Positions 1 through 64,000 of a DNA stretch of 64,000 nt are shown piece by piece; the first letter of the stretch is position 1; each line of letters begins with the position of its first letter. Both the position numbers and the translations under genes were made by a program. The notes beneath the pieces are model-generated. The model worked only from the letters and a program-made list of their open reading frames with translations, was not told the origin of the DNA and did not search any database. The DNA comes from Thermanaerovibrio velox DSM 12556 (lineage in GTDB: Bacteria; Synergistota; Synergistia; Synergistales; Synergistaceae): assembly GCF_000237825.1 (NCBI RefSeq), contig NZ_CM001377.1, positions 1 to 64,000 on the forward strand. Reading direction: 5' to 3'.

Positions 1-129
1 CTTAGAAAGATATGTAAAAGGGGAAGCTGAAATCCAGGGACGTGGTCTATGGGGCTGCAGCAGAAGGAGCTCCAGGGACCAAGGCGAGGGACCTCGGCGC
101 CCTCTATGGATCTACCGTCCCCCGCCCTG

Positions 130-515
130 GGCTTTTTGTCCACAAAAGTTATCCACCGCGGTGGATAACTTTCCACATCTCAACGCCTCCAAATACCTTG
201 AGCTTGGTTCGTCATCGTCAAATTGTCTAAATCCACATGATCCACATGAATCCACTGGTTGCAAGGGCTCAAGAAATCCACAAATCCAACGGCATACTGT
301 GGAAATGTGGAAAACCACTGTGGATAATTTCGTGGTAAAATGATACGCCTTGATTCCACGTGGGTGGAAAGCGAACTTTTAGGGTAAACTTATCCACATG
401 GGGCGGCGGTTCAATGGGCCGAAAAGCGGTGCCACATCCCCAGGATAAACCACGGCGAAAGGGCTTTGTGGATCTTGAAAGGCCGCGAACTGGGCGTTTC
501 GATGTTATCCACAGA
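130..515. other. oriC: oriC, left part: DnaA-box region upstream of dnaA
   Basis: No credible gene lies upstream of dnaA. The region holds DnaA boxes: TTATCCACC at 149-157, GGTGGATAA at 160-168, TGTGGATAA at 319-327, TTATCCACA at 390-398 and TTATCCACA at 505-513. The first two form a perfect 28-bp palindrome at 145-172, i.e. two near-consensus boxes facing each other. Other fragments such as tccacatga near 235-255 are weaker. Boxes directly before dnaA are the usual arrangement of a bacterial origin. I see no strong AT-rich unwinding element in this half. Confidence 0.8.
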
Positions 516-661
516 TGGCAACATAACAACGCGGCAGCGCTTCAATCCGGCAATCAGGTCGGTCCCTTGGGGTCTTGGCCTGTGTTTTGTTTTTCGTATT
601 TTCGTCTCATGAGATTCGTTGAAAGCAGAAGGGGCCCCAAGGCCCGGTGAGGTGAGGAGAA

Positions 662-1981
662 TTGGAAGACCTTAAGGTCCTGTGGAACGAGATACTGGAG
701 AAGGGTAAGGACGTGCTGCCCCCTGGGGCCGCGAGCACGTGGCTCAAGACGTGTCTGCCCTTGGAGATATCCGCGGGGGTGCTGGTGCTGGACGTTCCAA
801 ACGTCTTCATAAAGGAACAGATCCAGAGCCGGTTTCTCACGCCCCTAAAGGATCTCATAAGGGCGTTGGGCGTGGCGGAGGACGTGGAGCTCCGGGTGGG
901 TTCCGAGATAAGGCCCAACGAGCAGAAGAGGGCGGAGGCGGCGGCGATGCCCCAGTCCCCCAACAGGAGCGGTTTAAACCCCAACTACGTGTTCGACACC
1001 TTCGTGGTGGGCAAGTCCAACCGGCTGGCCCATGCGGCGTCGCTGGCCGCCGCGGAGTCCCCGGGCGTTGCCTACAACCCGCTCTTCATATGGGGAGGGG
1101 TGGGGCTTGGGAAGACCCACCTGATGCACGCCATAGGGCACTACGTGTGCGACAACCAGCCGGGGGCCAAGGTGGTGTACGTGAGCTCCGAGAAGTTCAC
1201 CAACGAGCTCATATCCGCCATACAGAACAACAGGACCCAGGACTTCAAGGCCAAGTACAGGAGCATCGACGTGCTCTTGATAGACGACATCCAGTTCTTG
1301 GCGGACAAGGAGAGCACCCAGGAGGAGTTCTTCCACACCTTCAACAGCCTGCACGACGCCAAGAAACAGGTGGTCATAAGCTCCGACCGACCGCCTAAGG
1401 ACATACAGCGGGTGGAGGAGAGGCTGGTATCCCGGTTCGAGTGGGGGCTTGTCACGGACATACAGCCCCCGGACCTTGAAACAAGGGTGGCGATACTGCA
1501 GAAGAAGGCGGAGCTCCGGGGATATCACGTGCCCGAGGACGTCATCTTCTTCCTCGCCCAGAACATACCAAGCAACATAAGGGAGCTGGAGGGGGCGCTT
1601 AACCGAGTGGTGGCCTGTTCGGAGCTGAACGACGAGCCCATATCGGTGGAGAACGCGGCGGAGTGGCTGAAGGACATCATCCGGAACGTGATGAAAGGCC
1701 CGGTGAGCATCGACCTGATACAGCACCTGGTGGCGGAGAGCTTCGGGATCTCCGTGGATGAGCTCCTGTCAAGCAAGAGGACCTCGGACCTGGCCCTGGC
1801 AAGACAGGTGGCCATGTACCTCTGCAGGGAGCACACGGAGGCGAGCCTTCAGCAGATAGGCTACGGCTTCAACAAGAAGGACCACACCACGGTCCTCCAC
1901 GCCTGCAGGAAGATAGACGAGCTGCTCAAGACGGATCTTAAGGTCAAGAGCGTTGTGGATAACGTACGGAAAAAGCTGTGA
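662..1981 (+). CDS. dnaA: Chromosomal replication initiator protein DnaA
   Basis: DnaA binds DnaA boxes at oriC, opens the duplex and loads the replicative helicase; it is cytosolic. The 439-residue protein has the family's usual length. It shows the AAA+ Walker A (GGVGLGKTHLM, near residue 145), Walker B (VLLIDDIQFL) and a C-terminal box-binding domain ending with the DnaA signature around KKDHTTVLHACRKI. The start is TTG at 662, preceded by gaggaga. DnaA boxes flank the gene, and one (TGTGGATAA, 1954-1962) lies in its own last codons, so autoregulation is likely. It is followed by dnaN and recF. Confidence 0.98.
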   Translation: MEDLKVLWNEILEKGKDVLPPGAASTWLKTCLPLEISAGVLVLDVPNVFIKEQIQSRFLTPLKDLIRALGVAEDVELRVGSEIRPNEQKRAEAAAMPQSPNRSGLNPNYVFDTFVVGKSNRLAHAASLAAAESPGVAYNPLFIWGGVGLGKTHLMHAIGHYVCDNQPGAKVVYVSSEKFTNELISAIQNNRTQDFKAKYRSIDVLLIDDIQFLADKESTQEEFFHTFNSLHDAKKQVVISSDRPPKDIQRVEERLVSRFEWGLVTDIQPPDLETRVAILQKKAELRGYHVPEDVIFFLAQNIPSNIRELEGALNRVVACSELNDEPISVENAAEWLKDIIRNVMKGPVSIDLIQHLVAESFGISVDELLSSKRTSDLALARQVAMYLCREHTEASLQQIGYGFNKKDHTTVLHACRKIDELLKTDLKVKSVVDNVRKKL

Positions 1982-2153
1982 TGACGCGGGGTATCCACAG
2001 TGTACAACCCTGTGGATGAAATGACATCGAAAGTGTTCCACATAGGGATTGTGGAAAAAGTGGATAACTTAGGCGATCCTTCTCTACAGGCGATCCACAG
2101 GATGAATGTGGAAAAAACTCGCTTAAATACGGGGTTTTTCAGGGTTATCCACA
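1954..2153. other. oriC: oriC, right part: DnaA boxes in the dnaA-dnaN gap
   Basis: Boxes seen are TGTGGATAA 1954-1962 (inside dnaA), GTATCCACA 1991-1999, TGTGGATGA 2011-2019, AGTGGATAA 2059-2067 and TTATCCACA 2145-2153, with additional GTGGAAAAA motifs near 2050 and 2107. The stretch between about 2105 and 2145 is comparatively AT-rich and is a candidate unwinding site. Box clusters on both sides of dnaA suggest a bipartite origin. Confidence 0.75.
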
Positions 2154-2229
2154 GTCTCCACACCCCCTACTGCTACGGCTTCTAGGTTCTTAAGAAAAAG
2201 AAAAAGCAACAGAGGAAGGGGAGGATAAC

Positions 2230-3369
2230 TTGAAACTGGAGATAGAGAAGAGCAGCTTCATAAAGTCCTGGGGTATGGCGGAGCGATGTGCCGGAACCTC
2301 TTCAGCCAGCGCGTCCTCCAGCGTGCTCATAAGGTGCTCAAGCGGATCCGTGGAGCTCCTGGCCACGGACATGAAGACCAGCATAAAGTGTCCGGTGGAA
2401 GGGGTCCGGTCCAACGGGGACGGGGAGGCCCTGCTCCCGGTCAAGGTGCTAGGGGACCTCTTTAAGAAGTCCCCGGAGGGGACCTTCACCATAAGCCTGG
2501 AGGACGGGAAGGGGATCATGACCTCCGGAAGGAGCAGGTACCGTTTCATGACGTACCCACCGGAGGAGTTCCCGAAGATACCCTCATCCTCCGCAGCCCA
2601 GGAGATGGGTGTCATCTCCGCCCAGGACCTCAGGACCGCCATAGCTGAGGGCGCCATAGCGGCCTCCACCTCCGAGGAGTACCCACCCTACCTCTCTTGC
2701 GCCTACTTCCAGGGGGACAACGGGGCGATCCGGGTTGTTTCCACCGATTCGAGGCGTCTTGCCTACTCCAAGGTGCCCATGATGGGGGAGTCCTCGGAGG
2801 CGATGCTGCTGCCCATGAAGGCGGTGAGGGAGCTGGACCGCATGCTGGCCTCCCTGGAGGGTGAGGCGGAGGTTAGGATACTGTCCGACGGCGTCCAGGG
2901 GTACTTCGTCTGCCGGGAGTTCGAGTTCTCCATAAGGCGGGTGGAAAGCAAGTTCCCCCAGTACGAGCGGATCCTTCCGAAGTCCTGCACCACCTTCATG
3001 GAGACCTCTAGGTCCCAGCTGCTTGGGGCGCTGGAGAGGCTGGACCTGGTGGTGAGGGACTTCAACAGGATGGTGGCGGTGACCCTTTCGCCCGGCGGAG
3101 GCTGCACCCTAAGGAGCCGTTCGCCCGAGTTCGGAGAGGCGGTGGAAGAGGTGGAGGCCCTCATAGAGGGAGAACCCTTGAGGATAGCCTTCAACGTCCG
3201 GTTCCTGATCGAAGGGGTCAAGGGACTTCAGGACTCCCTGGTGCGGCTTGAGTTCAACGGTCCTGGGGGACACGTGTGCATAAAGCGCACAGGTTCCGAC
3301 GGCTACCTCTACCTCCTGGCTCCGCTCGCCATAGACGAGGCGGAACTGCCGGGGGAAGATGCGATTTAA
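2230..3369 (+). CDS. dnaN: DNA polymerase III beta subunit (sliding clamp)
   Basis: The clamp dimerises around DNA and tethers DNA polymerase III. The 379-residue product has the usual length and three-domain composition. Recognisable segments include the N-terminal MKLEIEK strand, LLPVKVLGDLFKKSPE, YRFMTYPPEEFPKIP, and a C-terminal GYLYLLAPLAI. The start is TTG at 2230 behind gaggaagggga. The stop overlaps the start of recF by 11 bases, which implies translational coupling. Position after dnaA and the intervening origin boxes is the standard bacterial order. Confidence 0.97.
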   Translation: MKLEIEKSSFIKSWGMAERCAGTSSASASSSVLIRCSSGSVELLATDMKTSIKCPVEGVRSNGDGEALLPVKVLGDLFKKSPEGTFTISLEDGKGIMTSGRSRYRFMTYPPEEFPKIPSSSAAQEMGVISAQDLRTAIAEGAIAASTSEEYPPYLSCAYFQGDNGAIRVVSTDSRRLAYSKVPMMGESSEAMLLPMKAVRELDRMLASLEGEAEVRILSDGVQGYFVCREFEFSIRRVESKFPQYERILPKSCTTFMETSRSQLLGALERLDLVVRDFNRMVAVTLSPGGGCTLRSRSPEFGEAVEEVEALIEGEPLRIAFNVRFLIEGVKGLQDSLVRLEFNGPGGHVCIKRTGSDGYLYLLAPLAIDEAELPGEDAI

Positions 3370-4489
3370 GTCGATAAAGCTGTACAACTACAGGAACCTC
3401 AAGGACCAAGCCCTGGGGCTGTCCGGGGGGCTCAATATATTCTCGGGCCCCAACGGGGCGGGCAAGACCAACCTCCTGGAGGCCTTCTGCGTTTGTTCCG
3501 GCTGGGGGGCCTTCGACAGGACCTCCCGGGTGGTGAGGATAGGAAGTCCCATGGGGGCGGTCCGATGCGAGGCGGAAGGGGAGGAGGACCTCGCCTGTGC
3601 CGTGAGGCTTTCCGGCCGGGCCTCGTTGAGGCTGAACGGTGAAAGGGCCAGCGGGTGGGACGTGAGGAGCAGGATGCCGGTGCTGGCGTTCCTGCCGGAG
3701 AACCTGACCATGGTGGAGGGGCCCCCGTCCTGCAGACGGCGCCTTATGGACCTGGTGTGCGCCATATGCTATCCCGATTACGCCAAGGCGCTCCATCGGT
3801 ACGGCAGAGCTCTAAGGCAGCGGACCGCGTCCTTGAGGTCCATGAAGCGGGAGGTTTACACGCTCAGGCTCATGGCGGCGGAAGCGGCGGTCATATGGGC
3901 CTCAAGGATCTCCGTGGGTGGGCTATTGACCGAGTCGTCGGTCCGCTGGGCGGGGAAGCTGGGAATACCGGTGGAGGCGGACCTGTCCTGCCAGATGGCC
4001 GTGAGGTCCCGATGGGATGTGGGGCGTCGGCCCTTTCTGTCCCAGGAGGAGGTGTTCAACCTCATGATGGGCGGCTTGGAGGTGGAGAGGCGCCTTATGA
4101 GGCCCCCGGTGGGGCCCCACAGGGACGACCTGCGCCTTACCTCCCGTGGAAGGGAGGCCTCATGGGCCTTGAGCCGGGGACAGCGCCGAAGGCTTTCTTA
4201 CGCCCTGGTCATGGGGGCCGCGGAGACGGTCCTCAGGGTGACCGGCAGGTCCCCGGTGGTGGTCCTGGACGAGGTCTTCTCGGAGCTGGACGGGGAGGGC
4301 AGGAGGTCTTTGTTCCTTGGGCTCCGGGAGCTCTCCTGTCAGGTGCTGGCCTCCACCGCGGAGGATCTGTCATCCCTGGGATTGCGGGAGTTTCTAGGCC
4401 CCGGATCCGCCGATGGATGGGCCCTTTACCGGGTGGAGGACGGTTCAGTGGCCCCTTTGCAGGAGCTAGAGCAGGAGGACTTAGGGTGA
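3359..4489 (+). CDS. recF: DNA replication and repair protein RecF
   Basis: RecF is an SMC-like ATPase that, with RecO and RecR, helps load RecA at single-strand gaps. The 376-residue product begins MRFKSIKLYNYRN. It has a Walker A GPNGAGKTN near residue 30, the ABC-type signature LSRGQRRRLSYAL near residue 270 and a Walker B VVVLDEVFSELD near residue 300. The ATG at 3359 lies within the end of dnaN, and mnmG begins four bases after the stop. Confidence 0.96.
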   Translation: MRFKSIKLYNYRNLKDQALGLSGGLNIFSGPNGAGKTNLLEAFCVCSGWGAFDRTSRVVRIGSPMGAVRCEAEGEEDLACAVRLSGRASLRLNGERASGWDVRSRMPVLAFLPENLTMVEGPPSCRRRLMDLVCAICYPDYAKALHRYGRALRQRTASLRSMKREVYTLRLMAAEAAVIWASRISVGGLLTESSVRWAGKLGIPVEADLSCQMAVRSRWDVGRRPFLSQEEVFNLMMGGLEVERRLMRPPVGPHRDDLRLTSRGREASWALSRGQRRRLSYALVMGAAETVLRVTGRSPVVVLDEVFSELDGEGRRSLFLGLRELSCQVLASTAEDLSSLGLREFLGPGSADGWALYRVEDGSVAPLQELEQEDLG

Positions 4490-4493
4490 TCAT

Positions 4494-6380
4494 ATGAACG
4501 CTGGGTTTGAGGATTGGTATCCCGTTGTGGTCCTGGGGGGCGGACATGGGGGCTGTGAGGCCGCCCTGGCGTCCGCCAGGATGGGGGTTCCCACGCTGCT
4601 TTTGAACATGAACCTGGAGAACACCGCCCTCATGGCGTGCAACCCCTCCATAGGGGGCCCCGCCAAGGGGCACCTCACCAGGGAGGTGGACGCCATGGGG
4701 GGCTTTCAGGCCCTGGCGGCGGACATGTCGGCCCTGCAGGTACGGTGGCTCAACACCTCCAAGGGGCCCGCGGTCAGGACCTTAAGGGTTCAGTGCGACA
4801 TGTGGGACTTTCACCGGGCCTACAGGACCAAGGTGGAGTCCCAGGAGAACCTCCAGGTCCTTCAGGCGGAGGGGGTGGACATATGGGTAGAGGACGGGGC
4901 CGTGAGGGGGGTAAGGACCTCCCTTGGCAACGTCATAGGCTGCAGATCCCTGGTGCTGGCCCTTGGGACCTATACCGGCGCTGCGGTGTACGTGGGGCTC
5001 AACAGGTTTGAGGCGGGGCCCATGGGTAACCTGGGGTCCTACCGGATAGCGGAGTCCCTCAAGGGGCTTGGTCTGAGGATGGGAAGGCTCAAGACCGGTA
5101 CCCCCCCTAGGATTCACAAGGACACGGTGGACTGGGGCTCCATCCCCCTGCAGGAGGGGGAAGCGGAACCCTGTGCCATGAGCATCTTCTCCGCCCCCCG
5201 GGTGGTGGAGGGGTTCAAGTGCGGCTGCACCAGGACAAGCCTCGAGACCCACAGGATAATAGAGACCTCGTTGGACAGGAGCCCCCTTTACACCGGGATG
5301 ATACAGGGGAAGGGACCCAGGTACTGTCCGTCCATAGAGGACAAGGTGGTTCGTTTTCCCCATAGGGAGTCCCACCCGGTTTTCCTGGAGCCGGTGAGCC
5401 GGTGTTCCAACGAGGTGTACGTTCAGAACATGTCCACCTCCCTGCCCTACGACGTGCAGGTGAGGATGATACGGACCCTTCCGGGCTGCGAGAGGGCCCG
5501 GATACTTAAGCCCGGTTACGCCATAGAGTATTTCTTCGTGGACCCCACCCAGCTTGAGCCGTGGCTTGAGGTGAGGTCCGTGAGGGGGCTTTTCCTGGCG
5601 GGCCAGATAAACGGCACCTCCGGCTACGAGGAGGCGGCGGCACAGGGGCTCTTGGCGGGGGCGAACGGGGCGCTGTACGCCATGGATTCCGAGGACAGGT
5701 TGGTGCTGGGCCGTCACGAGGCTTACGCCGGGGTCCTGGTGGACGATCTTGTGACCAAGGGTACGTGGGAGCCCTATCGGATGCTCACCAGCCGCTGCGA
5801 GCACCGGCTGAGGTTGAGGCATGACAACCCGGACCTGAGGCTGTCCGAAAGGGCCAGGTCTTTGGGGCTTCTCGGGGACCAGGAGTGGCGGGTGGTGCTC
5901 TCCCGGAAGGCAGAGAGGGACAGGATAAGGGAGGCCTTGAGGGGGACCACGGTACATCCCACCGACCGGGTGAGGGAGCTGCTGATGTCCATAGGGTCAT
6001 CGCCAATAGAGGAGCCCGTGAAGGCCATAGAGCTGGCCAGGAGGCCGGAGGTGCTGTGGGAGCACCTGTCGGAGATCACCGGCATCCCCGGGGACCTAGA
6101 GGCGGGGTACCACGTGGTGGTGGAGGAGAAGTACCGGGGTTACGTGGAACGGGAGGAGCGTCACGTGGAGAGGCTTAAAGGGCTGGAGGGGCTGCCCATA
6201 CCGGATGACTTGGATTACGACCGGGTGGAGGGGTTGCTGTCCGAGAGCCGGGAGAAGCTCAAGGCGGTTCGTCCCAGGACCTTGGGGCAGGCGGGACGGA
6301 TATCCGGCGTCACCCCTGCGGACCTGCAGGTGCTTTGGATGAACCTCCTTCAGCGCCGAGGGGGGGGCAAATCCAGGTGA
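4494..6380 (+). CDS. mnmG: tRNA uridine-5-carboxymethylaminomethyl modification enzyme MnmG
   Basis: MnmG (GidA) is the FAD-dependent subunit that, with MnmE, installs carboxymethylaminomethyl at wobble uridine 34. The 628-residue protein has the FAD-binding VVLGGGHGGCEAA near its N terminus, the GidA signature GRLKTGTPPRI near residue 200 and a C-terminal helical region needed for MnmE binding. Length is normal for the full-length form. It is packed between recF and the DUF721 gene. mnmE is not in the window. Confidence 0.96.
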   Translation: MNAGFEDWYPVVVLGGGHGGCEAALASARMGVPTLLLNMNLENTALMACNPSIGGPAKGHLTREVDAMGGFQALAADMSALQVRWLNTSKGPAVRTLRVQCDMWDFHRAYRTKVESQENLQVLQAEGVDIWVEDGAVRGVRTSLGNVIGCRSLVLALGTYTGAAVYVGLNRFEAGPMGNLGSYRIAESLKGLGLRMGRLKTGTPPRIHKDTVDWGSIPLQEGEAEPCAMSIFSAPRVVEGFKCGCTRTSLETHRIIETSLDRSPLYTGMIQGKGPRYCPSIEDKVVRFPHRESHPVFLEPVSRCSNEVYVQNMSTSLPYDVQVRMIRTLPGCERARILKPGYAIEYFFVDPTQLEPWLEVRSVRGLFLAGQINGTSGYEEAAAQGLLAGANGALYAMDSEDRLVLGRHEAYAGVLVDDLVTKGTWEPYRMLTSRCEHRLRLRHDNPDLRLSERARSLGLLGDQEWRVVLSRKAERDRIREALRGTTVHPTDRVRELLMSIGSSPIEEPVKAIELARRPEVLWEHLSEITGIPGDLEAGYHVVVEEKYRGYVEREERHVERLKGLEGLPIPDDLDYDRVEGLLSESREKLKAVRPRTLGQAGRISGVTPADLQVLWMNLLQRRGGGKSR

Positions 6381-6844
6381 GGTCCTTCAAGGAGGTCTTG
6401 AGTTCCTGCGGCGGGGCGGTGAGGCTTGGGCTCATGCTGGAATCCCTGAGGACCGAGTGGGCCTTCTTGGTGAGTCCCGCACTGGCCCGTCGCACCAGGC
6501 CCGTGGCCTATGAGGAGGGGGTTCTGATCGTTTCCTGCTCCAGCCCATCCGCCGAGACCGCCCTTAGGATGGAGAGGCGGGGCATACTCACCGCCCTTGG
6601 AAGGCTTGGGTACCCCATAAAGGACATAAAGGCCGTGAGGGGCGGCGGTTATCAGGAGCGTCCCATAGAGGTTAAGGTCTTCTCGGGTTCAAGGGCTAAG
6701 AGGACTGTGAGGACCGAGCCGGACCCTTTGGCGATGGAGAGGGCGGAGGAACGGCTCAAGCAGTACGTGCCGGACCCGGAGATACTGAGGGCCATGGCCC
6801 GGGCCATGGCCCTTTGGTCCAAGTCTAAGGGGCGGGGTGTTTAA
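6377..6844 (+). CDS. DUF721 (DciA-like) protein
   Basis: This small basic protein belongs to the DUF721 family, whose DciA members act in replicative helicase loading; the DciA role here is inferred from family and from the dnaA-dnaN-recF context. I take GTG at 6377, which overlaps the mnmG stop and follows a G-rich ribosome site. An in-frame ATG at 6335 would add 14 residues reading through the end of mnmG. The recognisable part is SFKEVLSSCGGAVRLGLMLE through the strand-rich VAYEEGVLIVSCSSPS; the tail is lysine- and arginine-rich. Confidence 0.72.
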   Translation: MRSFKEVLSSCGGAVRLGLMLESLRTEWAFLVSPALARRTRPVAYEEGVLIVSCSSPSAETALRMERRGILTALGRLGYPIKDIKAVRGGGYQERPIEVKVFSGSRAKRTVRTEPDPLAMERAEERLKQYVPDPEILRAMARAMALWSKSKGRGV

Positions 6845-6946
6845 GGTTTTCGGAATATTATATAATGGTCCGGTATCCCTTGGGACCGGTTTCCCCCCGG
6901 GGGTTGAGAGGGTTAGAAAAATAAACAGCGAAGGGGTTATGAGGAT

Positions 6947-8015
6947 TTGAGTTCTTTTCCAGAACTTAGGATAGGAAAGCACAGTCCCAGGTATCCGCTG
7001 ATCCAGGGTGGCATGGGGGTTATGATATCGGGGCCCAAGCTGGCTGGGGCGGTGGCGGCGTGCGGAGGGGTTGGCACCATAGCCAGCGTTGGGATTGCCT
7101 GTGAGTCCCCCTATTTTGACGGCAGGAACTACTTTGAGGCCAACCAGGAGGCGCTTAAGGACGCCCTGAGGGAGGCCAGGGCCAAGGCCCCGGATGGGGT
7201 GTTGGCGGTCAACTGCATGTGTGCCCTCACGGACTACGATACCCAGGTGAGGTCTGCGTGCGAGGGGGGGGCGGACGTGATAATATCCGGAGCGGGACTT
7301 CCCCTTAAGCTTCCGGAGCTCACGGTGGACTTCCCCGACGTGGCGTTGGTGCCCATAGTGAGCTCCCTGAAGGCGGCGGACCTCATAGTGCGTCGTTGGG
7401 AGAAGCAGTACAAGCGTCTTCCCGACGCGGTGGTTGTGGAGACCCCGCTTCACGCGGGGGGTCACCTTGGGGCCACCAGGATGGAGCACGTGACGGACCC
7501 GGTGTTCTCCCTTGAGACCGTGGTTCCTCAGATAGTTAAGTACTTCGAGGAGGAGGTTAAAGCCCCCGTGCCGGTGATAGCCGCTGGGGGGAGTCTTCGA
7601 CAGGGCCGACGTGGAGAGGGCCTTCTCCCTTGGGGCCAAGGGGGTTCAGATGGGGACCAGGTTCGTGTGCAGCGAGGAGTGTGATGCGTCGGACCGGTTC
7701 AAACAGGCCTACTTGGAGGCCCGGGAGGAGGACGTGGTGGTGATCATGAGCCCCGTCGGCATACCCGGCAGGGCCTTGAGGAATCCGTTCGTGGAGCGTT
7801 ACCTGGCCGGTTCCGTGGAGAGCAAGCCCTGCATAGCCCGGTGCCTCTCCCACTGCACCTACATAAAGACCCGGGAGACCTTCTGCATAGCCCAGGCCTT
7901 GGTGGATGCATACCGGGGCAACTGGGAGACCGGGCTCTTCTTCTGCGGCGATAACGTGGTGAGATGCTCGAAGATCGAGCGGGTGGAGGACATATTCCGG
8001 GAGATATTCGGTTGA
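6947..8015 (+). pseudogene. Nitronate monooxygenase / NPD-like flavoprotein, frameshifted
   Basis: The two reading frames join into one FMN-dependent TIM-barrel protein of the nitronate monooxygenase (2-nitropropane dioxygenase) family. The first part has PLIQGGMGVMISGPKLAGAV and HAGGHLGATRMEHV, and the second has GAKGVQMGTRFVCSEE and SPVGIPGRALRNPF. Frame is lost at the G6 run 7586-7591. Reading five Gs gives the expected AAGGVFDRADVERAF, so one base is extra. The start is TTG at 6947. FabK-type enoyl reductases are relatives, so the substrate is uncertain. An assembly error is the simplest explanation for the break. Confidence 0.75.
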
Positions 8016-8069
8016 GCTTCGAGGCGTTTTGAGCGGTTCCCCCTGTGGATGGTTAATCTAGGTTTACGG

Positions 8070-8098
8070 TTGACAGGTCCACCTCTTTCGGTTTCAAT
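8070..8098 (+). promoter_or_regulatory. Sigma-70-type promoter of the superoxide reductase gene
   Basis: A perfect -35 TTGACA at 8070-8075 is followed after 17 bases by TTCAAT at 8093-8098, about 50 bases upstream of the start codon. No obvious operator palindrome was seen. Confidence 0.6.
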
Positions 8099-8150
8099 TA
8101 AAGTGCTTGGTTTAAACTAAACTGGTTTTAGTGAGGAGGGGGAACACATC

Positions 8151-8543
8151 ATGAAGGTGTCCGATCTGGTGCAGAGCGGCGATTGGAAGGGTGAGAAGCA
8201 CGTTCCGGTCATAGAGGCCCCTGAGACTGTCAAGGCGGGGGATGCGTTTGAGGTCAAGGTCTCGGTGGGCAAGGAGATACCTCATCCGAACACCACGGAG
8301 CACCACATCCGTTGGATCCAGCTGTTCTTCAAGCCCGAGGGCGCTAAGTTCCCCTACGAGGTGGGCAAGGTTAGCTTTGAGGTCCACGGTGAGTCCGTGG
8401 AGGGGGCCAACCAGGGGCCTGTTCATACCGAGCCGTTCGGGGTGTTCAAGGTCAAGGCCGGCAAGGGTGGGACCTTGGTGGCGCTGTCCTACTGCAACAT
8501 CCACGGCCTTTGGGAGAGCAGCTTGGAGCTCAAGGTGGAGTAG
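8151..8543 (+). CDS. Superoxide reductase (neelaredoxin-type desulfoferrodoxin)
   Basis: Superoxide reductase reduces superoxide to hydrogen peroxide in the cytosol of anaerobes. The 130-residue protein has the single-iron centre II ligand pattern: a histidine in EKHVPVIE, histidines in HPNTTEHHIRW, and Cys and His in YCNIHGLWE near the C terminus. It lacks the N-terminal desulforedoxin domain with four cysteines, so it is the 1Fe (neelaredoxin) class. It has its own promoter and a strong terminator and so is monocistronic. The usual rubredoxin donor is not adjacent. Confidence 0.93.
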   Translation: MKVSDLVQSGDWKGEKHVPVIEAPETVKAGDAFEVKVSVGKEIPHPNTTEHHIRWIQLFFKPEGAKFPYEVGKVSFEVHGESVEGANQGPVHTEPFGVFKVKAGKGGTLVALSYCNIHGLWESSLELKVE

Positions 8544-8652
8544 CCCTTTTGCGGGCCTTCCTGGGCTAGGTGTCCGGTCACGGGTATGAGGGTATCCGAC
8601 GGGGCCTGGAAGGCCTTGAAACCTTAAAATCAATGGGCTGAAGCGGTTTGAC

Positions 8653-8683
8653 GGGCGGGTCTTTAAGGACCCGTCCTTTTTTT
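8653..8683 (+). terminator. Rho-independent terminator after superoxide reductase
   Basis: A 9-bp stem, GGGCGGGTC (8653-8661) with GACCCGTCC (8668-8676), has one G-U pair and is followed by seven Ts at 8677-8683. Confidence 0.85.
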
Positions 8684-9089
8684 ATCGTTCCGTGGGGTGT
8701 GTTCGCGTCCCCCATGGGCACCGGTGAGGCGGTGAAGGCCCGCCGGGGGCTTAGGCATCACGAGCCTGCGGGCAAAGGGGCCTTGTTCTTTTGAGGGCTT
8801 GGGGTTTTACATGGACCTCGCCTTACCGGCTGGGTCCGTTGGCGCAGCGGTCAGCTCCGTGGACCCATGGGGGTGGTTCTGTGGATGGGATGCTTTAATG
8901 TATATGATTTTAAGACTTTTCCATCTTGGATATATTGAATGTAGTACTTTTAATTTTTCTTGTCTTATAGTTGGCCGTGGTGATAGACCACGAGGGGAGG
9001 AGGCGGTGGTTTTTTAGGTATTTATGAGTTTGAATCGATGTTTTGGTGTAGTTGTGGGTTGGTTTGCCTTTAGAGAGGAGGAAGTTTTC
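8684..9089. other. Non-coding region upstream of the peptide transporter operon
   Basis: No supported gene. The left half is GC-rich. The right half (about 8895-8985) turns sharply AT-rich and probably carries the transporter promoter. One weak candidate is TTGGAT at 8926-8931 and TTTAAT at 8949-8954 with a 17-base spacer. I found no recognisable riboswitch. Confidence 0.4.
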
Positions 9090-10719
9090 GTGCGGAAGGT
9101 TTCTTTTCTTGTTATGTTGGCGGCTTTCTGTCTTTTCTCCCTACCGGCTTTGGCGGCGGAGAAGCCGGTTTACGGGGGAACTTTGGTTTATCGGGAGTCC
9201 GCTGACCCGCCCAAGATAGACCCTGCTTTTGCAACTGACACCACCTCGGACAGGGCTCTCAACCTGATCTTTGAGACCTTGGTTATAAACGACCCGAACG
9301 GCAAGAAGATACTTCCCGGCCTTGCGGAGTCCTGGAGCATAAACAAGGACGCCACGGTGTTCACCTTCAAGCTCCGCAAGGGTGTTAAGTTCCACAGCGT
9401 GAGCGAGGGTAAGCCCACCCTGAACAAGGGGCGTGAGATGAGGGCGGAGGACGTCAAGTACTCCTTCGAGCGTTTGGTCCGCCTTAAGACGCCCCCGGGC
9501 CTACTTCGCGGAGCAGATAAAGGGTTACAAGGCCTTCAGCGATGGCAAGGCCAAGGAATGGGCGGGCATAAAGGTGATAGACCCCTACACGGTGCAGTTC
9601 ACCCTGGACTATCCGTTCGCCCCGTTCCTGTCGGTGCTGGCGTACTCGGCGTTCAGCATAGTGCCCAAGGAGGACGCGGAGAAGTGGGGCAAGGACTTCA
9701 ACTTCCACCCGGTGGGGACCGGTCCTTTCGTGTTCAAGGAGTGGAAGCACGACCAGAAGTTCGTGGTGGAGCGGAACAAGGACTACTGGGGGAAGGACGC
9801 CCAGGGCAACAAGCTGCCGTACCTGGACCGGGTGGAGCTAAGGATAGTGCCGGATAACTCGGTGGCCTGGATGGAGTTCAAGAAGGGGAACATAGACATA
9901 TTCCCGGCGGTTCCCAATGAGTTCTACAAGGATTGTGTGGCCCAGTACGGTCCTAAGGGGCTTCTGATGGAGAAGCCCGGGTTGGGAACTTTTTACATAG
10001 GCATGAACATGTCTAAGTCCCCCTTCAAGGACAACCAGAAGCTCCGTCAGGCCCTCAACTGGGCTATCGACAGGAAGGCCATATCTGACATGATCCTGAA
10101 TGGCCGTAACAAGCCGGTTAAGGGGGTCCTTCCTCCCGGCATGCCGGGCTACAACCCGAACCTCAGGGGTTACGGTTACGATCCTGCGAAGGCCAAGAAG
10201 CTCCTGGCGGAGGCGGGTTACCCCAAGGGGCTTGAGGTGGAGTTCCAGTTCAATGCTGGCGCTGGTCACAAGTCCATATGCGAAGCGGTGCAGGCCCAGC
10301 TGTCCCAGATAGGGGTGAACGTGAAGCTGAAGGAGCTGGACTGGGGTGCCCACCTTGACACCTGCGACCGGGGGGAGACCCAGATGTTCCGGATGACCTG
10401 GGTGGTGGACTACATGGACCCGGACAACTTCCTCTTCGTGAACCTCCACTCCTCCAACGCGGGTTCCAAGGGCAACTACTCCTTCTACAAGAACCCCAAG
10501 GTGGACAAGCTGCTGGAGGCGGCCCGCAGCAACCCCAGCTGGGATCAGCGGATGAAGCTCTACCGGGAGGCGGAGCAGCTCATTGTGGACGATGCCCCCT
10601 GGATCTTCATGCTGGCCACCACTATAAGCACGGTGAGACAGGATGGCGTGAAGGGTTACGTGTTGTCCGCCATGGGGGATTACAAGACTGACTTGAAGAC
10701 GGTATGGAAGTCCAAGTGA
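9090..10719 (+). pseudogene. Peptide ABC transporter substrate-binding protein, first copy, frameshifted
   Basis: This is a family 5 (DppA/OppA) solute-binding protein that would capture peptides outside the membrane. The likely start is GTG at 9090 behind gaggagg, followed by a Sec signal peptide ending near FSLPALAAEKP. Frame breaks at 9490-9496, where AAGACGCCCCCGGG has one more base than the second copy; removing one base restores KTPRAYFAEQIKGYK. The rest, to KTVWKSK, is intact and very close to the next gene. It may be a sequencing error or a decaying copy covered by its neighbour. A terminator-like hairpin follows. Confidence 0.8.
9290..10707 (+). repeat. Long direct repeat shared with 11162-12580 (tandem binding-protein genes)
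   Basis: The two binding-protein genes are near-identical over long blocks. For example, the segment from 9583 to about 9770 matches 11455 to about 11645 with almost no changes. Similarly, 10130-10340 matches 12003-12213 and 10490-10610 matches 12363-12480. Intervening blocks and both ends are clearly more diverged. Such patchy identity is typical of gene conversion between tandem duplicates. Confidence 0.8.
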
Positions 10720-10735
10720 TCTACTGGTTGTAGTG

Positions 10736-10765
10736 ATTTGGGGTCGGGGTATCTCGGCCCCAAAT
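10736..10765 (+). terminator. Terminator-like hairpin after the first binding protein
   Basis: ATTTGGGGTCG (10736-10746) pairs with CGGCCCCAAAT (10755-10765) around an 8-base loop, followed by an AT-rich but not T-only tail. It may set different levels for the two copies. Confidence 0.5.
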
Positions 10766-10965
10766 TAATAATATTTAATCTCAGTCTCTTGTGGTACAGT
10801 TTTTTGTCCTCTGCGTTTTATCGGTATAGACATTTAATTATTATGGTTCTATAGTTTGAAAAGTGAAACACCACGTTGCGGGAGGTGGTTTATGGCTTTT
10901 GTTTCGAGGTAGGTGGGCGTCAAAAAAAATGAGTTTGAGTTGAGACTTGAGGGGAGGTTCCTTGG

Positions 10966-12597
10966 ATGAAGCGAGGAGTATTTTTTGTAGGTTTATGTCT
11001 GATCCTTTGTCTTGCTATTCCCGCTTTTGGAGCTGAGAAGCCGGTGTATGGTGGTACCTTGGTTTACCGGGAGGCCAGTGATCCCCCTAAGGTAGATCCC
11101 GCCTTTGCGACTGACACCACGTCCGATAGGGCTCTCAACCTGATCTTTGAGACCTTGGTTGAAAACGACCCGGACGGCAAGAAGATACTCCCTGGCCTTG
11201 CGGAGTCCTGGAGCATAAACAAGGACGCCACGGTGTTCACCTTCAAGCTCCGCAAGGGTGTTAAGTTCCACAGCGTGAGCGAGGGTAAGCCCACCCTGAA
11301 CAAGGGGCGCGAGGTTAGGGCGGAGGACGTCAAGTACTCCTTCGAGAGGCTTGTTAGGGTTAAGAGCCCCCGGGCCTACTTCGTGGAGCAGATAAAGGGT
11401 TACAAGGATTTCAGCGAGGGGAAGGCCAAGGAGTGGGCAGGCATAAAGGTGATAGACCCCTACACGGTGCAGTTCACCCTGGACTATCCGTTCGCCCCGT
11501 TCCTGTCGGTGCTGGCGTACTCGGCGTTCAGCATAGTGCCCAAGGAGGACGCGGAGAAGTGGGGCAAGGACTTCAGCTTCCACCCGGTGGGGACCGGTCC
11601 TTTCGTGTTCAAGGAGTGGAAGCACGACCAGAAGTTCGTGGTGGAGCGCAACAAGGATTACTGGAAGAAGGATTCTAAGGGTAACAAGCTTCCTTACCTG
11701 GACCGGGTGGAGCTGAGGATAATACCGGATCAGTCAGTGGCCTGGATGGAGTTCAAGAAGGGTAACATTGACATCTTCACCGCTGTGCCTGATGAGTTCT
11801 ACAAGGATTGCGTTGCCCAGTACGGTCCCAAGGGGCTTTTCATAGAGAAGCCTTGGGTTGGTACCTACTACATAGGTATGAACATGTCTAAGCCCCCCTT
11901 CAAGGACAACCAGAAGCTCCGCCAGGCCCTCAACTGGGCTATCGACAGGGAAGCCATAAACCAGATGATTCTCAACGGCCGTCGGAAGGTCAACAAGGGA
12001 GTCCTTCCTCCCGGCATGCCGGGCTACAACCCGAACCTCAGGGGTTACGGTTACGATCCTGCGAAGGCCAAGAAGCTCCTGGCGGAGGCGGGTTACCCCA
12101 ACGGGCTTGAGGTGGAGCTCCAGTTCAATGCTGGCGCTGGTCACAAGTCCATATGCGAAGCGGTGCAGGCCCAGCTGTCCCAGATAGGAGTGAACGTGAA
12201 GCTGAAGGAGCTGGACTGGGGGGCCCATCTTGACACCTGCGACCGGGGGGAGACCCAGATGTTCCGGATGGGGTGGGTGGTGGACTACATGGACCCGGAC
12301 AACTTCCTCTTCGTGAACCTCCACTCCTCCAACTTCGGCTCCAAGGGTAACTACACGTTCTACAAGAACCCCAAGGTGGACAAGCTGCTGGAGGCGGCCC
12401 GCAGCAACCCCAGCTGGGATCAGCGGATGAAGCTCTACCGGGAGGCGGAGCAGCTCATCGTGGACGATGCCCCCTGGATCTTCCTCTTCGCTTACACCAC
12501 CAGCCTGGTTCACCAGGATAACGTAAAGAACGTGAAGCTCCCCGCCATGGGGGACTACAAGACCGACCTTGCCACCGTATGGAAGGTGAAGAAGTAG
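10966..12597 (+). CDS. Peptide ABC transporter substrate-binding protein, second copy
   Basis: A family 5 (DppA/OppA-type) binding protein of 543 residues, delivering di- or oligopeptides to the permease encoded next. ATG at 10966 follows ggggagg. The signal peptide runs to about IPAFGAEKP, then the mature domain starts PVYGGTLVYREASDPP. Family landmarks include KYSFERLV, VGTGPFVFKEW and QKLRQALNWAIDR. It is separated from copy one by about 245 bases containing an AT-rich stretch, so it may have its own promoter. The dppB start lies 87 bases downstream. The exact peptide specificity cannot be read from sequence. Confidence 0.92.
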   Translation: MKRGVFFVGLCLILCLAIPAFGAEKPVYGGTLVYREASDPPKVDPAFATDTTSDRALNLIFETLVENDPDGKKILPGLAESWSINKDATVFTFKLRKGVKFHSVSEGKPTLNKGREVRAEDVKYSFERLVRVKSPRAYFVEQIKGYKDFSEGKAKEWAGIKVIDPYTVQFTLDYPFAPFLSVLAYSAFSIVPKEDAEKWGKDFSFHPVGTGPFVFKEWKHDQKFVVERNKDYWKKDSKGNKLPYLDRVELRIIPDQSVAWMEFKKGNIDIFTAVPDEFYKDCVAQYGPKGLFIEKPWVGTYYIGMNMSKPPFKDNQKLRQALNWAIDREAINQMILNGRRKVNKGVLPPGMPGYNPNLRGYGYDPAKAKKLLAEAGYPNGLEVELQFNAGAGHKSICEAVQAQLSQIGVNVKLKELDWGAHLDTCDRGETQMFRMGWVVDYMDPDNFLFVNLHSSNFGSKGNYTFYKNPKVDKLLEAARSNPSWDQRMKLYREAEQLIVDDAPWIFLFAYTTSLVHQDNVKNVKLPAMGDYKTDLATVWKVKK

Positions 12598-12684
12598 CTT
12601 TGCTGGTACCGTAACCGGGGCCCCGGGGGCTCCTCTTGGCTCTCGGGGCCTAATCTCACTGGGCTATCCTTAGGAGGTGCGGCT

Positions 12685-13611
12685 TTGTTTCAGTATGTCC
12701 TAAGAAAGTTGTTGGTATCCATCCCGGTGGTATGGGGAGTGGTTACCGTGATATTCATACTTATGGCGGTGGTGCCTGGGGATCCGGCCAGGATAATGAT
12801 GGGCCAGCGGGGGGATCCCGAGACGCTGGCCCGCATAAGGGCGGACCTGGGTTTGGACAAGCCCCTGACGGTTCAGTACATGGACTTCATGGGTAAGCTT
12901 GTGAGGGGGGACCTCGGCAAGTCCTACAGGACCAACGAGCCGGTTACGAAAGCCATAGGGGAGAGGTTCGGTTCCACCATGAGGCTGGCGCTGTGGGCCA
13001 TGGTGGTGGCCACGATAGTTGGGGTGGCGGCGGGGATAATGTCCGCGGTCAAGCAGTATTCCCTCTTCGATTACTCCGCCATGTTCATTGCCATAGCGGG
13101 TGTTAGCGCCCCGGTGTTCTGGTTCAGTCTTCTTCTCCTTTTGGTGTTCGCTTACGGCCTTCACTGGGTTCCTGGGGTTGGTTATGGGGATGGTTCCTTC
13201 AAGTATCTGATACTTCCTGTGGTGGCATTGGGACTTAGGCCCGCGGCCATCATAGCCCGTCTTACTAGGTCCTGCATGCTGGAGGTCTTGAGCATGGACT
13301 ACATAAGGACCGCCAGGGCGAAGGGGCTTTCGGAGTGGAAGGTCATAGCCAAGCACGCCCTCAAGAACGCCATGATCCCGGTGGTAACCATAGTGGGGGC
13401 GGAGATGTCGGGGCTCCTGTCCGGGGCGGTGCTCACCGAGACGGTTTTCGCCTGGCCTGGCATAGGGCGCCTTGCGGTGGAGGCCCTGGTGGCCAGGGAC
13501 TTCCCCATGATAAGGGGGACCGTCATAGTTATAGCCCTCATCTTCCTGGTGGCCAACCTCATAGTGGACCTCTCCTACGGGCTTTTCGACCCGAGGATTC
13601 GCTACGACTAG
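12685..13611 (+). CDS. dppB: Peptide ABC transporter permease DppB-type
   Basis: Inner-membrane permease forming half of the peptide channel. The 308-residue protein has the DppB N terminus MFQYVLRKLLVSIPVVWGVVTVIF, about six membrane helices and the EAA loop DYIRTARAKGLSEWKVIAKHALKNA that contacts the ATPases. The C terminus, LVDLSYGLFDPRIRYD, is diagnostic of this family. The start is TTG at 12685 with taggaggtgc upstream. It is followed after a few bases by dppC. Confidence 0.93.
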   Translation: MFQYVLRKLLVSIPVVWGVVTVIFILMAVVPGDPARIMMGQRGDPETLARIRADLGLDKPLTVQYMDFMGKLVRGDLGKSYRTNEPVTKAIGERFGSTMRLALWAMVVATIVGVAAGIMSAVKQYSLFDYSAMFIAIAGVSAPVFWFSLLLLLVFAYGLHWVPGVGYGDGSFKYLILPVVALGLRPAAIIARLTRSCMLEVLSMDYIRTARAKGLSEWKVIAKHALKNAMIPVVTIVGAEMSGLLSGAVLTETVFAWPGIGRLAVEALVARDFPMIRGTVIVIALIFLVANLIVDLSYGLFDPRIRYD

Positions 13612-13623
13612 GGGGTGCGGTTC

Positions 13624-14548
13624 GTGAGCGTGAGCGACAACGTTCAGGTTAACGTGTGCAATGCCGTGTCCGAGGAGCCGAAGCCGAGGAGTCTTTGGCA
13701 CGATGCGTGGCTCAGGTTTAAGCGCAACAAGCTTGCCATGGCTGGGCTCTTCATGACCATAACGATAATCTTGGCGGCCCTCTTGGCTCCGGTCATAGCC
13801 CCCTACGATCCGGTGAAGCAGCTCATCTGGACCGAGGGGATGGACGTGCGGCTTGCGGCACCGTCCGCCAAACACATAATGGGCACGGACCTCTATGGCC
13901 GGGACATATTCAGCCGCATTCTCTACGGGGCGAGGATATCCCTTCAGATAGGCATATTCGCCACGATGGTATCCCTTTTAATAGGCATACCTATGGGTGC
14001 CATATCGGGATACGGTGGGGGGTAAGGTGGATGACGTGATCTCCTGGTTCATGAACGTCATCTACGCATTCCCGTTCCTGCTGTTCGTGATGGCGGTGGT
14101 GGCGGTCTTTAAGGACCCAGGGCTCACAACGGTTTACGTGGCCATAGGCCTTATAAGCTGGGTTACCATCGCTAGGGTGTTGAGGGCACAGTTCATGCAG
14201 CTCCGGGAGATGGAGTTCGTGGAGGCCGCCAAGGCCCTGGGGCTTCCCACCTGGAAGATCCTGTTTGGGCACATACTTCCCTCCGCCATGGCGCCGGTTA
14301 TAGTCCAGGCCACCATGGGGATGGGGGGCATCATAATGATAGAGGCGGGGCTTGCGTTCCTCGGTTTCGGCGCCCAGCCCCCCACGCCGTCCTGGGGGCT
14401 CATGATATCCGAGGGACAGCAGTACCTTGCGTCGGGCAAGTGGTGGTGGTCCATATTCCCCGGCCTTGCAATCATGTACACCGTTCTGGCCTTCAACTTC
14501 CTTGGGGACGGCTTGAGGGACGCCCTGGACGTACGGATGAAGCGATAG
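13624..14548 (+). pseudogene. dppC: Peptide ABC transporter permease DppC-type, frameshifted
   Basis: The partner permease of DppB. The first frame shows the family N-terminal helix (KLAMAGLFMTITIILAALLA) and GTDLYGRDIFSRILYGARISL. It stops early after ISGYGGG at a run of six Gs, 14017-14022. With five Gs it continues as GGGKVDDVISWFMNVIY, matching the second frame through the EAA loop FVEAAKALGLPTWKILFGHILPSA to DALDVRMKR. GTG at 13624 is preferred because the aggggg motif is well spaced; GTG at 13615 is possible. As the only dppC here, a sequencing error is more likely than real loss. Confidence 0.85.
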
Positions 14549-14560
14549 GAGGTGCCTTAG

Positions 14561-15556
14561 ATGCTGCTTTCGATAGAGTCCCTTAAGACCTCCTTCCATA
14601 CGGATCACGGGGTGGTAAGGGCGGTAGACGGGGTCAGCTTCTCGATAAATCACGGGGAGACCCTTTGCGTGGTGGGTGAGTCCGGGTGCGGTAAGTCCGT
14701 CACCGCCCTGTCGGTTATGGGCCTTCTTCAGAAGCCCTCCGGCAGGGTGGACGGGGGCCGGATAGTTTTCGAGGGCACCAACCTTCTGGAGCTGCAGGAG
14801 CATGAGATGAGGAAGGTCCGGGGCAACTCCATATCCATGATATTCCAGGAGCCCATGACCAGCCTCAACCCGGTCTTCACCGTTGGTGACCAGATAAGGG
14901 AGCCCTTGATGCTTCACCAGGGGCTTAACAAGCAGCAGGCGGATGAGCGGGCCCTGGAGATGCTGGTGAAGGTTGGCATATCGGAGCCCAAGAAGCGGCT
15001 GGAGTCCTATCCGCATCAGATGTCCGGGGGCATGAGGCAGAGGGTGATGATAGCCATGGCCCTGGCGTGCAATCCCAAGCTGCTGATAGCCGACGAGCCC
15101 ACCACCGCGCTGGACGTCACCGTTCAGGCCCAGATACTGGACCTTATGAGGAACCTGAAGAAGGACTTCGGGTCCGCCATAATGCTGATAACCCACGACC
15201 TTGGGGTGGTGGCGGAGATGGCGGACCGGGTTGTGGTCATGTACGGCGGCCAGGTGGTGGAGGAGGCCATGGTTCGGGAGGCCTTCAAGGACCCACTTCA
15301 TCCCTATACCAGGGGGCTTCTGGAGTCCATCCCAAGGCTCGACGAGGACCGGGAGAAGCTGCCGGTGATACCCGGGGCCGTGCCTGACCCAAGGTACTTC
15401 CCCAAGGGATGCCGGTTCTCAAACCGTTGCTACCACTGCTCCAGCCGCTGCGTGAACGAGAACCCTCCCCTGTACCTTTTGGAGGACGGGCGCAAGACCA
15501 GGTGTTTCCTGTACGATGGGGACAAGAGGGTCAAGGGGGTAGAGAAGCATGAGTGA
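14561..15556 (+). CDS. dppD: Peptide ABC transporter ATPase DppD-type
   Basis: Cytoplasmic ATPase of the peptide importer, 331 residues. Walker [13 protein letters not shown], signature [15 protein letters not shown], Walker [15 protein letters not shown] and the switch histidine in LITHDLGVV are visible. The C-terminal oligopeptide/dipeptide extension has the cysteine cluster [13 protein letters not shown], a site that binds an iron-sulfur cluster in some homologues. ATG at 14561 follows aggaggtgcc. The stop overlaps dppF by 8 bases. Confidence 0.95.
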
Positions 15557-16517
15557 GCCGATACTGGAGGTGCAGGGTCTTTACAAGCACTTCCCCATCA
15601 AGAAGGGGCTTTTCCGATCCGTGGTGGGACACGTTAAGGCGGTGGACGGGGTATCCCTGAGGATACCCAAGGGCAAGACCTTGGGTTTGGTTGGTGAGTC
15701 CGGCTCCGGTAAGACCACCACCGGAAGGGCGCTGCTGCACCTCATAGAGCCCACCGGCGGCACCGTTAGGTTCCAGGGGGTTGACGTGTCCCAGAAGCTG
15801 AAAGAGGACCCCAGGTGGGTCAGGCGGTCCATGCAGATCATCTTCCAGGACCCCTACGGCAGCCTTAACCCCAGGCGGACCGTTATGGACATAGTGGGGG
15901 AGGCGCCCCTCTACCACGGGATCGTGGACAGGTCGAACCTCCAGGATTACGTGGGGCAGGTGCTGGAGATGAGCGGCCTTAAGAGGACCGACGCCATGAG
16001 GTATCCCCACGAGTTCTCCGGGGGCCAGCGGCAGCGCATAGGCATAGCCAGGGCCCTGGCGGTGAAGCCGAGCTTCATGGTTTGCGACGAGCCCGTGTCC
16101 GCCCTGGACGTGTCCATAAGAAGCCAGATATTAAACCTGCTCAAGGACCTCCGGGACCAGTTGGGGCTTACGTACCTCTTCATATCCCATGACATGTCGG
16201 TGGTCCGCCACATATCGGATCACGTGGCGGTCATGTACCTGGGCAAGCTGGTGGAGTCCGCCCCGAAGGGGGATTTCTTCAGGGAGCCCCTGCACCCGTA
16301 CTCCAAGGCCCTTCTCTCCGCGATACCCCTTCCGGACCCGGAGGCCAAGAGGGACCGCATAATCCTGGAGGGGGACGTGCCGTCCCCGGTGAACCCCCCG
16401 TCGGGATGCCGGTTCCACCCCCGGTGCTCCTACGCCATGGAGAGGTGCCGTTCCGAGGAGCCCCCGTTGGCGGACGTGGGGGGGAGAGAGGTTGCCTGCT
16501 GGCTCCACTGCCGGTAG
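15549..16517 (+). CDS. dppF: Peptide ABC transporter ATPase DppF-type
   Basis: Second ATPase of the heterodimer, 322 residues. It has Walker [16 protein letters not shown], signature [15 protein letters not shown], Walker [14 protein letters not shown] and FISHDMSVV. The C-terminal motif [15 protein letters not shown] carries the conserved cysteines of the family. It is last in the transporter operon; a strong terminator follows 40 bases after the stop. Confidence 0.95.
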
Positions 16518-16556
16518 ATCTGACCTTTCAGGTTGGGTTATTTCAGCTCTTTCAGC

Positions 16557-16587
16557 GCGGGGGACGGGGTGCCGTTCCCCGCTTTTT
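16557..16587 (+). terminator. Terminator of the peptide transporter operon
   Basis: An 11-bp stem (16557-16567 with 16572-16582) has one G-U pair and a GGTG loop, followed by TTTTT at 16583-16587. Confidence 0.85.
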
Positions 16588-16688
16588 GCGTCCTTGCATG
16601 CGTTCCCGCCGTCCTGTGCCTTTCCTTTTACCCATTGGGGGGCTATATTAATGGCTGGACTAAAAATTATTCGAAAGGGGGCATGGGG

Positions 16689-17402
16689 ATGAGGAGGTTT
16701 TTAGCCGTTCTGTCCGCCACCGTCTTCATAGTATTAGGTGCTTCGTCCTTTGCCTTTGGGGCCATGAGCAAGAGGGACCAGGGCGTAAGGCTTGGCATGG
16801 AGGTAAGGGCCAGGATAATGTCCGAGTCATATCACTCCAGGAGCGACCTTGCCCTTTGGAAGAGGCTGTTGAACGACCCGCCGTCGAAGTTGGAGGACCG
16901 CATAGGGGCCGGGCTCGCATTGGTGGACCGCATATTCCCCGGAGGGGACCCTTCCAGGTGGGAGGAGATAAGGGGGTTCATCGATGACTCGGGTGTTCCA
17001 AAGTCCCTTGCGGCGGCGGACGCGGTGCTCTTCACGTCTTACCTGGCGGTGAAGGCCCTGCCGGGCAACGAGGGCATGTGGCTCGCCTACGTGCTGATGG
17101 AGCCCTTCTTCCGGTCAGACCTTGCGAGGTTGGTCTACGGCAGGACCTGTCCTGTGCCGGTGGCGGAGATGATGAAGAAGATGGCCGAGGCAGGGGTTGA
17201 GCCCCCGGAGGGCTGGCCCGAGCCATTTGAGGTGGTGGGCTTCCTTCCCCTGGGGGCCCCGGTTTCTGGGTCCGTTTCCCAAGAGCAGGTGGCCCTCTAC
17301 GGCATGTGGAGGATGGATCGGGAGGGAAGGATTAAGATGGACGCCAAGGACCTCGCCTGGGACCGGGAGGAAGGGGCGGTCTACAGGATATCCGGGGAAT
17401 GA
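16689..17402 (+). CDS. Secreted protein of unknown function
   Basis: I do not recognise the family. ATG at 16689 is preferred because aaaggggg lies at a good distance; the frame is open further upstream but includes the previous terminator region. The product is about 237 residues with a clear Sec signal peptide (MRRFLAVLSATVFIVLGASS, cleavage near SFAFGA). The mature part is mainly helical, with a GVRLGMEVRARIMSES segment and charged, proline-containing turns. There are no transmembrane segments after the signal and no lipobox cysteine. It stands alone between two terminators. Confidence 0.7.
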   Translation: MRRFLAVLSATVFIVLGASSFAFGAMSKRDQGVRLGMEVRARIMSESYHSRSDLALWKRLLNDPPSKLEDRIGAGLALVDRIFPGGDPSRWEEIRGFIDDSGVPKSLAAADAVLFTSYLAVKALPGNEGMWLAYVLMEPFFRSDLARLVYGRTCPVPVAEMMKKMAEAGVEPPEGWPEPFEVVGFLPLGAPVSGSVSQEQVALYGMWRMDREGRIKMDAKDLAWDREEGAVYRISGE

Positions 17403-17445
17403 AAGAATATAGTTATTTGAAAAGTTAGAAATAGACAGGATAATA

Positions 17446-17475
17446 TTGACAAAATATCTCGTATGGTGCTTGAAT
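17446..17475 (+). promoter_or_regulatory. Candidate promoter of the riboswitch-aconitase transcript
   Basis: TTGACA at 17446-17451 is followed after 18 bases by TTGAAT at 17470-17475. The predicted start near 17482 falls inside the left arm of the upstream gene's terminator, so this transcript would lack a complete hairpin and escape it. Confidence 0.5.
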
Positions 17476-17476
17476 A

Positions 17477-17505
17477 CCCCCAAGCCTCGCCGCTTGGGGG
17501 TTTTT
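17477..17505 (+). terminator. Terminator of the secreted-protein gene
   Basis: CCCCCAAGC (17477-17485) pairs perfectly with GCTTGGGGG (17492-17500), followed by TTTTT. Confidence 0.85.
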
Positions 17506-17555
17506 AGGTTTCCGACGGCAGTTTTGTCGGGGGCCTGGGGCGGCGGGATGTTATA

Positions 17556-17770
17556 GGCTTTTAGATGTGTAAAACCTAAACTTCCTCGGGTGAACGGGAA
17601 GCCGGTGAAAGTCCGGCGCGGACCCGCCACTGTGAGCCTGACCTCGTGCACGTTATCCACTGGGGGCCTTTGGCCCCTGGGAAGGGGTGCTTGGGGGATG
17701 AGGGTTAGCCAGGAGACCGGCCCGGGGGAGCGGCGGGAGATGTCCGCGGAGATCGGACTTTCGCCCGGGC
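17556..17770 (+). ncRNA. Adenosylcobalamin riboswitch
   Basis: The conserved core of the cobalamin riboswitch is clear: GGGAAGCCGGTGAAAGTCC begins at 17596, GCGGACCCGCCACTGTGA ends near 17634 (the invariant CCCGCCACTGT), and GCCAGGAGACCGGCC lies at 17708-17722. The variable P7-P10 arm between them contains GGGGGCCTTTGGCCCC. Outer boundaries are approximate. The element is followed by a 15-bp intrinsic terminator 40 bases before aconitase, which indicates transcriptional control, normally off when adenosylcobalamin is bound. The gene it controls is unusual for this riboswitch. Confidence 0.92.
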
Positions 17771-17836
17771 GCGTCCGTTGGGGCGTGGGGCCTTTTGGGG
17801 GTCCTTCGGTCCGTCCCATGCGGCATTGCACGGTTG

Positions 17837-17875
17837 AAAGGGGTCTTCGCTATCGAGCGAAGACCCCTTTAATTT
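17837..17875 (+). terminator. Riboswitch expression-platform terminator
   Basis: A perfect 15-bp stem pairs AAAGGGGTCTTCGCT (17837-17851) with AGCGAAGACCCCTTT (17856-17870) around an ATCG loop, then TTTAATTTA. It lies between the cobalamin aptamer and the aconitase start. I could not identify the competing antiterminator by eye. Confidence 0.88.
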
Positions 17876-17909
17876 AGGGCCTCATGGCCTTGGAAGGAGC
17901 TGGTGCACC

Positions 17910-19844
17910 GTGGGACTTACGTTAACCGAGAAGCTGCTTAACGGTCACTTGGTGGAGGGAGAGCCCAAGAGGGGCTCCAGGGTGGGGATAAGGATAGACC
18001 AGACCCTGACCCAGGACGCCACCGGAACCATGGCCTACCTGGAGTTTGAGGCCCTGGGGGTCCCAAGGGTTAAAACCGAGCTTTCCGTGAGCTACGTGGA
18101 TCACAACATGATCCAGGAGGACTTCAAGAACCCCGATGACCATCGGTACCTGATGGACGTGGCTCGGAGGTGCGGGATCATCTTCTCCCCTCCGGGGAAC
18201 GGCATATGCCACCAGCTGCACGTGGAGCGCTTTGCGGCCCCCGGTAAGACCTTGCTTGGCAGCGACTCCCACACCCCCACCTCCGGCGGGGTGGGCATGC
18301 TTGCTATAGGGGCGGGGGGCATGGACGTGGCCCTCGCCATGGCGGGGGAGCCCTTCTACCTTACCTATCCGGCGGTGGTCAAGGTCCATCTTACAGGGCA
18401 GCTCTCCCCCTTCGTGTCCGCCAAGGACGTGATACTTGAGGTCCTCCGCCGCATAGGGGTTAAGGGCGGCGTGGGGAAGGTTTTGGAGTACTGCGGCCCC
18501 GGTGTGGGGACCTTAGCGGTTCCAGACAGGGCCACCATCGCGAACATGGGGGCGGAGACCGGGGCCACCTCCTCGGTGTTCCCCAGCGACGAGGTGGCCA
18601 GGGAGTGGCTTAGGGCCCAGGGGAGGGAGCATCAGTTCGTACCCCTGGAGGCGGACCCGGACGGGGTTTACGACCAGGTGATAGAGATAGACCTTTCCAG
18701 GGTTGAGCCCTTGGTGGCCCTGCCTCATCAGCCGGACAACGTGATCCCCGTGCGCGAGGCGGCGGGGATGGAGATCCAGCAGGTGATGTTCGGTTCCTGC
18801 ACCAACTCCTCACTCCGGGACCTGGAGGCGGTGGCCTACCTCCTCAGGGATATGTCGGTGCACCCGGAGGTGGACTGCGGGGTATCTCCTGGGAGCCGTC
18901 AGGTGCTTCATCACATGGCCAAGTCCGGTGCCCTTGAGTCCATCCTATCCGCGGGGGTGAGGATCCTGGAGGTGAGCTGTGGGGCCTGCATAGGCATGGG
19001 TTTCGCCCCTCCCACCGACGGGGTGTCCTTAAGGACCATAAACCGCAACTTCCTGGGCCGCTGCGGGCACAAGACCGGCAAGGTGTGTCTTGTGAGCCCC
19101 GAGACCGCCGCGGCCTCCGCGGTGGAAGGCCGTATCACGGACCCCAGGGATTTCGCGTCGAAACACTCAAAGGCCCCGTTCGTGTTCCTCCAGCCCGAGC
19201 GGTTCCACATAGAGGACCGCAGGTTCGTGATGCCCTCCGATGACCCTGAAAAGGTGGTGATCCGAAGGGGTCCCAATATAGCCCCCCTTCCTGAGATGGG
19301 GCCCATGGAGGAGGTCATATCGGGTACGGCGCTCCTCAAGGTGGGGGATGACATAACCACGGACCACATAATGCCCGCGGGGGCCAAGGTGCTCCCGTTG
19401 AGGAGCAACGTTCCCGCCATATCCAAGCACGTCTTCGAGGTTGTGGATCCCACCTTCCCGGAAAGGGCCCTTGCCGCCAAGGGGGGCTTCATAGTGGGAG
19501 GCGCCAACTACGGTCAGGGTTCCAGCCGGGAGCACGCCGCCCTTGCGCCCAGGTACCTGGGAGTAAAGGGGGTTTTGGCCAAGAGCTTCGCCAGGATCCA
19601 CCTGGCTAACCTGGTCAACTTCGGGATACTGCCCCTGGTCTTCGAGGACCCGTCGGACTACCAGAGGGTAGACCAGGGGGACCAGTTGGAGATCCGGTCC
19701 CAGGACGTGGTCCCCGGCAGGGCGTTTCAGGTTTTGAACCTCACCAAGGGGTTGACCATCCGGTGTGTTACCCCGGTTGGGGAGGGGGACCTGGAGATCA
19801 TAAGGGCGGGAGGCAAGCTGAACCACGTGAGGTCCAAGGGATAG
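17910..19844 (+). CDS. Aconitate hydratase (Aquifex-type)
   Basis: Interconverts citrate and isocitrate through cis-aconitate with a [4Fe-4S] cluster. The 644-residue length fits the shorter Aquifex-type aconitase, not the ~890-residue AcnA. Cluster cysteines are visible in FGSCTNSSLRDLE and in SCGACIGMGFAPP; the swivel domain carries GGANYGQGSSREHAAL. The GTG at 17910 is preceded by ggaagga. It is the first gene after the cobalamin riboswitch and terminator. IDH and citrate lyase genes downstream point to citrate/isocitrate as substrates, although related homoaconitases share the fold. Confidence 0.93.
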   Translation: MGLTLTEKLLNGHLVEGEPKRGSRVGIRIDQTLTQDATGTMAYLEFEALGVPRVKTELSVSYVDHNMIQEDFKNPDDHRYLMDVARRCGIIFSPPGNGICHQLHVERFAAPGKTLLGSDSHTPTSGGVGMLAIGAGGMDVALAMAGEPFYLTYPAVVKVHLTGQLSPFVSAKDVILEVLRRIGVKGGVGKVLEYCGPGVGTLAVPDRATIANMGAETGATSSVFPSDEVAREWLRAQGREHQFVPLEADPDGVYDQVIEIDLSRVEPLVALPHQPDNVIPVREAAGMEIQQVMFGSCTNSSLRDLEAVAYLLRDMSVHPEVDCGVSPGSRQVLHHMAKSGALESILSAGVRILEVSCGACIGMGFAPPTDGVSLRTINRNFLGRCGHKTGKVCLVSPETAAASAVEGRITDPRDFASKHSKAPFVFLQPERFHIEDRRFVMPSDDPEKVVIRRGPNIAPLPEMGPMEEVISGTALLKVGDDITTDHIMPAGAKVLPLRSNVPAISKHVFEVVDPTFPERALAAKGGFIVGGANYGQGSSREHAALAPRYLGVKGVLAKSFARIHLANLVNFGILPLVFEDPSDYQRVDQGDQLEIRSQDVVPGRAFQVLNLTKGLTIRCVTPVGEGDLEIIRAGGKLNHVRSKG

Positions 19845-20079
19845 GACGATAGCACCAAGGCTTCCCCGGGGGCGGCAACTTCCGGAAACGTGTAAACCCT
19901 GCCCAGATTTACCCCTTCCGGATATGGACAAGTGTTTTTAGCTGATGAACAACGCGCCTCCGCATCCGACCCCCGGGGTTTTCCCATACATGGAGTCGTC
20001 GATTTTAGTACCAATGGTTCCCGGTCGCTGGCCGCGGCACGGGTCTTAAGGTTGGCAAGGTGCAGAAGGAGGGTGAAGC

Positions 20080-21334
20080 ATGAGGTTCGAGGGTTTGGAG
20101 CTTGAGAGGTACCGGGAGCCCCAGGAGGGAAGCAGGATCGTCTTTCGGGATGGGAAGATGGAGGTCCCGGACGATCCGGTGATACCCTATGTGGAGGGGG
20201 ACGGCGATAGGGGTGGACATAACCCCGGTGATGAAGAGGGTTTTGGACCGGGCGGTTCATAAGGCCTATGGCGGGAAGAGGCGTCTTGTCTGGTGGGAGA
20301 TATACGCGGGGCAGAAGGCCATGGACCTGTTCGGCACCGCAATACCCAAGGACTCCTTCACCGCCCTTAGGTACTTTCGGGTGGGCATAAAGGGGCCCCT
20401 CACCACCCCGGTGGGAGGGGGTTTCAGGAGCCTCAACGTGGCTTTTCGCCAGGAGCTGGATCTATTTGCCTGTGTGAGGCCCGTGCGCTGGTTCGACGGG
20501 GTACCCGCTCCCCTTAAGAGGCCCCAGGACGTGGATATGGTGGTTTTCCGGGAGAACACCGAGGACCTGTACGCCGGTATAGAGTGGGAGATGGGGACCG
20601 AAGAGGCCGGGAAGGTGATAAGGTTCCTCCGGGATATGGGGAAGGAGGTGCGGGAGGACTCCGGGATAGGTATAAAGCCCATATCCAAGACCGGCACGGA
20701 GAGGCTCGTCCGGATGGCCATAAGGTACGCCTTAGATAACAAGAGGAAGTCGGTCACCCTGGTTCACAAGGGGAACATAATGAAGTTCACCGAGGGGGCC
20801 TTCATGAAGTGGGGGTACGAGCTGGCCAAGAGGGAGTTTGGGGACCTCACGGTGACCGAGCAGGAGGTGATGGAGCTCCACCAGGGGGTGGTTCCGGAGG
20901 GCAAGGTGGTCATAAAGGACCGGATCGCGGACGCCATGTTCCAGCAGATACTGCTCCGGCCCTCGGAGTACCACGTGCTTGCCATGCCGAACCTTAACGG
21001 GGACTACATGTCCGACGCCCTGGCCGCATCGGTGGGTGGTCTTGGGCTGGCCCCTGGGGCCAACATGAACGACCAGGTGGCGTTCTTCGAGGCCACTCAC
21101 GGCACCGCCCCCAAGTACGCCGGGCAGGACAAGGTTAACCCGGGTTCCCTGATCCTATCCGGGGTTCTCATGCTGGAGCACCTGGGGTGGCGTGAGGCGG
21201 CGGAGCTCGTGGTTAGGGGCATGGAAGGGGCCATAAGGGATGGCATCGTGACGTACGACCTGGCCCGTCAGCGTGAGGGGGCCAAGGAGGTCTCCTGCTC
21301 CGCCTTCGGGGAGGCGGTTTGCGAGAGGATGTAG
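20080..21334 (+). pseudogene. icd: NADP-dependent isocitrate dehydrogenase, frameshifted
   Basis: Interconverts isocitrate and 2-oxoglutarate plus CO2. Reading across one extra base near 20206 (GACGGCGATAGG, expected GACGGCATAGG) gives [21 protein letters not shown]. The joined protein is about 417 residues, as in E. coli. Landmarks are [14 protein letters not shown] (the serine site of E. coli IDH) and [19 protein letters not shown] specificity is supported by Lys-Tyr in [17 protein letters not shown] and by Tyr and Arg in VTYDLAR. ATG at 20080 follows agaaggaggg. In fermenters it may run in the reductive carboxylating direction. The break is probably a sequence error. Confidence 0.88.
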
Positions 21335-21401
21335 GGCAGAGGCCCTAGTGGTCATATCGGGGCGTTATGGCGGGGGGGCGGGGCTTCCCCGCCGCGTTTC
21401 A

Positions 21402-21695
21402 ATGGGGGTGTTGAGGTTGGAGGTAAGGGAGTCCAGGGCAGGGACGTTGGAGTCGTCGGACTGTCTTGTGAGCGTTTATCCGTCCGAGGGGTTGGAGGTG
21501 GTCCTCAAGGGTGTGTGCGCCCGGATGTACCCGGAGAGGACGAGGCGTATGGTGGAGGAGGCGCTGAGGGAGGCCGGCATAGTGGCTGCGGTGGAGGTTC
21601 AGGACCAGGGGGCGCTGATGGCCACCATGAGGGCCCGTCTTAGGACCGCCGTAAGGCGTGCTGTTTCGGGGGGTGGCTGCGGTGAGGCCCGTTAG
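21402..21695 (+). CDS. citD: Citrate lyase acyl carrier protein (gamma subunit)
   Basis: CitD carries the phosphoribosyl-dephospho-CoA arm that shuttles acetyl and citryl groups within citrate lyase. The 97-residue product has the diagnostic attachment segment AGTLESSDCLVSV, whose first Ser of ESSD is the usual modification site, and conserved LEVVLKGVCARMYPERTRRMVEEAL. I use ATG at 21402; TTG at 21411 is also possible. A GC-rich hairpin (21377-21393) sits just upstream. It overlaps citE at its 3' end. CitC and CitG/CitX, needed to acetylate and build the arm, are not in the window. Confidence 0.88.
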   Translation: MGVLRLEVRESRAGTLESSDCLVSVYPSEGLEVVLKGVCARMYPERTRRMVEEALREAGIVAAVEVQDQGALMATMRARLRTAVRRAVSGGGCGEAR

Positions 21696-22551
21696 GTCCA
21701 TGCTTTACGTGCCGGGCAACAGCCCGGGGATGCTGCAGCACTGTCCTAGGTTTGGGGCGGACAGCGTGCTTTTGGACCTGGAGGATTCGGTGGCCCTGTC
21801 GGAGAAGGACGCAGCCCGGGACCTGGTGGTGGAGATGCTCAAGGGCTTGGACTTTGGGTCTTTGGTGGTGACCGTTAGGGTAAACGGTGCGGACAGCTGT
21901 TTTTTTGAGGAGGACCTGAGGGCAGTGGTGCCCCTCAAGCCCCATGCGGTGAGGGTTCCCAAGTGTTCGAGCCCCGAGGACGTGCTTTTGGCGGACCGGT
22001 TGATAGGCGCCATAGAGGAGGAGCACGGGATAGAGGTTGGTACGGTGAAGATCCACGCCATGCTGGAGACCGCGGAGGGTGTTGTGAGGGCCCGAGAGAT
22101 AGGTGGCAGCTGCGGCAGGGTATCGGCGCTGACCCTTGGGGGTCAGGATTTGACGGCGGACATGGGGGTGAGCAAGACCCGGGAGGGTTGGGAGCTGTTC
22201 GTGGCCCGCTCCCAGGTGGCCCTTGCGGCCAGGAGCCTTGGGCTGGAGGCATTCGACACGGTGTACGCGGACGTGGAGGACCACCAGGGTCTTTACGAGG
22301 AGGCCCGTCGGGTGGTGGGTCTTGGTTTCACCGGTAAGGCGGCGATACACCCGTCCCAGATAGAGTGGATACACCGGGCCTTTGTGCCGGAGGAGGAAGA
22401 GGTTAGTCGGGCCCGTCGGATAGTGGAGGCGGCTCGTTTGGCGGAGGCGGAGGGAAGGGGAGTGGTATCGGTGGACGGCAGGATGGTGGATGCGCCGGTG
22501 GTGAGGCGGGCGCTTCACACCTTGAGCCTTTGGGAGATGCGGGAGGTATAG
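21682..22551 (+). CDS. citE: Citrate lyase beta subunit (citryl-ACP lyase)
   Basis: CitE cleaves citryl-ACP to oxaloacetate and acetyl-ACP. The protein shows RSMLYVPGNSPGML and the Mg-binding VLLDLEDSVALSEKDAAR near the N terminus, then VKIHAMLETAEGV and SALTLGGQDLTADMG typical of the CitE TIM barrel. I choose GTG at 21682, giving 289 residues and overlapping citD; GTG at 21658 or 21673 would extend it. citF begins five bases after the stop. Malyl- or citramalyl-CoA lyases are relatives, but the CitD and CitF neighbours argue for a true lyase complex. Confidence 0.9.
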   Translation: MRPVRSMLYVPGNSPGMLQHCPRFGADSVLLDLEDSVALSEKDAARDLVVEMLKGLDFGSLVVTVRVNGADSCFFEEDLRAVVPLKPHAVRVPKCSSPEDVLLADRLIGAIEEEHGIEVGTVKIHAMLETAEGVVRAREIGGSCGRVSALTLGGQDLTADMGVSKTREGWELFVARSQVALAARSLGLEAFDTVYADVEDHQGLYEEARRVVGLGFTGKAAIHPSQIEWIHRAFVPEEEEVSRARRIVEAARLAEAEGRGVVSVDGRMVDAPVVRRALHTLSLWEMREV

Positions 22552-22556
22552 GGGTC

Positions 22557-24113
22557 ATGAGGTTTGCGAGGAACTCCATAGGCCGTCTGGTGCCCGTTGA
22601 GCTGCCCGGCATGGGTGAGATTAGGCCCTACATGGGTCCCTGGAGCCGAGTGGGAGAGGAGGCGGAGCGCCGCTGTGCGCCGTTAAGGGGTACGCCCAGG
22701 GGCAAGGAGAAGGTGACCTACGACCTGAAGGAGGCCATAAGGAGGAGCGGTCTTGAGAGCGGCATGACCGTTTCGTTTCATCATCACTTGAGGAACGGTG
22801 ACCGGGTTCTGTGTCCCGTGCTGGAGGCCTGCCGGGAGATGGGGATAAGGGACCTGGTGCTGGCGCCCAGTTCCCTGACGGACTCCCACGAGGAGGTGGC
22901 GGATTTCGTGAGGGATGGGGTGGTGAGGGGTATTCACACCTCTGGTGTTAGGGGAGAGGTTGGGAAGGCCATAAGCAGGGGGGAGCTGGAGGTGCCTGTG
23001 GTGATCCACAGCCACGGCGGCCGGGCCAGGGCGGTGGAGGAGGGGGGCATATCGATAGACGTGGCGTTTCTTGCAGCTCCCCTGTGCGACCGTTACGGGA
23101 ACTTCACCGGAGTGATGGGTAAGTCCGCGTGCGGTTCGCTGGGTTACGCCCAGCTGGACGCCCGTTATGCCCGTCACGTGGTGGCGGTGACGGATAATCT
23201 TTCGGAGGAACCACTGGGTTACGTGTCGGTGCCCCAGTACCTGGTGGACCAGGTGTTGGTGGTGGACAGCATTGGGGATCCCCGGAAGATAGCGACTGGT
23301 GCGGCCCGGATAACCCGGAACCCCGTGGATTTAAAGATAGCGAAGGACGCGTTCAAGGTGATTTTGGCGTCGGGATTGATGGAGGATGGGATGTCCTTTC
23401 AGGTTGGGGCTGGGGGTGCGAGCCTTGCGGTGGCCCGTTACGTGAGGGATTACATGAAGGAGAAGGGGATAGTGGGCAGCTTTGGGTGCGGTGGAGTCAC
23501 GGGCTACATGGCGTCGATGCTGGAGGAGGGTCTGTTCAAGGTTTTGTACGACGTGCAGAGCTTTGACGCCGCGGTGACCGGTTCTTTGGTGAGGAACCGT
23601 AACCACGTGGAGATAGACCAGTCGTGGTACGCGAACCCGTTGAACCGTGGCTGTGTGGTGCATGAGTTGGACGTGGTGGTGTTGGCGGCGCTGGACGTGG
23701 ACGTGGATTTCAACGTGAACGTGCTGACCGGTCACGACGGGGTGCTGCGAGGGGCGTCTGGCGGTCATTGCGACACCGCGGCGGGTGCGAAGCTGTCGTT
23801 GGTGGTGCTGCCGTCGTTCCGGGGAGGGGTGCCCTCCATAAGGGATAGGGTTGGTGCGGTGGTGACCCCTGGGGAGACGGTGGACGCGGTTGTTACGGAG
23901 CGGGGGGTTTGCGTGAACCCCCGCAGGAAGGACCTTGAGGAGTCCTGTAGGGCCATGGGTCTTGAGGTGAAGGACATAAGGGAGCTCAAGGAAGAGGTGG
24001 AGGGTTTGACCGGTGTCCCCGAGGAGGTGGAGGTTGACAGGTCCCGGGTTGTGGCCCTGGTGGAGTACCGGGACGGTACGATCATAGACAGCGTGTTCCG
24101 GGTGGACTGTTAG
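22557..24113 (+). CDS. citF: Citrate lyase alpha subunit (citrate:acetyl-ACP transferase)
   Basis: CitF exchanges acetate for citrate on the acyl carrier, forming citryl-ACP. The 518-residue product matches CitF along its length: RSGLESGMTVSFHHHLRNGD, HTSGVRGEVGKAISRG, VVIHSHGGRARAVEEGGISIDVAFL and GKSACGSLGYAQLDARYA. ATG at 22557 follows gggaggtataggggtc; the upstream ATG at 22530 would overlap citE. A long-stem terminator follows. Citramalate lyase alpha subunits are very similar, so citramalate cannot be excluded from this protein alone. Aconitase and IDH in the same operon make citrate more likely. Confidence 0.93.
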   Translation: MRFARNSIGRLVPVELPGMGEIRPYMGPWSRVGEEAERRCAPLRGTPRGKEKVTYDLKEAIRRSGLESGMTVSFHHHLRNGDRVLCPVLEACREMGIRDLVLAPSSLTDSHEEVADFVRDGVVRGIHTSGVRGEVGKAISRGELEVPVVIHSHGGRARAVEEGGISIDVAFLAAPLCDRYGNFTGVMGKSACGSLGYAQLDARYARHVVAVTDNLSEEPLGYVSVPQYLVDQVLVVDSIGDPRKIATGAARITRNPVDLKIAKDAFKVILASGLMEDGMSFQVGAGGASLAVARYVRDYMKEKGIVGSFGCGGVTGYMASMLEEGLFKVLYDVQSFDAAVTGSLVRNRNHVEIDQSWYANPLNRGCVVHELDVVVLAALDVDVDFNVNVLTGHDGVLRGASGGHCDTAAGAKLSLVVLPSFRGGVPSIRDRVGAVVTPGETVDAVVTERGVCVNPRRKDLEESCRAMGLEVKDIRELKEEVEGLTGVPEEVEVDRSRVVALVEYRDGTIIDSVFRVDC

Positions 24114-24156
24114 GTCCTTCGGGGCAAGGTGAAAGGGTAACGGCGGGAGATAGATT

Positions 24157-24207
24157 GAAGCCCGGGGTGGGGAAGGGACGGGAGCTTATCCCCGGGCTTC
24201 GGCTTTT
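24157..24207 (+). terminator. Terminator of the citrate branch operon
   Basis: A perfect 11-bp stem pairs GAAGCCCGGGG (24157-24167) with CCCCGGGCTTC (24190-24200) around a 22-base loop, followed by GGCTTTT. It separates citF from the convergent MinD genes. Confidence 0.75.
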
Positions 24208-24224
24208 CTCGTTGGGTTTCGCGT

Positions 24225-25097
24225 TCACTCCCCTTGGGTGATCCTTTGTATGCCTTGCAGGATTTGGTCCACCAGTTCCTGGGGGATGGAGGACGGGATG
24301 TTTCCCATGGAGAGGTCCCTCACCACCTCTTCCTGGAAGGGAATCTCTGCCAGCACTGGTGTTCCCGTGTCTTCGCAGGCCTGCCGTATCCTATTTGAGC
24401 CCTCTTGGGAGAGGTCCCATCGGTTTATGACCACTCCGGAGGGTACCCGGAGCTGTCTTGTCACCTCCAGGAGGCGGAGCAGGTCGTGAAGGCCGCTTTT
24501 GGAGGGTTCGGTGATGATGAGCCCGAGGGATGCGCCGGTCAGGGCGGATATGGCGGGGCATGCGATGCCCGGCGGTCCGTCCAGGAGTATCCACTCCTTG
24601 CGGAGCTCGCCGGCGGACTTCCGGGCCCTCTCCCGCAGGATCTGAACCAGCCGGCCGGAGTTCTCCCCCCCGGGGTTCAGCTTTGCGTGGAACATGGGGC
24701 CGAAGGAGGTCTGGCTTTCGAAGACGTGTCCCTGCTTGGTCCGCAGGAGTTCCACCGCCCCTTTGGGGCAGAGGATGGAGCAGACGCCGCAGCCCTCGCA
24801 GGCGGTGGGGTCCACATGGGCCCCCGAGGGCGTCATCGTGATGGCCTTAAACCGGCAGTGGCGGGAGCATAGTCCGCAACCGTCGCATGGGGGGGTGTTA
24901 ACCTGGGCTTTATGTCCCCCCACGAAGAGGTCCTCCCTTTGGACTACGGGCTTAAGCAGTATCCAGAGGTCCGGGGCGTCCACATCGGCGTCGCATATGA
25001 CGCACCTTTCGGACAGGGCCCTTGCGAGCATGGCGGTGACGGTGGTCTTTCCGGTCCCCCCCTTTCCGCTCACCACCGCTATTTCCCGGGGTCTCAT
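24225..25097 (-). CDS. MinD-superfamily ATPase with ferredoxin domain
   Basis: A 290-residue P-loop ATPase of the MinD/Mrp class with an inserted 2[4Fe-4S] ferredoxin module. Visible are the deviant Walker A VVSGKGGTGKTT at the N terminus and the cluster motifs CDGCGLCSRHC and CEGCGVCSILC near residues 68-110. The ATG at 25097 overlaps the stop of the preceding gene as ATGA, which decides against the longer start at 25118. Paired genes of this type occur beside the orange protein (ORP) in Desulfovibrio. A role in iron-sulfur or metal-cofactor-dependent assembly or positioning is inferred only. Confidence 0.88.
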   Translation of the reverse strand: MRPREIAVVSGKGGTGKTTVTAMLARALSERCVICDADVDAPDLWILLKPVVQREDLFVGGHKAQVNTPPCDGCGLCSRHCRFKAITMTPSGAHVDPTACEGCGVCSILCPKGAVELLRTKQGHVFESQTSFGPMFHAKLNPGGENSGRLVQILRERARKSAGELRKEWILLDGPPGIACPAISALTGASLGLIITEPSKSGLHDLLRLLEVTRQLRVPSGVVINRWDLSQEGSNRIRQACEDTGTPVLAEIPFQEEVVRDLSMGNIPSSIPQELVDQILQGIQRITQGE

Positions 25098-25969
25098 GAC
25101 AAAACCCTCCTCGCCCATTCCCAGGCTGATACGGCGGCTTCCCGCCAGTGTTCGTCCAGTTCGGAGGGGGGTATGCCCTGGGCGGATCCCTCCGCCACCT
25201 TCCTAGAGAAGGGCAGCCTGGCTATGAGGGGGAGGCTTCCCAGGATGCCCTCCAGGGGAGGCTCTTCCTCCAGGATCCCGGACCGGTTGAGCACCAATCC
25301 GGTCGGTTTGCCCATGTCCTTGAGCAGCTGGGCCACCACCTCTCCGTCCGCCCTGCCGAAGGGGGTGTTCTCGGTTATGAGTATCGCCCCCTGGGCTTGG
25401 CGCAGGGCCGCCACGGTGGGACAGGCCGCCCCCGGGGGGGCGTCTATTACCACTGCCGAGCCCGTGCCCTCCGCAAGGCCAACCTCCACCGCCCGGTCTA
25501 TCACCGGCACCGGATTGGGCATCCCCACCAGGAGCCGGCCTTCGAGGATCACGCCCCTGCGGTGCCTGATCACGCCCCGGTTGAGCACCCCTATGGGCCG
25601 CGGCGTCTCCGAAAGGGCCCCGTTGGGGCAGGCCATGACGCAGGCCCCGCAGCCGTGACAGAGCTCGTTGAAAGTGGGCAGGGACCTGCCGAAGCAGAGG
25701 ACCCCGCCGAACCGGCAGGTCCTGGAGCATATCCCGCAGCGGGAACATCTCTCCGGGTCCACCATCGGGATCGGAAGGGTGACAGGGGTGCTGTCCATCC
25801 CGGGAGCGCCTTGGTGGTTATCCTCCTGGACCAGCAGCGCCAAGTTGGGTTCCTCGACGTCGCAGTCTATGGCGGTCACCGGGAGGTCCGGGGGGCTGCA
25901 GAGGGCCATGGAGGCGGCGAAGGAGGTCTTGCCCGCCCCTCCCTTGCCGCTCACCACCGCTATGACCAT
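25094..25969 (-). CDS. MinD-superfamily ATPase with ferredoxin domain (paralogue)
   Basis: Paralogue of the gene that follows it in the operon, 291 residues from ATG 25969 (MVIAVVSGKGGAGKTS). A longer frame to 26014 would overlap the NifX-like gene upstream. Two ferredoxin-type clusters are bound by CSRCGICSRTC and CHGCGACVMAC, and a later region has VVIDAPPGAACPTVAAL and TENTPFGRADGE, conserved in this pair. Two tandem MinD-ferredoxin ATPases translated with ATGA coupling probably form a heterodimer. The order DUF5320, NifX-like, MinD, MinD reads as one transcript. Confidence 0.87.
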   Translation of the reverse strand: MVIAVVSGKGGAGKTSFAASMALCSPPDLPVTAIDCDVEEPNLALLVQEDNHQGAPGMDSTPVTLPIPMVDPERCSRCGICSRTCRFGGVLCFGRSLPTFNELCHGCGACVMACPNGALSETPRPIGVLNRGVIRHRRGVILEGRLLVGMPNPVPVIDRAVEVGLAEGTGSAVVIDAPPGAACPTVAALRQAQGAILITENTPFGRADGEVVAQLLKDMGKPTGLVLNRSGILEEEPPLEGILGSLPLIARLPFSRKVAEGSAQGIPPSELDEHWREAAVSAWEWARRVLS

Positions 25970-25980
25970 GGGGCTTGAAC

Positions 25981-26367
25981 CTAGTGTCCGCACCCGCTGC
26001 CTCCGGGGCCGCACTCACCGGGATGTTCGTGGCCGCTGCCATGGGAACACAGGCTGGCTCCGCCGGCCAGCTTGCCCCTTAGGAGCGCCTCCACCGCGAG
26101 ATCCGCGGGACCGGTCACCCCCATGTACACCTGGATCCCCTGGGCCCTGAACAGGTTGACCGCCCTTTCCCCCATGCCCCCGGTTATGATGGCTTCTATG
26201 CCCATGTCACCCAGCCACTTGGGCAGCCTGCCGGGCTCGTGCCCGGGGTTGTCAAGCATCTCCTTTTTGACCACGGTCCCCTGGTCCGCGGTTACCAACA
26301 TGAACTGGGGGGCATGGCCGAAGTGGGCACACACGTTACCCCCTTCTAACGGTACGGCTATCTTCAC
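25981..26367 (-). CDS. NifX/NafY-fold (ORP-like) protein with His/Cys-rich tail
   Basis: The first about 105 residues form the dinitrogenase iron-molybdenum cofactor (NifX/NafY) domain: MKIAVPLEGGNVCAHFGHAP, EAIITGGMGERAVNLFRAQG and VYMGVTGPADLAVEALLRG. The family includes the Desulfovibrio orange protein, which binds a Mo-Cu sulfide cluster. The C terminus is a metal-binding-looking tail, GHEHPGECGPGGSGCGH. No nitrogenase genes are present, so the role is probably not nitrogen fixation. It lies between the DUF5320 gene and the MinD pair, with almost no gaps. Confidence 0.87.
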   Translation of the reverse strand: MKIAVPLEGGNVCAHFGHAPQFMLVTADQGTVVKKEMLDNPGHEPGRLPKWLGDMGIEAIITGGMGERAVNLFRAQGIQVYMGVTGPADLAVEALLRGKLAGGASLCSHGSGHEHPGECGPGGSGCGH

Positions 26368-26601
26368 CTAGATCTCCTCCTCCTGTTCGGTGTCTTGGGG
26401 GTTGGCTCTCACCTGCCCCTTGAGCTCCATTAGCTGGTCCTCCAGGGCCTTGAGCCTTCCCAGAATGCCCGACCCCCTGCCGTCGACCGCGCAGATACGG
26501 CGGCGCAACCTAAGCCCTCTTCCGCCTCCGCAGCACATGCCCCGTCCGCGTCCGGTCATGGGTCCGTTTCCCACGGGTCCCGTTCCGTCCATTCCTGGCA
26601 T
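26368..26601 (-). CDS. DUF5320 family small protein
   Basis: A 77-residue protein. The Met/Gly-rich N terminus MPGMDGTGPVGNGPMTGRG and a CCGGGRG segment are typical of DUF5320, a family regularly found next to NifX-like and MinD-like genes in anaerobes. The C-terminal half is a short predicted coiled coil (ILGRLKALEDQLMELKGQV). Function is unknown. It is the first gene of the operon. The ribosome site is a run of Gs, and a Fur-like operator with an overlapping promoter lies immediately upstream. Confidence 0.8.
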   Translation of the reverse strand: MPGMDGTGPVGNGPMTGRGRGMCCGGGRGLRLRRRICAVDGRGSGILGRLKALEDQLMELKGQVRANPQDTEQEEEI

Positions 26602-26620
26602 GAGAATCCCCCCGATCTAT

Positions 26621-26643
26621 TAATGATATTGATTATCATTATA
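26621..26643 (-). promoter_or_regulatory. Fur-box-like operator overlapping a promoter
   Basis: TAATGATA (26621-26628) and TATCATTA (26634-26641) form an 8-5-8 inverted repeat closely resembling the Fur box (GATAATGATAATCATTATC type). On the minus strand it overlaps a perfect -10 TATAAT (26643-26638), with TTGATT 16 bases upstream (26665-26660). It would allow repression of the DUF5320-NifX-MinD-MinD operon by the Fur-family protein encoded nearby. Confidence 0.7.
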
Positions 26644-26747
26644 TTCTTGCCCGACCGGAAATCAAGCCCCAAGGCCCATGGGAAGCCGTGGGAGATAGGA
26701 GGGCAGGAGGGACGGTGGGTTGGCCCGGGGCCTGTCCCCTATTAAGA

Positions 26748-27581
26748 TCAAGGCTTACGCCCGAGGAAACCCTCCACCAGATCGTCCAGCACCGACTGGT
26801 TGTGGTACTCCTCCAAGAGCCCCCGGTCGGACAGGTTGGACAGCACCGGGTCTATCGGCAGGCTTGCAAAGCTTGGGACCCACCACTTTTTCGACAGCTC
26901 CTCTATCCTGCTGGGTCCGAAGAGCTGGATCCTCTGGCCGCAGTGGGGGCACAGGGCGTAGGCCATGTTCTCCACCAGTCCCAGGATGGGGACGTTCAGC
27001 ATCTGGGCCATGTGCATGGCCTTTTCGACCACCATGCCCACCAGGTCCTGGGGGGATGTAACCACCACGAAGCCGTCGAGGGGCAGGCTCTGCATCACCG
27101 TCAACGGTGCGTCCGCCGTGCCCGGAGGCAGGTCCACGATGAGGGTGTCCAGGCCGTCCCACAAGACCTCCTCGTAGAACTGCTTGATGGTGTTGGATAT
27201 TACAGGTCCCCTCCAGACCACCGGCTTTGTGGCGTCCTCGAGGAGCAGGTTTATGGACATCACCGATATGCCAAGGGTGGGTGACTTTGGGGGAACTATG
27301 CCAAGCGGGGAACCCGTTGGTAGCCCCTTTACCCCAAGCATGGCCGGGATGGAGGGGCCGGTGATGTCCCCGTCGAGGATCCCCACCTTCTGTCCCCTCC
27401 TGGCGAGCCCCACGGCCAGGAGGGCGGACACGGAGCTCTTGCCCACCCCGCCCTTGCCGCTCCCCACCGCCACTATCATCCCTATGCCCTTCCTCTGCCC
27501 CTTTTGGGGCATGCCGCACTTGTCCGTGGTTGAATCGCAGGTCCCCTTGCTGTTGCAGCCTTCGCACCGGCTATCTGACAC
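26748..27581 (-). CDS. mrp: Mrp/NBP35-family iron-sulfur carrier ATPase
   Basis: A 277-residue P-loop ATPase that in this family carries and transfers [4Fe-4S] clusters. The N-terminal extension has cysteines (CEGCNSKGTCDSTTDKC). The deviant Walker A is VGSGKGGVGKSS, the family motif is LDGDITGPSIPAMLG, the Walker B-like segment is LIVDLPPGTADAPLT, and a bridging cluster site is LCPHCG. ATG 27581 lies 36 bases after the NifX-like gene, so the two form an operon. In Desulfovibrio an Mrp gene is adjacent to the orange protein gene in the same way. Confidence 0.92.
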   Translation of the reverse strand: MSDSRCEGCNSKGTCDSTTDKCGMPQKGQRKGIGMIVAVGSGKGGVGKSSVSALLAVGLARRGQKVGILDGDITGPSIPAMLGVKGLPTGSPLGIVPPKSPTLGISVMSINLLLEDATKPVVWRGPVISNTIKQFYEEVLWDGLDTLIVDLPPGTADAPLTVMQSLPLDGFVVVTSPQDLVGMVVEKAMHMAQMLNVPILGLVENMAYALCPHCGQRIQLFGPSRIEELSKKWWVPSFASLPIDPVLSNLSDRGLLEEYHNQSVLDDLVEGFLGRKP

Positions 27582-27617
27582 TTGGTCCTTCCCCCTTGTG
27601 TTCGATGTGATCTTGGG

Positions 27618-27944
27618 TTACGCCAGCCTCTCCAAATCTCCCGACAGGTACAGCTTAACCGCCTCCTGAGCGGTGGCCGCACTGCAGGCGTACGCCTTGA
27701 TGTCCCCCTGCCTAAGCGCCGTTACCGCATTTGGCCCCAGCTGGGGGGCTAAGACCACTTGGACCCCGTTTTCCGCCAGGAGCCCCACCGCCATGGCGGC
27801 GGCCCCGTGTTCCGACGGATCGGTCTTCAAGGCCTTGAGGAACCTGCCGTCCTCGCTGAAGAGGAGGAACCAAGGGGATCTGGCGAACCGGTCAGAGGTC
27901 TTGGAGTCCCCGGTGTTTCCTTCTGCGGCGACTGCTATGGTCAT
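27618..27944 (-). CDS. NifX/NafY-fold (ORP-like) protein
   Basis: A 108-residue single-domain protein of the dinitrogenase iron-molybdenum cofactor family: MTIAVAAEGNTGDSKTSDRF at the N terminus, AMAVGLLAENGVQVVLAPQLG, and a C-terminal DIKAYACSAATAQEAVKLYL. Unlike the second NifX-like protein in the cluster it has no His/Cys tail. It is first in an operon with mrp and has a Fur-box-like sequence upstream. A metal-cluster binding role is inferred from the family; the bound metal is unknown. Confidence 0.85.
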   Translation of the reverse strand: MTIAVAAEGNTGDSKTSDRFARSPWFLLFSEDGRFLKALKTDPSEHGAAAMAVGLLAENGVQVVLAPQLGPNAVTALRQGDIKAYACSAATAQEAVKLYLSGDLERLA

Positions 27945-27962
27945 GTAACCGCCCCCTATAGG

Positions 27963-27986
27963 TATAGATATTCATTATCAATAACC
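27963..27986 (-). promoter_or_regulatory. Fur-box-like operator upstream of the NifX-mrp operon
   Basis: On the minus strand TTATTGATAATGAATATC contains the hexamer GATAAT followed by GAATATC, a partial match to the Fur box and similar to the operator at 26621-26641 (shared TGATAAT). It lies 20 to 40 bases before the start codon. Confidence 0.5.
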
Positions 27987-28057
27987 GAGCCGATTGTACA
28001 CCCCCCAGCGTAAAAGGCAAAGCCTAGGCACCACCACGGGAGATGCGGATGGGGACT

Positions 28058-28612
28058 CTACCCTGGCATTCCCCTTCTTCTCCTGCCGCAGCAGGTCATG
28101 TGATACCCCGCAGGTTTGGTGGGCTCCTCCTCACAGGTGGGGCATACCCCGTAGAGCTGAACCGTCTGAGGGGTTGGGGCCAAGCCCCCTCCTCTTATCC
28201 ACGAGGCTATGGTGCCCTGCAGGTCCTCCCGGTCCTCCAGGTGGACGGTATTGCCGCATACCCTGCAGGTCACGTGGACGTGGATGTCCCCGTCGGGGAT
28301 GTGGAACCTGGCGAACCCCTCCCCCCGGTCGAAGGAGTGCACCAGCCCCATCTCCTCCAGCACCACAAGGGTCCGATAGACCGTGGCGAACCCCACCGAC
28401 GGGTCCTTGGCCTGCACCCGCTCCATTATCTGCCGGGCGTTCAGGTGCTCCCCCTGGCTTTCCAGAAGGGTCTCTATGATGAGCCTCCGCTGTTCCGTCC
28501 GGCGGCATCCCTTGTGCTTGAGGGCTTCCAGGTACTCCTCCGCCCTCAAGCGGAGCTCCTCCAGGCCCCGGGGGTCCCCGGAGCGTCCCCGCCTACCCGT
28601 CAAGGTCCCCAT
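28058..28612 (-). CDS. Fur-family metalloregulator
   Basis: A 184-residue Fur/PerR/Zur-family repressor. The winged-helix domain shows TEQRRLIIETLLESQGEHLNA and FATVYRTLVVLEEMGLVHSF. The C-terminal domain has HVHVTCRVCGNTVHL and a second CPTC, the structural zinc cysteines. It overlaps the MOSC gene by 20 bases. The annotated start is ATG 28612, but TTG at 28603 has better spacing from ggagg. Fur-like sites at two neighbouring promoters make this regulator the likely controller of the MinD/NifX/Mrp genes. The sensed signal (iron, zinc or peroxide) is not determined by sequence. Confidence 0.9.
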   Translation of the reverse strand: MGTLTGRRGRSGDPRGLEELRLRAEEYLEALKHKGCRRTEQRRLIIETLLESQGEHLNARQIMERVQAKDPSVGFATVYRTLVVLEEMGLVHSFDRGEGFARFHIPDGDIHVHVTCRVCGNTVHLEDREDLQGTIASWIRGGGLAPTPQTVQLYGVCPTCEEEPTKPAGYHMTCCGRRRRGMPG

Positions 28613-29042
28613 CCTCCAGCACCACCTTCGCCGGGGTCTTGACCCGTCCCCCCTGGAGCACCTCGAGGAAGAAGCCCTTGCTGGGCAAGAGGCACCATCC
28701 CCGGTAGTCGTAGGTGTGGGGCTCCCCGGGCTTCTTGCCCTTCTCGACCACCCGGAGCCTCACGGATCCGATCGACAGGATCTGCCCGGGCCTTATGTCC
28801 TCCCCAAGGCCCTCTACCACCAGGTTCTCCGCGAGGCTTCCCGGGGGGAACGGGAAGCCCGCCTCCCCTTGGGCGGTTAGGATGTCCTCCAGCCTCAGCA
28901 GGCTCACCTGCCTTTCCCCTATCCCGAAGTGGGAGTCCCCCTCTATGCCCTTGCCCTGGACGAACAGCGCCTCATCCACCGGCCTCTTGGGCTCCCGCCT
29001 GTCCTCGCTTACGCACACCGCCGTGAGCCTTGCAGAACTCAT
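28593..29042 (-). CDS. MOSC-domain protein
   Basis: MOSC domains handle sulfur carried with molybdenum cofactors, and free-standing versions often sit in Moco gene clusters. The 149-residue protein shows GIEGDSHFGIGERQVSLL, the conserved region FPPGSLAENLVVEG, and the single conserved cysteine in RGWCLLPSKGFFLEVLQGG. ATG at 29042. It is the first gene of a two-gene operon with the Fur-family regulator. An apparently structured leader, possibly a Moco riboswitch, precedes it. Confidence 0.88.
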   Translation of the reverse strand: MSSARLTAVCVSEDRREPKRPVDEALFVQGKGIEGDSHFGIGERQVSLLRLEDILTAQGEAGFPFPPGSLAENLVVEGLGEDIRPGQILSIGSVRLRVVEKGKKPGEPHTYDYRGWCLLPSKGFFLEVLQGGRVKTPAKVVLEDGDLDG

Positions 29043-29099
29043 AGGTTAAACACCCCTTGCGTTGATCAGCGTTGAAAACTGGAAACTGTGAAAAACCGT

Positions 29100-29195
29100 A
29101 AAAGAACCGAAGAGGGCTGGGACAAACCGGCTCCTTCCCCCCGATGGCCCCGTAGGACTTTGGACCGGAGGATCGGTGTTTTTTTCCAGCTTCAG
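29100..29195 (-). ncRNA. Structured leader RNA, possible Moco riboswitch
   Basis: On the minus strand a compact structured element runs from about 29187 to 29127: CCGAT pairs with ATCGG around an inner GGTCC/GGGCC hairpin, with CTCC able to pair with GGAG downstream (pseudoknot-like), and CCTACGG in the loop. A TATAAT lies upstream at 29243-29238. The position before a MOSC gene makes a molybdenum-cofactor riboswitch the leading idea. I could not match the full consensus from memory, so the class is uncertain. Confidence 0.4.
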
Positions 29196-29325
29196 CTTCA
29201 GTCCTCAAGCCCTTCAGGTTCAGGACCTCTTCGGGAGATTATAGATCATGGGGGAGGGTAGATGGGCCATGGGATCCGCTGGGTTCCGCGGGGGGCAAGG
29301 GGGGAAGGCAGGACCGGTGGGTGAG

Positions 29326-29361
29326 AAAACGGGGTCCGGGAAGCTTGCTCCCCAGACCCCG
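29326..29361 (-). terminator. Terminator of the peptidase gene
   Basis: A roughly 15-bp stem with two G-U pairs (29347-29361 with 29330-29344) is followed, on the minus strand, by TTTT at 29329-29326. It ends the abgT-peptidase transcription unit. Confidence 0.75.
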
Positions 29362-29387
29362 ACGTCTCGATCCTATGCCCTTTTTCC

Positions 29388-30509
29388 CTAGCGACCGGCG
29401 GCGAAGGACCTTACTATCTCCAGGACCAGTGCGGAAGTGTTCTCCAGGTCCTTTATGTATATGTGCTCCTCCAGCGTATGGGGCTTCCTCTCCCCTATGC
29501 CCAGGTTGACCGCGGAGATCCCCTTGGAGTTCAGTATGTTGGTGTCGCTTCCCCCGCCGGTGGAGCAGGTCTTGGGGGCAAGCCCCATCCGTTTCGCCGC
29601 CTCCTTGACCATCCGGACCGTGAGGCTCTCCTCGTCCACGTTGAAGGGCGGGTAGGCCCTGGCAACGGTGACCTCGGCGGTACCTCCCATCTCCTCCGCC
29701 GCCCGCTTGAAGCGCTCCGCCATGTGGGCGCTCTGCCGGTCCAGCTTGGCCTCGTCAAGGCTTCGGGCCTCCGCTTTTATGACCACCTCGGGGGTGACTA
29801 TGTTGGTTGCCCCGCCGCCGGATATGTAGCCCACGTTTGCGGTGGTCTCGTGGTCTATCCGAAGTAGCCTCATGCCCTCGATGGCCCTGGCGGCTATCAT
29901 GATGGCGCTTACCCCCTCCTCCGGGGCCACCCCCGCGTGGGCGCTCCTGCCCTTTATGACCACGTCTATCCTGTCCTGGGCGGGGCCCTTTATCACTATC
30001 TCCCCCACGTCCCCGCCGCTGTCCAGCACGTAGGCGTGCCTTGCGGTTATGAGGGAGGTGTCCAGGTTCTGGGCCCCCCTAAGCCCCCCCTCCTCCCAGA
30101 CGGAGAAGACCACCTCCACGGGGCCGTGGTCCTCCTGGGACTCCTTGAGGCACCTCAGGGCCTCCAGGACCGCCGCTATGCCCGCCTTGTCGTCCGCCCC
30201 GAGCACGCTGGTGCCGTCGCTGTAGATCGCGTTGTTCTTAACGATGGGGACTATCTTCTCGCAGGGGGACACGGTGTCCATGTGGCAGCTGAAGAGCACC
30301 GGCTCCGCGTCAATGGTCCCATCGAGCCGGGCGATCACGTTGCCGGTCTGCCCCCCGATCTTGTCCCCCGCATCGTCCACCGTCACCTTAAGCCCCAGGT
30401 CCCGGAGCTTCTCCGTCAGCAGGTCCGCCAGCGCCTTCTCCTTGCCCGAGGGACTTGGCACCTTAACCAGCTCCAGGAACTCCTCCAGCAGCCTATCACG
30501 GTTGATCAT
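29388..30509 (-). CDS. M20-family peptidase, PepT-like
   Basis: A 373-residue zinc aminopeptidase of the M20/PepT-2 group. Metal ligand motifs are CHMDTVSP, SVLGADDKAG and WEEGGLRGA, with STGGGSDTN and KPHTLEEHI later in the chain. It should release N-terminal residues from short peptides in the cytosol. ATG 30509 follows aggaggtat. It is downstream of abgT in the same direction, separated by about 175 bases with a hairpin, suggesting uptake and cleavage of the same substrate. The specificity (di- or tripeptide, or aminoacyl-glutamate) is not resolved. Confidence 0.9.
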   Translation of the reverse strand: MINRDRLLEEFLELVKVPSPSGKEKALADLLTEKLRDLGLKVTVDDAGDKIGGQTGNVIARLDGTIDAEPVLFSCHMDTVSPCEKIVPIVKNNAIYSDGTSVLGADDKAGIAAVLEALRCLKESQEDHGPVEVVFSVWEEGGLRGAQNLDTSLITARHAYVLDSGGDVGEIVIKGPAQDRIDVVIKGRSAHAGVAPEEGVSAIMIAARAIEGMRLLRIDHETTANVGYISGGGATNIVTPEVVIKAEARSLDEAKLDRQSAHMAERFKRAAEEMGGTAEVTVARAYPPFNVDEESLTVRMVKEAAKRMGLAPKTCSTGGGSDTNILNSKGISAVNLGIGERKPHTLEEHIYIKDLENTSALVLEIVRSFAAGR

Positions 30510-30530
30510 GACTATACCTCCTCAAGGGAT

Positions 30531-30567
30531 AGGGGGTTCGCGCCCTTGTGCAGGGCGGGAACCCCCT
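30531..30567 (-). other. Hairpin in the abgT-peptidase intergenic region
   Basis: AGGGGGTTCGCGCCCT (30531-30546) pairs with AGGGCGGGAACCCCCT (30552-30567), a 16-position stem with one mismatch and no T tail in either direction, close to the peptidase ribosome site. It may be an mRNA stabilising or processing element. Confidence 0.4.
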
Positions 30568-30684
30568 TTGCATTGCGTCACCCGGGCGATCTGATCCAGA
30601 TGGGCCCAGATGCGGCCGTCTAGATTTTTGACCTCCACAAGGCATTTAGCCCCCAGGGGTCCCAAACTGCCCGGGGTGGCTTAA

Positions 30685-32226
30685 TTATAGCCTTATTAAA
30701 GCCCCTGGTCCTATGGGGAGTCCGAGGAAGAACCAGACGATCATCAGCAATGACCACCCCACCAGGAACGCCAGGGAGTAGGGGAGCATGATGGATATGA
30801 GGGTTCCCATGCCTATGTCCTTCCGGTACTTCTGGGCAAAGGCCACGATGACCGCGAAGTAGGACATGAGGGGGGTGATGATGTTGGTGCAGGAGTCCCC
30901 GATGCGGTAGACCAGCTGGGTGAAAGCGGGGGTGTAGCCGAGGCCCATGAACATGGGGACGAACACCGGCGCCATTATGGCCCACTTGGCGGAGGCGCTG
31001 CCTATGAAGAGGTTGATGAACGCCGCCACCAGGATGAAGCCTATCATCAGGGCTATGCCGGTCATGCCGGTGGCCTTTAGGAAGTTAGCCCCCTTTACCG
31101 CCAGGATTATGCCCAGGTTGGACCACTTGAAGTAGCTCACGAACTGGGCGGCGAAGAAGGCCAGGACTATATAGCTTCCCATGGAGGACATGCCCTTGCC
31201 CATGAGGGAGGCCACCTGCTTGTCGTTCTTCACCTTGCCGGTGCAGATGCCGTAGACCACGCCGGGGATGAGGAAGCCCATGGCGATTATGGGCACCAGG
31301 GCCATCATGAAGGGGGTGTGTCCCAGGATCTTGCCCTGGTCGTCCCTCAGCACCCCGTTGGAGGGCAGAACCAGCGCCAGGATGAGGGCGGTGAAGAGGA
31401 TGAGGCTGAGACCCGCCATCCGGAGCCCCCGGCGCTCCTCTTCGGTGAAGCTGGAGAGGTCGTGGTCGTCGTGGTGGTCTCCGTGGTAGGTGCCGAGCCG
31501 GGGCTCCACCACCTTCTCGGTTATCCAGGTGCCTATTATGGAGATCACGATGGTGGAGACCGCCATGAAGTAGTAGTTGTCCGTGGGGTTCACCACGTAG
31601 CCGGGCTGGAATATGCGGGCCGCCTCCTGGCTTATGCCGGAGAGCAGGGGGTCTATGGTGCCCACCAGCAGGTTGGCGCTGAAGCCCCCGGAGACCCCGG
31701 CGAAGGCCGCCGCCAGCCCCGCCAGGGGATGGCGCTTGAAGCCCAGGAACACTATGGCCCCCAGGGGCACCAGCACCACGTACCCCGCGTCGGAGGCGAT
31801 GTTGGACATGACCCCGGCGAAGACCACCACGAAGGTGATGAGCTTCTTGGGGGTGCTTAGAACCAGCTTTTTAAGGCACGCCTGGATGAGCCCGGTGCCC
31901 TCCGCCACCGCCACGCCCAGCATGGCCACCAGGACGGTGCCCAAGGGGGCGAAGCCGGTGAAGTTGCTTACCGCCTCGGAGAAGATCTGCCGCAGCCCCT
32001 CCTTGGACATGAGGCTCACCGCCGCCACGGTGACCTGCTCCGCCTTGCCCTCGGAAACCCTCTCGTAGGTCACCTGGACGCCGCTGGAGGCGGCGATGCC
32101 GGATATGACCACCACCAGCACCGCCAGGATCAGGAACAGGGTCGCCGGGTGGGGCAGCTTGTTGCCCCCCTTTTCTACCACGTCCAGGAAACGGTTGAAG
32201 AAGCCCTTTCGCTGCTTGTCGCTCAA
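30685..32226 (-). CDS. abgT: AbgT-family transporter
   Basis: A 513-residue inner-membrane transporter with about 11-13 hydrophobic segments. The AbgT hallmarks are NRFLDVVEKGGNKLPHPATLF at the N terminus, LVGTIDPLLSGISQEAA, IAMGFLIPGVVYGI and GSASAKWAIMAPVFVPMF. E. coli AbgT imports p-aminobenzoyl-glutamate, and some members export antimetabolites. The start is TTG at 32226 behind ggaggt. Its partner downstream is an M20 peptidase, as in the E. coli abgABT arrangement, so import of a peptide-like substrate is inferred. Confidence 0.92.
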   Translation of the reverse strand: MSDKQRKGFFNRFLDVVEKGGNKLPHPATLFLILAVLVVVISGIAASSGVQVTYERVSEGKAEQVTVAAVSLMSKEGLRQIFSEAVSNFTGFAPLGTVLVAMLGVAVAEGTGLIQACLKKLVLSTPKKLITFVVVFAGVMSNIASDAGYVVLVPLGAIVFLGFKRHPLAGLAAAFAGVSGGFSANLLVGTIDPLLSGISQEAARIFQPGYVVNPTDNYYFMAVSTIVISIIGTWITEKVVEPRLGTYHGDHHDDHDLSSFTEEERRGLRMAGLSLILFTALILALVLPSNGVLRDDQGKILGHTPFMMALVPIIAMGFLIPGVVYGICTGKVKNDKQVASLMGKGMSSMGSYIVLAFFAAQFVSYFKWSNLGIILAVKGANFLKATGMTGIALMIGFILVAAFINLFIGSASAKWAIMAPVFVPMFMGLGYTPAFTQLVYRIGDSCTNIITPLMSYFAVIVAFAQKYRKDIGMGTLISIMLPYSLAFLVGWSLLMIVWFFLGLPIGPGALIRL

Positions 32227-32740
32227 GTGCTAAACCTCCATTCTTTGGGATTTTCCCAGGTTAAGATGCTTAGGTTTATGAAGCTGATAAGACCGCTCGC
32301 CGATGGTAAATAGGCTGGTTCGAACCACCTCCTGTGTTTTGAAGGACAAATCAAATTAGGAGCATTTTTTTGCCTTTTGTGTTCCATTGGAATGGTAGCA
32401 TGAATCGAACGGTTAGTGGTGTAAAATTCTTAATTTTTACTATTAAGAGCTTTCTTGAGTTTATGCTCATATATTGCTCCTTTGTATAATATATGTCGAA
32501 CCTTTTGCGGTTTTCTGCGGGTTCTTGTGGCCGTAACGTTGGTCTTTTTGGGCCGTCGGGGCCCTTGTGTGGGGGCTAGGGCCCTCCCTCTTTTTTCGTT
32601 AATCAACCCGGGGCCCCGGGGGGTTGCATAGCAATATCAAATGGTATAAACTTTCCGAAGAAAAAGGTTTAATGCCCCGCCGTCCCGGATTCTCTGGTCT
32701 GTGCTAGAGGGGCTAGATGCAAAGGAGGAGGAGAAGCCAG
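32227..32740. other. Divergent intergenic region between abgT and rocD
   Basis: No gene seen. The left part has a 12-bp palindrome TGGTTCGAACCA at 32316-32327. The centre (32360-32495) is AT-rich with a plus-strand TATAAT at 32485-32490. A terminator-like element follows: GGGGCCCT (32558-32565) pairs with AGGGCCCT (32578-32585), then ccctcTTTTTT to 32596. A further GC-rich palindrome lies around 32605-32625. The rocD message may thus have a leader of over 200 bases with an attenuator. Confidence 0.45.
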
Positions 32741-33949
32741 ATGTACACGTCCAAGGAACTCATGGAGATGGAGCACAAGTACGGGGCCCACAACTACCAT
32801 CCCCTGGAAGTGGTGATATGCAAGGCCGAGGGGATATGGGTGGAGGACCCGGAGGGCCGCAGGTACATGGACATGCTCTCCGCTTACTCGGCGGTTAACC
32901 AGGGGCATCGGCACCCCCGAATAATAAAGGCCCTCAAGGACCAGGCGGACGTGTTGACCCTCACCTCCCGGGCCTTCTACAACGACAAGTGGCCCCTCTT
33001 CGCCAAGAAGCTGGCGGAGGTGACCGGTAAGGACATGGTGCTTCCCATGAACACCGGTGCCGAGGCGGTTGAGACCGCCATAAAGACCATGCGCAAGTGG
33101 GGTTACATGGTGAAGGGAGTGGAGGAGAACAAGGCGGAGATAATCGTCTTCGAGGAGAACTTCCACGGCCGTACCACCACCATAATCTCCTTCTCCGTAG
33201 ACCCCGATGCCAGGGATTACTACGGTCCCTTCACCCCCGGCTTCGTGGTGGTGCCCTACGACGACCTGGAGGCGGTTAAGAAGGCGATAAACAAGAACAC
33301 CGTGGGCATCCTGGTGGAGCCCATTCAGGGTGAGGCGGGAGTTCGGGTTCCCAGCGATGGGTTCCTCAAGGGGCTTGAGAAGCTCTGCAAGGAGAACAAC
33401 GTGCTCCTGGCGGTGGACGAGGTTCAGACGGGCTTCTGCAGGACCGGCAAGACCTTTGCCTTCCAGCACGAGGACGTGGACCCGGACATAATCATCATGG
33501 GCAAGGCCTTGGGCGGCGGGGTGTTCCCCGTGTCCGCGGTGGCGGCGAACGAGAACGTGCTTGGGGTTTTCAAGCCCGGCACCCACGGCTCCACCTTCGG
33601 CGGCAACCCCCTGGCCTGTGCGGTGGCCATGGCGGCCATCGACGTGCTCATGGAGGAGAAGCTGGCGGACCGGGCGGCGGAGCTCGGCAAGTACTTCATG
33701 GACGGCCTTAAGGCCATCCAGGCCAAGACGGACAAGATAAAGCAGGTCCGGGGCAAGGGGCTCCTGATCGGCGTGGTCCTCAACGAGTCCGCCGGGAAGG
33801 CCAGGATCTACACCACCGCCCTCAAGGACCGGGGGCTCCTCTGCAAGGAGACCCACGGCTGGATCATCCGCTTCGCTCCCCCCTTGGTGATCACCAAGGA
33901 GGAGATCGACGAGGCCCTGAAGAAGATCGAAGAGGTTTTCGTCGGGTAG
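32741..33949 (+). CDS. rocD: Ornithine aminotransferase
   Basis: PLP-dependent class III enzyme converting ornithine and 2-oxoglutarate to glutamate semialdehyde and glutamate. The 402-residue product has RocD landmarks: [14 protein letters not shown] at the N terminus, [42 protein letters not shown] and the PLP lysine in [13 protein letters not shown] 32741 is chosen over 32717 because aaggaggagg sits between them. It is monocistronic with a strong terminator. Other class III aminotransferases (4-aminobutyrate, acetylornithine) are relatives but match these motifs less well. Confidence 0.92.
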
Positions 33950-33957
33950 CTTGAGAT

Positions 33958-34003
33958 GCCGAGCGGGAGGGCAAGATAAGCCCTCCCGCTCGGCTATTTC
34001 TAT
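33958..34003 (+). terminator. Terminator of rocD
   Basis: A perfect 15-bp stem pairs GCCGAGCGGGAGGGC (33958-33972) with GCCCTCCCGCTCGGC (33980-33994), followed by TATTTCTATT. Confidence 0.85.
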
Positions 34004-34149
34004 TGGGATTATGGATTCGCGCTTCCACCTCTCTAGGTAAGAGTGTCCTAGCCGGTGCTGTAGGTCACGTCGGTTCTGCCGGTTCCTGGGGAGGGAAAGC
34101 GCGCCCGTGGATTCATCCCTCTTTTGAGGTCCCCCGGGGTCTTGATCCT

Positions 34150-35436
34150 CTACCCCTTCCACCTGGACTGGTCCAGCTCTCCCTCCGCCTTGGCCACCAT
34201 GACGGTGCCAACGATGTCGCCGGTGACGTTGAGCAGCGTGCGTCCCATGTCCATGATGGCGTCTATGCCCAATATCATCCCGTAGGCCGCGGCGGCGCCC
34301 CCGGTGAGGGAGATCCCCGCGGAGTTAAGCACCATGAGGAGCATGATGGCCCCGGAGCCCGGGACACCGGCGGTGCCTATGGCCGCCAGGGTGGCGCTAA
34401 GGATGACCATGAGCTGCTGGGATATGGTGAGGTTTTGGCCTATGCAGTTGGCCACGAAGAGCACGCAGATGCCCTGGTATATGGCGGTGCCGTTCATGTT
34501 TATGGTGGCCCCCAGGGGCAGGGAGAAGGAGTATATGCCCTTTGGAGCCCCCATCTCCTCCGCGGCCTCCATGGACACCGGAAGGGTGGCGCTGCTGCTG
34601 CGGGTGACGAAGGCGGTCAGCATGGCGTCCTTGGCGTTCCGTACGAACCATGGAAGCCCGAGCCCCACCAGCTTGAGGGATATGCCGTAGACCACCACGA
34701 AGTGGATGAGGAACGCCAGGTACATGGCCATTATGGTCATCCCCAACGGGCCCGCCGCCTTGGCTCCCTGTTGGCCGAAGGCGGTGGCCATTAGGGCGAA
34801 GACCCCGATGGGGGCGTACTCCATGGCCCACTTGGTTATCTTGTACATCGCCTCCGCCCCGCCGTCGCAGATCCGAAACATGGCCTCCCCGGAGGATTTG
34901 AGGCGCTCGTCGGAGCTGGACATGAGGACGCTCAGGGCTATGCCGAACAGGAGGGCGAAGAAGATTATCTGGAGCATCGTGCCGTTAACCATGGCGGCGA
35001 CGGGGTTGTCGGGCACGATGTTGAGGAGGGTCTCCACCAGGGACGGGGCCTTGGCGGTTATGTCCACTGCCCCTTCCGCTGGAAGGTCCAACCCCGCCCC
35101 GGGCTTGAATAAGTTCCCAACCCCAAGCCCTATGGCCACCGCCACCGCGCTGGTGAGCATGTAGTATCCCACCACCTTGACCCCCACGGTGCCGAGCTTC
35201 GAGGGGGTCACGCTGGATGCCCCAACCACCAGGGAGAAGAACACCACCGGTATCACTATCATCTTAAGAAGCCTGATTAGAAGATCCCCAAGGGGCTTTA
35301 TGGCCGCCATTTCAGGTCCCACCAATAGCCCCGCTCCGGCCCCGAGGACCGTTGCAAGAAGGATTCGAACCACTAGGCTGGACCGGAAGTAGAACCCAAG
35401 CAACCCTCCGGATCCGGGGTTTCCGCTGTTAGACAT
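34150..35436 (-). CDS. Dicarboxylate/amino acid:cation symporter (DctA/GltP family)
   Basis: A 428-residue secondary transporter for glutamate, aspartate or C4-dicarboxylates driven by Na+ or H+. It shows the re-entrant motif SSSATLPVSMEAAEEMG, the cation and substrate segment SLPLGATINMNGTAIYQG and the second re-entrant loop with GVPGSGAIML. About eight membrane helices are visible. ATG 35436 follows caaggaggtg. It fits an organism fermenting amino acids. Substrate preference cannot be fixed from sequence. Confidence 0.92.
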   Translation of the reverse strand: MSNSGNPGSGGLLGFYFRSSLVVRILLATVLGAGAGLLVGPEMAAIKPLGDLLIRLLKMIVIPVVFFSLVVGASSVTPSKLGTVGVKVVGYYMLTSAVAVAIGLGVGNLFKPGAGLDLPAEGAVDITAKAPSLVETLLNIVPDNPVAAMVNGTMLQIIFFALLFGIALSVLMSSSDERLKSSGEAMFRICDGGAEAMYKITKWAMEYAPIGVFALMATAFGQQGAKAAGPLGMTIMAMYLAFLIHFVVVYGISLKLVGLGLPWFVRNAKDAMLTAFVTRSSSATLPVSMEAAEEMGAPKGIYSFSLPLGATINMNGTAIYQGICVLFVANCIGQNLTISQQLMVILSATLAAIGTAGVPGSGAIMLLMVLNSAGISLTGGAAAAYGMILGIDAIMDMGRTLLNVTGDIVGTVMVAKAEGELDQSRWKG

Positions 35437-35564
35437 CCCAACACCTCCTTGAAAGTTTAGGGGACCCATGTGGTCCTCTTACTCTTTAATTATACAAAAG
35501 ATACACCATTTTTTGATTAAACATTGTAGAGCTTGTTTTTGTGAATTTGTTTTGCGTGGATTTT

Positions 35565-35593
35565 TTACCAAGTAGTTGCGTTTCTGGTACAAT
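35565..35593 (+). promoter_or_regulatory. Promoter of the chemoreceptor gene
   Basis: TTACCA at 35565-35570 and TACAAT at 35588-35593 with a 17-base spacer lie just upstream of the Shine-Dalgarno of the MCP gene. Confidence 0.55.
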
Positions 35594-35623
35594 GCTTTAA
35601 AAAGATGCCAGGGAGGTGGTGCC

Positions 35624-37345
35624 ATGTCCGGAACCAGGAGGATGGGTCTTGGACTTAAGTTTCTGCTGCCCATATTCGCCCTGTTGGGGTTGTCCGCCGC
35701 GGTGTTGGTGTTCATCTCCTACCAAAGGTCCTACAGGGATGTCTATGAGGACCGGATCAAGGCGGTGAAGGACATGGTGGACTTCACCTACGGCGTCCTG
35801 GAGCACTGGAACAGCCAGGTGGAGGCGGGGAAGCTCACCAAGGAGGAGGCCATGTTCATGGCGGGGGAGGAGATATCAAAACTCCGATTCGAGGGTAAGA
35901 ACTACATTTTCGGCTACGACATGGAGAACCGGGTTGCCATCCCCTTTCAGGGCAACGAGAGGGGCAAGTTCTTGGACTCCCAGGACAAGAGGGGGGTATG
36001 GGTCCAGCGGGAGCTCCGGGATATTGTAAGGTCCAGGGGTGAGGGGTTCCTAACCTATCACTGGCTCAACTCCAACACCGACAGGGTGGAGCCCAAGGTG
36101 GCCTACGTGAGGCACTTCAAGCCCTTTGAGTGGTGGTTCGGCACGGGGGTTTACGTCTACGACGTCAAGGCCAAGGCCATGAGGAGCGCCATCTACCAGG
36201 GGCTGATCCTGCTGGCCGCCATGGGTTTGATAGGTCTTTGCGTGGCCTGGCTCATGGGGCGTTTGGTGGCCCGTCCCCTGAGGGAGCTTTCCCTGGTGGC
36301 GGAGCGGGCCGGGGCGGGGGACCTGAGGATCGACAGGTCCGACCTGCCCCAGGGTAGGTCCGACGAGATCGGGGACCTCTCGGAGTCCCTTTGGTCCATG
36401 GTTTCAAACCAGCGAAAGACCTTGGCATCCCTTTCCCAGGCGGTCCAGGACGTTTCGTCCACGGCGGAGAGCCTCTCCGCCCTGAGCGAGGAGTTCAGCG
36501 CTTCGGTGGAGGAGATACGGGGGGCGGTGGGAACGGTGAAGGAGATGGCCTCTTCTGACGCCGCCAGCGCTGAGGAGACCAAGGCGGCGGTGGGGGAGGT
36601 CACCCTGGGATCCAAGGCGGTGGCAGCCGCGGCGGAGAAGGGGGCCCAGTCGGGTTCGGTTGCCCAGGGAGAGGTTGAAGAGGCGGCGGAGGGCTTCCTT
36701 GATGTCATAGGCAACGTGGAGAAAGTGGCATCCCAAGGGGAGGAGAACGCCAGGGTCATCCTGGAGCTGAGCTATTCGGTGGAGAAGATAACCGCCTTCG
36801 TGGACACCATCTCCAGGATCGCGGACCAGACGAACCTGTTGGCGTTGAACGCCGCCATAGAGGCCGCCCGGGCCGGGGAGGCTGGCAAGGGCTTCGCGGT
36901 GGTGGCGGAGGAGGTCCGCAAGCTTGCGGAGGAGTCAAACCAGGCCTCCCGTTCCATTGGGGACCTCATCGGAGAGCTTAAAGATCGGGTTCATGGGGCG
37001 GTGGGCTCCATAGAGTCCTCCGGGGAGGTGCTGAAGAAGGCCTCCCAGACCTCCGAGGGGGCCATGGACAGGCTGAAGGCCGCCACGAGCGCGGTGAGGG
37101 GGGTCATAGAGTCCCTTTCGGACCTGGCGGCGGTGTCGGAGGAGCAGTCCGCCCTGGCTTCGGAGATGGAGGTGGCGGTGGACCAAATAGTCTCCTCCAC
37201 GGTCCAGATATCCTCCACCATGGATTCCGTCTACCGCTCCGTGGAGGATACCTCCAAGGGTTCTTTCGAGATAGCCCAGCAGGCGGAACGCCTCTCCACA
37301 AGGGCCAAGGATCTCAATGATCTCATGGATGCCTTCAAGCTCTGA
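35624..37345 (+). CDS. Methyl-accepting chemotaxis protein with single Cache domain
   Basis: A 573-residue transmembrane receptor. The order is: membrane helix 1 (about residues 9-30), periplasmic sCache_2-like domain (YRDVYEDRIKAVKDMVDFTYG through NYIFGYDMENRV and WWFGTGVYVYDV), membrane helix 2 (LILLAAMGLIGLCVAWLMG, about 190-210), HAMP, then the cytoplasmic coiled coil with the signalling tip TISRIADQTNLLALNAAIEA. ATG 35624 follows gggaggtgg. The family usually senses small organic acids or amino acids. It is monocistronic, and no che genes are in the window. Confidence 0.92.
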   Translation: MSGTRRMGLGLKFLLPIFALLGLSAAVLVFISYQRSYRDVYEDRIKAVKDMVDFTYGVLEHWNSQVEAGKLTKEEAMFMAGEEISKLRFEGKNYIFGYDMENRVAIPFQGNERGKFLDSQDKRGVWVQRELRDIVRSRGEGFLTYHWLNSNTDRVEPKVAYVRHFKPFEWWFGTGVYVYDVKAKAMRSAIYQGLILLAAMGLIGLCVAWLMGRLVARPLRELSLVAERAGAGDLRIDRSDLPQGRSDEIGDLSESLWSMVSNQRKTLASLSQAVQDVSSTAESLSALSEEFSASVEEIRGAVGTVKEMASSDAASAEETKAAVGEVTLGSKAVAAAAEKGAQSGSVAQGEVEEAAEGFLDVIGNVEKVASQGEENARVILELSYSVEKITAFVDTISRIADQTNLLALNAAIEAARAGEAGKGFAVVAEEVRKLAEESNQASRSIGDLIGELKDRVHGAVGSIESSGEVLKKASQTSEGAMDRLKAATSAVRGVIESLSDLAAVSEEQSALASEMEVAVDQIVSSTVQISSTMDSVYRSVEDTSKGSFEIAQQAERLSTRAKDLNDLMDAFKL

Positions 37346-37374
37346 ACTCCATCAACCTTTTCTGCGTTCAACGG

Positions 37375-37407
37375 AAAAAAGCCCCCGGGATCCTAGGGGG
37401 CTTTTTT
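37375..37407. terminator. Bidirectional terminator between MCP and ABC operon
   Basis: AAAAAAGCCCCC (37375-37386) pairs perfectly with GGGGGCTTTTTT (37396-37407). Runs of A and T on opposite sides make it usable from both strands, serving the convergent MCP and ABC transporter operons. Confidence 0.88.
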
Positions 37408-37443
37408 CGCGCTTCATCCGCCGGTTAGGGCCTCTCCGCCTCT

Positions 37444-38442
37444 CTAGTCTAAGGCCACCAAGTCCTCCGGTGAGCCAGCTATGCCGACCTCATCCCCTAT
37501 GGAGGGCACCCTTGAACTACGTGGCGTCAAGGTTTCCACCCAAATGCTCCCATGGGCAGTACCCACCCTTATTCGGGCTATGCTCCCCCTTGGGATCACG
37601 TCCTCCACAATCCCCTTTGTTGCGCATGCGTAGCCCTCGGGGTCGATTATCCTAAGCCCCTCGGGCCTTATCATCCATTGGTGATCCCCTTGGGCCCCCA
37701 GGGCCCTTGCCAGCTCCCGAGAGAGCCGGTTGGCCCGTCCCATGAAGTCCGCCACGAAGTCCCCCTTGGGGGACCTGTAGACCTCCTGAGGGGCCCCCAT
37801 CTGGACTATCTCGCCGCTCCGCATGACCGCCACGGTGTCCGCCAACTCCATGGCCTCCTCCTGATCATGGGTCACGAAGAGGGTGGTTATCCTGAGCTCC
37901 CGCTGTATGGACCTGATGTGTTCCCTGAGACGCTCTCTCACCTTAGCGTCCAATGCGGACAGGGGTTCGTCCAGCAGAAGGAGCTTTGGCCTTATGGCTA
38001 AGGCCCTTGCCAGGGCCACCCTCTGCCGTTGCCCCCCGGAGAGCTCCCAGGGCATCCTATCCTCAAGGCCCTCCAGCTCCACCATTGCTATGGCCTCCCG
38101 AACCTTCCTCCTGAGGGCGGGTCCTTTGAACCCCCGGGCGGAAAGGCCGAACGCCACGTTTTGGAAGACCGACAGGTTCGGGAAGAGGGCGTAGCTCTGA
38201 AAGACCATGCCCACGTTGCGATCTTTGGGGGGCAGGAAGGTGATGTCCCTATCCGCCAGCTTTATGGAGCCGCTGAGCACGTCCTCCAACCCCGCTACGC
38301 ACCTGAGCAGCGTGGACTTGCCGCACCCCGATGGGCCTAGAAGGGCCACGCATTCCCCTTCCCTAACCCTTAGGGTTAGGTTCCTTATCACCTCCCCGTT
38401 TCCGTAGCTCTTCCGCAGGTTCTCAATTTGAAGATGCCACAT
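37444..38442 (-). CDS. ABC transporter ATPase (PotA/FbpC type)
   Basis: A 332-residue cytoplasmic ATPase with Walker A LLGPSGCGKSTLLR, Q-loop MVFQSYALFPNLSV, signature LSGGQRQRVALARAL, Walker B LLLLDEPLSALDAKV and H-loop TTLFVTHDQEEAMEL. A C-terminal TOBE-like domain of about 90 residues follows, as in importers for polyamines, iron, thiamine or phosphonates. It overlaps the permease gene by 20 bases and is the last gene of a four-gene operon. Confidence 0.9.
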   Translation of the reverse strand: MWHLQIENLRKSYGNGEVIRNLTLRVREGECVALLGPSGCGKSTLLRCVAGLEDVLSGSIKLADRDITFLPPKDRNVGMVFQSYALFPNLSVFQNVAFGLSARGFKGPALRRKVREAIAMVELEGLEDRMPWELSGGQRQRVALARALAIRPKLLLLDEPLSALDAKVRERLREHIRSIQRELRITTLFVTHDQEEAMELADTVAVMRSGEIVQMGAPQEVYRSPKGDFVADFMGRANRLSRELARALGAQGDHQWMIRPEGLRIIDPEGYACATKGIVEDVIPRGSIARIRVGTAHGSIWVETLTPRSSRVPSIGDEVGIAGSPEDLVALD

Positions 38443-40147
38443 TCGCTATCCTCCTGATGTTCCTTAAGAGTCTCGTCTTAACCCTCCAGGGATTGCCTCC
38501 CCTAGCTCCTCCCCTCACCGCCCTCCATGCGGCGTAGGAGAGGGCGGATGCCATGGCGAAGTGGATGATCACCATGGCGCTCATGAGGTGTCCGCTTACG
38601 CCCCGGCGGTTGAATATGTAGACCTGCATGGTCTCGAACCTGGTGCCGATCAAGATGTTAGCCAGGGCGAACTCCCCCATGAGGATGGTGAACGAAAGCA
38701 GCCCCCCGGATGCCACGCCCTTCCAGAGGTTGGGCAGTACCGCCGCCGCCAGAGCTCCCGCCTTGGAGCGTCCCAATGTCATCGCGGCCTCCATTAGTTC
38801 CCTTGGGTTAAAAGCGTCCAGGGAGGAGGATATCGCCCTGCCAACAAAGGGAAGGCAGAGGGTGGAGTAGCTGAGCAGCAGCAAAACAGGGCTGCCCCCT
38901 ATGGGGGTGGAGGAGTATATGCTCAAAAGCCCCACCGAAGAGACCACCGGTGGCACCGCCAAAGGAGAAAGGCAAAGGGCCTCCAGGATCCAGGACCATC
39001 GGGGGGCGAAACACCTGGTCATCACCATGGGAGGGATGACCAGCGTCAAGGATAGGATCACCGCTCCCAGGGATACCCCAAGGGATCTTAGGATGGACAG
39101 GATGAACCTGGGATCCCCCAACAGATCCCGGTACCATATGAGGCTTAAGCCTTCGGGCAGCACCGAGGCGCCCCACCGGTAGCTGAAGGAGTGCACCAGC
39201 GTGGCCGCCAGGGGTATCAGGAGAAACCCCATGGTACCCCAGGTTATCCACCTCACGGACCAGTGTGGCAGCTCTCGGGAACCCTTGTGCAGGTATCCAG
39301 ATGGGTCGTTCCTTCCGAAGGATCTTCCCCCCTTAAGCGCCAGGGCGGTGGCGGTCAGGGTTATGATCAGAAGCAGGGAGCTCATGGCGGAGGCTAAGTT
39401 GAAGTCCAGGAAGACGTCCCCCGCCACCATGGCGCTTATCCTCAGCGGAACCAGATTGCTGTTCCCAGAGGTCAGGGCGTACGCGGTGGCGTAGGCCCCC
39501 ATGGCGTTGGCGAACAGGAGGCAGAAGGTGCCCCTTATGGATCCCATGAGCATCGGTATGCCCACCTTTGCCCAGAAGCGGCCGTCCGAGGCCCCTAAGG
39601 TCCTTGAAGCCTCCTTCAGATCCTGTCCCACCGCCTCCAGGGCGGGGTACAACGTCAAGATCCCCAGGGGCAGCTGGAAGTACGTGTAGAGCAGTCCAAG
39701 GCCCCTGTTGGAATACAGGTCCCAGGATATGCCAAGTCCCCTTAGAAGGATCGTAAACGCCCCCTGGGTGCCCAGTATCACGATGAACGCGAATGCCAGG
39801 GGCACCCCGGAGAAGTTGCTCACGGTGTTGCAGAAGGACAGCATCCTGTCCCTGAAGGGGCTTCTCATTATACCCATGGATGCCCCAAGGGCCAGCAGGG
39901 TACCCCAAAGGGAGGACCACAGGGATATGAGGACGGAGTTTTTGAAGCTCTGCCGGAGGAACGGGGACTCCCATATGCGTCGGTAGTTCTGCAAACCCAG
40001 TCCCTCCGGCCCCGTAAGGCTCATCCATGCGGTCCACCCAAGGGGAAGGAGCAGGAAGCCAAGGCACAGCAGGAACAGCAGGGACGAGGATGTGAGGACG
40101 TAGAACCCCTTCGAGCCCTCCCCGTGGAACTTAACTATCCTTGACAT
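38423..40147 (-). CDS. ABC transporter permease, two fused permease domains
   Basis: A 574-residue membrane protein in which two BPD-type permease units are fused, giving about 12 helices, as in FbpB, ThiP and some phosphonate importers. EAA-like loops are visible in each half: EAVGQDLKEASRTLGASDGRFW and LMEAAMTLGRSKAGALAAAVLP. It overlaps the phosphodiesterase gene upstream and the ATPase gene downstream. Substrate is unknown; the embedded hydrolase suggests a phosphate ester or phosphonate. Confidence 0.88.
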   Translation of the reverse strand: MSRIVKFHGEGSKGFYVLTSSSLLFLLCLGFLLLPLGWTAWMSLTGPEGLGLQNYRRIWESPFLRQSFKNSVLISLWSSLWGTLLALGASMGIMRSPFRDRMLSFCNTVSNFSGVPLAFAFIVILGTQGAFTILLRGLGISWDLYSNRGLGLLYTYFQLPLGILTLYPALEAVGQDLKEASRTLGASDGRFWAKVGIPMLMGSIRGTFCLLFANAMGAYATAYALTSGNSNLVPLRISAMVAGDVFLDFNLASAMSSLLLIITLTATALALKGGRSFGRNDPSGYLHKGSRELPHWSVRWITWGTMGFLLIPLAATLVHSFSYRWGASVLPEGLSLIWYRDLLGDPRFILSILRSLGVSLGAVILSLTLVIPPMVMTRCFAPRWSWILEALCLSPLAVPPVVSSVGLLSIYSSTPIGGSPVLLLLSYSTLCLPFVGRAISSSLDAFNPRELMEAAMTLGRSKAGALAAAVLPNLWKGVASGGLLSFTILMGEFALANILIGTRFETMQVYIFNRRGVSGHLMSAMVIIHFAMASALSYAAWRAVRGGARGGNPWRVKTRLLRNIRRIANVASSN

Positions 40148-40937
40148 CCCTTCTCACCACCTTGAGGAATTCCAGCATCAGGGCCTTCATGTCCCGTTGT
40201 CTTTCCGTTCCCTCAAAGGCCTCCATAAGCATCCCCGGGGGCTTGGGGAAGGCCCAAAGGGGCACCGTGGTCTCATCCTCAGAGGTCCCCCCATGGAGGC
40301 CCGAGGGCATCGTGCCGTGGTCGGAGGTCACGATCGCCAAGAAACCCTGGTTCACAAGGCCCTGCAGGAAGCGGGAGATCATCTGATCGCACCTCATGAC
40401 CGCCTCCACTAGCCTGTCCGAATCCCCCCCGTATAGGTGGGCGGCGTTGTCGACCCCCATGGTGTGCACCAGCGCAAGCCCCGGCCGGTGGCGCTTGATA
40501 AGCCATTCCCCGTCCTGCAGCACGTGGCTGTCCGGGTAGGCGTCGTCGAAGTAGTAGATTCCAGCGGAGATGTCCCCGGAGGGCCTATCCTGGAAGCGAC
40601 CCCTTTGGCCTAAGTCCCACTGCCCAAAGAGCTCGGCGAACCAGTTGTGTGCGGCGGCGCATGTGACAAGCCCCCTCCGTCTTGCCAGGGCGAACAGGTT
40701 TTCCGGATCCCTTTTAGGCGCCCCGTGGTGGTTGCCCATCAGCCCCGTCAGCGATGGTTCTGAGCCGGTGAAGATGCAGTGGTAGAGTGGTTTGGATATA
40801 GGCGGCAGCTCCGAAGCTATGTCCTTTCTCACCCCCATGGAGCATCGCACCATGCCCTCCAGGCAGCCCATGTGCCGGGCCGCCTTAGAGGACAGTCCAT
40901 CCACCAGGATTACCACAAGCCCCCTATCGGTTGACAT
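40131..40937 (-). CDS. Phosphodiesterase / alkaline phosphatase superfamily hydrolase
   Basis: A 268-residue protein of the type I phosphodiesterase/nucleotide pyrophosphatase fold. Visible metal sites are the first Asp in VVILVDGLSS, the Asp and His in GVDNAAHLYG and the pair in IVTSDHGTMPSG. The probable nucleophile is the serine in ELPPISKPLYH, where many relatives have Thr. There is no signal peptide, so it acts in the cytosol. It sits between the binding protein and permease genes with overlaps on both sides. A role in hydrolysing the imported phosphorus compound is inferred. Confidence 0.8.
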   Translation of the reverse strand: MSTDRGLVVILVDGLSSKAARHMGCLEGMVRCSMGVRKDIASELPPISKPLYHCIFTGSEPSLTGLMGNHHGAPKRDPENLFALARRRGLVTCAAAHNWFAELFGQWDLGQRGRFQDRPSGDISAGIYYFDDAYPDSHVLQDGEWLIKRHRPGLALVHTMGVDNAAHLYGGDSDRLVEAVMRCDQMISRFLQGLVNQGFLAIVTSDHGTMPSGLHGGTSEDETTVPLWAFPKPPGMLMEAFEGTERQRDMKALMLEFLKVVRRDVKDS

Positions 40938-42009
40938 GGATTAGCACGTTCTCCTGCCACATCCGCTGGAGCTGGGCGGTGGTGTTCTCCCAGGCCTTGA
41001 AGTCCCTTATGGGTCGGGCCTTGGCGTACTGGGACTGGGGAAGCAGCTTGCGCTTCACGTCCTCCGGCAGCTTCACCGAGGTCCTTATGGGCCTGGCGTA
41101 ACCCCTGGCCAGGTTTATCTGTCCCCGGTCGCTGAGGATGAACTCCCTCGCCAGCTTCGCGGCGTTGGGGTTCTTGGCCCAGCGGTTTATTATGGTGGCG
41201 TAGCCGGATATGAGGCTGCCGTCCGAGGGTATCAGTATCTCGAACTTGCTGCGCCCCACCTTGTCGGCGTAGCTGAGGGCGTTGAAGTCCCATAAAAGCC
41301 CCACCGCCACCTCACCCTTCTCTATCATCGCTATGGAGGGGTCGCTGGTGGAGAGCCGCCCCGCCTTGGCAAGCTTGGCGAAGAAGTCCACCGCGGGCTT
41401 TATGTTGGTCTCGTCTCCCCCCAGGGCATAGGCACATGCCAAGACCGCGCTGTTAGCCTGGGCTGCCACCCCGACGTCACCAACGGTCACCTTGTAGTCC
41501 CCATTGAGCAGGTCCCTCCAGGACCTGGGAGGCACCTTTACCAGATCCTTGTTGACCAGGAACGCTATGGTCCCAGTGTAACCCACTATCCAGTGGCCTT
41601 CTTGGTCCTTGGCCCAGGCGGGGATCTCGTCCCAGTAGGAGGTCTTGTAGGGCTGTGTAACCCCCTTCTTGACCGCTATGGGGCCGAAGGCTATCCCCAC
41701 GTCCCCCATGTCCGCCGTGGCGTTCTTCCCCTCCGCGGCGAACTTGGCTATCTCCTGGGCGGAGCTCATGTCCGTGTCCTGGTGCTCTATGCCGTAAAGG
41801 CCCTTGAGATCCCTCCAGGTGTCCTTCCAGTTCGCCCAGTCGTCGGGCATGCCAACGGTGTAGAGCTTCCCCTCTCGCTTTGCCTCCTTGACCAGATCCT
41901 TTGGAATATCCTTGGCCTCGGAGGTCCCAGGGTGAGCTAAAAGCACCGCCCCCATGCACAACACCGCCCCAGCTCGGGCAAAACGGGTGATAAAATTAAA
42001 AACCCCCAT
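40924..42009 (-). CDS. ABC transporter substrate-binding protein (family 1/6 type)
   Basis: A 361-residue periplasmic binding protein with a Sec signal peptide (ARAGAVLCMGAVLLAHPGTS, mature start near EAKDIPKD). The mature part resembles spermidine, ferric iron and 2-aminoethylphosphonate binding proteins: AKREGKLYTVGMPDDWANWKDTW, ADMGDVGIAFGPIAVKKG and FILSDRGQINLARGYARPIR. ATG 42009 follows ggaggggatacac. It is the first gene of the operon. The ligand is unresolved. Confidence 0.85.
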   Translation of the reverse strand: MGVFNFITRFARAGAVLCMGAVLLAHPGTSEAKDIPKDLVKEAKREGKLYTVGMPDDWANWKDTWRDLKGLYGIEHQDTDMSSAQEIAKFAAEGKNATADMGDVGIAFGPIAVKKGVTQPYKTSYWDEIPAWAKDQEGHWIVGYTGTIAFLVNKDLVKVPPRSWRDLLNGDYKVTVGDVGVAAQANSAVLACAYALGGDETNIKPAVDFFAKLAKAGRLSTSDPSIAMIEKGEVAVGLLWDFNALSYADKVGRSKFEILIPSDGSLISGYATIINRWAKNPNAAKLAREFILSDRGQINLARGYARPIRTSVKLPEDVKRKLLPQSQYAKARPIRDFKAWENTTAQLQRMWQENVLIHVNR

Positions 42010-42091
42010 GTGTATCCCCTCCCTCTAGGTTTTGGGGTTCATGATATACATGGGGTGTTAAGGCTTGCTCGTGTTTTTCGTTTGTTTTCAG

Positions 42092-45000
42092 TTAACGGCC
42101 GTTGGCTTGAGACTCCCGGTCCTTGCGTCCCTTCCACTCCTGCCGCACCATGTATATGAGGGGCACCACGAAGAGCGCCAGCGCACCGGACATGGCCACC
42201 CCTCCGGCGGAGGCTATCCCTATGCCGTTGGTGAACTCGCTGCCCATCCCCCGGGACACCGCAAGGGGCAGCATGCCCAGCACCGCCGCCAGGGTGACCA
42301 TGAGCACCGGCCGGAAGGAGTCCCTTAGGGCCGTCAGCATCAGCTCCTCCGGATCCGCCTTGGGGCTGCGGGATCTCAGGCTCCTGAACTCCTCCACCAC
42401 GAGGATGGCGTTGTTCACCACGATGCCTATGAGCATCACCACTCCCAGGAGCACGAAGATGTTCATGGGGGTCCCGGTTATCCAAAGGGCCCAGAGAACC
42501 CCGGTGAGTCCCAATGGTACCGTGGTCAGGATCAGCACCGGCCACTTGAAGGATTCCAATATGGCGGAGAGGGCGAGGAAGGTAAGGATGACCGAGAGGA
42601 TCCCCGCCTCCGCGAAGGCCTCGTTTGCGTCCGCCATCCGCTCGTAGTCCCCCCTGAAGGCCACCTTGTAGCCCGGGGGCAGAAGCCCTTCCGCTTCGAT
42701 CGCCTGGGAGATGTTCTTCACCGCGGTTCCAAGGGGGTACCCGGGGACGAGGTCTGAGAAGAACTTGCTTGTCCTCATCTTGTCGGACCGGTATACCTTT
42801 ATGGGGGACACCCTATCGGAGACCCGAGCCACCGCCGCAAGGGGGATGGTGCTTCCCCCGGGCAGGGGGATCTGGAAGCTCTCCACCTGCTGGCTTCCTG
42901 GTTCCTCCTTGAACTTGACACGGATGTCGTAGTTCTTCTCCGACGTCTTGAACACCGCCCCCTTTTCTCCCTCCAGGTTGTTCCTCATCACCGCCCCTAT
43001 AGCCAGGGGGGATAATCCCATGTCCGCCAGAACTGGGCGGTTGGGTCGGACCAGGATCTCCCTCTTGCCCTCCCGGACGGAGGTGTCGGTGTCCACGAAG
43101 CCCTCCATGCCCTGGGCGTGCTTTTGGACCTCCAGGGCGATCCTGTCCAGCTCATCGAAGTCCTCTCCCATTATGTCCATCTGGATCGGGATGTTCTGGC
43201 CCCCTATGAAGGACGGCACGCTCACGGTAACCTTGGCGCCCGGGAAGGACTTCATCCTCTGGCGGACCAGGTCGAGCAGCTGAAATATGCTGAGATCCCG
43301 CTGGGTCTTCTGGGAGAAGTTGAGCAGCATCTGGGCCAGGTAAACCCCTTCCTCGTTCTCCCCTATGCCCTCCACCCGTCCTATGGTGGAGTAAACGTGG
43401 TTGAGGTGGGGAAGACCCCGGAGCATCCCTTCCGCCTCCGCAACCCGCTGGACCGTGGCGTCCAGGTTCTGCCTTGTGGGGAACTCCAGCTTAACGTAGA
43501 CGTTGCCCTTGTCCACCGTTGGGGCGAAGCTGAAGCCTATCTTGGGCATCAGGGTTATGGAGTGGACGAACAGCACCGCCACCAAGATGAGCACGCCGGT
43601 GGCGAGGCCCCGCCGTTTAATCAGGTGCTTCACCATGTCCACGTACCGGTCCGCAATGCCCGAAAGGGCCTGGTTGAATCGAGCCTCCAGCCTTTCCAGC
43701 CTTCCTCCGGACGTGGCTTTTAGGAGGAAGGCGGATAGGATGGGGGTTAGGGTGAAGGATATGAATATGGACATGGCGTTCACTATCAGGGAGGTTATGG
43801 CGAAGGGCCGGAAGAACTCCCCCACGATGCTTCCCATGAGCCCTATGGGCAGCAGCACCACCACGTTGGTGCCGGCGCTTGCGAGCACCGCCACCAGCAC
43901 CTCTCCGGTGCCCTCCATGGCGGCCCGCATGGGATCCTGGGTCTCCTTTAGCTTGGAGAGCACGCTCTCCAGCACCACCAGGCTGTTGGACACCAGTATC
44001 CCCACCGAGAGCCCAAGGGCCAGCAGGGTTGACGTGTTGAGCGAGTAGCCCAGGAGGTTCATGAAGAACATGGACATGAGGATGGTCAGAGGCATGCTCA
44101 CCGCCACCACGATGGTGGACCTTAAGTTGTAGAGGAACAGGAACAGTATCCCCGCGGTGAGGGCTATCCCCTGAATGATGCTGGAGATGGTGCCGTTCAC
44201 CGATGAGCGGATGTAGGAGCCCTCGTCGGTGACCCATACCAGCTTGGTGCCCCCCGGGATCTCCCCCTGGAGATCCCGGAAGACCTCCCGGACCCGGTCC
44301 ACAAGGGCAACCGCGTTGGCGTCGGATTTCTTGACTATCTGGATGCCTATGGCCTGTTTGCCGTCCAGGAAGACCGCTTGGCGCCTTTCCTTTACGTCGA
44401 ACCTTACGTCCGCCACGTCCTTCAGGTAGGTCATTGCGCCACCCCTGGAGACCAAGGGCATGGACATGAGGTCCCCAAGGCTCCGGTAGTCCCCGTCGAA
44501 CCTGACGGCCTCCTCATCCTCCCCTTCCTTTATCCTCCCCGATGGCACCGTGCGAACCCCTTTGGCCAGCGCCTCGGTCACTTGATAGGATGTAAGACCC
44601 CGCTGGGCCAGCTTGAAGCGGTCCAGCAGCACGTGGAGCTCCCTCTTTGAACCTCCGGTGAGGCGAACCTCCGCCACGCCGGGCAGGGTGGAGAACCGGT
44701 CCTTAAGCTTCCGGTCCACGTAGTCGTAGAGCTCGTCTACCGGCATGTCCCCCACCAGGGCCATGGTGACCACCGGGGAGGCGTTTATGTCGAACTTCTG
44801 GATGATGGGCTTTTCCACCCCCTCCGGGAGGTCCGGCACTATGGGGTCCAGCTTCTCCCGCACGTCGTTCGCCGCGGCGTCCACGTCGGTGCCCATCTCG
44901 AACTCAAGCCCAACCACCGCCACGTTTTCCATGCAGGTGGTCTTTATGTGCTTTATCCCGTCCACCGAGGATACCGCGTCCTCTATCTTCTTCGCCACGT

Positions 45001-45184
45001 CGGTCTCAATGTCCCTTGGGGAAGCCCCGGGCCATATGGCCATTACGGTTATGAAGGGGGCATCCACCTTGGGCATCAGCTCCACCCCCATCTTGCGGTA
45101 GGCGTTCATGCCAAGCAGGGTGAGGGCGATCAAAAGACATCCCATGGCCACCGGGCGCCTTAGGGAGGCACTGTGAAGGGCCAT
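42092..45184 (-). CDS. RND-family efflux transporter (AcrB-like) lacking canonical proton-relay residues
   Basis: A 1030-residue inner-membrane pump of the HAE/AcrB type: one N-terminal helix, two large periplasmic domains and two groups of helices. By eye alignment with AcrB, the TM4 Asp pair (407/408) is Ser-Asn (ILVSNSLVVLES), Lys940 is Asn (VVNNAILVVEEF), Arg971 is Ser and Thr978 is Val (SFRPVLMVTLAAVLG). It overlaps the stop of the fusion-protein gene as TGATG. No outer-membrane TolC partner is present. The family call is firm; the energy source is open. Confidence 0.92.
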   Translation of the reverse strand: MALHSASLRRPVAMGCLLIALTLLGMNAYRKMGVELMPKVDAPFITVMAIWPGASPRDIETDVAKKIEDAVSSVDGIKHIKTTCMENVAVVGLEFEMGTDVDAAANDVREKLDPIVPDLPEGVEKPIIQKFDINASPVVTMALVGDMPVDELYDYVDRKLKDRFSTLPGVAEVRLTGGSKRELHVLLDRFKLAQRGLTSYQVTEALAKGVRTVPSGRIKEGEDEEAVRFDGDYRSLGDLMSMPLVSRGGAMTYLKDVADVRFDVKERRQAVFLDGKQAIGIQIVKKSDANAVALVDRVREVFRDLQGEIPGGTKLVWVTDEGSYIRSSVNGTISSIIQGIALTAGILFLFLYNLRSTIVVAVSMPLTILMSMFFMNLLGYSLNTSTLLALGLSVGILVSNSLVVLESVLSKLKETQDPMRAAMEGTGEVLVAVLASAGTNVVVLLPIGLMGSIVGEFFRPFAITSLIVNAMSIFISFTLTPILSAFLLKATSGGRLERLEARFNQALSGIADRYVDMVKHLIKRRGLATGVLILVAVLFVHSITLMPKIGFSFAPTVDKGNVYVKLEFPTRQNLDATVQRVAEAEGMLRGLPHLNHVYSTIGRVEGIGENEEGVYLAQMLLNFSQKTQRDLSIFQLLDLVRQRMKSFPGAKVTVSVPSFIGGQNIPIQMDIMGEDFDELDRIALEVQKHAQGMEGFVDTDTSVREGKREILVRPNRPVLADMGLSPLAIGAVMRNNLEGEKGAVFKTSEKNYDIRVKFKEEPGSQQVESFQIPLPGGSTIPLAAVARVSDRVSPIKVYRSDKMRTSKFFSDLVPGYPLGTAVKNISQAIEAEGLLPPGYKVAFRGDYERMADANEAFAEAGILSVILTFLALSAILESFKWPVLILTTVPLGLTGVLWALWITGTPMNIFVLLGVVMLIGIVVNNAILVVEEFRSLRSRSPKADPEELMLTALRDSFRPVLMVTLAAVLGMLPLAVSRGMGSEFTNGIGIASAGGVAMSGALALFVVPLIYMVRQEWKGRKDRESQANGR

Positions 45185-46371
45185 CAGGGGATCCTCCTTA
45201 CGATCTTAACCTTTGAGCGGTTGGACAGCATCGAGGCCCCGTCCACCGCAACCACCATCCCCTCCTTGACGTCCCCGGAGGTTATCTCGGTCCATCCGTT
45301 GGATCTTAGGGCGGTTGCCACCGGTACTTCGATGGCGGTGTCACCGCTTATGACGTAAACCGCGGGCCCTGCCTCCTTCTGCACAACCCCCTTGGAGGGG
45401 ACCCCCGTGGACTTCCTGGAGCTTATGTGAACCGTCAATCTCGCCATGGCCCCGGGGACCTTGTAAGGGCTGCCCTGGGTCCTGCAGCGAACCTCAAAGG
45501 TCCTGGTGACCGGGTCCACCACGGGGGCCTTCGTGGTCACCGTGAGCTCCTCCCGGTACAGCCCCGAGGGGTCCTCCAGGGTTATCGATGTCTTCCCGGT
45601 CCACACCTTTGGGTACAGCTCCGCCGGCAGGAACGCCTGCACCTCAAGGCTTGATGGGTCGTCTATGCGCAGCACCGGCACCCCCGGGCGCCCCATCTCC
45701 CCCGGTTCCGCCATTCGCTTGCTCACCATGCCGTCCATGGGGGCGTAGACGGTGGTGTCCCGGTAGTTCTTCTCCTCTATGCCCAGCGCCGCCTGGGCCT
45801 TTCTAAGGGACGACCGGGCAGAGCTGAGCATGCTCTCCGCTGAACGAACCATCGCTCGGGCTTGCCGGTACCGGGTGAAAACGTCGTCGAACATGCTCTG
45901 GCTTATGGCCCCCTCCTTGAGAAGCTCTGCAAACCTCTGGTAGTCCAGCTCCACCCGCTCCAGATCCGCTTTAGCCCGGATGAGGGCCTCTTGGCGCTCC
46001 TCCGTGGCGAAGCTTGCGGCCTCCAGGTCCCGCTGGGCCATCTTGAGGGCCTCCTCCTGGCGCACGTTGTCGCTCTTGAACAGGGGATCCCCCCTTTTCA
46101 CCCTGTCACCCTCCCGGACGTAGATCTCCAGGATGGTGCCATCCACCTTGGGGGTCACCGAGGCGTAGCGCAGGGCCCTTATGGACCCTTGGGTGGAGAA
46201 GTCATCGTTGAACTCCATGACCCGGGCTTGAGACACCGAAACGGGTATGCCCTTGGTTCCTGCCGTTTGGGTCTTTGGGTCCCCAGAAAACTTAACGGCC
46301 AGCGCAACCAACAAAAACGAGGCCGCCGCCCCGGCGGCAATCCAGGGGCTCCTCAGCTTAAAACTCATCAC
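45184..46371 (-). CDS. RND periplasmic adaptor (membrane fusion protein)
   Basis: A 395-residue HlyD/AcrA-type adaptor. An N-terminal membrane anchor (WIAAGAAASFLLVALAVKF) is followed by the lipoyl half-motif (GTILEIYVREGDRVKRGDPLF), a helical hairpin of about 100 residues, the second lipoyl half (YAPMDGMVSKRMAEPGEMG) and beta-barrel strands. The start is GTG 46371 or the adjacent ATG 46368, behind ggaggg. It is the first gene of the pump operon, under a promoter with a palindromic operator. Confidence 0.92.
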   Translation of the reverse strand: MMSFKLRSPWIAAGAAASFLLVALAVKFSGDPKTQTAGTKGIPVSVSQARVMEFNDDFSTQGSIRALRYASVTPKVDGTILEIYVREGDRVKRGDPLFKSDNVRQEEALKMAQRDLEAASFATEERQEALIRAKADLERVELDYQRFAELLKEGAISQSMFDDVFTRYRQARAMVRSAESMLSSARSSLRKAQAALGIEEKNYRDTTVYAPMDGMVSKRMAEPGEMGRPGVPVLRIDDPSSLEVQAFLPAELYPKVWTGKTSITLEDPSGLYREELTVTTKAPVVDPVTRTFEVRCRTQGSPYKVPGAMARLTVHISSRKSTGVPSKGVVQKEAGPAVYVISGDTAIEVPVATALRSNGWTEITSGDVKEGMVVAVDGASMLSNRSKVKIVRRIP

Positions 46372-46414
46372 TTAACCCATCCCTCCGATCCTCGGATCAT
46401 GCTGCAAGAAGTAG

Positions 46415-46461
46415 ACAGACCGTTCGGTCTGTATGTTAGATGCCCCCAGGGCCCCTGTCAA
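46415..46461 (-). promoter_or_regulatory. Promoter and TetR-type operator of the RND operon
   Basis: On the minus strand TTGACA (46461-46456) and TAACAT (46438-46433) are 17 bases apart. Immediately after the -10 is the inverted repeat ACAGACCG-TT-CGGTCTGT (46415-46432), of the kind bound by TetR/AcrR repressors of efflux pumps. No such regulator gene lies in the window. Confidence 0.7.
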
Positions 46462-46553
46462 CGGGGCCCCGGGGGTTGAACTGCAAATGACACCTATCGC
46501 AGAGGAACGATCCCCTCCTCGTGGATGCAAGGGGCTGAGGTGGCCAAGGGAGC

Positions 46554-47303
46554 TCAACGGGGCTTCAGGGCGTTCTCCCTTATGAGGTCCTCCAGGTCCT
46601 TAAGGGGTATATGGAACTCCACGTCTCCGTACACCCCGGGGGTGAAACGGTACCGCTCCCAGTACACCACCAGGCTCATGGGGTTGGATTTTAGGTAAAA
46701 GGACGAGGCGTAGTCCTCCGGGGAGGGCAGGTCCTGTCCCTCGTTGAGGAGCAGCTCGTCCTTTGCCATCCTCTCCTTGGCGATGCGGTTCACCGCCTCG
46801 CCTATTCGCTTTTGCCAACCCTCCTTGAACAGCCGCTGGAGGGTGACCTTCTCGCCGGTGTTGAGGTCGTAGGTGGCGGAGGAGAGGGATGTGAATGGAT
46901 GTGCCAGCTGAGGGAGGCTGATGAAGCCCCGGTTGACCACGCTGATGAAGTTGCCCTTGAGGAACGTCACCGAGGACCTGCGCTCCCCGTAGAAGGATTT
47001 TGGATCTGGGTTCGAGGTCACCCCGTAGGAGCGGACGAGCTGCATCATGTCCTCCATTGCTTTAAGCGCTTCCTGCCGAAGGGCCCGGTTTATCGACAGC
47101 TTAGCCGCCCCCTTTGCGCCCCCCTCGACCCTCGGGTACTCCACGGTTAATTTAACCCCGTTTATCTCCCGCCTAATGGTCACGCTGGATGCCCTGGGGG
47201 CTCCCTCCGCCGGGGCATGCAGCAGGTTCAGCAGCAGGGCCGCCATCAAGTACAGCAGGGCCGTGCCCTTGGCGGCGCGGTATCCACGGTTTACCTTGGT
47301 CAT
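46554..47303 (-). CDS. Exported DUF4163/DUF3298 (RsiV-like) protein
   Basis: A 249-residue protein with an N-terminal signal or anchor (GTALLYLMAALLLNLLHAPA, then EGAPRA). The body follows the DUF4163-DUF3298 pattern seen in the outer part of RsiV: INGVKLTVEYPRVEGG, SVVNRGFISLPQLAHPFTSLSSATYDLNTGEKVTL and a final TPGVYGDVEFHIPLKDLEDLI. RsiV binds lysozyme, but no sigma factor gene is adjacent and no cytoplasmic anti-sigma domain is present. It starts next to the hisD stop. Function unknown. Confidence 0.8.
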   Translation of the reverse strand: MTKVNRGYRAAKGTALLYLMAALLLNLLHAPAEGAPRASSVTIRREINGVKLTVEYPRVEGGAKGAAKLSINRALRQEALKAMEDMMQLVRSYGVTSNPDPKSFYGERRSSVTFLKGNFISVVNRGFISLPQLAHPFTSLSSATYDLNTGEKVTLQRLFKEGWQKRIGEAVNRIAKERMAKDELLLNEGQDLPSPEDYASSFYLKSNPMSLVVYWERYRFTPGVYGDVEFHIPLKDLEDLIRENALKPR

Positions 47304-48593
47304 CTAAGATCTCCCTCCTTGAGGAACCCTCGCCAGGGCGGCCCCCCGGTGGGCCCATAGACCCTCCGCCTCGGCCAGCGTTGCCGCCGCCTGGGATAGA
47401 CGCTCCGCCCCCATTGGGGTTATTCGCTGGTTGGTGAGCACCTTCAGGAAGTTCCCCACCCAAAGCCCCCCGGTGTACCGGGCCGCCCCGGCGGTGGGGA
47501 GGGTGTGGTTGGTTCCGGAGGCGTAGTCACCGAACACCTCCGCCGAGTGATCCCCTATGAAAAGGGAACCGTAGTTCCTGAGCTTGGGTATCCACAGGTC
47601 CGGGTCCTTCGCCAAGAGCTCCAGGTGCTCCGGCGCCATCCGGTTGGCCATCTCCACCGCCTCCTCCATGGATTCCGCCAAGAGCACCTCCCCGTTGTCC
47701 TCCCAGGATCTGCTTGCCACGTCCCGGGTGGGTAGGTCCTGGAGGATACGCTCCACCCTCGACGTCACACGGTCCGCCAGCTCTTCGTCGGTGGTTACCA
47801 AAACGGACCTGGCGTCCAGGTCGTGCTCCGCCTGGGCCAAGAGGTCCCATGCTATGAACTCCTCGTTGCCCATTCCCCTTTCCGCTATGACCAAGACCTC
47901 GCTGGGCCCCGCCACGAAGTCTATCCCCACCCGGCCGAAGCACTGCCGTTTCGCCTCGGTGACGTACTTGTTGCCGGGCCCCACGATCAGGTCCACGGGC
48001 CTTATGGTTTGGGTCCCTATGGCCATTGCCGCCACCGCGTGGGCCCCCCCTGCGGCGTAGACCTCGGTCACGCCGGCCCCCCAAAGGGCTCCCAGCACCG
48101 ACCGGTCCGGCAAGCGGTCCCCCCGCTTCACCGGGGTGCAGGCGCATATCCGTTTAACCCCCGCCACCTTGGCGGGCACCGCCAGCATCAGCACCGTGGA
48201 TATCAAGGGGTATGAGCCTCCTGGGATGTAGCAGCCGCAGGAGTCCACCGGCACCACCCGGTGTCCCAGCAGAACCCCGGGGCATATGGGGGTTTCCTCA
48301 AGCTCTGCTATGCACCCCATCTGGAGCTCCGCGAATCGGGCTATGTGATCCCTGGCGGTGTTTATGGCCGTCTTTAAATCCTCCTCCAGGGCATAGAAGG
48401 ACTCCTCAAGGACATCCTCCGGGACCTTCAGCGTGTCCCCCTGGGACAGGTCATAGCGCCGGGAGCCCCTGAGCACCGCTTGGTCCCCCTCCTGGGCCAC
48501 CTCTTCGATTATCCTGGCCACCTGGTCCCTCACCCCGTATAAATCCCCCCGGATGGCTTGGCGGTCTTTTACAGGAGCCTTTATGTGACGCAT
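47304..48593 (-). CDS. hisD: Histidinol dehydrogenase family protein
   Basis: Zn-dependent enzyme oxidising histidinol to histidine with NAD. The 429-residue length and key residues fit HisD: Gln and His in LAQAEHDLDA, the catalytic Glu-His in MAPEHLELL, the Asp in FGDYASGTNHTLPTAG, and Glu/His in EAEGLWAHRGAA near the C terminus. No other his genes are nearby; the neighbours are a sugar kinase, a DsbA-like protein and a DUF3298 protein. HisD relatives also oxidise other alcohols (for example dihydroxypropanesulfonate), so histidine synthesis is likely but not certain. Confidence 0.85.
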   Translation of the reverse strand: MRHIKAPVKDRQAIRGDLYGVRDQVARIIEEVAQEGDQAVLRGSRRYDLSQGDTLKVPEDVLEESFYALEEDLKTAINTARDHIARFAELQMGCIAELEETPICPGVLLGHRVVPVDSCGCYIPGGSYPLISTVLMLAVPAKVAGVKRICACTPVKRGDRLPDRSVLGALWGAGVTEVYAAGGAHAVAAMAIGTQTIRPVDLIVGPGNKYVTEAKRQCFGRVGIDFVAGPSEVLVIAERGMGNEEFIAWDLLAQAEHDLDARSVLVTTDEELADRVTSRVERILQDLPTRDVASRSWEDNGEVLLAESMEEAVEMANRMAPEHLELLAKDPDLWIPKLRNYGSLFIGDHSAEVFGDYASGTNHTLPTAGAARYTGGLWVGNFLKVLTNQRITPMGAERLSQAAATLAEAEGLWAHRGAALARVPQGGRS

Positions 48594-48651
48594 GTTGCCT
48601 TCCTCCTTCCGTGGATTTGGCGGATCGTTTTGTGGATGAACCGCTCGGCGC

Positions 48652-49578
48652 TCAGATCGATGACCCAGGCCTTGGCTGGGCCCTTAAGAGGGCCTCCACC
48701 TCCTCGCGGATGGGGAAGCTGTCCATGGTGCCCTTTCTGGTGCACGCCAGAGCTCCGGCGGCGCAGGCGAAGCGGGCGGCCTCCTCTATGTCCTTCCCCT
48801 CCGCCAGCGCCACCGCCATTCCCGCTGCGAAGGCGTCCCCCGCCCCGGAGTGGTCCTCGGTGTCCACCCGGAATGCCTGGAGGGACCTCGGTCTTGAGCC
48901 CTTGGAGTATACGATGGCCCCCAGGGGCCCAAGATGTGCCACCACCGCCTGGGCCCCCCAGTTTATGATGCGCCTTGCCCCCTCGTCGGGGTCGTCCTTT
49001 TGGGAGAGCCTCGCCAGCTCCTCCGCGTTTGGCATCACCAGGTCCACCAGGGGCCACAGCTCGTCCGGCAGATTCGCTGGGGGGTATGGGTCCAACAACA
49101 CCAGGCACCCCGCTCGCTTGGCGCACCTCATCCCCTCCAGCACCGTCTCTGGTTTCAGCTCCAGCTGGAAAAGGGCGCAGTGGGCCCCCTCGAAAAGCTT
49201 ACCCTGCTCGAGCACGTGCTGCGGAGATAGCATGTGGGATACCCCTGGGTATAACACCTTCCCGTATCCCCCGAAGGACAGGTTTAGGGTCACCTCAAGG
49301 GAGGTGTGCCCGCCCCTTATGACCTTAACCCCCCTTGTGTGCACCTTTTCCTGCTCCAGGTCCGTCATGACCGGCCGCTCGGAGCCGTCGGTGCCCACGG
49401 CGCTTATGAGGCTCACCTGGGCCTTCAGCCTTGCGCAGGCCACCGCTTGCCTCGCCCCCCGGCCGGAAGTGCGCTCCCTGTAATGGGATGCCTCCACCAG
49501 ATGATCCACCTTTGGGTAGGAGCTGACATCTATGGATATCTCCCTGCTGGTGGCTCCGAGCACCACTACCCGTGCCAA
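48652..49578 (-). CDS. PfkB-family carbohydrate kinase (ribokinase-like)
   Basis: A 308-residue sugar kinase. The N-terminal beta strand VVVLGATSREISIDV, the substrate region RTSGRGARQAVACARL, LLDPYPPANLPDELW, MPNAEELARLSQ and the C-terminal PfkB signature DTEDHSGAGDAFAAGMAVAL with the catalytic Asp are visible. It resembles RbsK, but the canonical GGKGAN is altered to SGRGARQ, so the sugar is uncertain. It lies between the DsbA-like gene and hisD in the same direction. Confidence 0.87.
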   Translation of the reverse strand: MARVVVLGATSREISIDVSSYPKVDHLVEASHYRERTSGRGARQAVACARLKAQVSLISAVGTDGSERPVMTDLEQEKVHTRGVKVIRGGHTSLEVTLNLSFGGYGKVLYPGVSHMLSPQHVLEQGKLFEGAHCALFQLELKPETVLEGMRCAKRAGCLVLLDPYPPANLPDELWPLVDLVMPNAEELARLSQKDDPDEGARRIINWGAQAVVAHLGPLGAIVYSKGSRPRSLQAFRVDTEDHSGAGDAFAAGMAVALAEGKDIEEAARFACAAGALACTRKGTMDSFPIREEVEALLRAQPRPGSSI

Positions 49579-49582
49579 AGCG

Positions 49583-50146
49583 TCACCTCCATCGGGCCGT
49601 GTGCTCTGCCAGGTCCTGTATGGTGAAGGAGGTGTCCCAGCTCAGCAGGACCGTGTCATCTCTCACAAAGGAGGGGACCACTTCCACCCCGATCTCCTCG
49701 GCCATTTTGTCGTTCCTATCCAGCTCAAGGAGTACCCCCTGGTCCTCGAAGGCCTCCGATGGGTCCTCAAGGCCCGCCTTGGCGAACTGGCCTCCGATGA
49801 CCTTGGGGTCCGATATGTTGAGCCCCTCCTTGAAGAAGGAGAGGAAGAGCACCTCTTGGGCTTTGGGCCCGAAGCCCTTGGACTTGGCCCAGAGGTAAGA
49901 GGCGATGGCTTTCCTGGTGTTTGGTACCACCGATAGGTCTGCGAAGGTCGCCCCCGCGGGTTCTCCCAGGGCCCGGAGGTGCGGGATGTTGGACCACCGG
50001 CGCTTAACCCCTTCCTCCGGAACCTCCGGCAGGATCTGCCAGGGTACCCAATCCAGGGAGATCTGTGGGTAGCCCAGCTTCCGGAGGAAGCTCCAGGCCA
50101 GGTAGCAGTAGGGGCATGAGAAGTCGAAGAAGACCGCAATGGGCAC
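49583..50146 (-). CDS. DsbA/FrnE-like thioredoxin-fold oxidoreductase
   Basis: A 187-residue protein of the DsbA superfamily (FrnE / 2-hydroxychromene-2-carboxylate isomerase branch). It has an N-terminal CPYC redox motif in FFDFSCPYCYLAW, a helical insertion and the cis-proline loop VEVVPSFV. There is no signal peptide, so it is probably cytosolic, unlike true DsbA. ATG 50146. The kinase gene follows almost directly. Confidence 0.88.
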   Translation of the reverse strand: MPIAVFFDFSCPYCYLAWSFLRKLGYPQISLDWVPWQILPEVPEEGVKRRWSNIPHLRALGEPAGATFADLSVVPNTRKAIASYLWAKSKGFGPKAQEVLFLSFFKEGLNISDPKVIGGQFAKAGLEDPSEAFEDQGVLLELDRNDKMAEEIGVEVVPSFVRDDTVLLSWDTSFTIQDLAEHTARWR

Positions 50147-50645
50147 TTGCTATCACCTCGTCAGTTGTTTTAAACAAGTATATTATTAAGCAGATGCGCA
50201 AAAGGCAAGGGGTGTTGGTTGGATCGGGGCCTCTTGCCTGGTGAGAGTATGCATGAACGCCATGCACCTTGGAGCGTCTATTTTGCTTTTTTGTAATAGG
50301 CTTTATAGGTTGTTTTGCAGTTGATGGATGCCGCGGTTTTACCGCATGGCACGTATATGGTCTCCTAGCGGCCTGGGGCTCGAGCGAGCCGAACGGCCCC
50401 GCCGATTGCTCGGCGTTTATTGACGTTCCAGCCTGAACATATGGTGCTGGTGGTCCCTGCGGGAGGGCACGGGGCCCAGGGCGGTTGGGTTTTCGGGGTG
50501 TTTCCGTGGTGTGGGGCAAAGGAAGCGTGCGATGCCTGGTGGAGGGCCCATGGATTCCATGGCGTGGATGTGGATTATAATGTGAATCCTGAGGTTTTGT
50601 TTTTGCAGTTTCGTGATTCAGCGCTTCCGGGGGAGTTGGTACGAT
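50147..50645. other. Non-coding region before the glycan cluster
   Basis: No supported gene over about 500 bases. The left part is AT-rich and probably carries the promoter of the leftward DsbA-like operon. Around 50360-50410 short GC palindromes occur, including CGCCGA-TTGC-TCGGCG followed by TTTATT, a weak terminator. Base composition falls here relative to the left side of the window. Confidence 0.4.
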
Positions 50646-52193
50646 TTGGGGTTTCTTAAGAGGCTTTTTAGGGCCGCAGCGGAGGAGAGGTCTTCTCGCG
50701 GGGCGGCGGTTTTGATGTTGCTCTTTAGGCTTGCAAGCAAGCCCTTCGGGTACCTGAGGATGCTTATGATGGCGTGGTTTTTCGGGGCCTCCGCTGGGAT
50801 GGATGCCTACAACATGGTTATCGGTGTGTCCGGTCTTTTGAGCGGCTTCTTCGTCTCCGGCGTCCAAAGCGCGCTGATGCCAGCCATATCCAGGTGCCAC
50901 AAGGAGGACGAGCCCAAGGCAAGGGACCTGATGGGCTTTTTCAACCTGGTTATCGTCCTTTTGTCTCTTTTTATAGCCGCTGTCGTTGCCCTTTATCCCG
51001 AGCCGGTGATGGGCCTTTTTGCCCCCGGTTTCTCTGGGGAGCGTCTTGCCGTGGCGGTGTCTCTCATGCCCCTAGGCGGGTCTTTCATCGTTCTAAGCGC
51101 CATCAACTCGGGGCTTGAGGCTTGGTCGGTTGGGACCGAGAGGTATGCGATGCTTCCTTTATTAGGCGCAGTTTCCAGTGCGATTTCGCTGGTCCTGATG
51201 GTTGGTTTGTTGTACTTGGGCTTTGGCATATTTGGAGCCGCGGTGTCCATGGCATCGAATTATTTCTTGCTGGCCTTGTTGAGCTGCATGGCATTGGGGG
51301 ATGTGCCCCTTAGGTTCAAGAGGGTTCCCTGGGGGGAGGTCAAGGGGATATTGTCCGCCCTGCCCCCCTGTTGGATCATGATCGGGGTTTGGTCGTTGTA
51401 CTCCGTGGTGGATAGGTATTTTGCGTCCCTTTTGTCCATCGGCGGCATCACCCATGTTTACTATGCGGAACTATTGTTTGGGCTTGGTGCGGGGCTGCTA
51501 TGCAACCCCCTTATGGTTTACCTTTCAAAGGTGTCGAGGGATGGGGAGGAGGCCTATGGCATATCCAAGGTTCTTAGCATAGGTTTTGCGTACTTCATCC
51601 CCCTTGGTTGGTCGGCTTTTGGCGCTGCGGTGCCGGCGGTGGGGCTTTTGTTCGGTCACGGGGCGTTTTCCCCGGAGGATGCGAGGGTTACCGGTATTTG
51701 TGCTGCGATATTGTCTGTTTTTCTGCCTTTTTACGTGGCAAACGAATCTTTTTTTAGGTTGGCCCAGGCGAGGGGCTGTTTATACCGTGTGGCTTTCGTG
51801 GTGGTTCTCTCCGCGGGTTTGAACGCCTTTGTGGACTGGCTTCTCTATCGTTCTCTGGGGGCCTACGGGCTTATGCTGGCTACGGCTTCCTCCATGGTTT
51901 TGGGTTTCTTGGTCTATCCCCGGGTTCTTGAGGGAAGGTGGGTAGTTGGGGTTAAGCTGAGGTGGATGCTGCCGCAAATGCTTTTGGGTGCCGCTTGGGG
52001 CGGCGTTTTGATGCGGTTGTCTCTGGGGGCCGAGGGGTTTGGGTCGAGGGTGCTTTGCGTTTCGCTGAGCCTGCTTTGTGCGGTTATGCATCTGTTGGTA
52101 TTGGATAAGCTCGGCTTTTACGGTGTGCTTCCTGCTGGCTGGAGGCCCAGGGAGCTGATGCGTTTGCTGGGTTTGGGGCGGTTGGGGGTGTAG
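50646..52193 (+). CDS. MurJ/MviN-like lipid flippase (MOP superfamily)
   Basis: A 515-residue polytopic membrane protein with about 13-14 helices. The N-terminal region LLFRLASKPFGYLRMLMMAWFFGASAGMDAY and FFVSGVQSALMPAIS resemble MurJ. MurJ flips lipid II; related flippases move other undecaprenol-linked sugars. The gene heads a surface-glycan cluster, so it may serve that pathway instead of peptidoglycan. TTG 50646 is preferred (gggggag upstream); GTG 50613 is possible. The tail, DKLGFYGVLPAGWRPRELMRLLGLG, is hydrophobic and basic. Confidence 0.85.
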   Translation: MGFLKRLFRAAAEERSSRGAAVLMLLFRLASKPFGYLRMLMMAWFFGASAGMDAYNMVIGVSGLLSGFFVSGVQSALMPAISRCHKEDEPKARDLMGFFNLVIVLLSLFIAAVVALYPEPVMGLFAPGFSGERLAVAVSLMPLGGSFIVLSAINSGLEAWSVGTERYAMLPLLGAVSSAISLVLMVGLLYLGFGIFGAAVSMASNYFLLALLSCMALGDVPLRFKRVPWGEVKGILSALPPCWIMIGVWSLYSVVDRYFASLLSIGGITHVYYAELLFGLGAGLLCNPLMVYLSKVSRDGEEAYGISKVLSIGFAYFIPLGWSAFGAAVPAVGLLFGHGAFSPEDARVTGICAAILSVFLPFYVANESFFRLAQARGCLYRVAFVVVLSAGLNAFVDWLLYRSLGAYGLMLATASSMVLGFLVYPRVLEGRWVVGVKLRWMLPQMLLGAAWGGVLMRLSLGAEGFGSRVLCVSLSLLCAVMHLLVLDKLGFYGVLPAGWRPRELMRLLGLGRLGV

Positions 52194-52433
52194 GGAGAGA
52201 TAAGTAGGATGTACATCGTATGTTAGGTACGTTACAACCCGAATCGTGCGAATTTTGATATGGGCTTGCGAATGCTTGGCGGTGATCTGGATGCGTAAGA
52301 CTGACGCTTTTGTCTCGTTTTTGCCTAGGTTGGGGCAGCCCTTCGTGGTGCAGGAAAGGGCAATCCTCAAAGTGAATGGATTTGGTGATTGGATTGTTTT
52401 TCTGGTTTTTTGCGTTCGATATAGTTTGAGGGG

Positions 52434-53414
52434 GTGGAGTTTCTGAAGATCTTGGTTACTGGCGCGGGTGGGTTTATAGGATCCCATTTGGTGGAGGCTC
52501 TCGTCAGCAAGGGGCATGATGTGAGGGCCTTTGTCAGATACAACTCATCTAACTCCTGGGGATGGCTGGAAAGCTCGCCTTGCAGGGATCAGTTGGAGAT
52601 CATTTCCGGGGACATAAGGGACTATGACATAGTGAGGTCCGCTGTAAGGGGTTGTGATATGGTGTTTCACCTTGCGGCTCTCATAGGGATACCTTACTCG
52701 TACGTATCACCATTGGCTTACGTGAGAACTAATGTGGAGGGAACATACAACGTGCTTCAAGCTTCTTTGGAGTGGCAGGTAGGCAGGGTTGTCCATACCT
52801 CTACCAGCGAGGTCTATGGAACCGCCCAGTATGTGCCTATAGACGAGTCTCATCCAGTCAACCCCCAGTCACCCTATGCGGCCACAAAATCCGGAGCAGA
52901 TCAGCTGGCCATATCTTACTACCGCTCGTTTGAGCTGCCTGTTACTGTTGTGCGGCCGTTTAACACTTATGGGCCGAGACAATCTGCCAGGGCAATAATC
53001 CCAACGGTGATGTCCCAGATTTTAGAGGGTAAACGCAGCATATCATTAGGGAGCCTCTCCCCTACCAGGGATTTAACCTTCGTATCGGATACGGTGTCTG
53101 GGTTTATAGCTGCCGCTGAGTCGCCCAATGCCGTTGGGGAGGTGGTGAACCTAGGTACGGGCAGAGAGATATCCATTGGGGATCTTGTTAAGAAGATAGC
53201 TGGCGTGTTAGGGGTTGACGTTGAGGTGGTAACTGAGGAGTGTCGCGTCCGTCCACCTAAGAGTGAGGTCGAGAGGTTATGTTCAAACCCATCGAAGATG
53301 TTGTCCCTCACTGGTTGGTCTGCCAGTGTTGCTTTGGAGGATGGGCTCTGCATGACCGCCGATTGGATGAAGGAAAACCGGCGTATTTACAAGGGATACA
53401 TATACAACGTTTAA
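52434..53414 (+). CDS. legB: Sugar-nucleotide 4,6-dehydratase, LegB-like
   Basis: A 326-residue extended SDR protein. It has the Rossmann motif VTGAGGFIGSHLVEAL, the active-site Tyr and Lys in SPYAATKSGADQL, a catalytic Thr-Ser in HTSTSEVYG and NLGTGREISIGDL. The segment VRYNSSNSWGWLE is characteristic of LegB-type N-acetylglucosamine-nucleotide 4,6-dehydratases of legionaminic acid synthesis. GTG 52434 is very close to the gagggg motif, so the start is uncertain. The following genes encode the rest of the pathway. Confidence 0.85.
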   Translation: MEFLKILVTGAGGFIGSHLVEALVSKGHDVRAFVRYNSSNSWGWLESSPCRDQLEIISGDIRDYDIVRSAVRGCDMVFHLAALIGIPYSYVSPLAYVRTNVEGTYNVLQASLEWQVGRVVHTSTSEVYGTAQYVPIDESHPVNPQSPYAATKSGADQLAISYYRSFELPVTVVRPFNTYGPRQSARAIIPTVMSQILEGKRSISLGSLSPTRDLTFVSDTVSGFIAAAESPNAVGEVVNLGTGREISIGDLVKKIAGVLGVDVEVVTEECRVRPPKSEVERLCSNPSKMLSLTGWSASVALEDGLCMTADWMKENRRIYKGYIYNV

Positions 53415-53469
53415 AGGCTGGCCGAATTTATGGTATATGGGATACACCCGGAGAGAAGGGGAGATAGGT

Positions 53470-54645
53470 TTGCCTCGCAAAATTGCTGTGATGACTGGCA
53501 GCAGGGCGGAATACGGGCTTCTCTACTGGTTGATCAGGGGGATAGCGGATGATCCGGATCTGGAGCTGAAGCTTTTGGTTGCAGGTATGCATCTTTCCCC
53601 AGAGTTTGGGAACACTTGGATGGAGATTCAACGGGATGGTTTTGAGATAGCAGCAAAAGTAGAAATGCTGCTTTCCAGCGATTCTCCAGTTGGTATTGCC
53701 AAATCTACTGGTCTTGGTGTTATAGGTTTTGCAGACGCGCTGGAGCTGATTAAGCCGGACATCTTGGTGATACTTGGAGATAGGTTTGAGGCGTTGGCTG
53801 CCGCAGTTGCAGCCCACATCCTGCGTATTCCAGTGGCACACATTCACGGTGGGGAGTGTACCTATGGCGCCATGGATGATGCATTCCGCCATAGCATAAC
53901 CAAATTATCGCAACTGCACTTTGTAGCAGCAGAGTCATATAGGCAGAGGGTCATCCAGATGGGAGAGCATCCGAATAGGGTCTTCTTGACTGGTTCTCCT
54001 GGACTGGATCACCTAGAGCACATCAGCTACCTTTCTGCTCAGGAATTGGAGAGCGACTTGGGCATTGGGCTGTCTCATCCGGTATTTCTTGTGACATATC
54101 ACCCGGTAACTCTGCACGGTAGCCCCGAAACGGCCTTTGCGAGTCTCCTTAGGGCGCTGGATGGGTTCCCCGAGGCGTCCATTGTCTTTACTTATCCAAA
54201 TGCTGATACCCATGGGCGGGTTATAGTGAGGATGCTTGAGGATTACGTGTCAAGACACCCTGAGAGGGCCAGAGCGGTGGCATCGTTAGGCCAGAGGAGG
54301 TATCTGAGTCTATTGAAGCATTGTGATGTGGTGATAGGCAACTCCTCTAGCGGCATTACGGAAGCTCCATCTTTTGGGGTTCCCACGGTAAACATAGGGG
54401 ATCGCCAGAGGGGTAGGCTTAGGGCGGCTTCCGTAATAGATTGCGAGGAAGATGAGGGGGCGATCAGGGGGGCAATACAAAGGGCGCTGTCCCCTGAGTT
54501 CAGGAATTCGGCATTAAGGGCCGATAACCCCTACGGGAAGCTCGGGGCATCCAGGAGGATAATAAAGATCCTTAAGGAATTCCCCTTAGAGGGTATCCTT
54601 GAAAAGGGGTTCTTCGATCTTCCGCTAACCGCTGATTATAGATAG
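53470..54645 (+). CDS. legG: Hydrolysing nucleotide-sugar 2-epimerase (NeuC/LegG family)
   Basis: A 391-residue GT-B-fold enzyme that releases the nucleotide from an N-acetylated sugar nucleotide with epimerisation at C2, giving the hexose for nonulosonate synthesis. Features are KIAVMTGSRAEYGLLYWLI, LILGDRFEALAAAVAAHI-like ILVILGDRFEALAAA, VAHIHGGECTYGAMDDAFRH and GNSSSGITEAPSFGVPTVNIGDRQRGR. TTG 53470 is preferred (ggggaga upstream); the frame extends to ATG 53437. The context of LegB and NeuB-type genes suggests the LegG role. Confidence 0.88.
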   Translation: MPRKIAVMTGSRAEYGLLYWLIRGIADDPDLELKLLVAGMHLSPEFGNTWMEIQRDGFEIAAKVEMLLSSDSPVGIAKSTGLGVIGFADALELIKPDILVILGDRFEALAAAVAAHILRIPVAHIHGGECTYGAMDDAFRHSITKLSQLHFVAAESYRQRVIQMGEHPNRVFLTGSPGLDHLEHISYLSAQELESDLGIGLSHPVFLVTYHPVTLHGSPETAFASLLRALDGFPEASIVFTYPNADTHGRVIVRMLEDYVSRHPERARAVASLGQRRYLSLLKHCDVVIGNSSSGITEAPSFGVPTVNIGDRQRGRLRAASVIDCEEDEGAIRGAIQRALSPEFRNSALRADNPYGKLGASRRIIKILKEFPLEGILEKGFFDLPLTADYR

Positions 54646-54660
54646 AGTGGGGGTTCTTGA

Positions 54661-55745
54661 ATGCGCCATGGGGACGGCATCTATATTATAGCTGAGGCGG
54701 GGGTAAACCATAATGGCTCCTTGGATATGGCTCTGAAGCTGGTTGAAGCTGCCGCCAAGGCTGGGGCGGATGCGGTTAAATTTCAGACCTTCAAGGCCGA
54801 TCGGCTTGTGCGGAGAGGGACCCCCAAGGCGGCGTATCAAATGGAGACATCTGGGGCTTACGAGGGGCAGTATGAGATGCTTCGCCGTCTAGAGCTCTCG
54901 GAGGAGGATCATTTAGTCCTGATTGAGCGATGCAGGGAGTTGAAGATGGACTTCCTCTCCAGCCCGTTTGATGATGATAGTCTGGACTTTCTGGTTGGAA
55001 GCTTGGGTTTAAGGACCATAAAGATGGGATCTGGGGAGGTTACCAATGCCCCGCTTTTGCTCAAGGCGGCTAGCATGGGAGTGGATGTAATCCTTTCAAC
55101 TGGCATGAGCACCCTTGGGGAGGTGGAAGAGCCCTGGCCTGTCTTGCCTTCGGATACCTCAAGGTGAAGGATAAGCCTTCTAAGGAGGCATTGTTCAAGG
55201 CCTACAGCTCTGAGGAGGGGCAGGAGGTTTTGCGGGATAGGGTGACGCTTCTTCACTGTACAACCGAGTATCCGGCACCCCTGGAGGGGGTAAACTTGAG
55301 GTCCATGGTTACCATGAGGGAGGCATTTGGTCTTAGTGTTGGGTACTCGGATCATACTGAGGGGATAGGAATATCCTTGGCCGCGGTGGCCCTTGGGGCT
55401 GCGGTATTGGAAAAGCACTTCACGTTGGATCGTTCCCTACCGGGGCCGGATCACCGGGCTTCGTTGGAGCCGCTGGAGTTGGCCGAGCTTGTGAAGTCGG
55501 TTAGGGCTGTTCAGTTGGCCTTGGGAAGTCAGATAAAGGTGCCATCCAGTTTCGAGTGGGAAAATCGGCGTTTGGTGAGAAGGAGCGTTGTTGCAAGGCG
55601 GACCATCCAGAGAGGGGAAGTCTTTGCGGAGGACAACCTCACGTGCAAGCGCCCGGGTACTGGGTTGCCGCCTTCTGATGTGTGGCGGTTATTGGGGAAG
55701 CCCTCCTCCAGGGATTACATTGACGATGAGATGGTAGAAGATTAG
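54661..55745 (+). pseudogene. legI: NeuB/LegI-type nonulosonate synthase, frameshifted
   Basis: Condenses a hexosamine with phosphoenolpyruvate to form a nine-carbon acid. The first frame has YIIAEAGVNHNGSLDMALKL, AVKFQTFKADRLVR and IKMGSGEVTNAPLLLKA. It fails after TLGEVEE, near 55131. One missing G explains it: GAAGAGCCCTGG should read GAAGAGGCCCTGG, continuing EALACLAFGYLKVKDK into the second frame. That frame carries LLHCTTEYPAP, GLSVGYSDHTEG and a C-terminal SAF domain (RRSVVARRTIQRGEVF). As the only neuB-type gene in the cluster, it is probably intact in the organism. Confidence 0.85.
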
Positions 55746-55758
55746 TGGATTTTATCTA

Positions 55759-56409
55759 ATGGCTTCTTCGGATCTGCTGCAGGGACTTAGGTTGATAATG
55801 CTTGGGGCGGGAGGCCATGCCTCGGTTCTCCTGGATCTTCTTTCTCGCTTGGGGCACTCCGTACATGGGGTAGTCACCCCTGAGCTTAAGGTGGGAGATA
55901 GCTGGGAGGGGGTTCCGGTTCTTGGGGATGACTCTTCTCTGGAGAGGGTCTCCGCGCATGGGGTGGGATTGATTAACGGTCTTGGGGCTAATCCAAGCTG
56001 TGATGCGAGGAACCGCCTTTACAGCAGGTTTAAGAGGCTTGGGTTTTACTTCCCTCCCTTGGTCCATCCCATGGCTGTTTTGCCCCAAAATTTGGAGCTG
56101 CCCCAGGGATGCCAAATCATGGCTGGTGCGGTGGTCCAAAAAGGGGTCGTGTTAGGGGAGAACAGCGTTATAAACACCAGAGCCAGTGTGGATCATCATT
56201 GTGTGATAGGAGATGGTGCCTTTGTAAGCCCCGGAGCCGTCCTGTGCGGAGGGGTATTGGTTGGCCGGGGGGCGTTTATAGGAGCTGGGGCTGTGGTGCT
56301 TCCCAATTTATCCGTGGGAGAAGGAGCTTTAGTGGCAGCAGGGGCTGTAGTGGTTCGAAACGTTTCTCCTGGTGCTAGGGTTATGGGGGTACCTGCGGTA
56401 GAGGGTTGA
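55759..56409 (+). CDS. NeuD/LegH-type sugar O- or N-acetyltransferase
   Basis: A 216-residue protein of the PglD/NeuD family. An N-terminal nucleotide-binding-like domain (LRLIMLGAGGHASVLLDLL) is followed by a left-handed parallel beta-helix of hexapeptide repeats (GAVVQKGVVLGENSVINTRA, DHHCVIGDGAFVSPGAVLCG). It would acetylate a 4-amino sugar or the nonulosonate. It follows the NeuB-type gene by 13 bases. LegH is the best pathway fit, but sequence alone cannot separate the alternatives. Confidence 0.85.
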   Translation: MASSDLLQGLRLIMLGAGGHASVLLDLLSRLGHSVHGVVTPELKVGDSWEGVPVLGDDSSLERVSAHGVGLINGLGANPSCDARNRLYSRFKRLGFYFPPLVHPMAVLPQNLELPQGCQIMAGAVVQKGVVLGENSVINTRASVDHHCVIGDGAFVSPGAVLCGGVLVGRGAFIGAGAVVLPNLSVGEGALVAAGAVVVRNVSPGARVMGVPAVEG

Positions 56410-56461
56410 TATGGGCTTGTGGAGCTTTGGTTATAATTAATCATAGTAGGAGTCAGATAAA

Positions 56462-57580
56462 ATGAGATATTGCAAAAGATGTGTTATGCCGGACACTCGT
56501 CCTGGGATAGTGTTTGATGATGAGGGGATTTGCTGCGCCTGTAGGGCATATGAAAGGCGCAAGGATATCGACTGGGATTCCCGGTGGAGGGAGCTTGAAG
56601 CCCTTTGTGATAAATATCGCAACAAAGGTGCATTCGGCTATGACTGCATGATAGCCGTTAGCGGTGGGAAAGACAGCCATTTCCAGACTTACATAATGAA
56701 GGAAAAGCTGGGAATGACTCCCCTTTTGGTTTCCGTAGAGGATAACTTCCCGATGACAGAGGCGGGCAAGCATAACCTGAAGAACATCTCCGAGGTGTTT
56801 GGGTGTGACATCATATCTTTAAAGCCCAACATTAGGGCCCAGAAGAGAATAATGCGAACCATGTTTGAGAGGTACGGCAAGCCAACTTGGTATATAGATA
56901 GGCTTATATATACTTATCCCCTTCACATGGCAGTGAAGTTCGGAATTCCCCTTTTGGTTTATGGCGAGAACGTCAGCTACGAGTACGGGGGGCCTGGGGC
57001 CGTTGAAACACCTTCTGCGAGGGAGCGGATCTACAATGGGGTTGCCGATGCGGTTCCCGTCGAGGAGCTGCTGGATGATGTGGTAACTACGAAGGATCTC
57101 ACCCTTTGTCAACCTCCGGTTAAAGATGACCTAGAAGGGCTTGAGCCCATATACCTTAGCTATTTCGTGCCGTGGAACAGCTATTCCAATTACATATTTG
57201 CGAAGTCTGTCGGATTTCACGATCTGACCCATGAATGGCATAGGACTCACAACATCGAGAACTTCGATCAGGTGGACAGCCGGGCTTATACGGTTCACTA
57301 CTGGCTTAAGTATCCCAAGTTTGGGCATCAGGTAGCCACGGATTACGCCTCCAGATTTGTTAGATATGGTCTTATCAGCAGGGAAGAGGCGGTGGAATTA
57401 GTGAGAAGGCATGATCATGAGTTGGACCCCCTGGCGCTCAGGGACTTCTGTCAGTTCTGCGGGTACTCCGAAAGGGAGTTCTGGAGCATCGTGGACAAGT
57501 TCTACAACAGGGAGATCTTCGAGAAGGACAGGTTCGGACGCTGGGTACTTAAAAAACCCGTTTGGGCGGAGGGGGCCTGA
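56462..57580 (+). CDS. N-acetyl sugar amidotransferase (WbpG/PseA/PtmG family)
   Basis: A 372-residue ATP-pyrophosphatase-fold enzyme. It has CxxC-type cysteines at the N terminus (RYCKRCVMPDTRPGI, CCACRAYERR), the PP-loop VSGGKDSHFQ, and a later LRDFCQFCGYSEREF. In Campylobacter and Pseudomonas, relatives convert acetamido groups to acetamidino groups on sugars. Presence here suggests the nonulosonate or its precursor is amidinated. ATG 56462 follows taggag. The next gene starts within its stop codon. Confidence 0.87.
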   Translation: MRYCKRCVMPDTRPGIVFDDEGICCACRAYERRKDIDWDSRWRELEALCDKYRNKGAFGYDCMIAVSGGKDSHFQTYIMKEKLGMTPLLVSVEDNFPMTEAGKHNLKNISEVFGCDIISLKPNIRAQKRIMRTMFERYGKPTWYIDRLIYTYPLHMAVKFGIPLLVYGENVSYEYGGPGAVETPSARERIYNGVADAVPVEELLDDVVTTKDLTLCQPPVKDDLEGLEPIYLSYFVPWNSYSNYIFAKSVGFHDLTHEWHRTHNIENFDQVDSRAYTVHYWLKYPKFGHQVATDYASRFVRYGLISREEAVELVRRHDHELDPLALRDFCQFCGYSEREFWSIVDKFYNREIFEKDRFGRWVLKKPVWAEGA

Positions 57581-58647
57581 TGGCACTAAGGGAAACGGCT
57601 TCCGTGGAGATGGTTTGCGTATCCCCCGAGACAAACCTTCGGAGGGTTTTGGAGATAATAAACAACGAATCTTCCCAATTTGTTTTGGTGGTAGATGCTG
57701 AGAGGCGCTTGGTGGGCGTGGCCACCGATGGGGATGTTCGTCGGGCGATACTAAATGGATACGGGTTAGAGTCACCGGTTTCTCTAGTCATGAACAGATC
57801 CCCCAAGTTGGCTTTTGAGGGTGAGCATTGGTGGGTTCTCCTCAACCGGATGAGGGATTACGGCATCCATTTTTTGATTAAAGTGGATGTAGACCGAAAG
57901 GTCTTGGGGGTAGTTCACTTTGCGGACGTTGCAATGCCCAAGCGACGCTCCAACCTGGTGGTCATAATGGCTGGCGGGAGGGGGCTTAGACTGGGAGAAC
58001 TGACCGCTAACTGCCCTAAGCCTATGTTGCCGATAGGTAAGAAACCAATATTAGAGATGATAATTGAGAAGCTGGCGACCCACGGATTTAGCAGGTTTTG
58101 TATATCAGTTAACTATTTAAGAGATCACATAGTAAGCTACTTTGAAGATGGGTCCAAGATGGGTGTTAATATATCTTACATACACGAGGATGAGCCCCTG
58201 GGAACCGCTGGTTCTCTGGCGTTTATAGATCCCTTACCCAGTGAACCTTGTATCGTGATGAATGGCGATATATTCACAGATCTAGATTTCGGAGCCCTTT
58301 TGGACAAACACGAGTCGTCTGGGCTTGATGGGACCGTTTGCGTTAGGGAGATAGCTTACGAAATACCCTTCGGAGTGATCGATCTGGGTAAAGAGGGGAT
58401 GATAAGCACTATACGGGAAAAGCCCACTCTTTCTTACATTGCCAACGCTGGCATATATGTGTTAAATCCCGATCTTATCGGTAGTGTGCCTCGTGGCAGG
58501 GCTTACCATATGACACAGCTAATAAAGGATGCTTTGAGGAGAGGAAAGAGGTTTGGGACAATGCTGTTGGATGGGATTTGGATAGATGTGGGGCATCCAA
58601 ATGACTTCGAAAGAGCGTGTGCTCTATTTGGGGCCAAAGATTCCTGA
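57580..58647 (+). CDS. ptmE: CBS-domain sugar-phosphate nucleotidyltransferase (PtmE-like)
   Basis: A 355-residue two-part protein. Residues about 8-120 are a pair of CBS domains (LVVDAERRLVGVATDGDVRRAILN), and the rest is a nucleotidyltransferase (LVVIMAGGRGLRLGELTANCPKPMLPIG, IVMNGDIFTDLDFG). PtmE of Campylobacter makes GDP-glucosamine for legionaminic acid. ATG 57580 overlaps the previous stop. The presence of PtmE favours the GDP route instead of the UDP route in this cluster. Confidence 0.87.
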   Translation: MALRETASVEMVCVSPETNLRRVLEIINNESSQFVLVVDAERRLVGVATDGDVRRAILNGYGLESPVSLVMNRSPKLAFEGEHWWVLLNRMRDYGIHFLIKVDVDRKVLGVVHFADVAMPKRRSNLVVIMAGGRGLRLGELTANCPKPMLPIGKKPILEMIIEKLATHGFSRFCISVNYLRDHIVSYFEDGSKMGVNISYIHEDEPLGTAGSLAFIDPLPSEPCIVMNGDIFTDLDFGALLDKHESSGLDGTVCVREIAYEIPFGVIDLGKEGMISTIREKPTLSYIANAGIYVLNPDLIGSVPRGRAYHMTQLIKDALRRGKRFGTMLLDGIWIDVGHPNDFERACALFGAKDS

Positions 58648-58679
58648 TCCGAGATTAAGGGCTAGAGGGTGATTTTGCC

Positions 58680-59372
58680 TTGTACGGAGGTATGCGTGTA
58701 TTGGGATTGATACCCGCCAGGGGTGGGTCAAAGAGGATTCCTGGAAAGAACGTTAAGCTTTTGGGGGGCAAGCCTCTCATAGCATGGACGATAGAATCTG
58801 CGATGAGGTCTCGTTACATTGACAGGGTGATATTGTCATCCGAGGACCAGGAGATCATAGAAGTGGCGTTGAAGCTGGGCTGTGAAGTTCCATTCGTGCG
58901 GCCCCAGCACCTAGCGACCGATGAGGCGAAGACCTCTGACGTGGTCATGCATGCGCTGGAGGAAATAGGGGCTGGATATGACTATTTGGTTCTTCTGCAG
59001 CCGACATCTCCCTTCCGTTCTTCGGAGGATATAGATGGTTCCATTTCTCTTTGCATTGAGTCCCGGGCTCCGTCGGTGGTTTCGGTGAGGGAGATAAGGG
59101 AGAGGCCGGATTGGATGTGTCTGCTGGATGATGCGGGGCAAGTCCGTTGTCCCCTGGCTGAATGTGGGGAATATGCGGGGCGGATGTACATACTTAACGG
59201 GGCGGTTTACGTGGTTAGCTGTCAGTGGTTTCTAGAGAACGGTGCTTTCATCGCTGACTCCACCAGGGCCTTCAAGATGCCCTGGTGGAGATCCGTTGAC
59301 GTAGACACGATGGAAGACTGGTTGTTGGCAGAACTCATCTTGGACAGGTACTTGTATCTTCTGGACGGCTGA
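58680..59372 (+). CDS. legF: CMP-nonulosonate cytidylyltransferase (LegF/NeuA family)
   Basis: Activates the nonulosonic acid with CTP to a CMP-sugar. The 230-residue product has the NeuA signature LIPARGGSKRIPGKNVKLLGG, the ordered ILSSEDQEI, QPTSPFRSSEDID and the metal Asp pair near SVDVDTMEDWLLAE. TTG 58680 is well spaced from gagggtgat; the internal ATG 58692 is too close to ggagg. It is the last gene of normal base composition before the AT-rich island. Confidence 0.9.
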   Translation: MYGGMRVLGLIPARGGSKRIPGKNVKLLGGKPLIAWTIESAMRSRYIDRVILSSEDQEIIEVALKLGCEVPFVRPQHLATDEAKTSDVVMHALEEIGAGYDYLVLLQPTSPFRSSEDIDGSISLCIESRAPSVVSVREIRERPDWMCLLDDAGQVRCPLAECGEYAGRMYILNGAVYVVSCQWFLENGAFIADSTRAFKMPWWRSVDVDTMEDWLLAELILDRYLYLLDG

Positions 59373-59522
59373 ATGCTGTCTTTGTCGTGTTCAAGGCTCG
59401 ACTTAATTATGATGAATGCAATTGTCCTGAGTGCAAACTGAGATACGGGCTTAGATGGTTGATATTTTGTTTGAAAGGTGCATGGGGTGAGGTGCTTTTG
59501 TTAAATAAGTGGAGGTGCTTTT

Positions 59523-60845
59523 ATGAAAAGAAGAGTTGTGGTGTTCTATGAGCATTTCGCTAGAGAATACGATACATGCAAAATGATAAAAAATAAGCTA
59601 GAAAACACGGGCGAATTTATCGTTGAAATTTTTTCTATTGCTTTTGAGTACTGTAGTGCCCTAGCTTATGCTAGAGATAACAAAACAGATATTTTGGTCA
59701 TGCCGTGGCTATATACTCTTGGTGATTATAAATTGTGCTTACCCTTTCTAGTATTTAATTCAGACATGATTATATTTAATTTGCATCACGAGCAGGTTTC
59801 TTCCCCAATGAGTGAACGTGCTAACCTAGGCAAGGATTTATTTGTAAGCAATAGGGTTTTCCATGTGGTATGGGGAGATTTATTTGAATCTAAGTTATTG
59901 AGCTTAGGCATACCTAACAATATTATATTTAAGGTGGGCTATCTTCGAGGGGATGCAGGGAGGTATTTTCATGGTGGTGAACGGAATAAAGTAAGATCAG
60001 AACTTGCTATGGAGTTTGGTTTAGACCCACAAAAACGATGGATTTTATTTGCAGAGAATAGGGACACAAAGATGATCAACAACAAAGAGTTATCGCATCT
60101 TTTGAGGATGGGGTATGATAAAGAAGATGTATTGGGATATGTAGATATAAAAATAAAATCATTAAAAAAGACTTTTGATGATTTTAGCTCTTTGCCCGAT
60201 AGTTTTTTTGAAAATAATGAGATTATATATAGAATGCACCCTGGCATGCTCTTTGTGGATGAAATAAAAAAAATGAAATGGTTTAATAGAATTAAAGTCA
60301 TAAATAGTTATTCAATATATAAATGGTTAAGCGCAGTTGATGTCAATGTTGTTTGGAATAGCACGTCTATTTTTGAAAGTGATGCTATGGGTGTTTTATC
60401 ACTAAGATATGATCCTTTAAATTTACCCAGTAAATATCTTGCTTATGGCTTGGATTTATATCCTGTTATTTCATCAATTGGTCAAGTTGATTGCTTGCCT
60501 GGTGGTTTTGCAAATAAGGGCTGCGGTATTTATAGTAAATTCATAGGGGCTGTAGACTCTAAATCATTTGACAGACTTGTCGATTATTTTTATTTAGCGT
60601 TAAATAAGAATAATATTTGCAGAAACAATGAAATTTGCGTTTTGGATGATTTTATGATGTTTTTGACTAAAAAATATTTGTTTGAGTTGTTGGCTGGATT
60701 ATTTAGTAAATTTAGGATTCTTAGTATATTTAAGTACCCAAAAACAGCTTATAAATTAAGGGATGATATTCCAAGCAACCCAATGTTACCTAGTTTAAGG
60801 TCTATTATTCATTTGTTATTTGAACTATATATTCTAAAACAATAG
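59523..60845 (+). CDS. Surface carbohydrate biosynthesis-type protein (predicted GT-B)
   Basis: A 440-residue cytosolic protein, likely of the family annotated as surface carbohydrate biosynthesis proteins, related to CDP-glycerol glycerophosphotransferase and GT-B transferases. The N-terminal half has IFSIAFEYCSALAYARDNKTDILVMPWLY. The C-terminal half starts with WILFAENRDTK and has IIYRMHPGMLFV and VNVVWNSTSIFESDAMG. ATG 59523 follows ggaggtg. Base composition is very AT-rich. The transferred group is unknown. Confidence 0.65.
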   Translation: MKRRVVVFYEHFAREYDTCKMIKNKLENTGEFIVEIFSIAFEYCSALAYARDNKTDILVMPWLYTLGDYKLCLPFLVFNSDMIIFNLHHEQVSSPMSERANLGKDLFVSNRVFHVVWGDLFESKLLSLGIPNNIIFKVGYLRGDAGRYFHGGERNKVRSELAMEFGLDPQKRWILFAENRDTKMINNKELSHLLRMGYDKEDVLGYVDIKIKSLKKTFDDFSSLPDSFFENNEIIYRMHPGMLFVDEIKKMKWFNRIKVINSYSIYKWLSAVDVNVVWNSTSIFESDAMGVLSLRYDPLNLPSKYLAYGLDLYPVISSIGQVDCLPGGFANKGCGIYSKFIGAVDSKSFDRLVDYFYLALNKNNICRNNEICVLDDFMMFLTKKYLFELLAGLFSKFRILSIFKYPKTAYKLRDDIPSNPMLPSLRSIIHLLFELYILKQ

Positions 60846-61344
60846 AACTAATCTATTCGTAGTTTTGCGATGCTCATATGCTGGCTTGTTTCTGTGTAAT
60901 AATATGTGGTAGTAAAACAAGATGATGCCATGCTATGGCTATGTGAAACAAGGAGGGCGAACCCAAGGCTAGGAAGCTGATGTTTTTTGCCTGGTTGGCG
61001 TTTTTGATCTTCGCTTAGTTGCTGTTTTTTTGCTAGTTCTAATATGCTTGTGACGGGTAAGTTAGATCTTATTGAGGAGCTAGTGTTGGGTTAGGGACTC
61101 AGGTGATTCAATGGAGTTGTTGAGGTAGATTGATTCGCATTTTGGGTGCTAGCTAGACGTTTTTGCTGTAATTAGTGATTGTGGTCTTTGATTAAGCCAA
61201 TAGATAAGCATAGATTATGCTTGTATGCCATATCGGGGCATCTGCGGTTAGCATGGATAGCTTTTGAGATAAAAACTTAACTATGGCTGAAGCTTGCTTT
61301 ATGAAATCTAGTTATTAGGTTGGGATGAATAAAGGGGCGATATT
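60846..61344 (+). other. Decayed sequence between two AT-rich genes
   Basis: No intact gene in about 500 bases. A good ribosome site (aaggagg at 60952-60958) is followed by a short hydrophobic reading frame, RKLMFFAWLAFLIFA then stop at about 61015-61018. A nearby frame reads MLVTGKLDLIEELVLG from 61044. The pieces together look like remains of a small membrane protein; a VanZ-like origin is only a guess. Multiple stops in all frames exclude a working gene. Confidence 0.35.
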
Positions 61345-62265
61345 TTGGTTAAGATACTGTTCAAGAGAACACACATGGCTTTTTTGCCAGAAATAGATGC
61401 GTATATTAAGTATTTTAACGAGATGCAATGCTTTGAGGCCTATGATTCTTTTGTTCTTGGGGAATATAGCGAAAAAGATTTTGATGTTATTTGGGAGTTT
61501 AAGGGACTAGGGGGTAGTAGGCCGAGAAATAGCGTTTTGATACATGAATATGCTTCTCTTTCAACCGGGTTGCTCCCCAAGTTTAAAAATTTATTTAAAA
61601 CAAAAATAAACCCCAGGCCAGATTTAAGAGTATTCCTTAATAATGACGTTATGCATGGCTTTGGTTTTAATGATGGCGTGGAGTTTTGTTTAAGGGATAT
61701 GGGAATAGACGAGAGCTTTCTCATTGCCAGGAACTCTATCAAGGATAAAGAGTATGATTTTGTTTATGTTGGTCCAGTGTCTAGAGTTAGGGGTATTGAT
61801 AGATTGTTATCTTTGTTTTCAAAAAATAAACTAGGCAAGATTTGCCTAATAGGAAACGTTGATGATGGAATTTACTCATCTTATAAAAATAATAAAGACA
61901 TTATTTTTGTTGGAAGAGTTCCATATAGTTGTGTCCCAGAAATAGCGGCAAAGGCTGTGTATGGTATTAATTTTATCCCAAATAAATATCCATATAACAT
62001 CCAAACTTCTACTAAGTTGCTTGAATATCTAGCATTGGGTTTAAAGATTATAACTACGGACTATAAGTGGTTAAGGCTTTTTGAAAAAAATAATAAATGT
62101 AATTTTTACAAGATAAGCGATAGAGATATAGATATTAACATAGAAGGGCTAAAAAGATATAATTTTGTTATTAATTTTGAGGCAGATAGATTTATATGGA
62201 AAAATATAATACATAACTCTGGAATAGAACAAAAAATATTAAAGTTAATAAATGAAACATCCTGA
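61345..62265 (+). CDS. Predicted glycosyltransferase (GT4-like)
   Basis: A 306-residue protein resembling the later part of GT-B family 4 transferases. The C-terminal half carries YDFVYVGPVSRVRGIDRLL, KNNKDIIFVGRVPYSCVPEIAA and NIQTSTKLLEYLALGLKIITTD, the last matching the E-x7-E-type donor-binding region. The N-terminal acceptor domain is short. The start is TTG 61345 behind aaagggg. It is AT-rich like the gene before it. Donor and acceptor sugars are unknown. Confidence 0.75.
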   Translation: MVKILFKRTHMAFLPEIDAYIKYFNEMQCFEAYDSFVLGEYSEKDFDVIWEFKGLGGSRPRNSVLIHEYASLSTGLLPKFKNLFKTKINPRPDLRVFLNNDVMHGFGFNDGVEFCLRDMGIDESFLIARNSIKDKEYDFVYVGPVSRVRGIDRLLSLFSKNKLGKICLIGNVDDGIYSSYKNNKDIIFVGRVPYSCVPEIAAKAVYGINFIPNKYPYNIQTSTKLLEYLALGLKIITTDYKWLRLFEKNNKCNFYKISDRDIDINIEGLKRYNFVINFEADRFIWKNIIHNSGIEQKILKLINETS

Positions 62266-62350
62266 TTGGCGTGTAGATTTAATAAAAACGTATTAGGGAT
62301 TGCATAAGCTTTAGTGTTTTAGCATATTTGTTCGTGAGGAGTGATGGCAA

Positions 62351-63496
62351 GTGGCTGACCCCAAAAGGATATACCTCTCCCCCCCGCACATGACCGGGGA
62401 GGAGATGGCTTACGTGGAGGAGGCGTTTAAGACCAACTGGGTGGCCCCCCTAGGGCCCCACGTGGAGGCCTTCGAACGGGAGGTGGCTGATAAGGTGGGG
62501 GTAAAGCACGCCCTGGCGCTCTCTTCCGGCACCGCGGGGATCCACCTGGGGCTTAAGTTCCTCGGGGTGGGATCTGGGGATCTGGTCTTGTGCTCCTCCC
62601 TCACCTTTGCTGCTACCGCCAACCCCATAGTCTACCTTGGGGCCACCCCGGTTTTCATCGACTCCGACCCGGATACCTGGAACATCTCCATCCCAGCCCT
62701 TGCTAGGGCGGTATCCTGGTGCTTGAGCAGCGGCATAAGGCCAAAGGCGGTCATAGCGGTGGATCTATACGGGCAGAGCGCAGACTACGATGAGATACTG
62801 AGGATATGCGGGAAGCACGGGATCTACGTGCTGGAGGACGCGGCGGAGGCTCTGGGAGCCAACTACAAGGGCAGGATGTGCGGCTCCCTGGGTAATCTTG
62901 GGGTGCTGTCCTTCAACGGCAACAAGATAATCACCACCGGCGGCGGAGGCATGCTGCTGTCCGATGATGAAGAAGCCATAGAGACCGCCCGGTTCTGGTC
63001 CACCCAGGCTAGGGATAAGGCCCCTTGGTACCAGCATAGCCAGGTGGGGTACAACTACAGGATGAGCAACGTGCTGGCTGGAATAGGCCGGGCCCAGCTT
63101 AAGGCTTTAGATGACCGGGTGGCCGCAAGACGGAGGGTCTTTGAACGCTATAGGGACGGTCTTTCTGGTTTGGAAGGCATATCCTTCATGCCCGAGGCAC
63201 CCTATGGACGGAGCAACCGATGGCTCACGGTGATATTGATAGACCCCTCGTCCGGCCGCACCCCCCTTATGGTCATGGATGCACTGGCGGAGAAGGACAT
63301 AGAGACCAGGCCCCTTTGGAAACCCATGCACCTGCAGCCGGTCTTCGAGGGCTGCCGCTACTTCCCCCACGAGGACGGTTTCAGCGTATCGGATCATTTG
63401 TTCCAGGTGGGGCTCTGCCTACCCTCCGGATCCAGCCTCACTGAGGAAGACCAGGAAAGGGTCATAAGCGCAGTGAAAGAGATCTGGATGGGCTGA
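62351..63496 (+). CDS. DegT/DnrJ/EryC1-family sugar aminotransferase (PglE/EpsN-like)
   Basis: PLP enzyme that aminates 4-keto-6-deoxy sugars. The 381-residue protein has the PglE/EpsN-type N terminus RIYLSPPHMTGEEMAYVEEAF followed by NWVAPLGP, FVDLYGQ-like VIAVDLYGQSADYD, the Asp in LEDAAEALGA and the PLP lysine in SFNGNKIITTGGGG. GTG 62351 follows gaggag. It resumes the GC-rich composition. It could supply the 4-amination needed in the nonulosonate route (no separate LegC is visible) or make a bacillosamine-type sugar. Confidence 0.9.
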   Translation: MADPKRIYLSPPHMTGEEMAYVEEAFKTNWVAPLGPHVEAFEREVADKVGVKHALALSSGTAGIHLGLKFLGVGSGDLVLCSSLTFAATANPIVYLGATPVFIDSDPDTWNISIPALARAVSWCLSSGIRPKAVIAVDLYGQSADYDEILRICGKHGIYVLEDAAEALGANYKGRMCGSLGNLGVLSFNGNKIITTGGGGMLLSDDEEAIETARFWSTQARDKAPWYQHSQVGYNYRMSNVLAGIGRAQLKALDDRVAARRRVFERYRDGLSGLEGISFMPEAPYGRSNRWLTVILIDPSSGRTPLMVMDALAEKDIETRPLWKPMHLQPVFEGCRYFPHEDGFSVSDHLFQVGLCLPSGSSLTEEDQERVISAVKEIWMG

Positions 63497-63501
63497 TCAT
63501 C

Positions 63502-64000
63502 GTGCCCCGCGAAATCCTGATCGTTACTACCGTGGCGTTAACCATAGAGTCATTCCTGATCCCCTACGCGGAGGAGCTTCGCCGCAGGGGATGGACCGTA
63601 TGCACCGCCGCCCAAGGGGCCATGAAATCCCCGACCATAAGAGATGCCTTTGACGCGGTCTTCGATGTGCCTTTCGCTAGGAACCCCCTGGCCATGCGCA
63701 ACCTAAGAGCGGGGTTCCTGATGCGGGGAATAACAAGATCCCGCAGTTTCTCTCTGATCCACGTACACACTCCGGTGGCCTCTTTCGTCACCAGGCTTGC
63801 GCTGGGCCCCATGAGGAACAGGGGTAGGGAGAAGGGCGTTAAGATCCTCTACACCGCCCATGGCTTCCACTTTCATCCCCATGGTAAGCCGGTGACCAAC
63901 TTCATTTTCGAAACCCTGGAGAGGGTGGGATCGCCGTTCACCGACGTCCTCTTCGTGATGAACCGTTATGACCTTGCCAGGGCTCGTGAGATGAGATTAG
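63502..64000 (+). CDS. Glycosyltransferase family 4, N-terminal part (runs off the window)
   Basis: Partial gene, 166 codons to the window edge, from GTG 63502. The acceptor-side domain of a GT-B transferase of the EpsD/PglA kind: REILIVTTVALTIESFLIPY, then IHVHTPVASFVTRLAL, ILYTAHGFHFHPHG and LFVMNRYDLARAREM. It begins six bases after the aminotransferase stop, an order seen in EpsN/Pgl-type loci. The donor-binding half is outside the window. Confidence 0.82.
   Translation, partial: MPREILIVTTVALTIESFLIPYAEELRRRGWTVCTAAQGAMKSPTIRDAFDAVFDVPFARNPLAMRNLRAGFLMRGITRSRSFSLIHVHTPVASFVTRLALGPMRNRGREKGVKILYTAHGFHFHPHGKPVTNFIFETLERVGSPFTDVLFVMNRYDLARAREMRL

Follow-up and report, generated by a model that had tools for sequence, protein, structure and literature searches.

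How is a resistance-nodulation-division (RND) exporter energised once the residues that relay protons in AcrB are gone? The question is raised by a permease gene in Thermanaerovibrio velox DSM 12556. The window analysed here comprises 64,000 nucleotides (GCF_000237825.1, NZ_CM001377.1, positions 1 to 64,000, forward strand), and the host genome was scanned as one contig of 1,880,838 bases. Replacement of D407 or D408 by Ala or Asn, or of K940 or R971 by Ala, abolishes AcrB activity in each case (PMC5546932), and the GX3DX6E motif that holds D407 is highly conserved, D408 being less so (PMC5719797). The features under study are collected in Table 1.

Table 1. Features of the RND locus and of the permease, in window coordinates.
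Feature	Position	Strand	Evidence
RND permease, relay-less subfamily, 1030 aa	42092..45184	(-)	PF00873, 736 bits; AF2 model
Periplasmic adaptor (membrane fusion protein), GTG start	45184..46371	(-)	TIGR01730, 183 bits (cut-off 94.9)
TM4 motif GILVSNSLVVLE, G395-E406; S399 and N400 at AcrB D407 and D408	43967..44002	(-)	alignment, codons, 80 relatives
TM5 S436-A-G-T439-N440; N440 at AcrB L449	43865..43879	(-)	T439 80/80, N440 79/80; residue table
TM10 N924-N925; N924 at AcrB K940	42410..42415	(-)	alignment, codons, 80 relatives
TM11 S956 to T964; S956 at R971, V963 at T978	42293..42319	(-)	alignment, residue table, codons
E859, periplasmic end of TM8 (AcrB S875)	42608..42610	(-)	enriched, 28/30 and 61/80

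The open reading frame is intact, with an ATG start behind an AAGGAGG ribosome-binding site and a TAA stop. Its product matched PF00873 (ACR_tran) over residues 6-1013, far above the cut-off of 28 bits, while falling below the NCBIfam cut-offs of TIGR00915 (HAE-1; 431 against 940 bits), NF033617 (RND_permease_2; 669 against 1250) and TIGR00914 (HME metal pumps; 363 against 701). A monomeric AF2 model built on 25 sequences (pLDDT 80, pTM 0.74) superposed on AcrD and AcrB chains with a TM-score of about 0.90 (Foldseek), reproducing the AcrB fold with its porter and docking domains. Among solved structures, MdtB was the top sequence match (E 3.7e-109). The protein thus shares fold, length, PF00873 membership, an adaptor partner, the V411/L944 gate and the G and E of the TM4 frame with AcrB and other HAE-1 pumps, whereas it differs from them at all five relay positions and in its TIGR00915 score.

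As in tripartite RND systems, an adaptor gene adjoins the permease gene: the adaptor stop and permease start overlap as TGATG. No outer-membrane factor (OMF) gene lies adjacent. The host genome has OMF matches at about 274.7-275.9 and 414.8-416.0 kb, the latter adjoining the only other full-length PF00873 permease of the genome. Matches to the former (G000:C1:274715-275924) are split over two reading frames, and this gene may be frameshifted or misassembled.

Alignment to AcrB of E. coli MG1655, which also took in MdtB, MdtC and CusA, placed S399 at D407, N400 at D408, N924 at K940, S956 at R971 and V963 at T978. The TM4 frame therefore reads GX3SX6E, in place of the GX3DX6E with Asp407 of AcrB-like proton-driven pumps, and the remaining relay residues are Asn, Asn, Ser and Val. 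These are the five substitutions that an earlier note on this DNA had listed, and each proved correct. The note had also described the stretch from the TM10 "NAIL" to the TM11 "RP" as aligning to AcrB without gaps, which does not hold: N925-R958 spans 33 residues and AcrB N941-R973 spans 32, a one-residue insertion. The substitutions stand regardless, because each motif was anchored locally. Misalignment and a shifted acid were ruled out by the four-protein alignment together with a scan of all TM segments.

To delineate the subfamily, residues were counted over 80 aligned members and twelve TM core segments were scanned for Asp and Glu, with core boundaries set from AcrB. Acids were missing from both TM4 positions in 78 of 80 members. 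The TM4 triplets were TNS (54), SNS (11), ANS (8) and TNA (3), with one each of MNS, TNT, MDS and DNS; only the MDS and DNS members retained a TM4 acid, and an acid at 407 itself occurred in 1 of 80. These two members (L051, Met-Asp-Ser; L142, Asp-Asn-Ser) may be reversions or remnants. With 80 sequences at hand, a lone mutant or sequencing error was ruled out. In 61 of 80 members no TM core contained any Asp or Glu, and none of the twelve segments held a conserved acid column. The earlier note had named a conserved acidic residue elsewhere in the TM helices as the finding that would speak against it; the family's TM cores contain none.

Other positions were nearly invariant. T439 was present in all 80 members and N400, N440 and N924 in 79 each, and the equivalents of the kink glycine G403, gate residues V411 and L944, P906 and G1010 were kept in 78-80 of 80. 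The R971 position was more variable (Lys or Arg in 41 of 80), as was T978 (still Thr in 23 of 80). Position 979, the site of T964 and of an Asp in the sister clade described below, was Thr or Ser in 71 of 80. Analysis of helix faces by conservation moment gave weak moments (0.07-0.22) and was not used as evidence. The claim that the whole relay is missing therefore needs narrowing: D407 and D408 are lost in nearly all members, but the R971 and T978 positions differ from one member to another, and K940N is ordinary, since Asn940 also occurs in D407-bearing pumps, including the host's second RND pump. As read from these alignments, the family-defining change is the loss of both TM4 carboxylates, D407 and D408.

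Two congeneric genomes, at 84 and 78% identity, and a further four from the phylum (47-64%) also encode relatives that lack the acids. Scans of genome contigs, identified by record title, added further relatives, mostly of 36-53% identity, from Phycisphaerae, Hydrogenedentota, Kiritimatiellae, Lentisphaeria, Muiribacterium, Riflebacterium and others. At a membership threshold of E <= 1e-190, the family occurred in 4 of 199 sampled genomes from the phylum of the Phycisphaerae locus, in 63 of 195 from that of the Kiritimatiellae locus, and in 30 of 68 from the phylum of both the Hydrogenedentota locus and a Nitrospiraceae-titled locus (L035). The window's own phylum had the family in 7 of 188 genomes, and paralogues there scored no better than 6.5e-177. 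The subfamily thus spans Synergistota, Hydrogenedentota, Planctomycetota and the Kiritimatiellae/Lentisphaeria group.

A maximum-likelihood tree of 68 rows (quick search, SH-aLRT support only) united the 30 family rows in one clade (SH-aLRT 100). The subfamily is accordingly monophyletic. Its nearest clade (99) consists of Synergistota pumps with mostly Asn-Asn in TM4. D407-bearing pumps fell outside both clades, except for one row within the sister clade (L093) that keeps D407, with Asn at 449 and Ala at 978. The residue table revealed a pattern across these groups. In Asp-Asp pumps, TM5 448/449 was occupied by hydrophobic or small residues but never by Thr-Asn, and position 940 by Lys. Pumps with Asp-Asn, Asp-Ser or Asp-Ala carried TM5 Thr-Thr and Asn at 940. 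The family and its sister clade carried TM5 Thr-Asn (one His) and Asn at 940 (one Ser), and the Asn of this pair (N440) did not occur in D407-bearing rows outside the two clades. Pumps with Asp-Asn or Asp-Ala in TM4, among them the host's second pump (G000:C1:416276-419197), share Asn at 940 and 941 and Thr at 448 with the family, whereas they keep D407, R971 and T978 and have Thr rather than Asn at 449 (L093 excepted).

The sister clade resembles the family in mostly lacking D407 and in its TM5 Thr-Asn and TM10 Asn-Asn, but has Asn rather than Thr or Ser at 407, keeps R971 and mostly bears Asp at TM11 position 979. This combination of Asn at 407 and Asp at 979, seen in most of its rows (L013-L034, L077, L088-L090), looks like a shift of the carboxylate to a neighbouring helix. 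In AcrB, T978 hydrogen-bonds D407 (PMC8277102), and Asp979 adjoins the T978 position. Four sister-clade rows (L012, L083, L086, L094) have neither acid.

Selection and gene context bear on whether such proteins work. By the Nei-Gojobori method, dN/dS was 0.17 and 0.23 against the two congeners and 0.26 between them, and the TM4 Ser-Asn-Ser was kept across congeners despite high synonymous divergence; together with the intact reading frame, these ratios rule out a pseudogene. An OMF gene was present in the operon of 6 checked relatives, and the upstream gene was TetR wherever tested. Because of this purifying selection and the TetR-OMF-adaptor-RND operons of several relatives, family members are probably working exporters. 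The retained gate and kink residues, selection and operon partners further suggest that the machine has been kept while the known ion site is gone. We regard it as very likely that the window encodes a functional, selected exporter that lacks the canonical relay. The earlier proposal that the pump uses a different ion site or couples in some other way is consistent with the loss of acids across phyla, purifying selection, tripartite operons and kept gating residues.

Our preferred reading, to which we assign a probability of roughly one in three, is that the pump may be coupled, most likely to Na+, by way of a neutral Asn/Thr/Ser hub. The trimer would still cycle through movement of TM4 against TM10, and the energising step would be the binding of a cation, most likely Na+, at a neutral site in place of protonation of Asp407/408. 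Such a site would be formed by Thr/Ser399-Asn400-Ser401 of TM4, Thr439-Asn440 of TM5, Asn924-Asn925 of TM10, Thr964 of TM11 and backbone carbonyls, with Na+ coordinated by side-chain and backbone oxygens of the hub. Several points temper this assignment. Ten of the 80 members have Ala or Met at position 399, which therefore need not be a ligand. N400 and N924 are no proof of a new site, since acid-bearing pumps can have them too, and for many organisms that carry the family Na+ energetics are not known. Sites that bind Na+ through neutral residues exist in other transporters, such as the Na2 site of LeuT. Indirect support comes from the host's V-ATPase K subunit, whose LPGTQGIY, FQGK and VETY motifs match the Na+ ligands described for E. 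hirae, and from VexEF of Vibrio cholerae, an RND pump that depends on Na+ and so sets a precedent for this kind of energisation (PMC8875612), although VexF heads a separate RND cluster (PMC12749989). Equally tentatively, the whole subfamily, in at least four phyla, may be energised by a neutral Asn/Thr/Ser Na+ site with no carboxylate.

The main rival to this Na+ hub is that the pump is still proton-driven, with protons passing via a different titratable residue or along polar residues by a water wire, a doubtful though serious alternative. Candidates are E859 (top of TM8), H541 (TM7) and three retained residues towards the cytoplasmic end, E406, D/E931 and R958. E859 is the one enriched acid: 61 of 80 members have it, no row outside the family does, and upper TM8 moves during the AcrB cycle (PMC8277102). 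It is missing in 19 members, however, and so cannot serve the whole family, which rules it out as a universal replacement acid; H541 is missing in more than half. Acid-bearing RNDs commonly have E406 and the acid at 931 as well, so these two are not replacements. The Asp979 of most of the sister clade indicates that relocation of the acid is possible in this lineage, but the family itself has no conserved TM-core acid.

The remaining rivals are less likely than these two. An uncoupled or weakly coupled exporter, cycling thermally and moving substrate down its own gradient, or a charged substrate with the membrane potential, is improbable in our estimation. The titratable pair of AcrB is absent, each such change alone abolishes AcrB transport (PMC5546932), and the kept gate and kink make cycling plausible. 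Yet the near-invariant N400, N440 and N924 suggest a specific function for the hub, and a pure facilitator would not need them.

Mixed trimers, in which a second, acid-bearing RND subunit would do the proton work, are very unlikely here, even though some RND pumps, MdtBC among them, are mixed (PMC10872679) and the host's second permease has Asp at 407. That pump is encoded about 371 kb away, together with an adaptor and an OMF of its own. Most family loci comprise a single RND gene beside one adaptor, which rules out a partner RND in the operon for most of them, and few have an RND gene elsewhere in the locus (L038, L054, L060). Moreover, MdtB and MdtC form a two-gene pair in which both keep Asp-Asp and Lys, unlike the single gene found here. 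Least credible is a degenerate or non-transporting protein, as might be expected from the inactivation of AcrB by each relay change alone (PMC5546932), against which stand the intact reading frame, dN/dS of 0.17-0.26, the TM4 Ser-Asn-Ser kept across congeners and the retention of the family across phyla with its partner genes.

If coupling through the neutral Na+ hub is correct, it would represent a new energy-coupling chemistry for RND pumps, derived from an ancestor with TM5 Thr-Asn whose sister branch mostly has a TM11 carboxylate instead. The Asp407 site is regarded as the engine of AcrB-like pumps, AcrB being dead when it is replaced (PMC5546932). In the open-licence papers searched, we found no description of RND pumps lacking D407, and the terms D407, motif and proton do not appear in the main text of an RND phylogeny (PMC10872679). 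A widespread family that is under selection and lacks Asp407, beside a neighbouring clade in which an acid mostly stands in TM11, makes the ion-gradient needs of RND pumps testable. Its members are natural variants for structures and ion-dependence assays, and L051 and L142 provide natural controls.

Several neighbouring genes were also recorded. A DUF3298 protein gene (window 46554-47303, minus strand) adjoins the adaptor gene, and this neighbourhood is kept in both congeners (L096, L097). Downstream of the permease gene on the same strand, window 37444-42009 encodes a solute-binding protein, a phosphodiesterase-like protein, an ABC permease and an ATPase; congener L096 retains the last three of these genes, for which congener L097 gave no match. 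Two V-ATPase K-type subunits were identified (L168, ORF 1438-1950; L169, ORF 1219-1695), the former of which carries the motif set of the Na+-binding NtpK of E. hirae.
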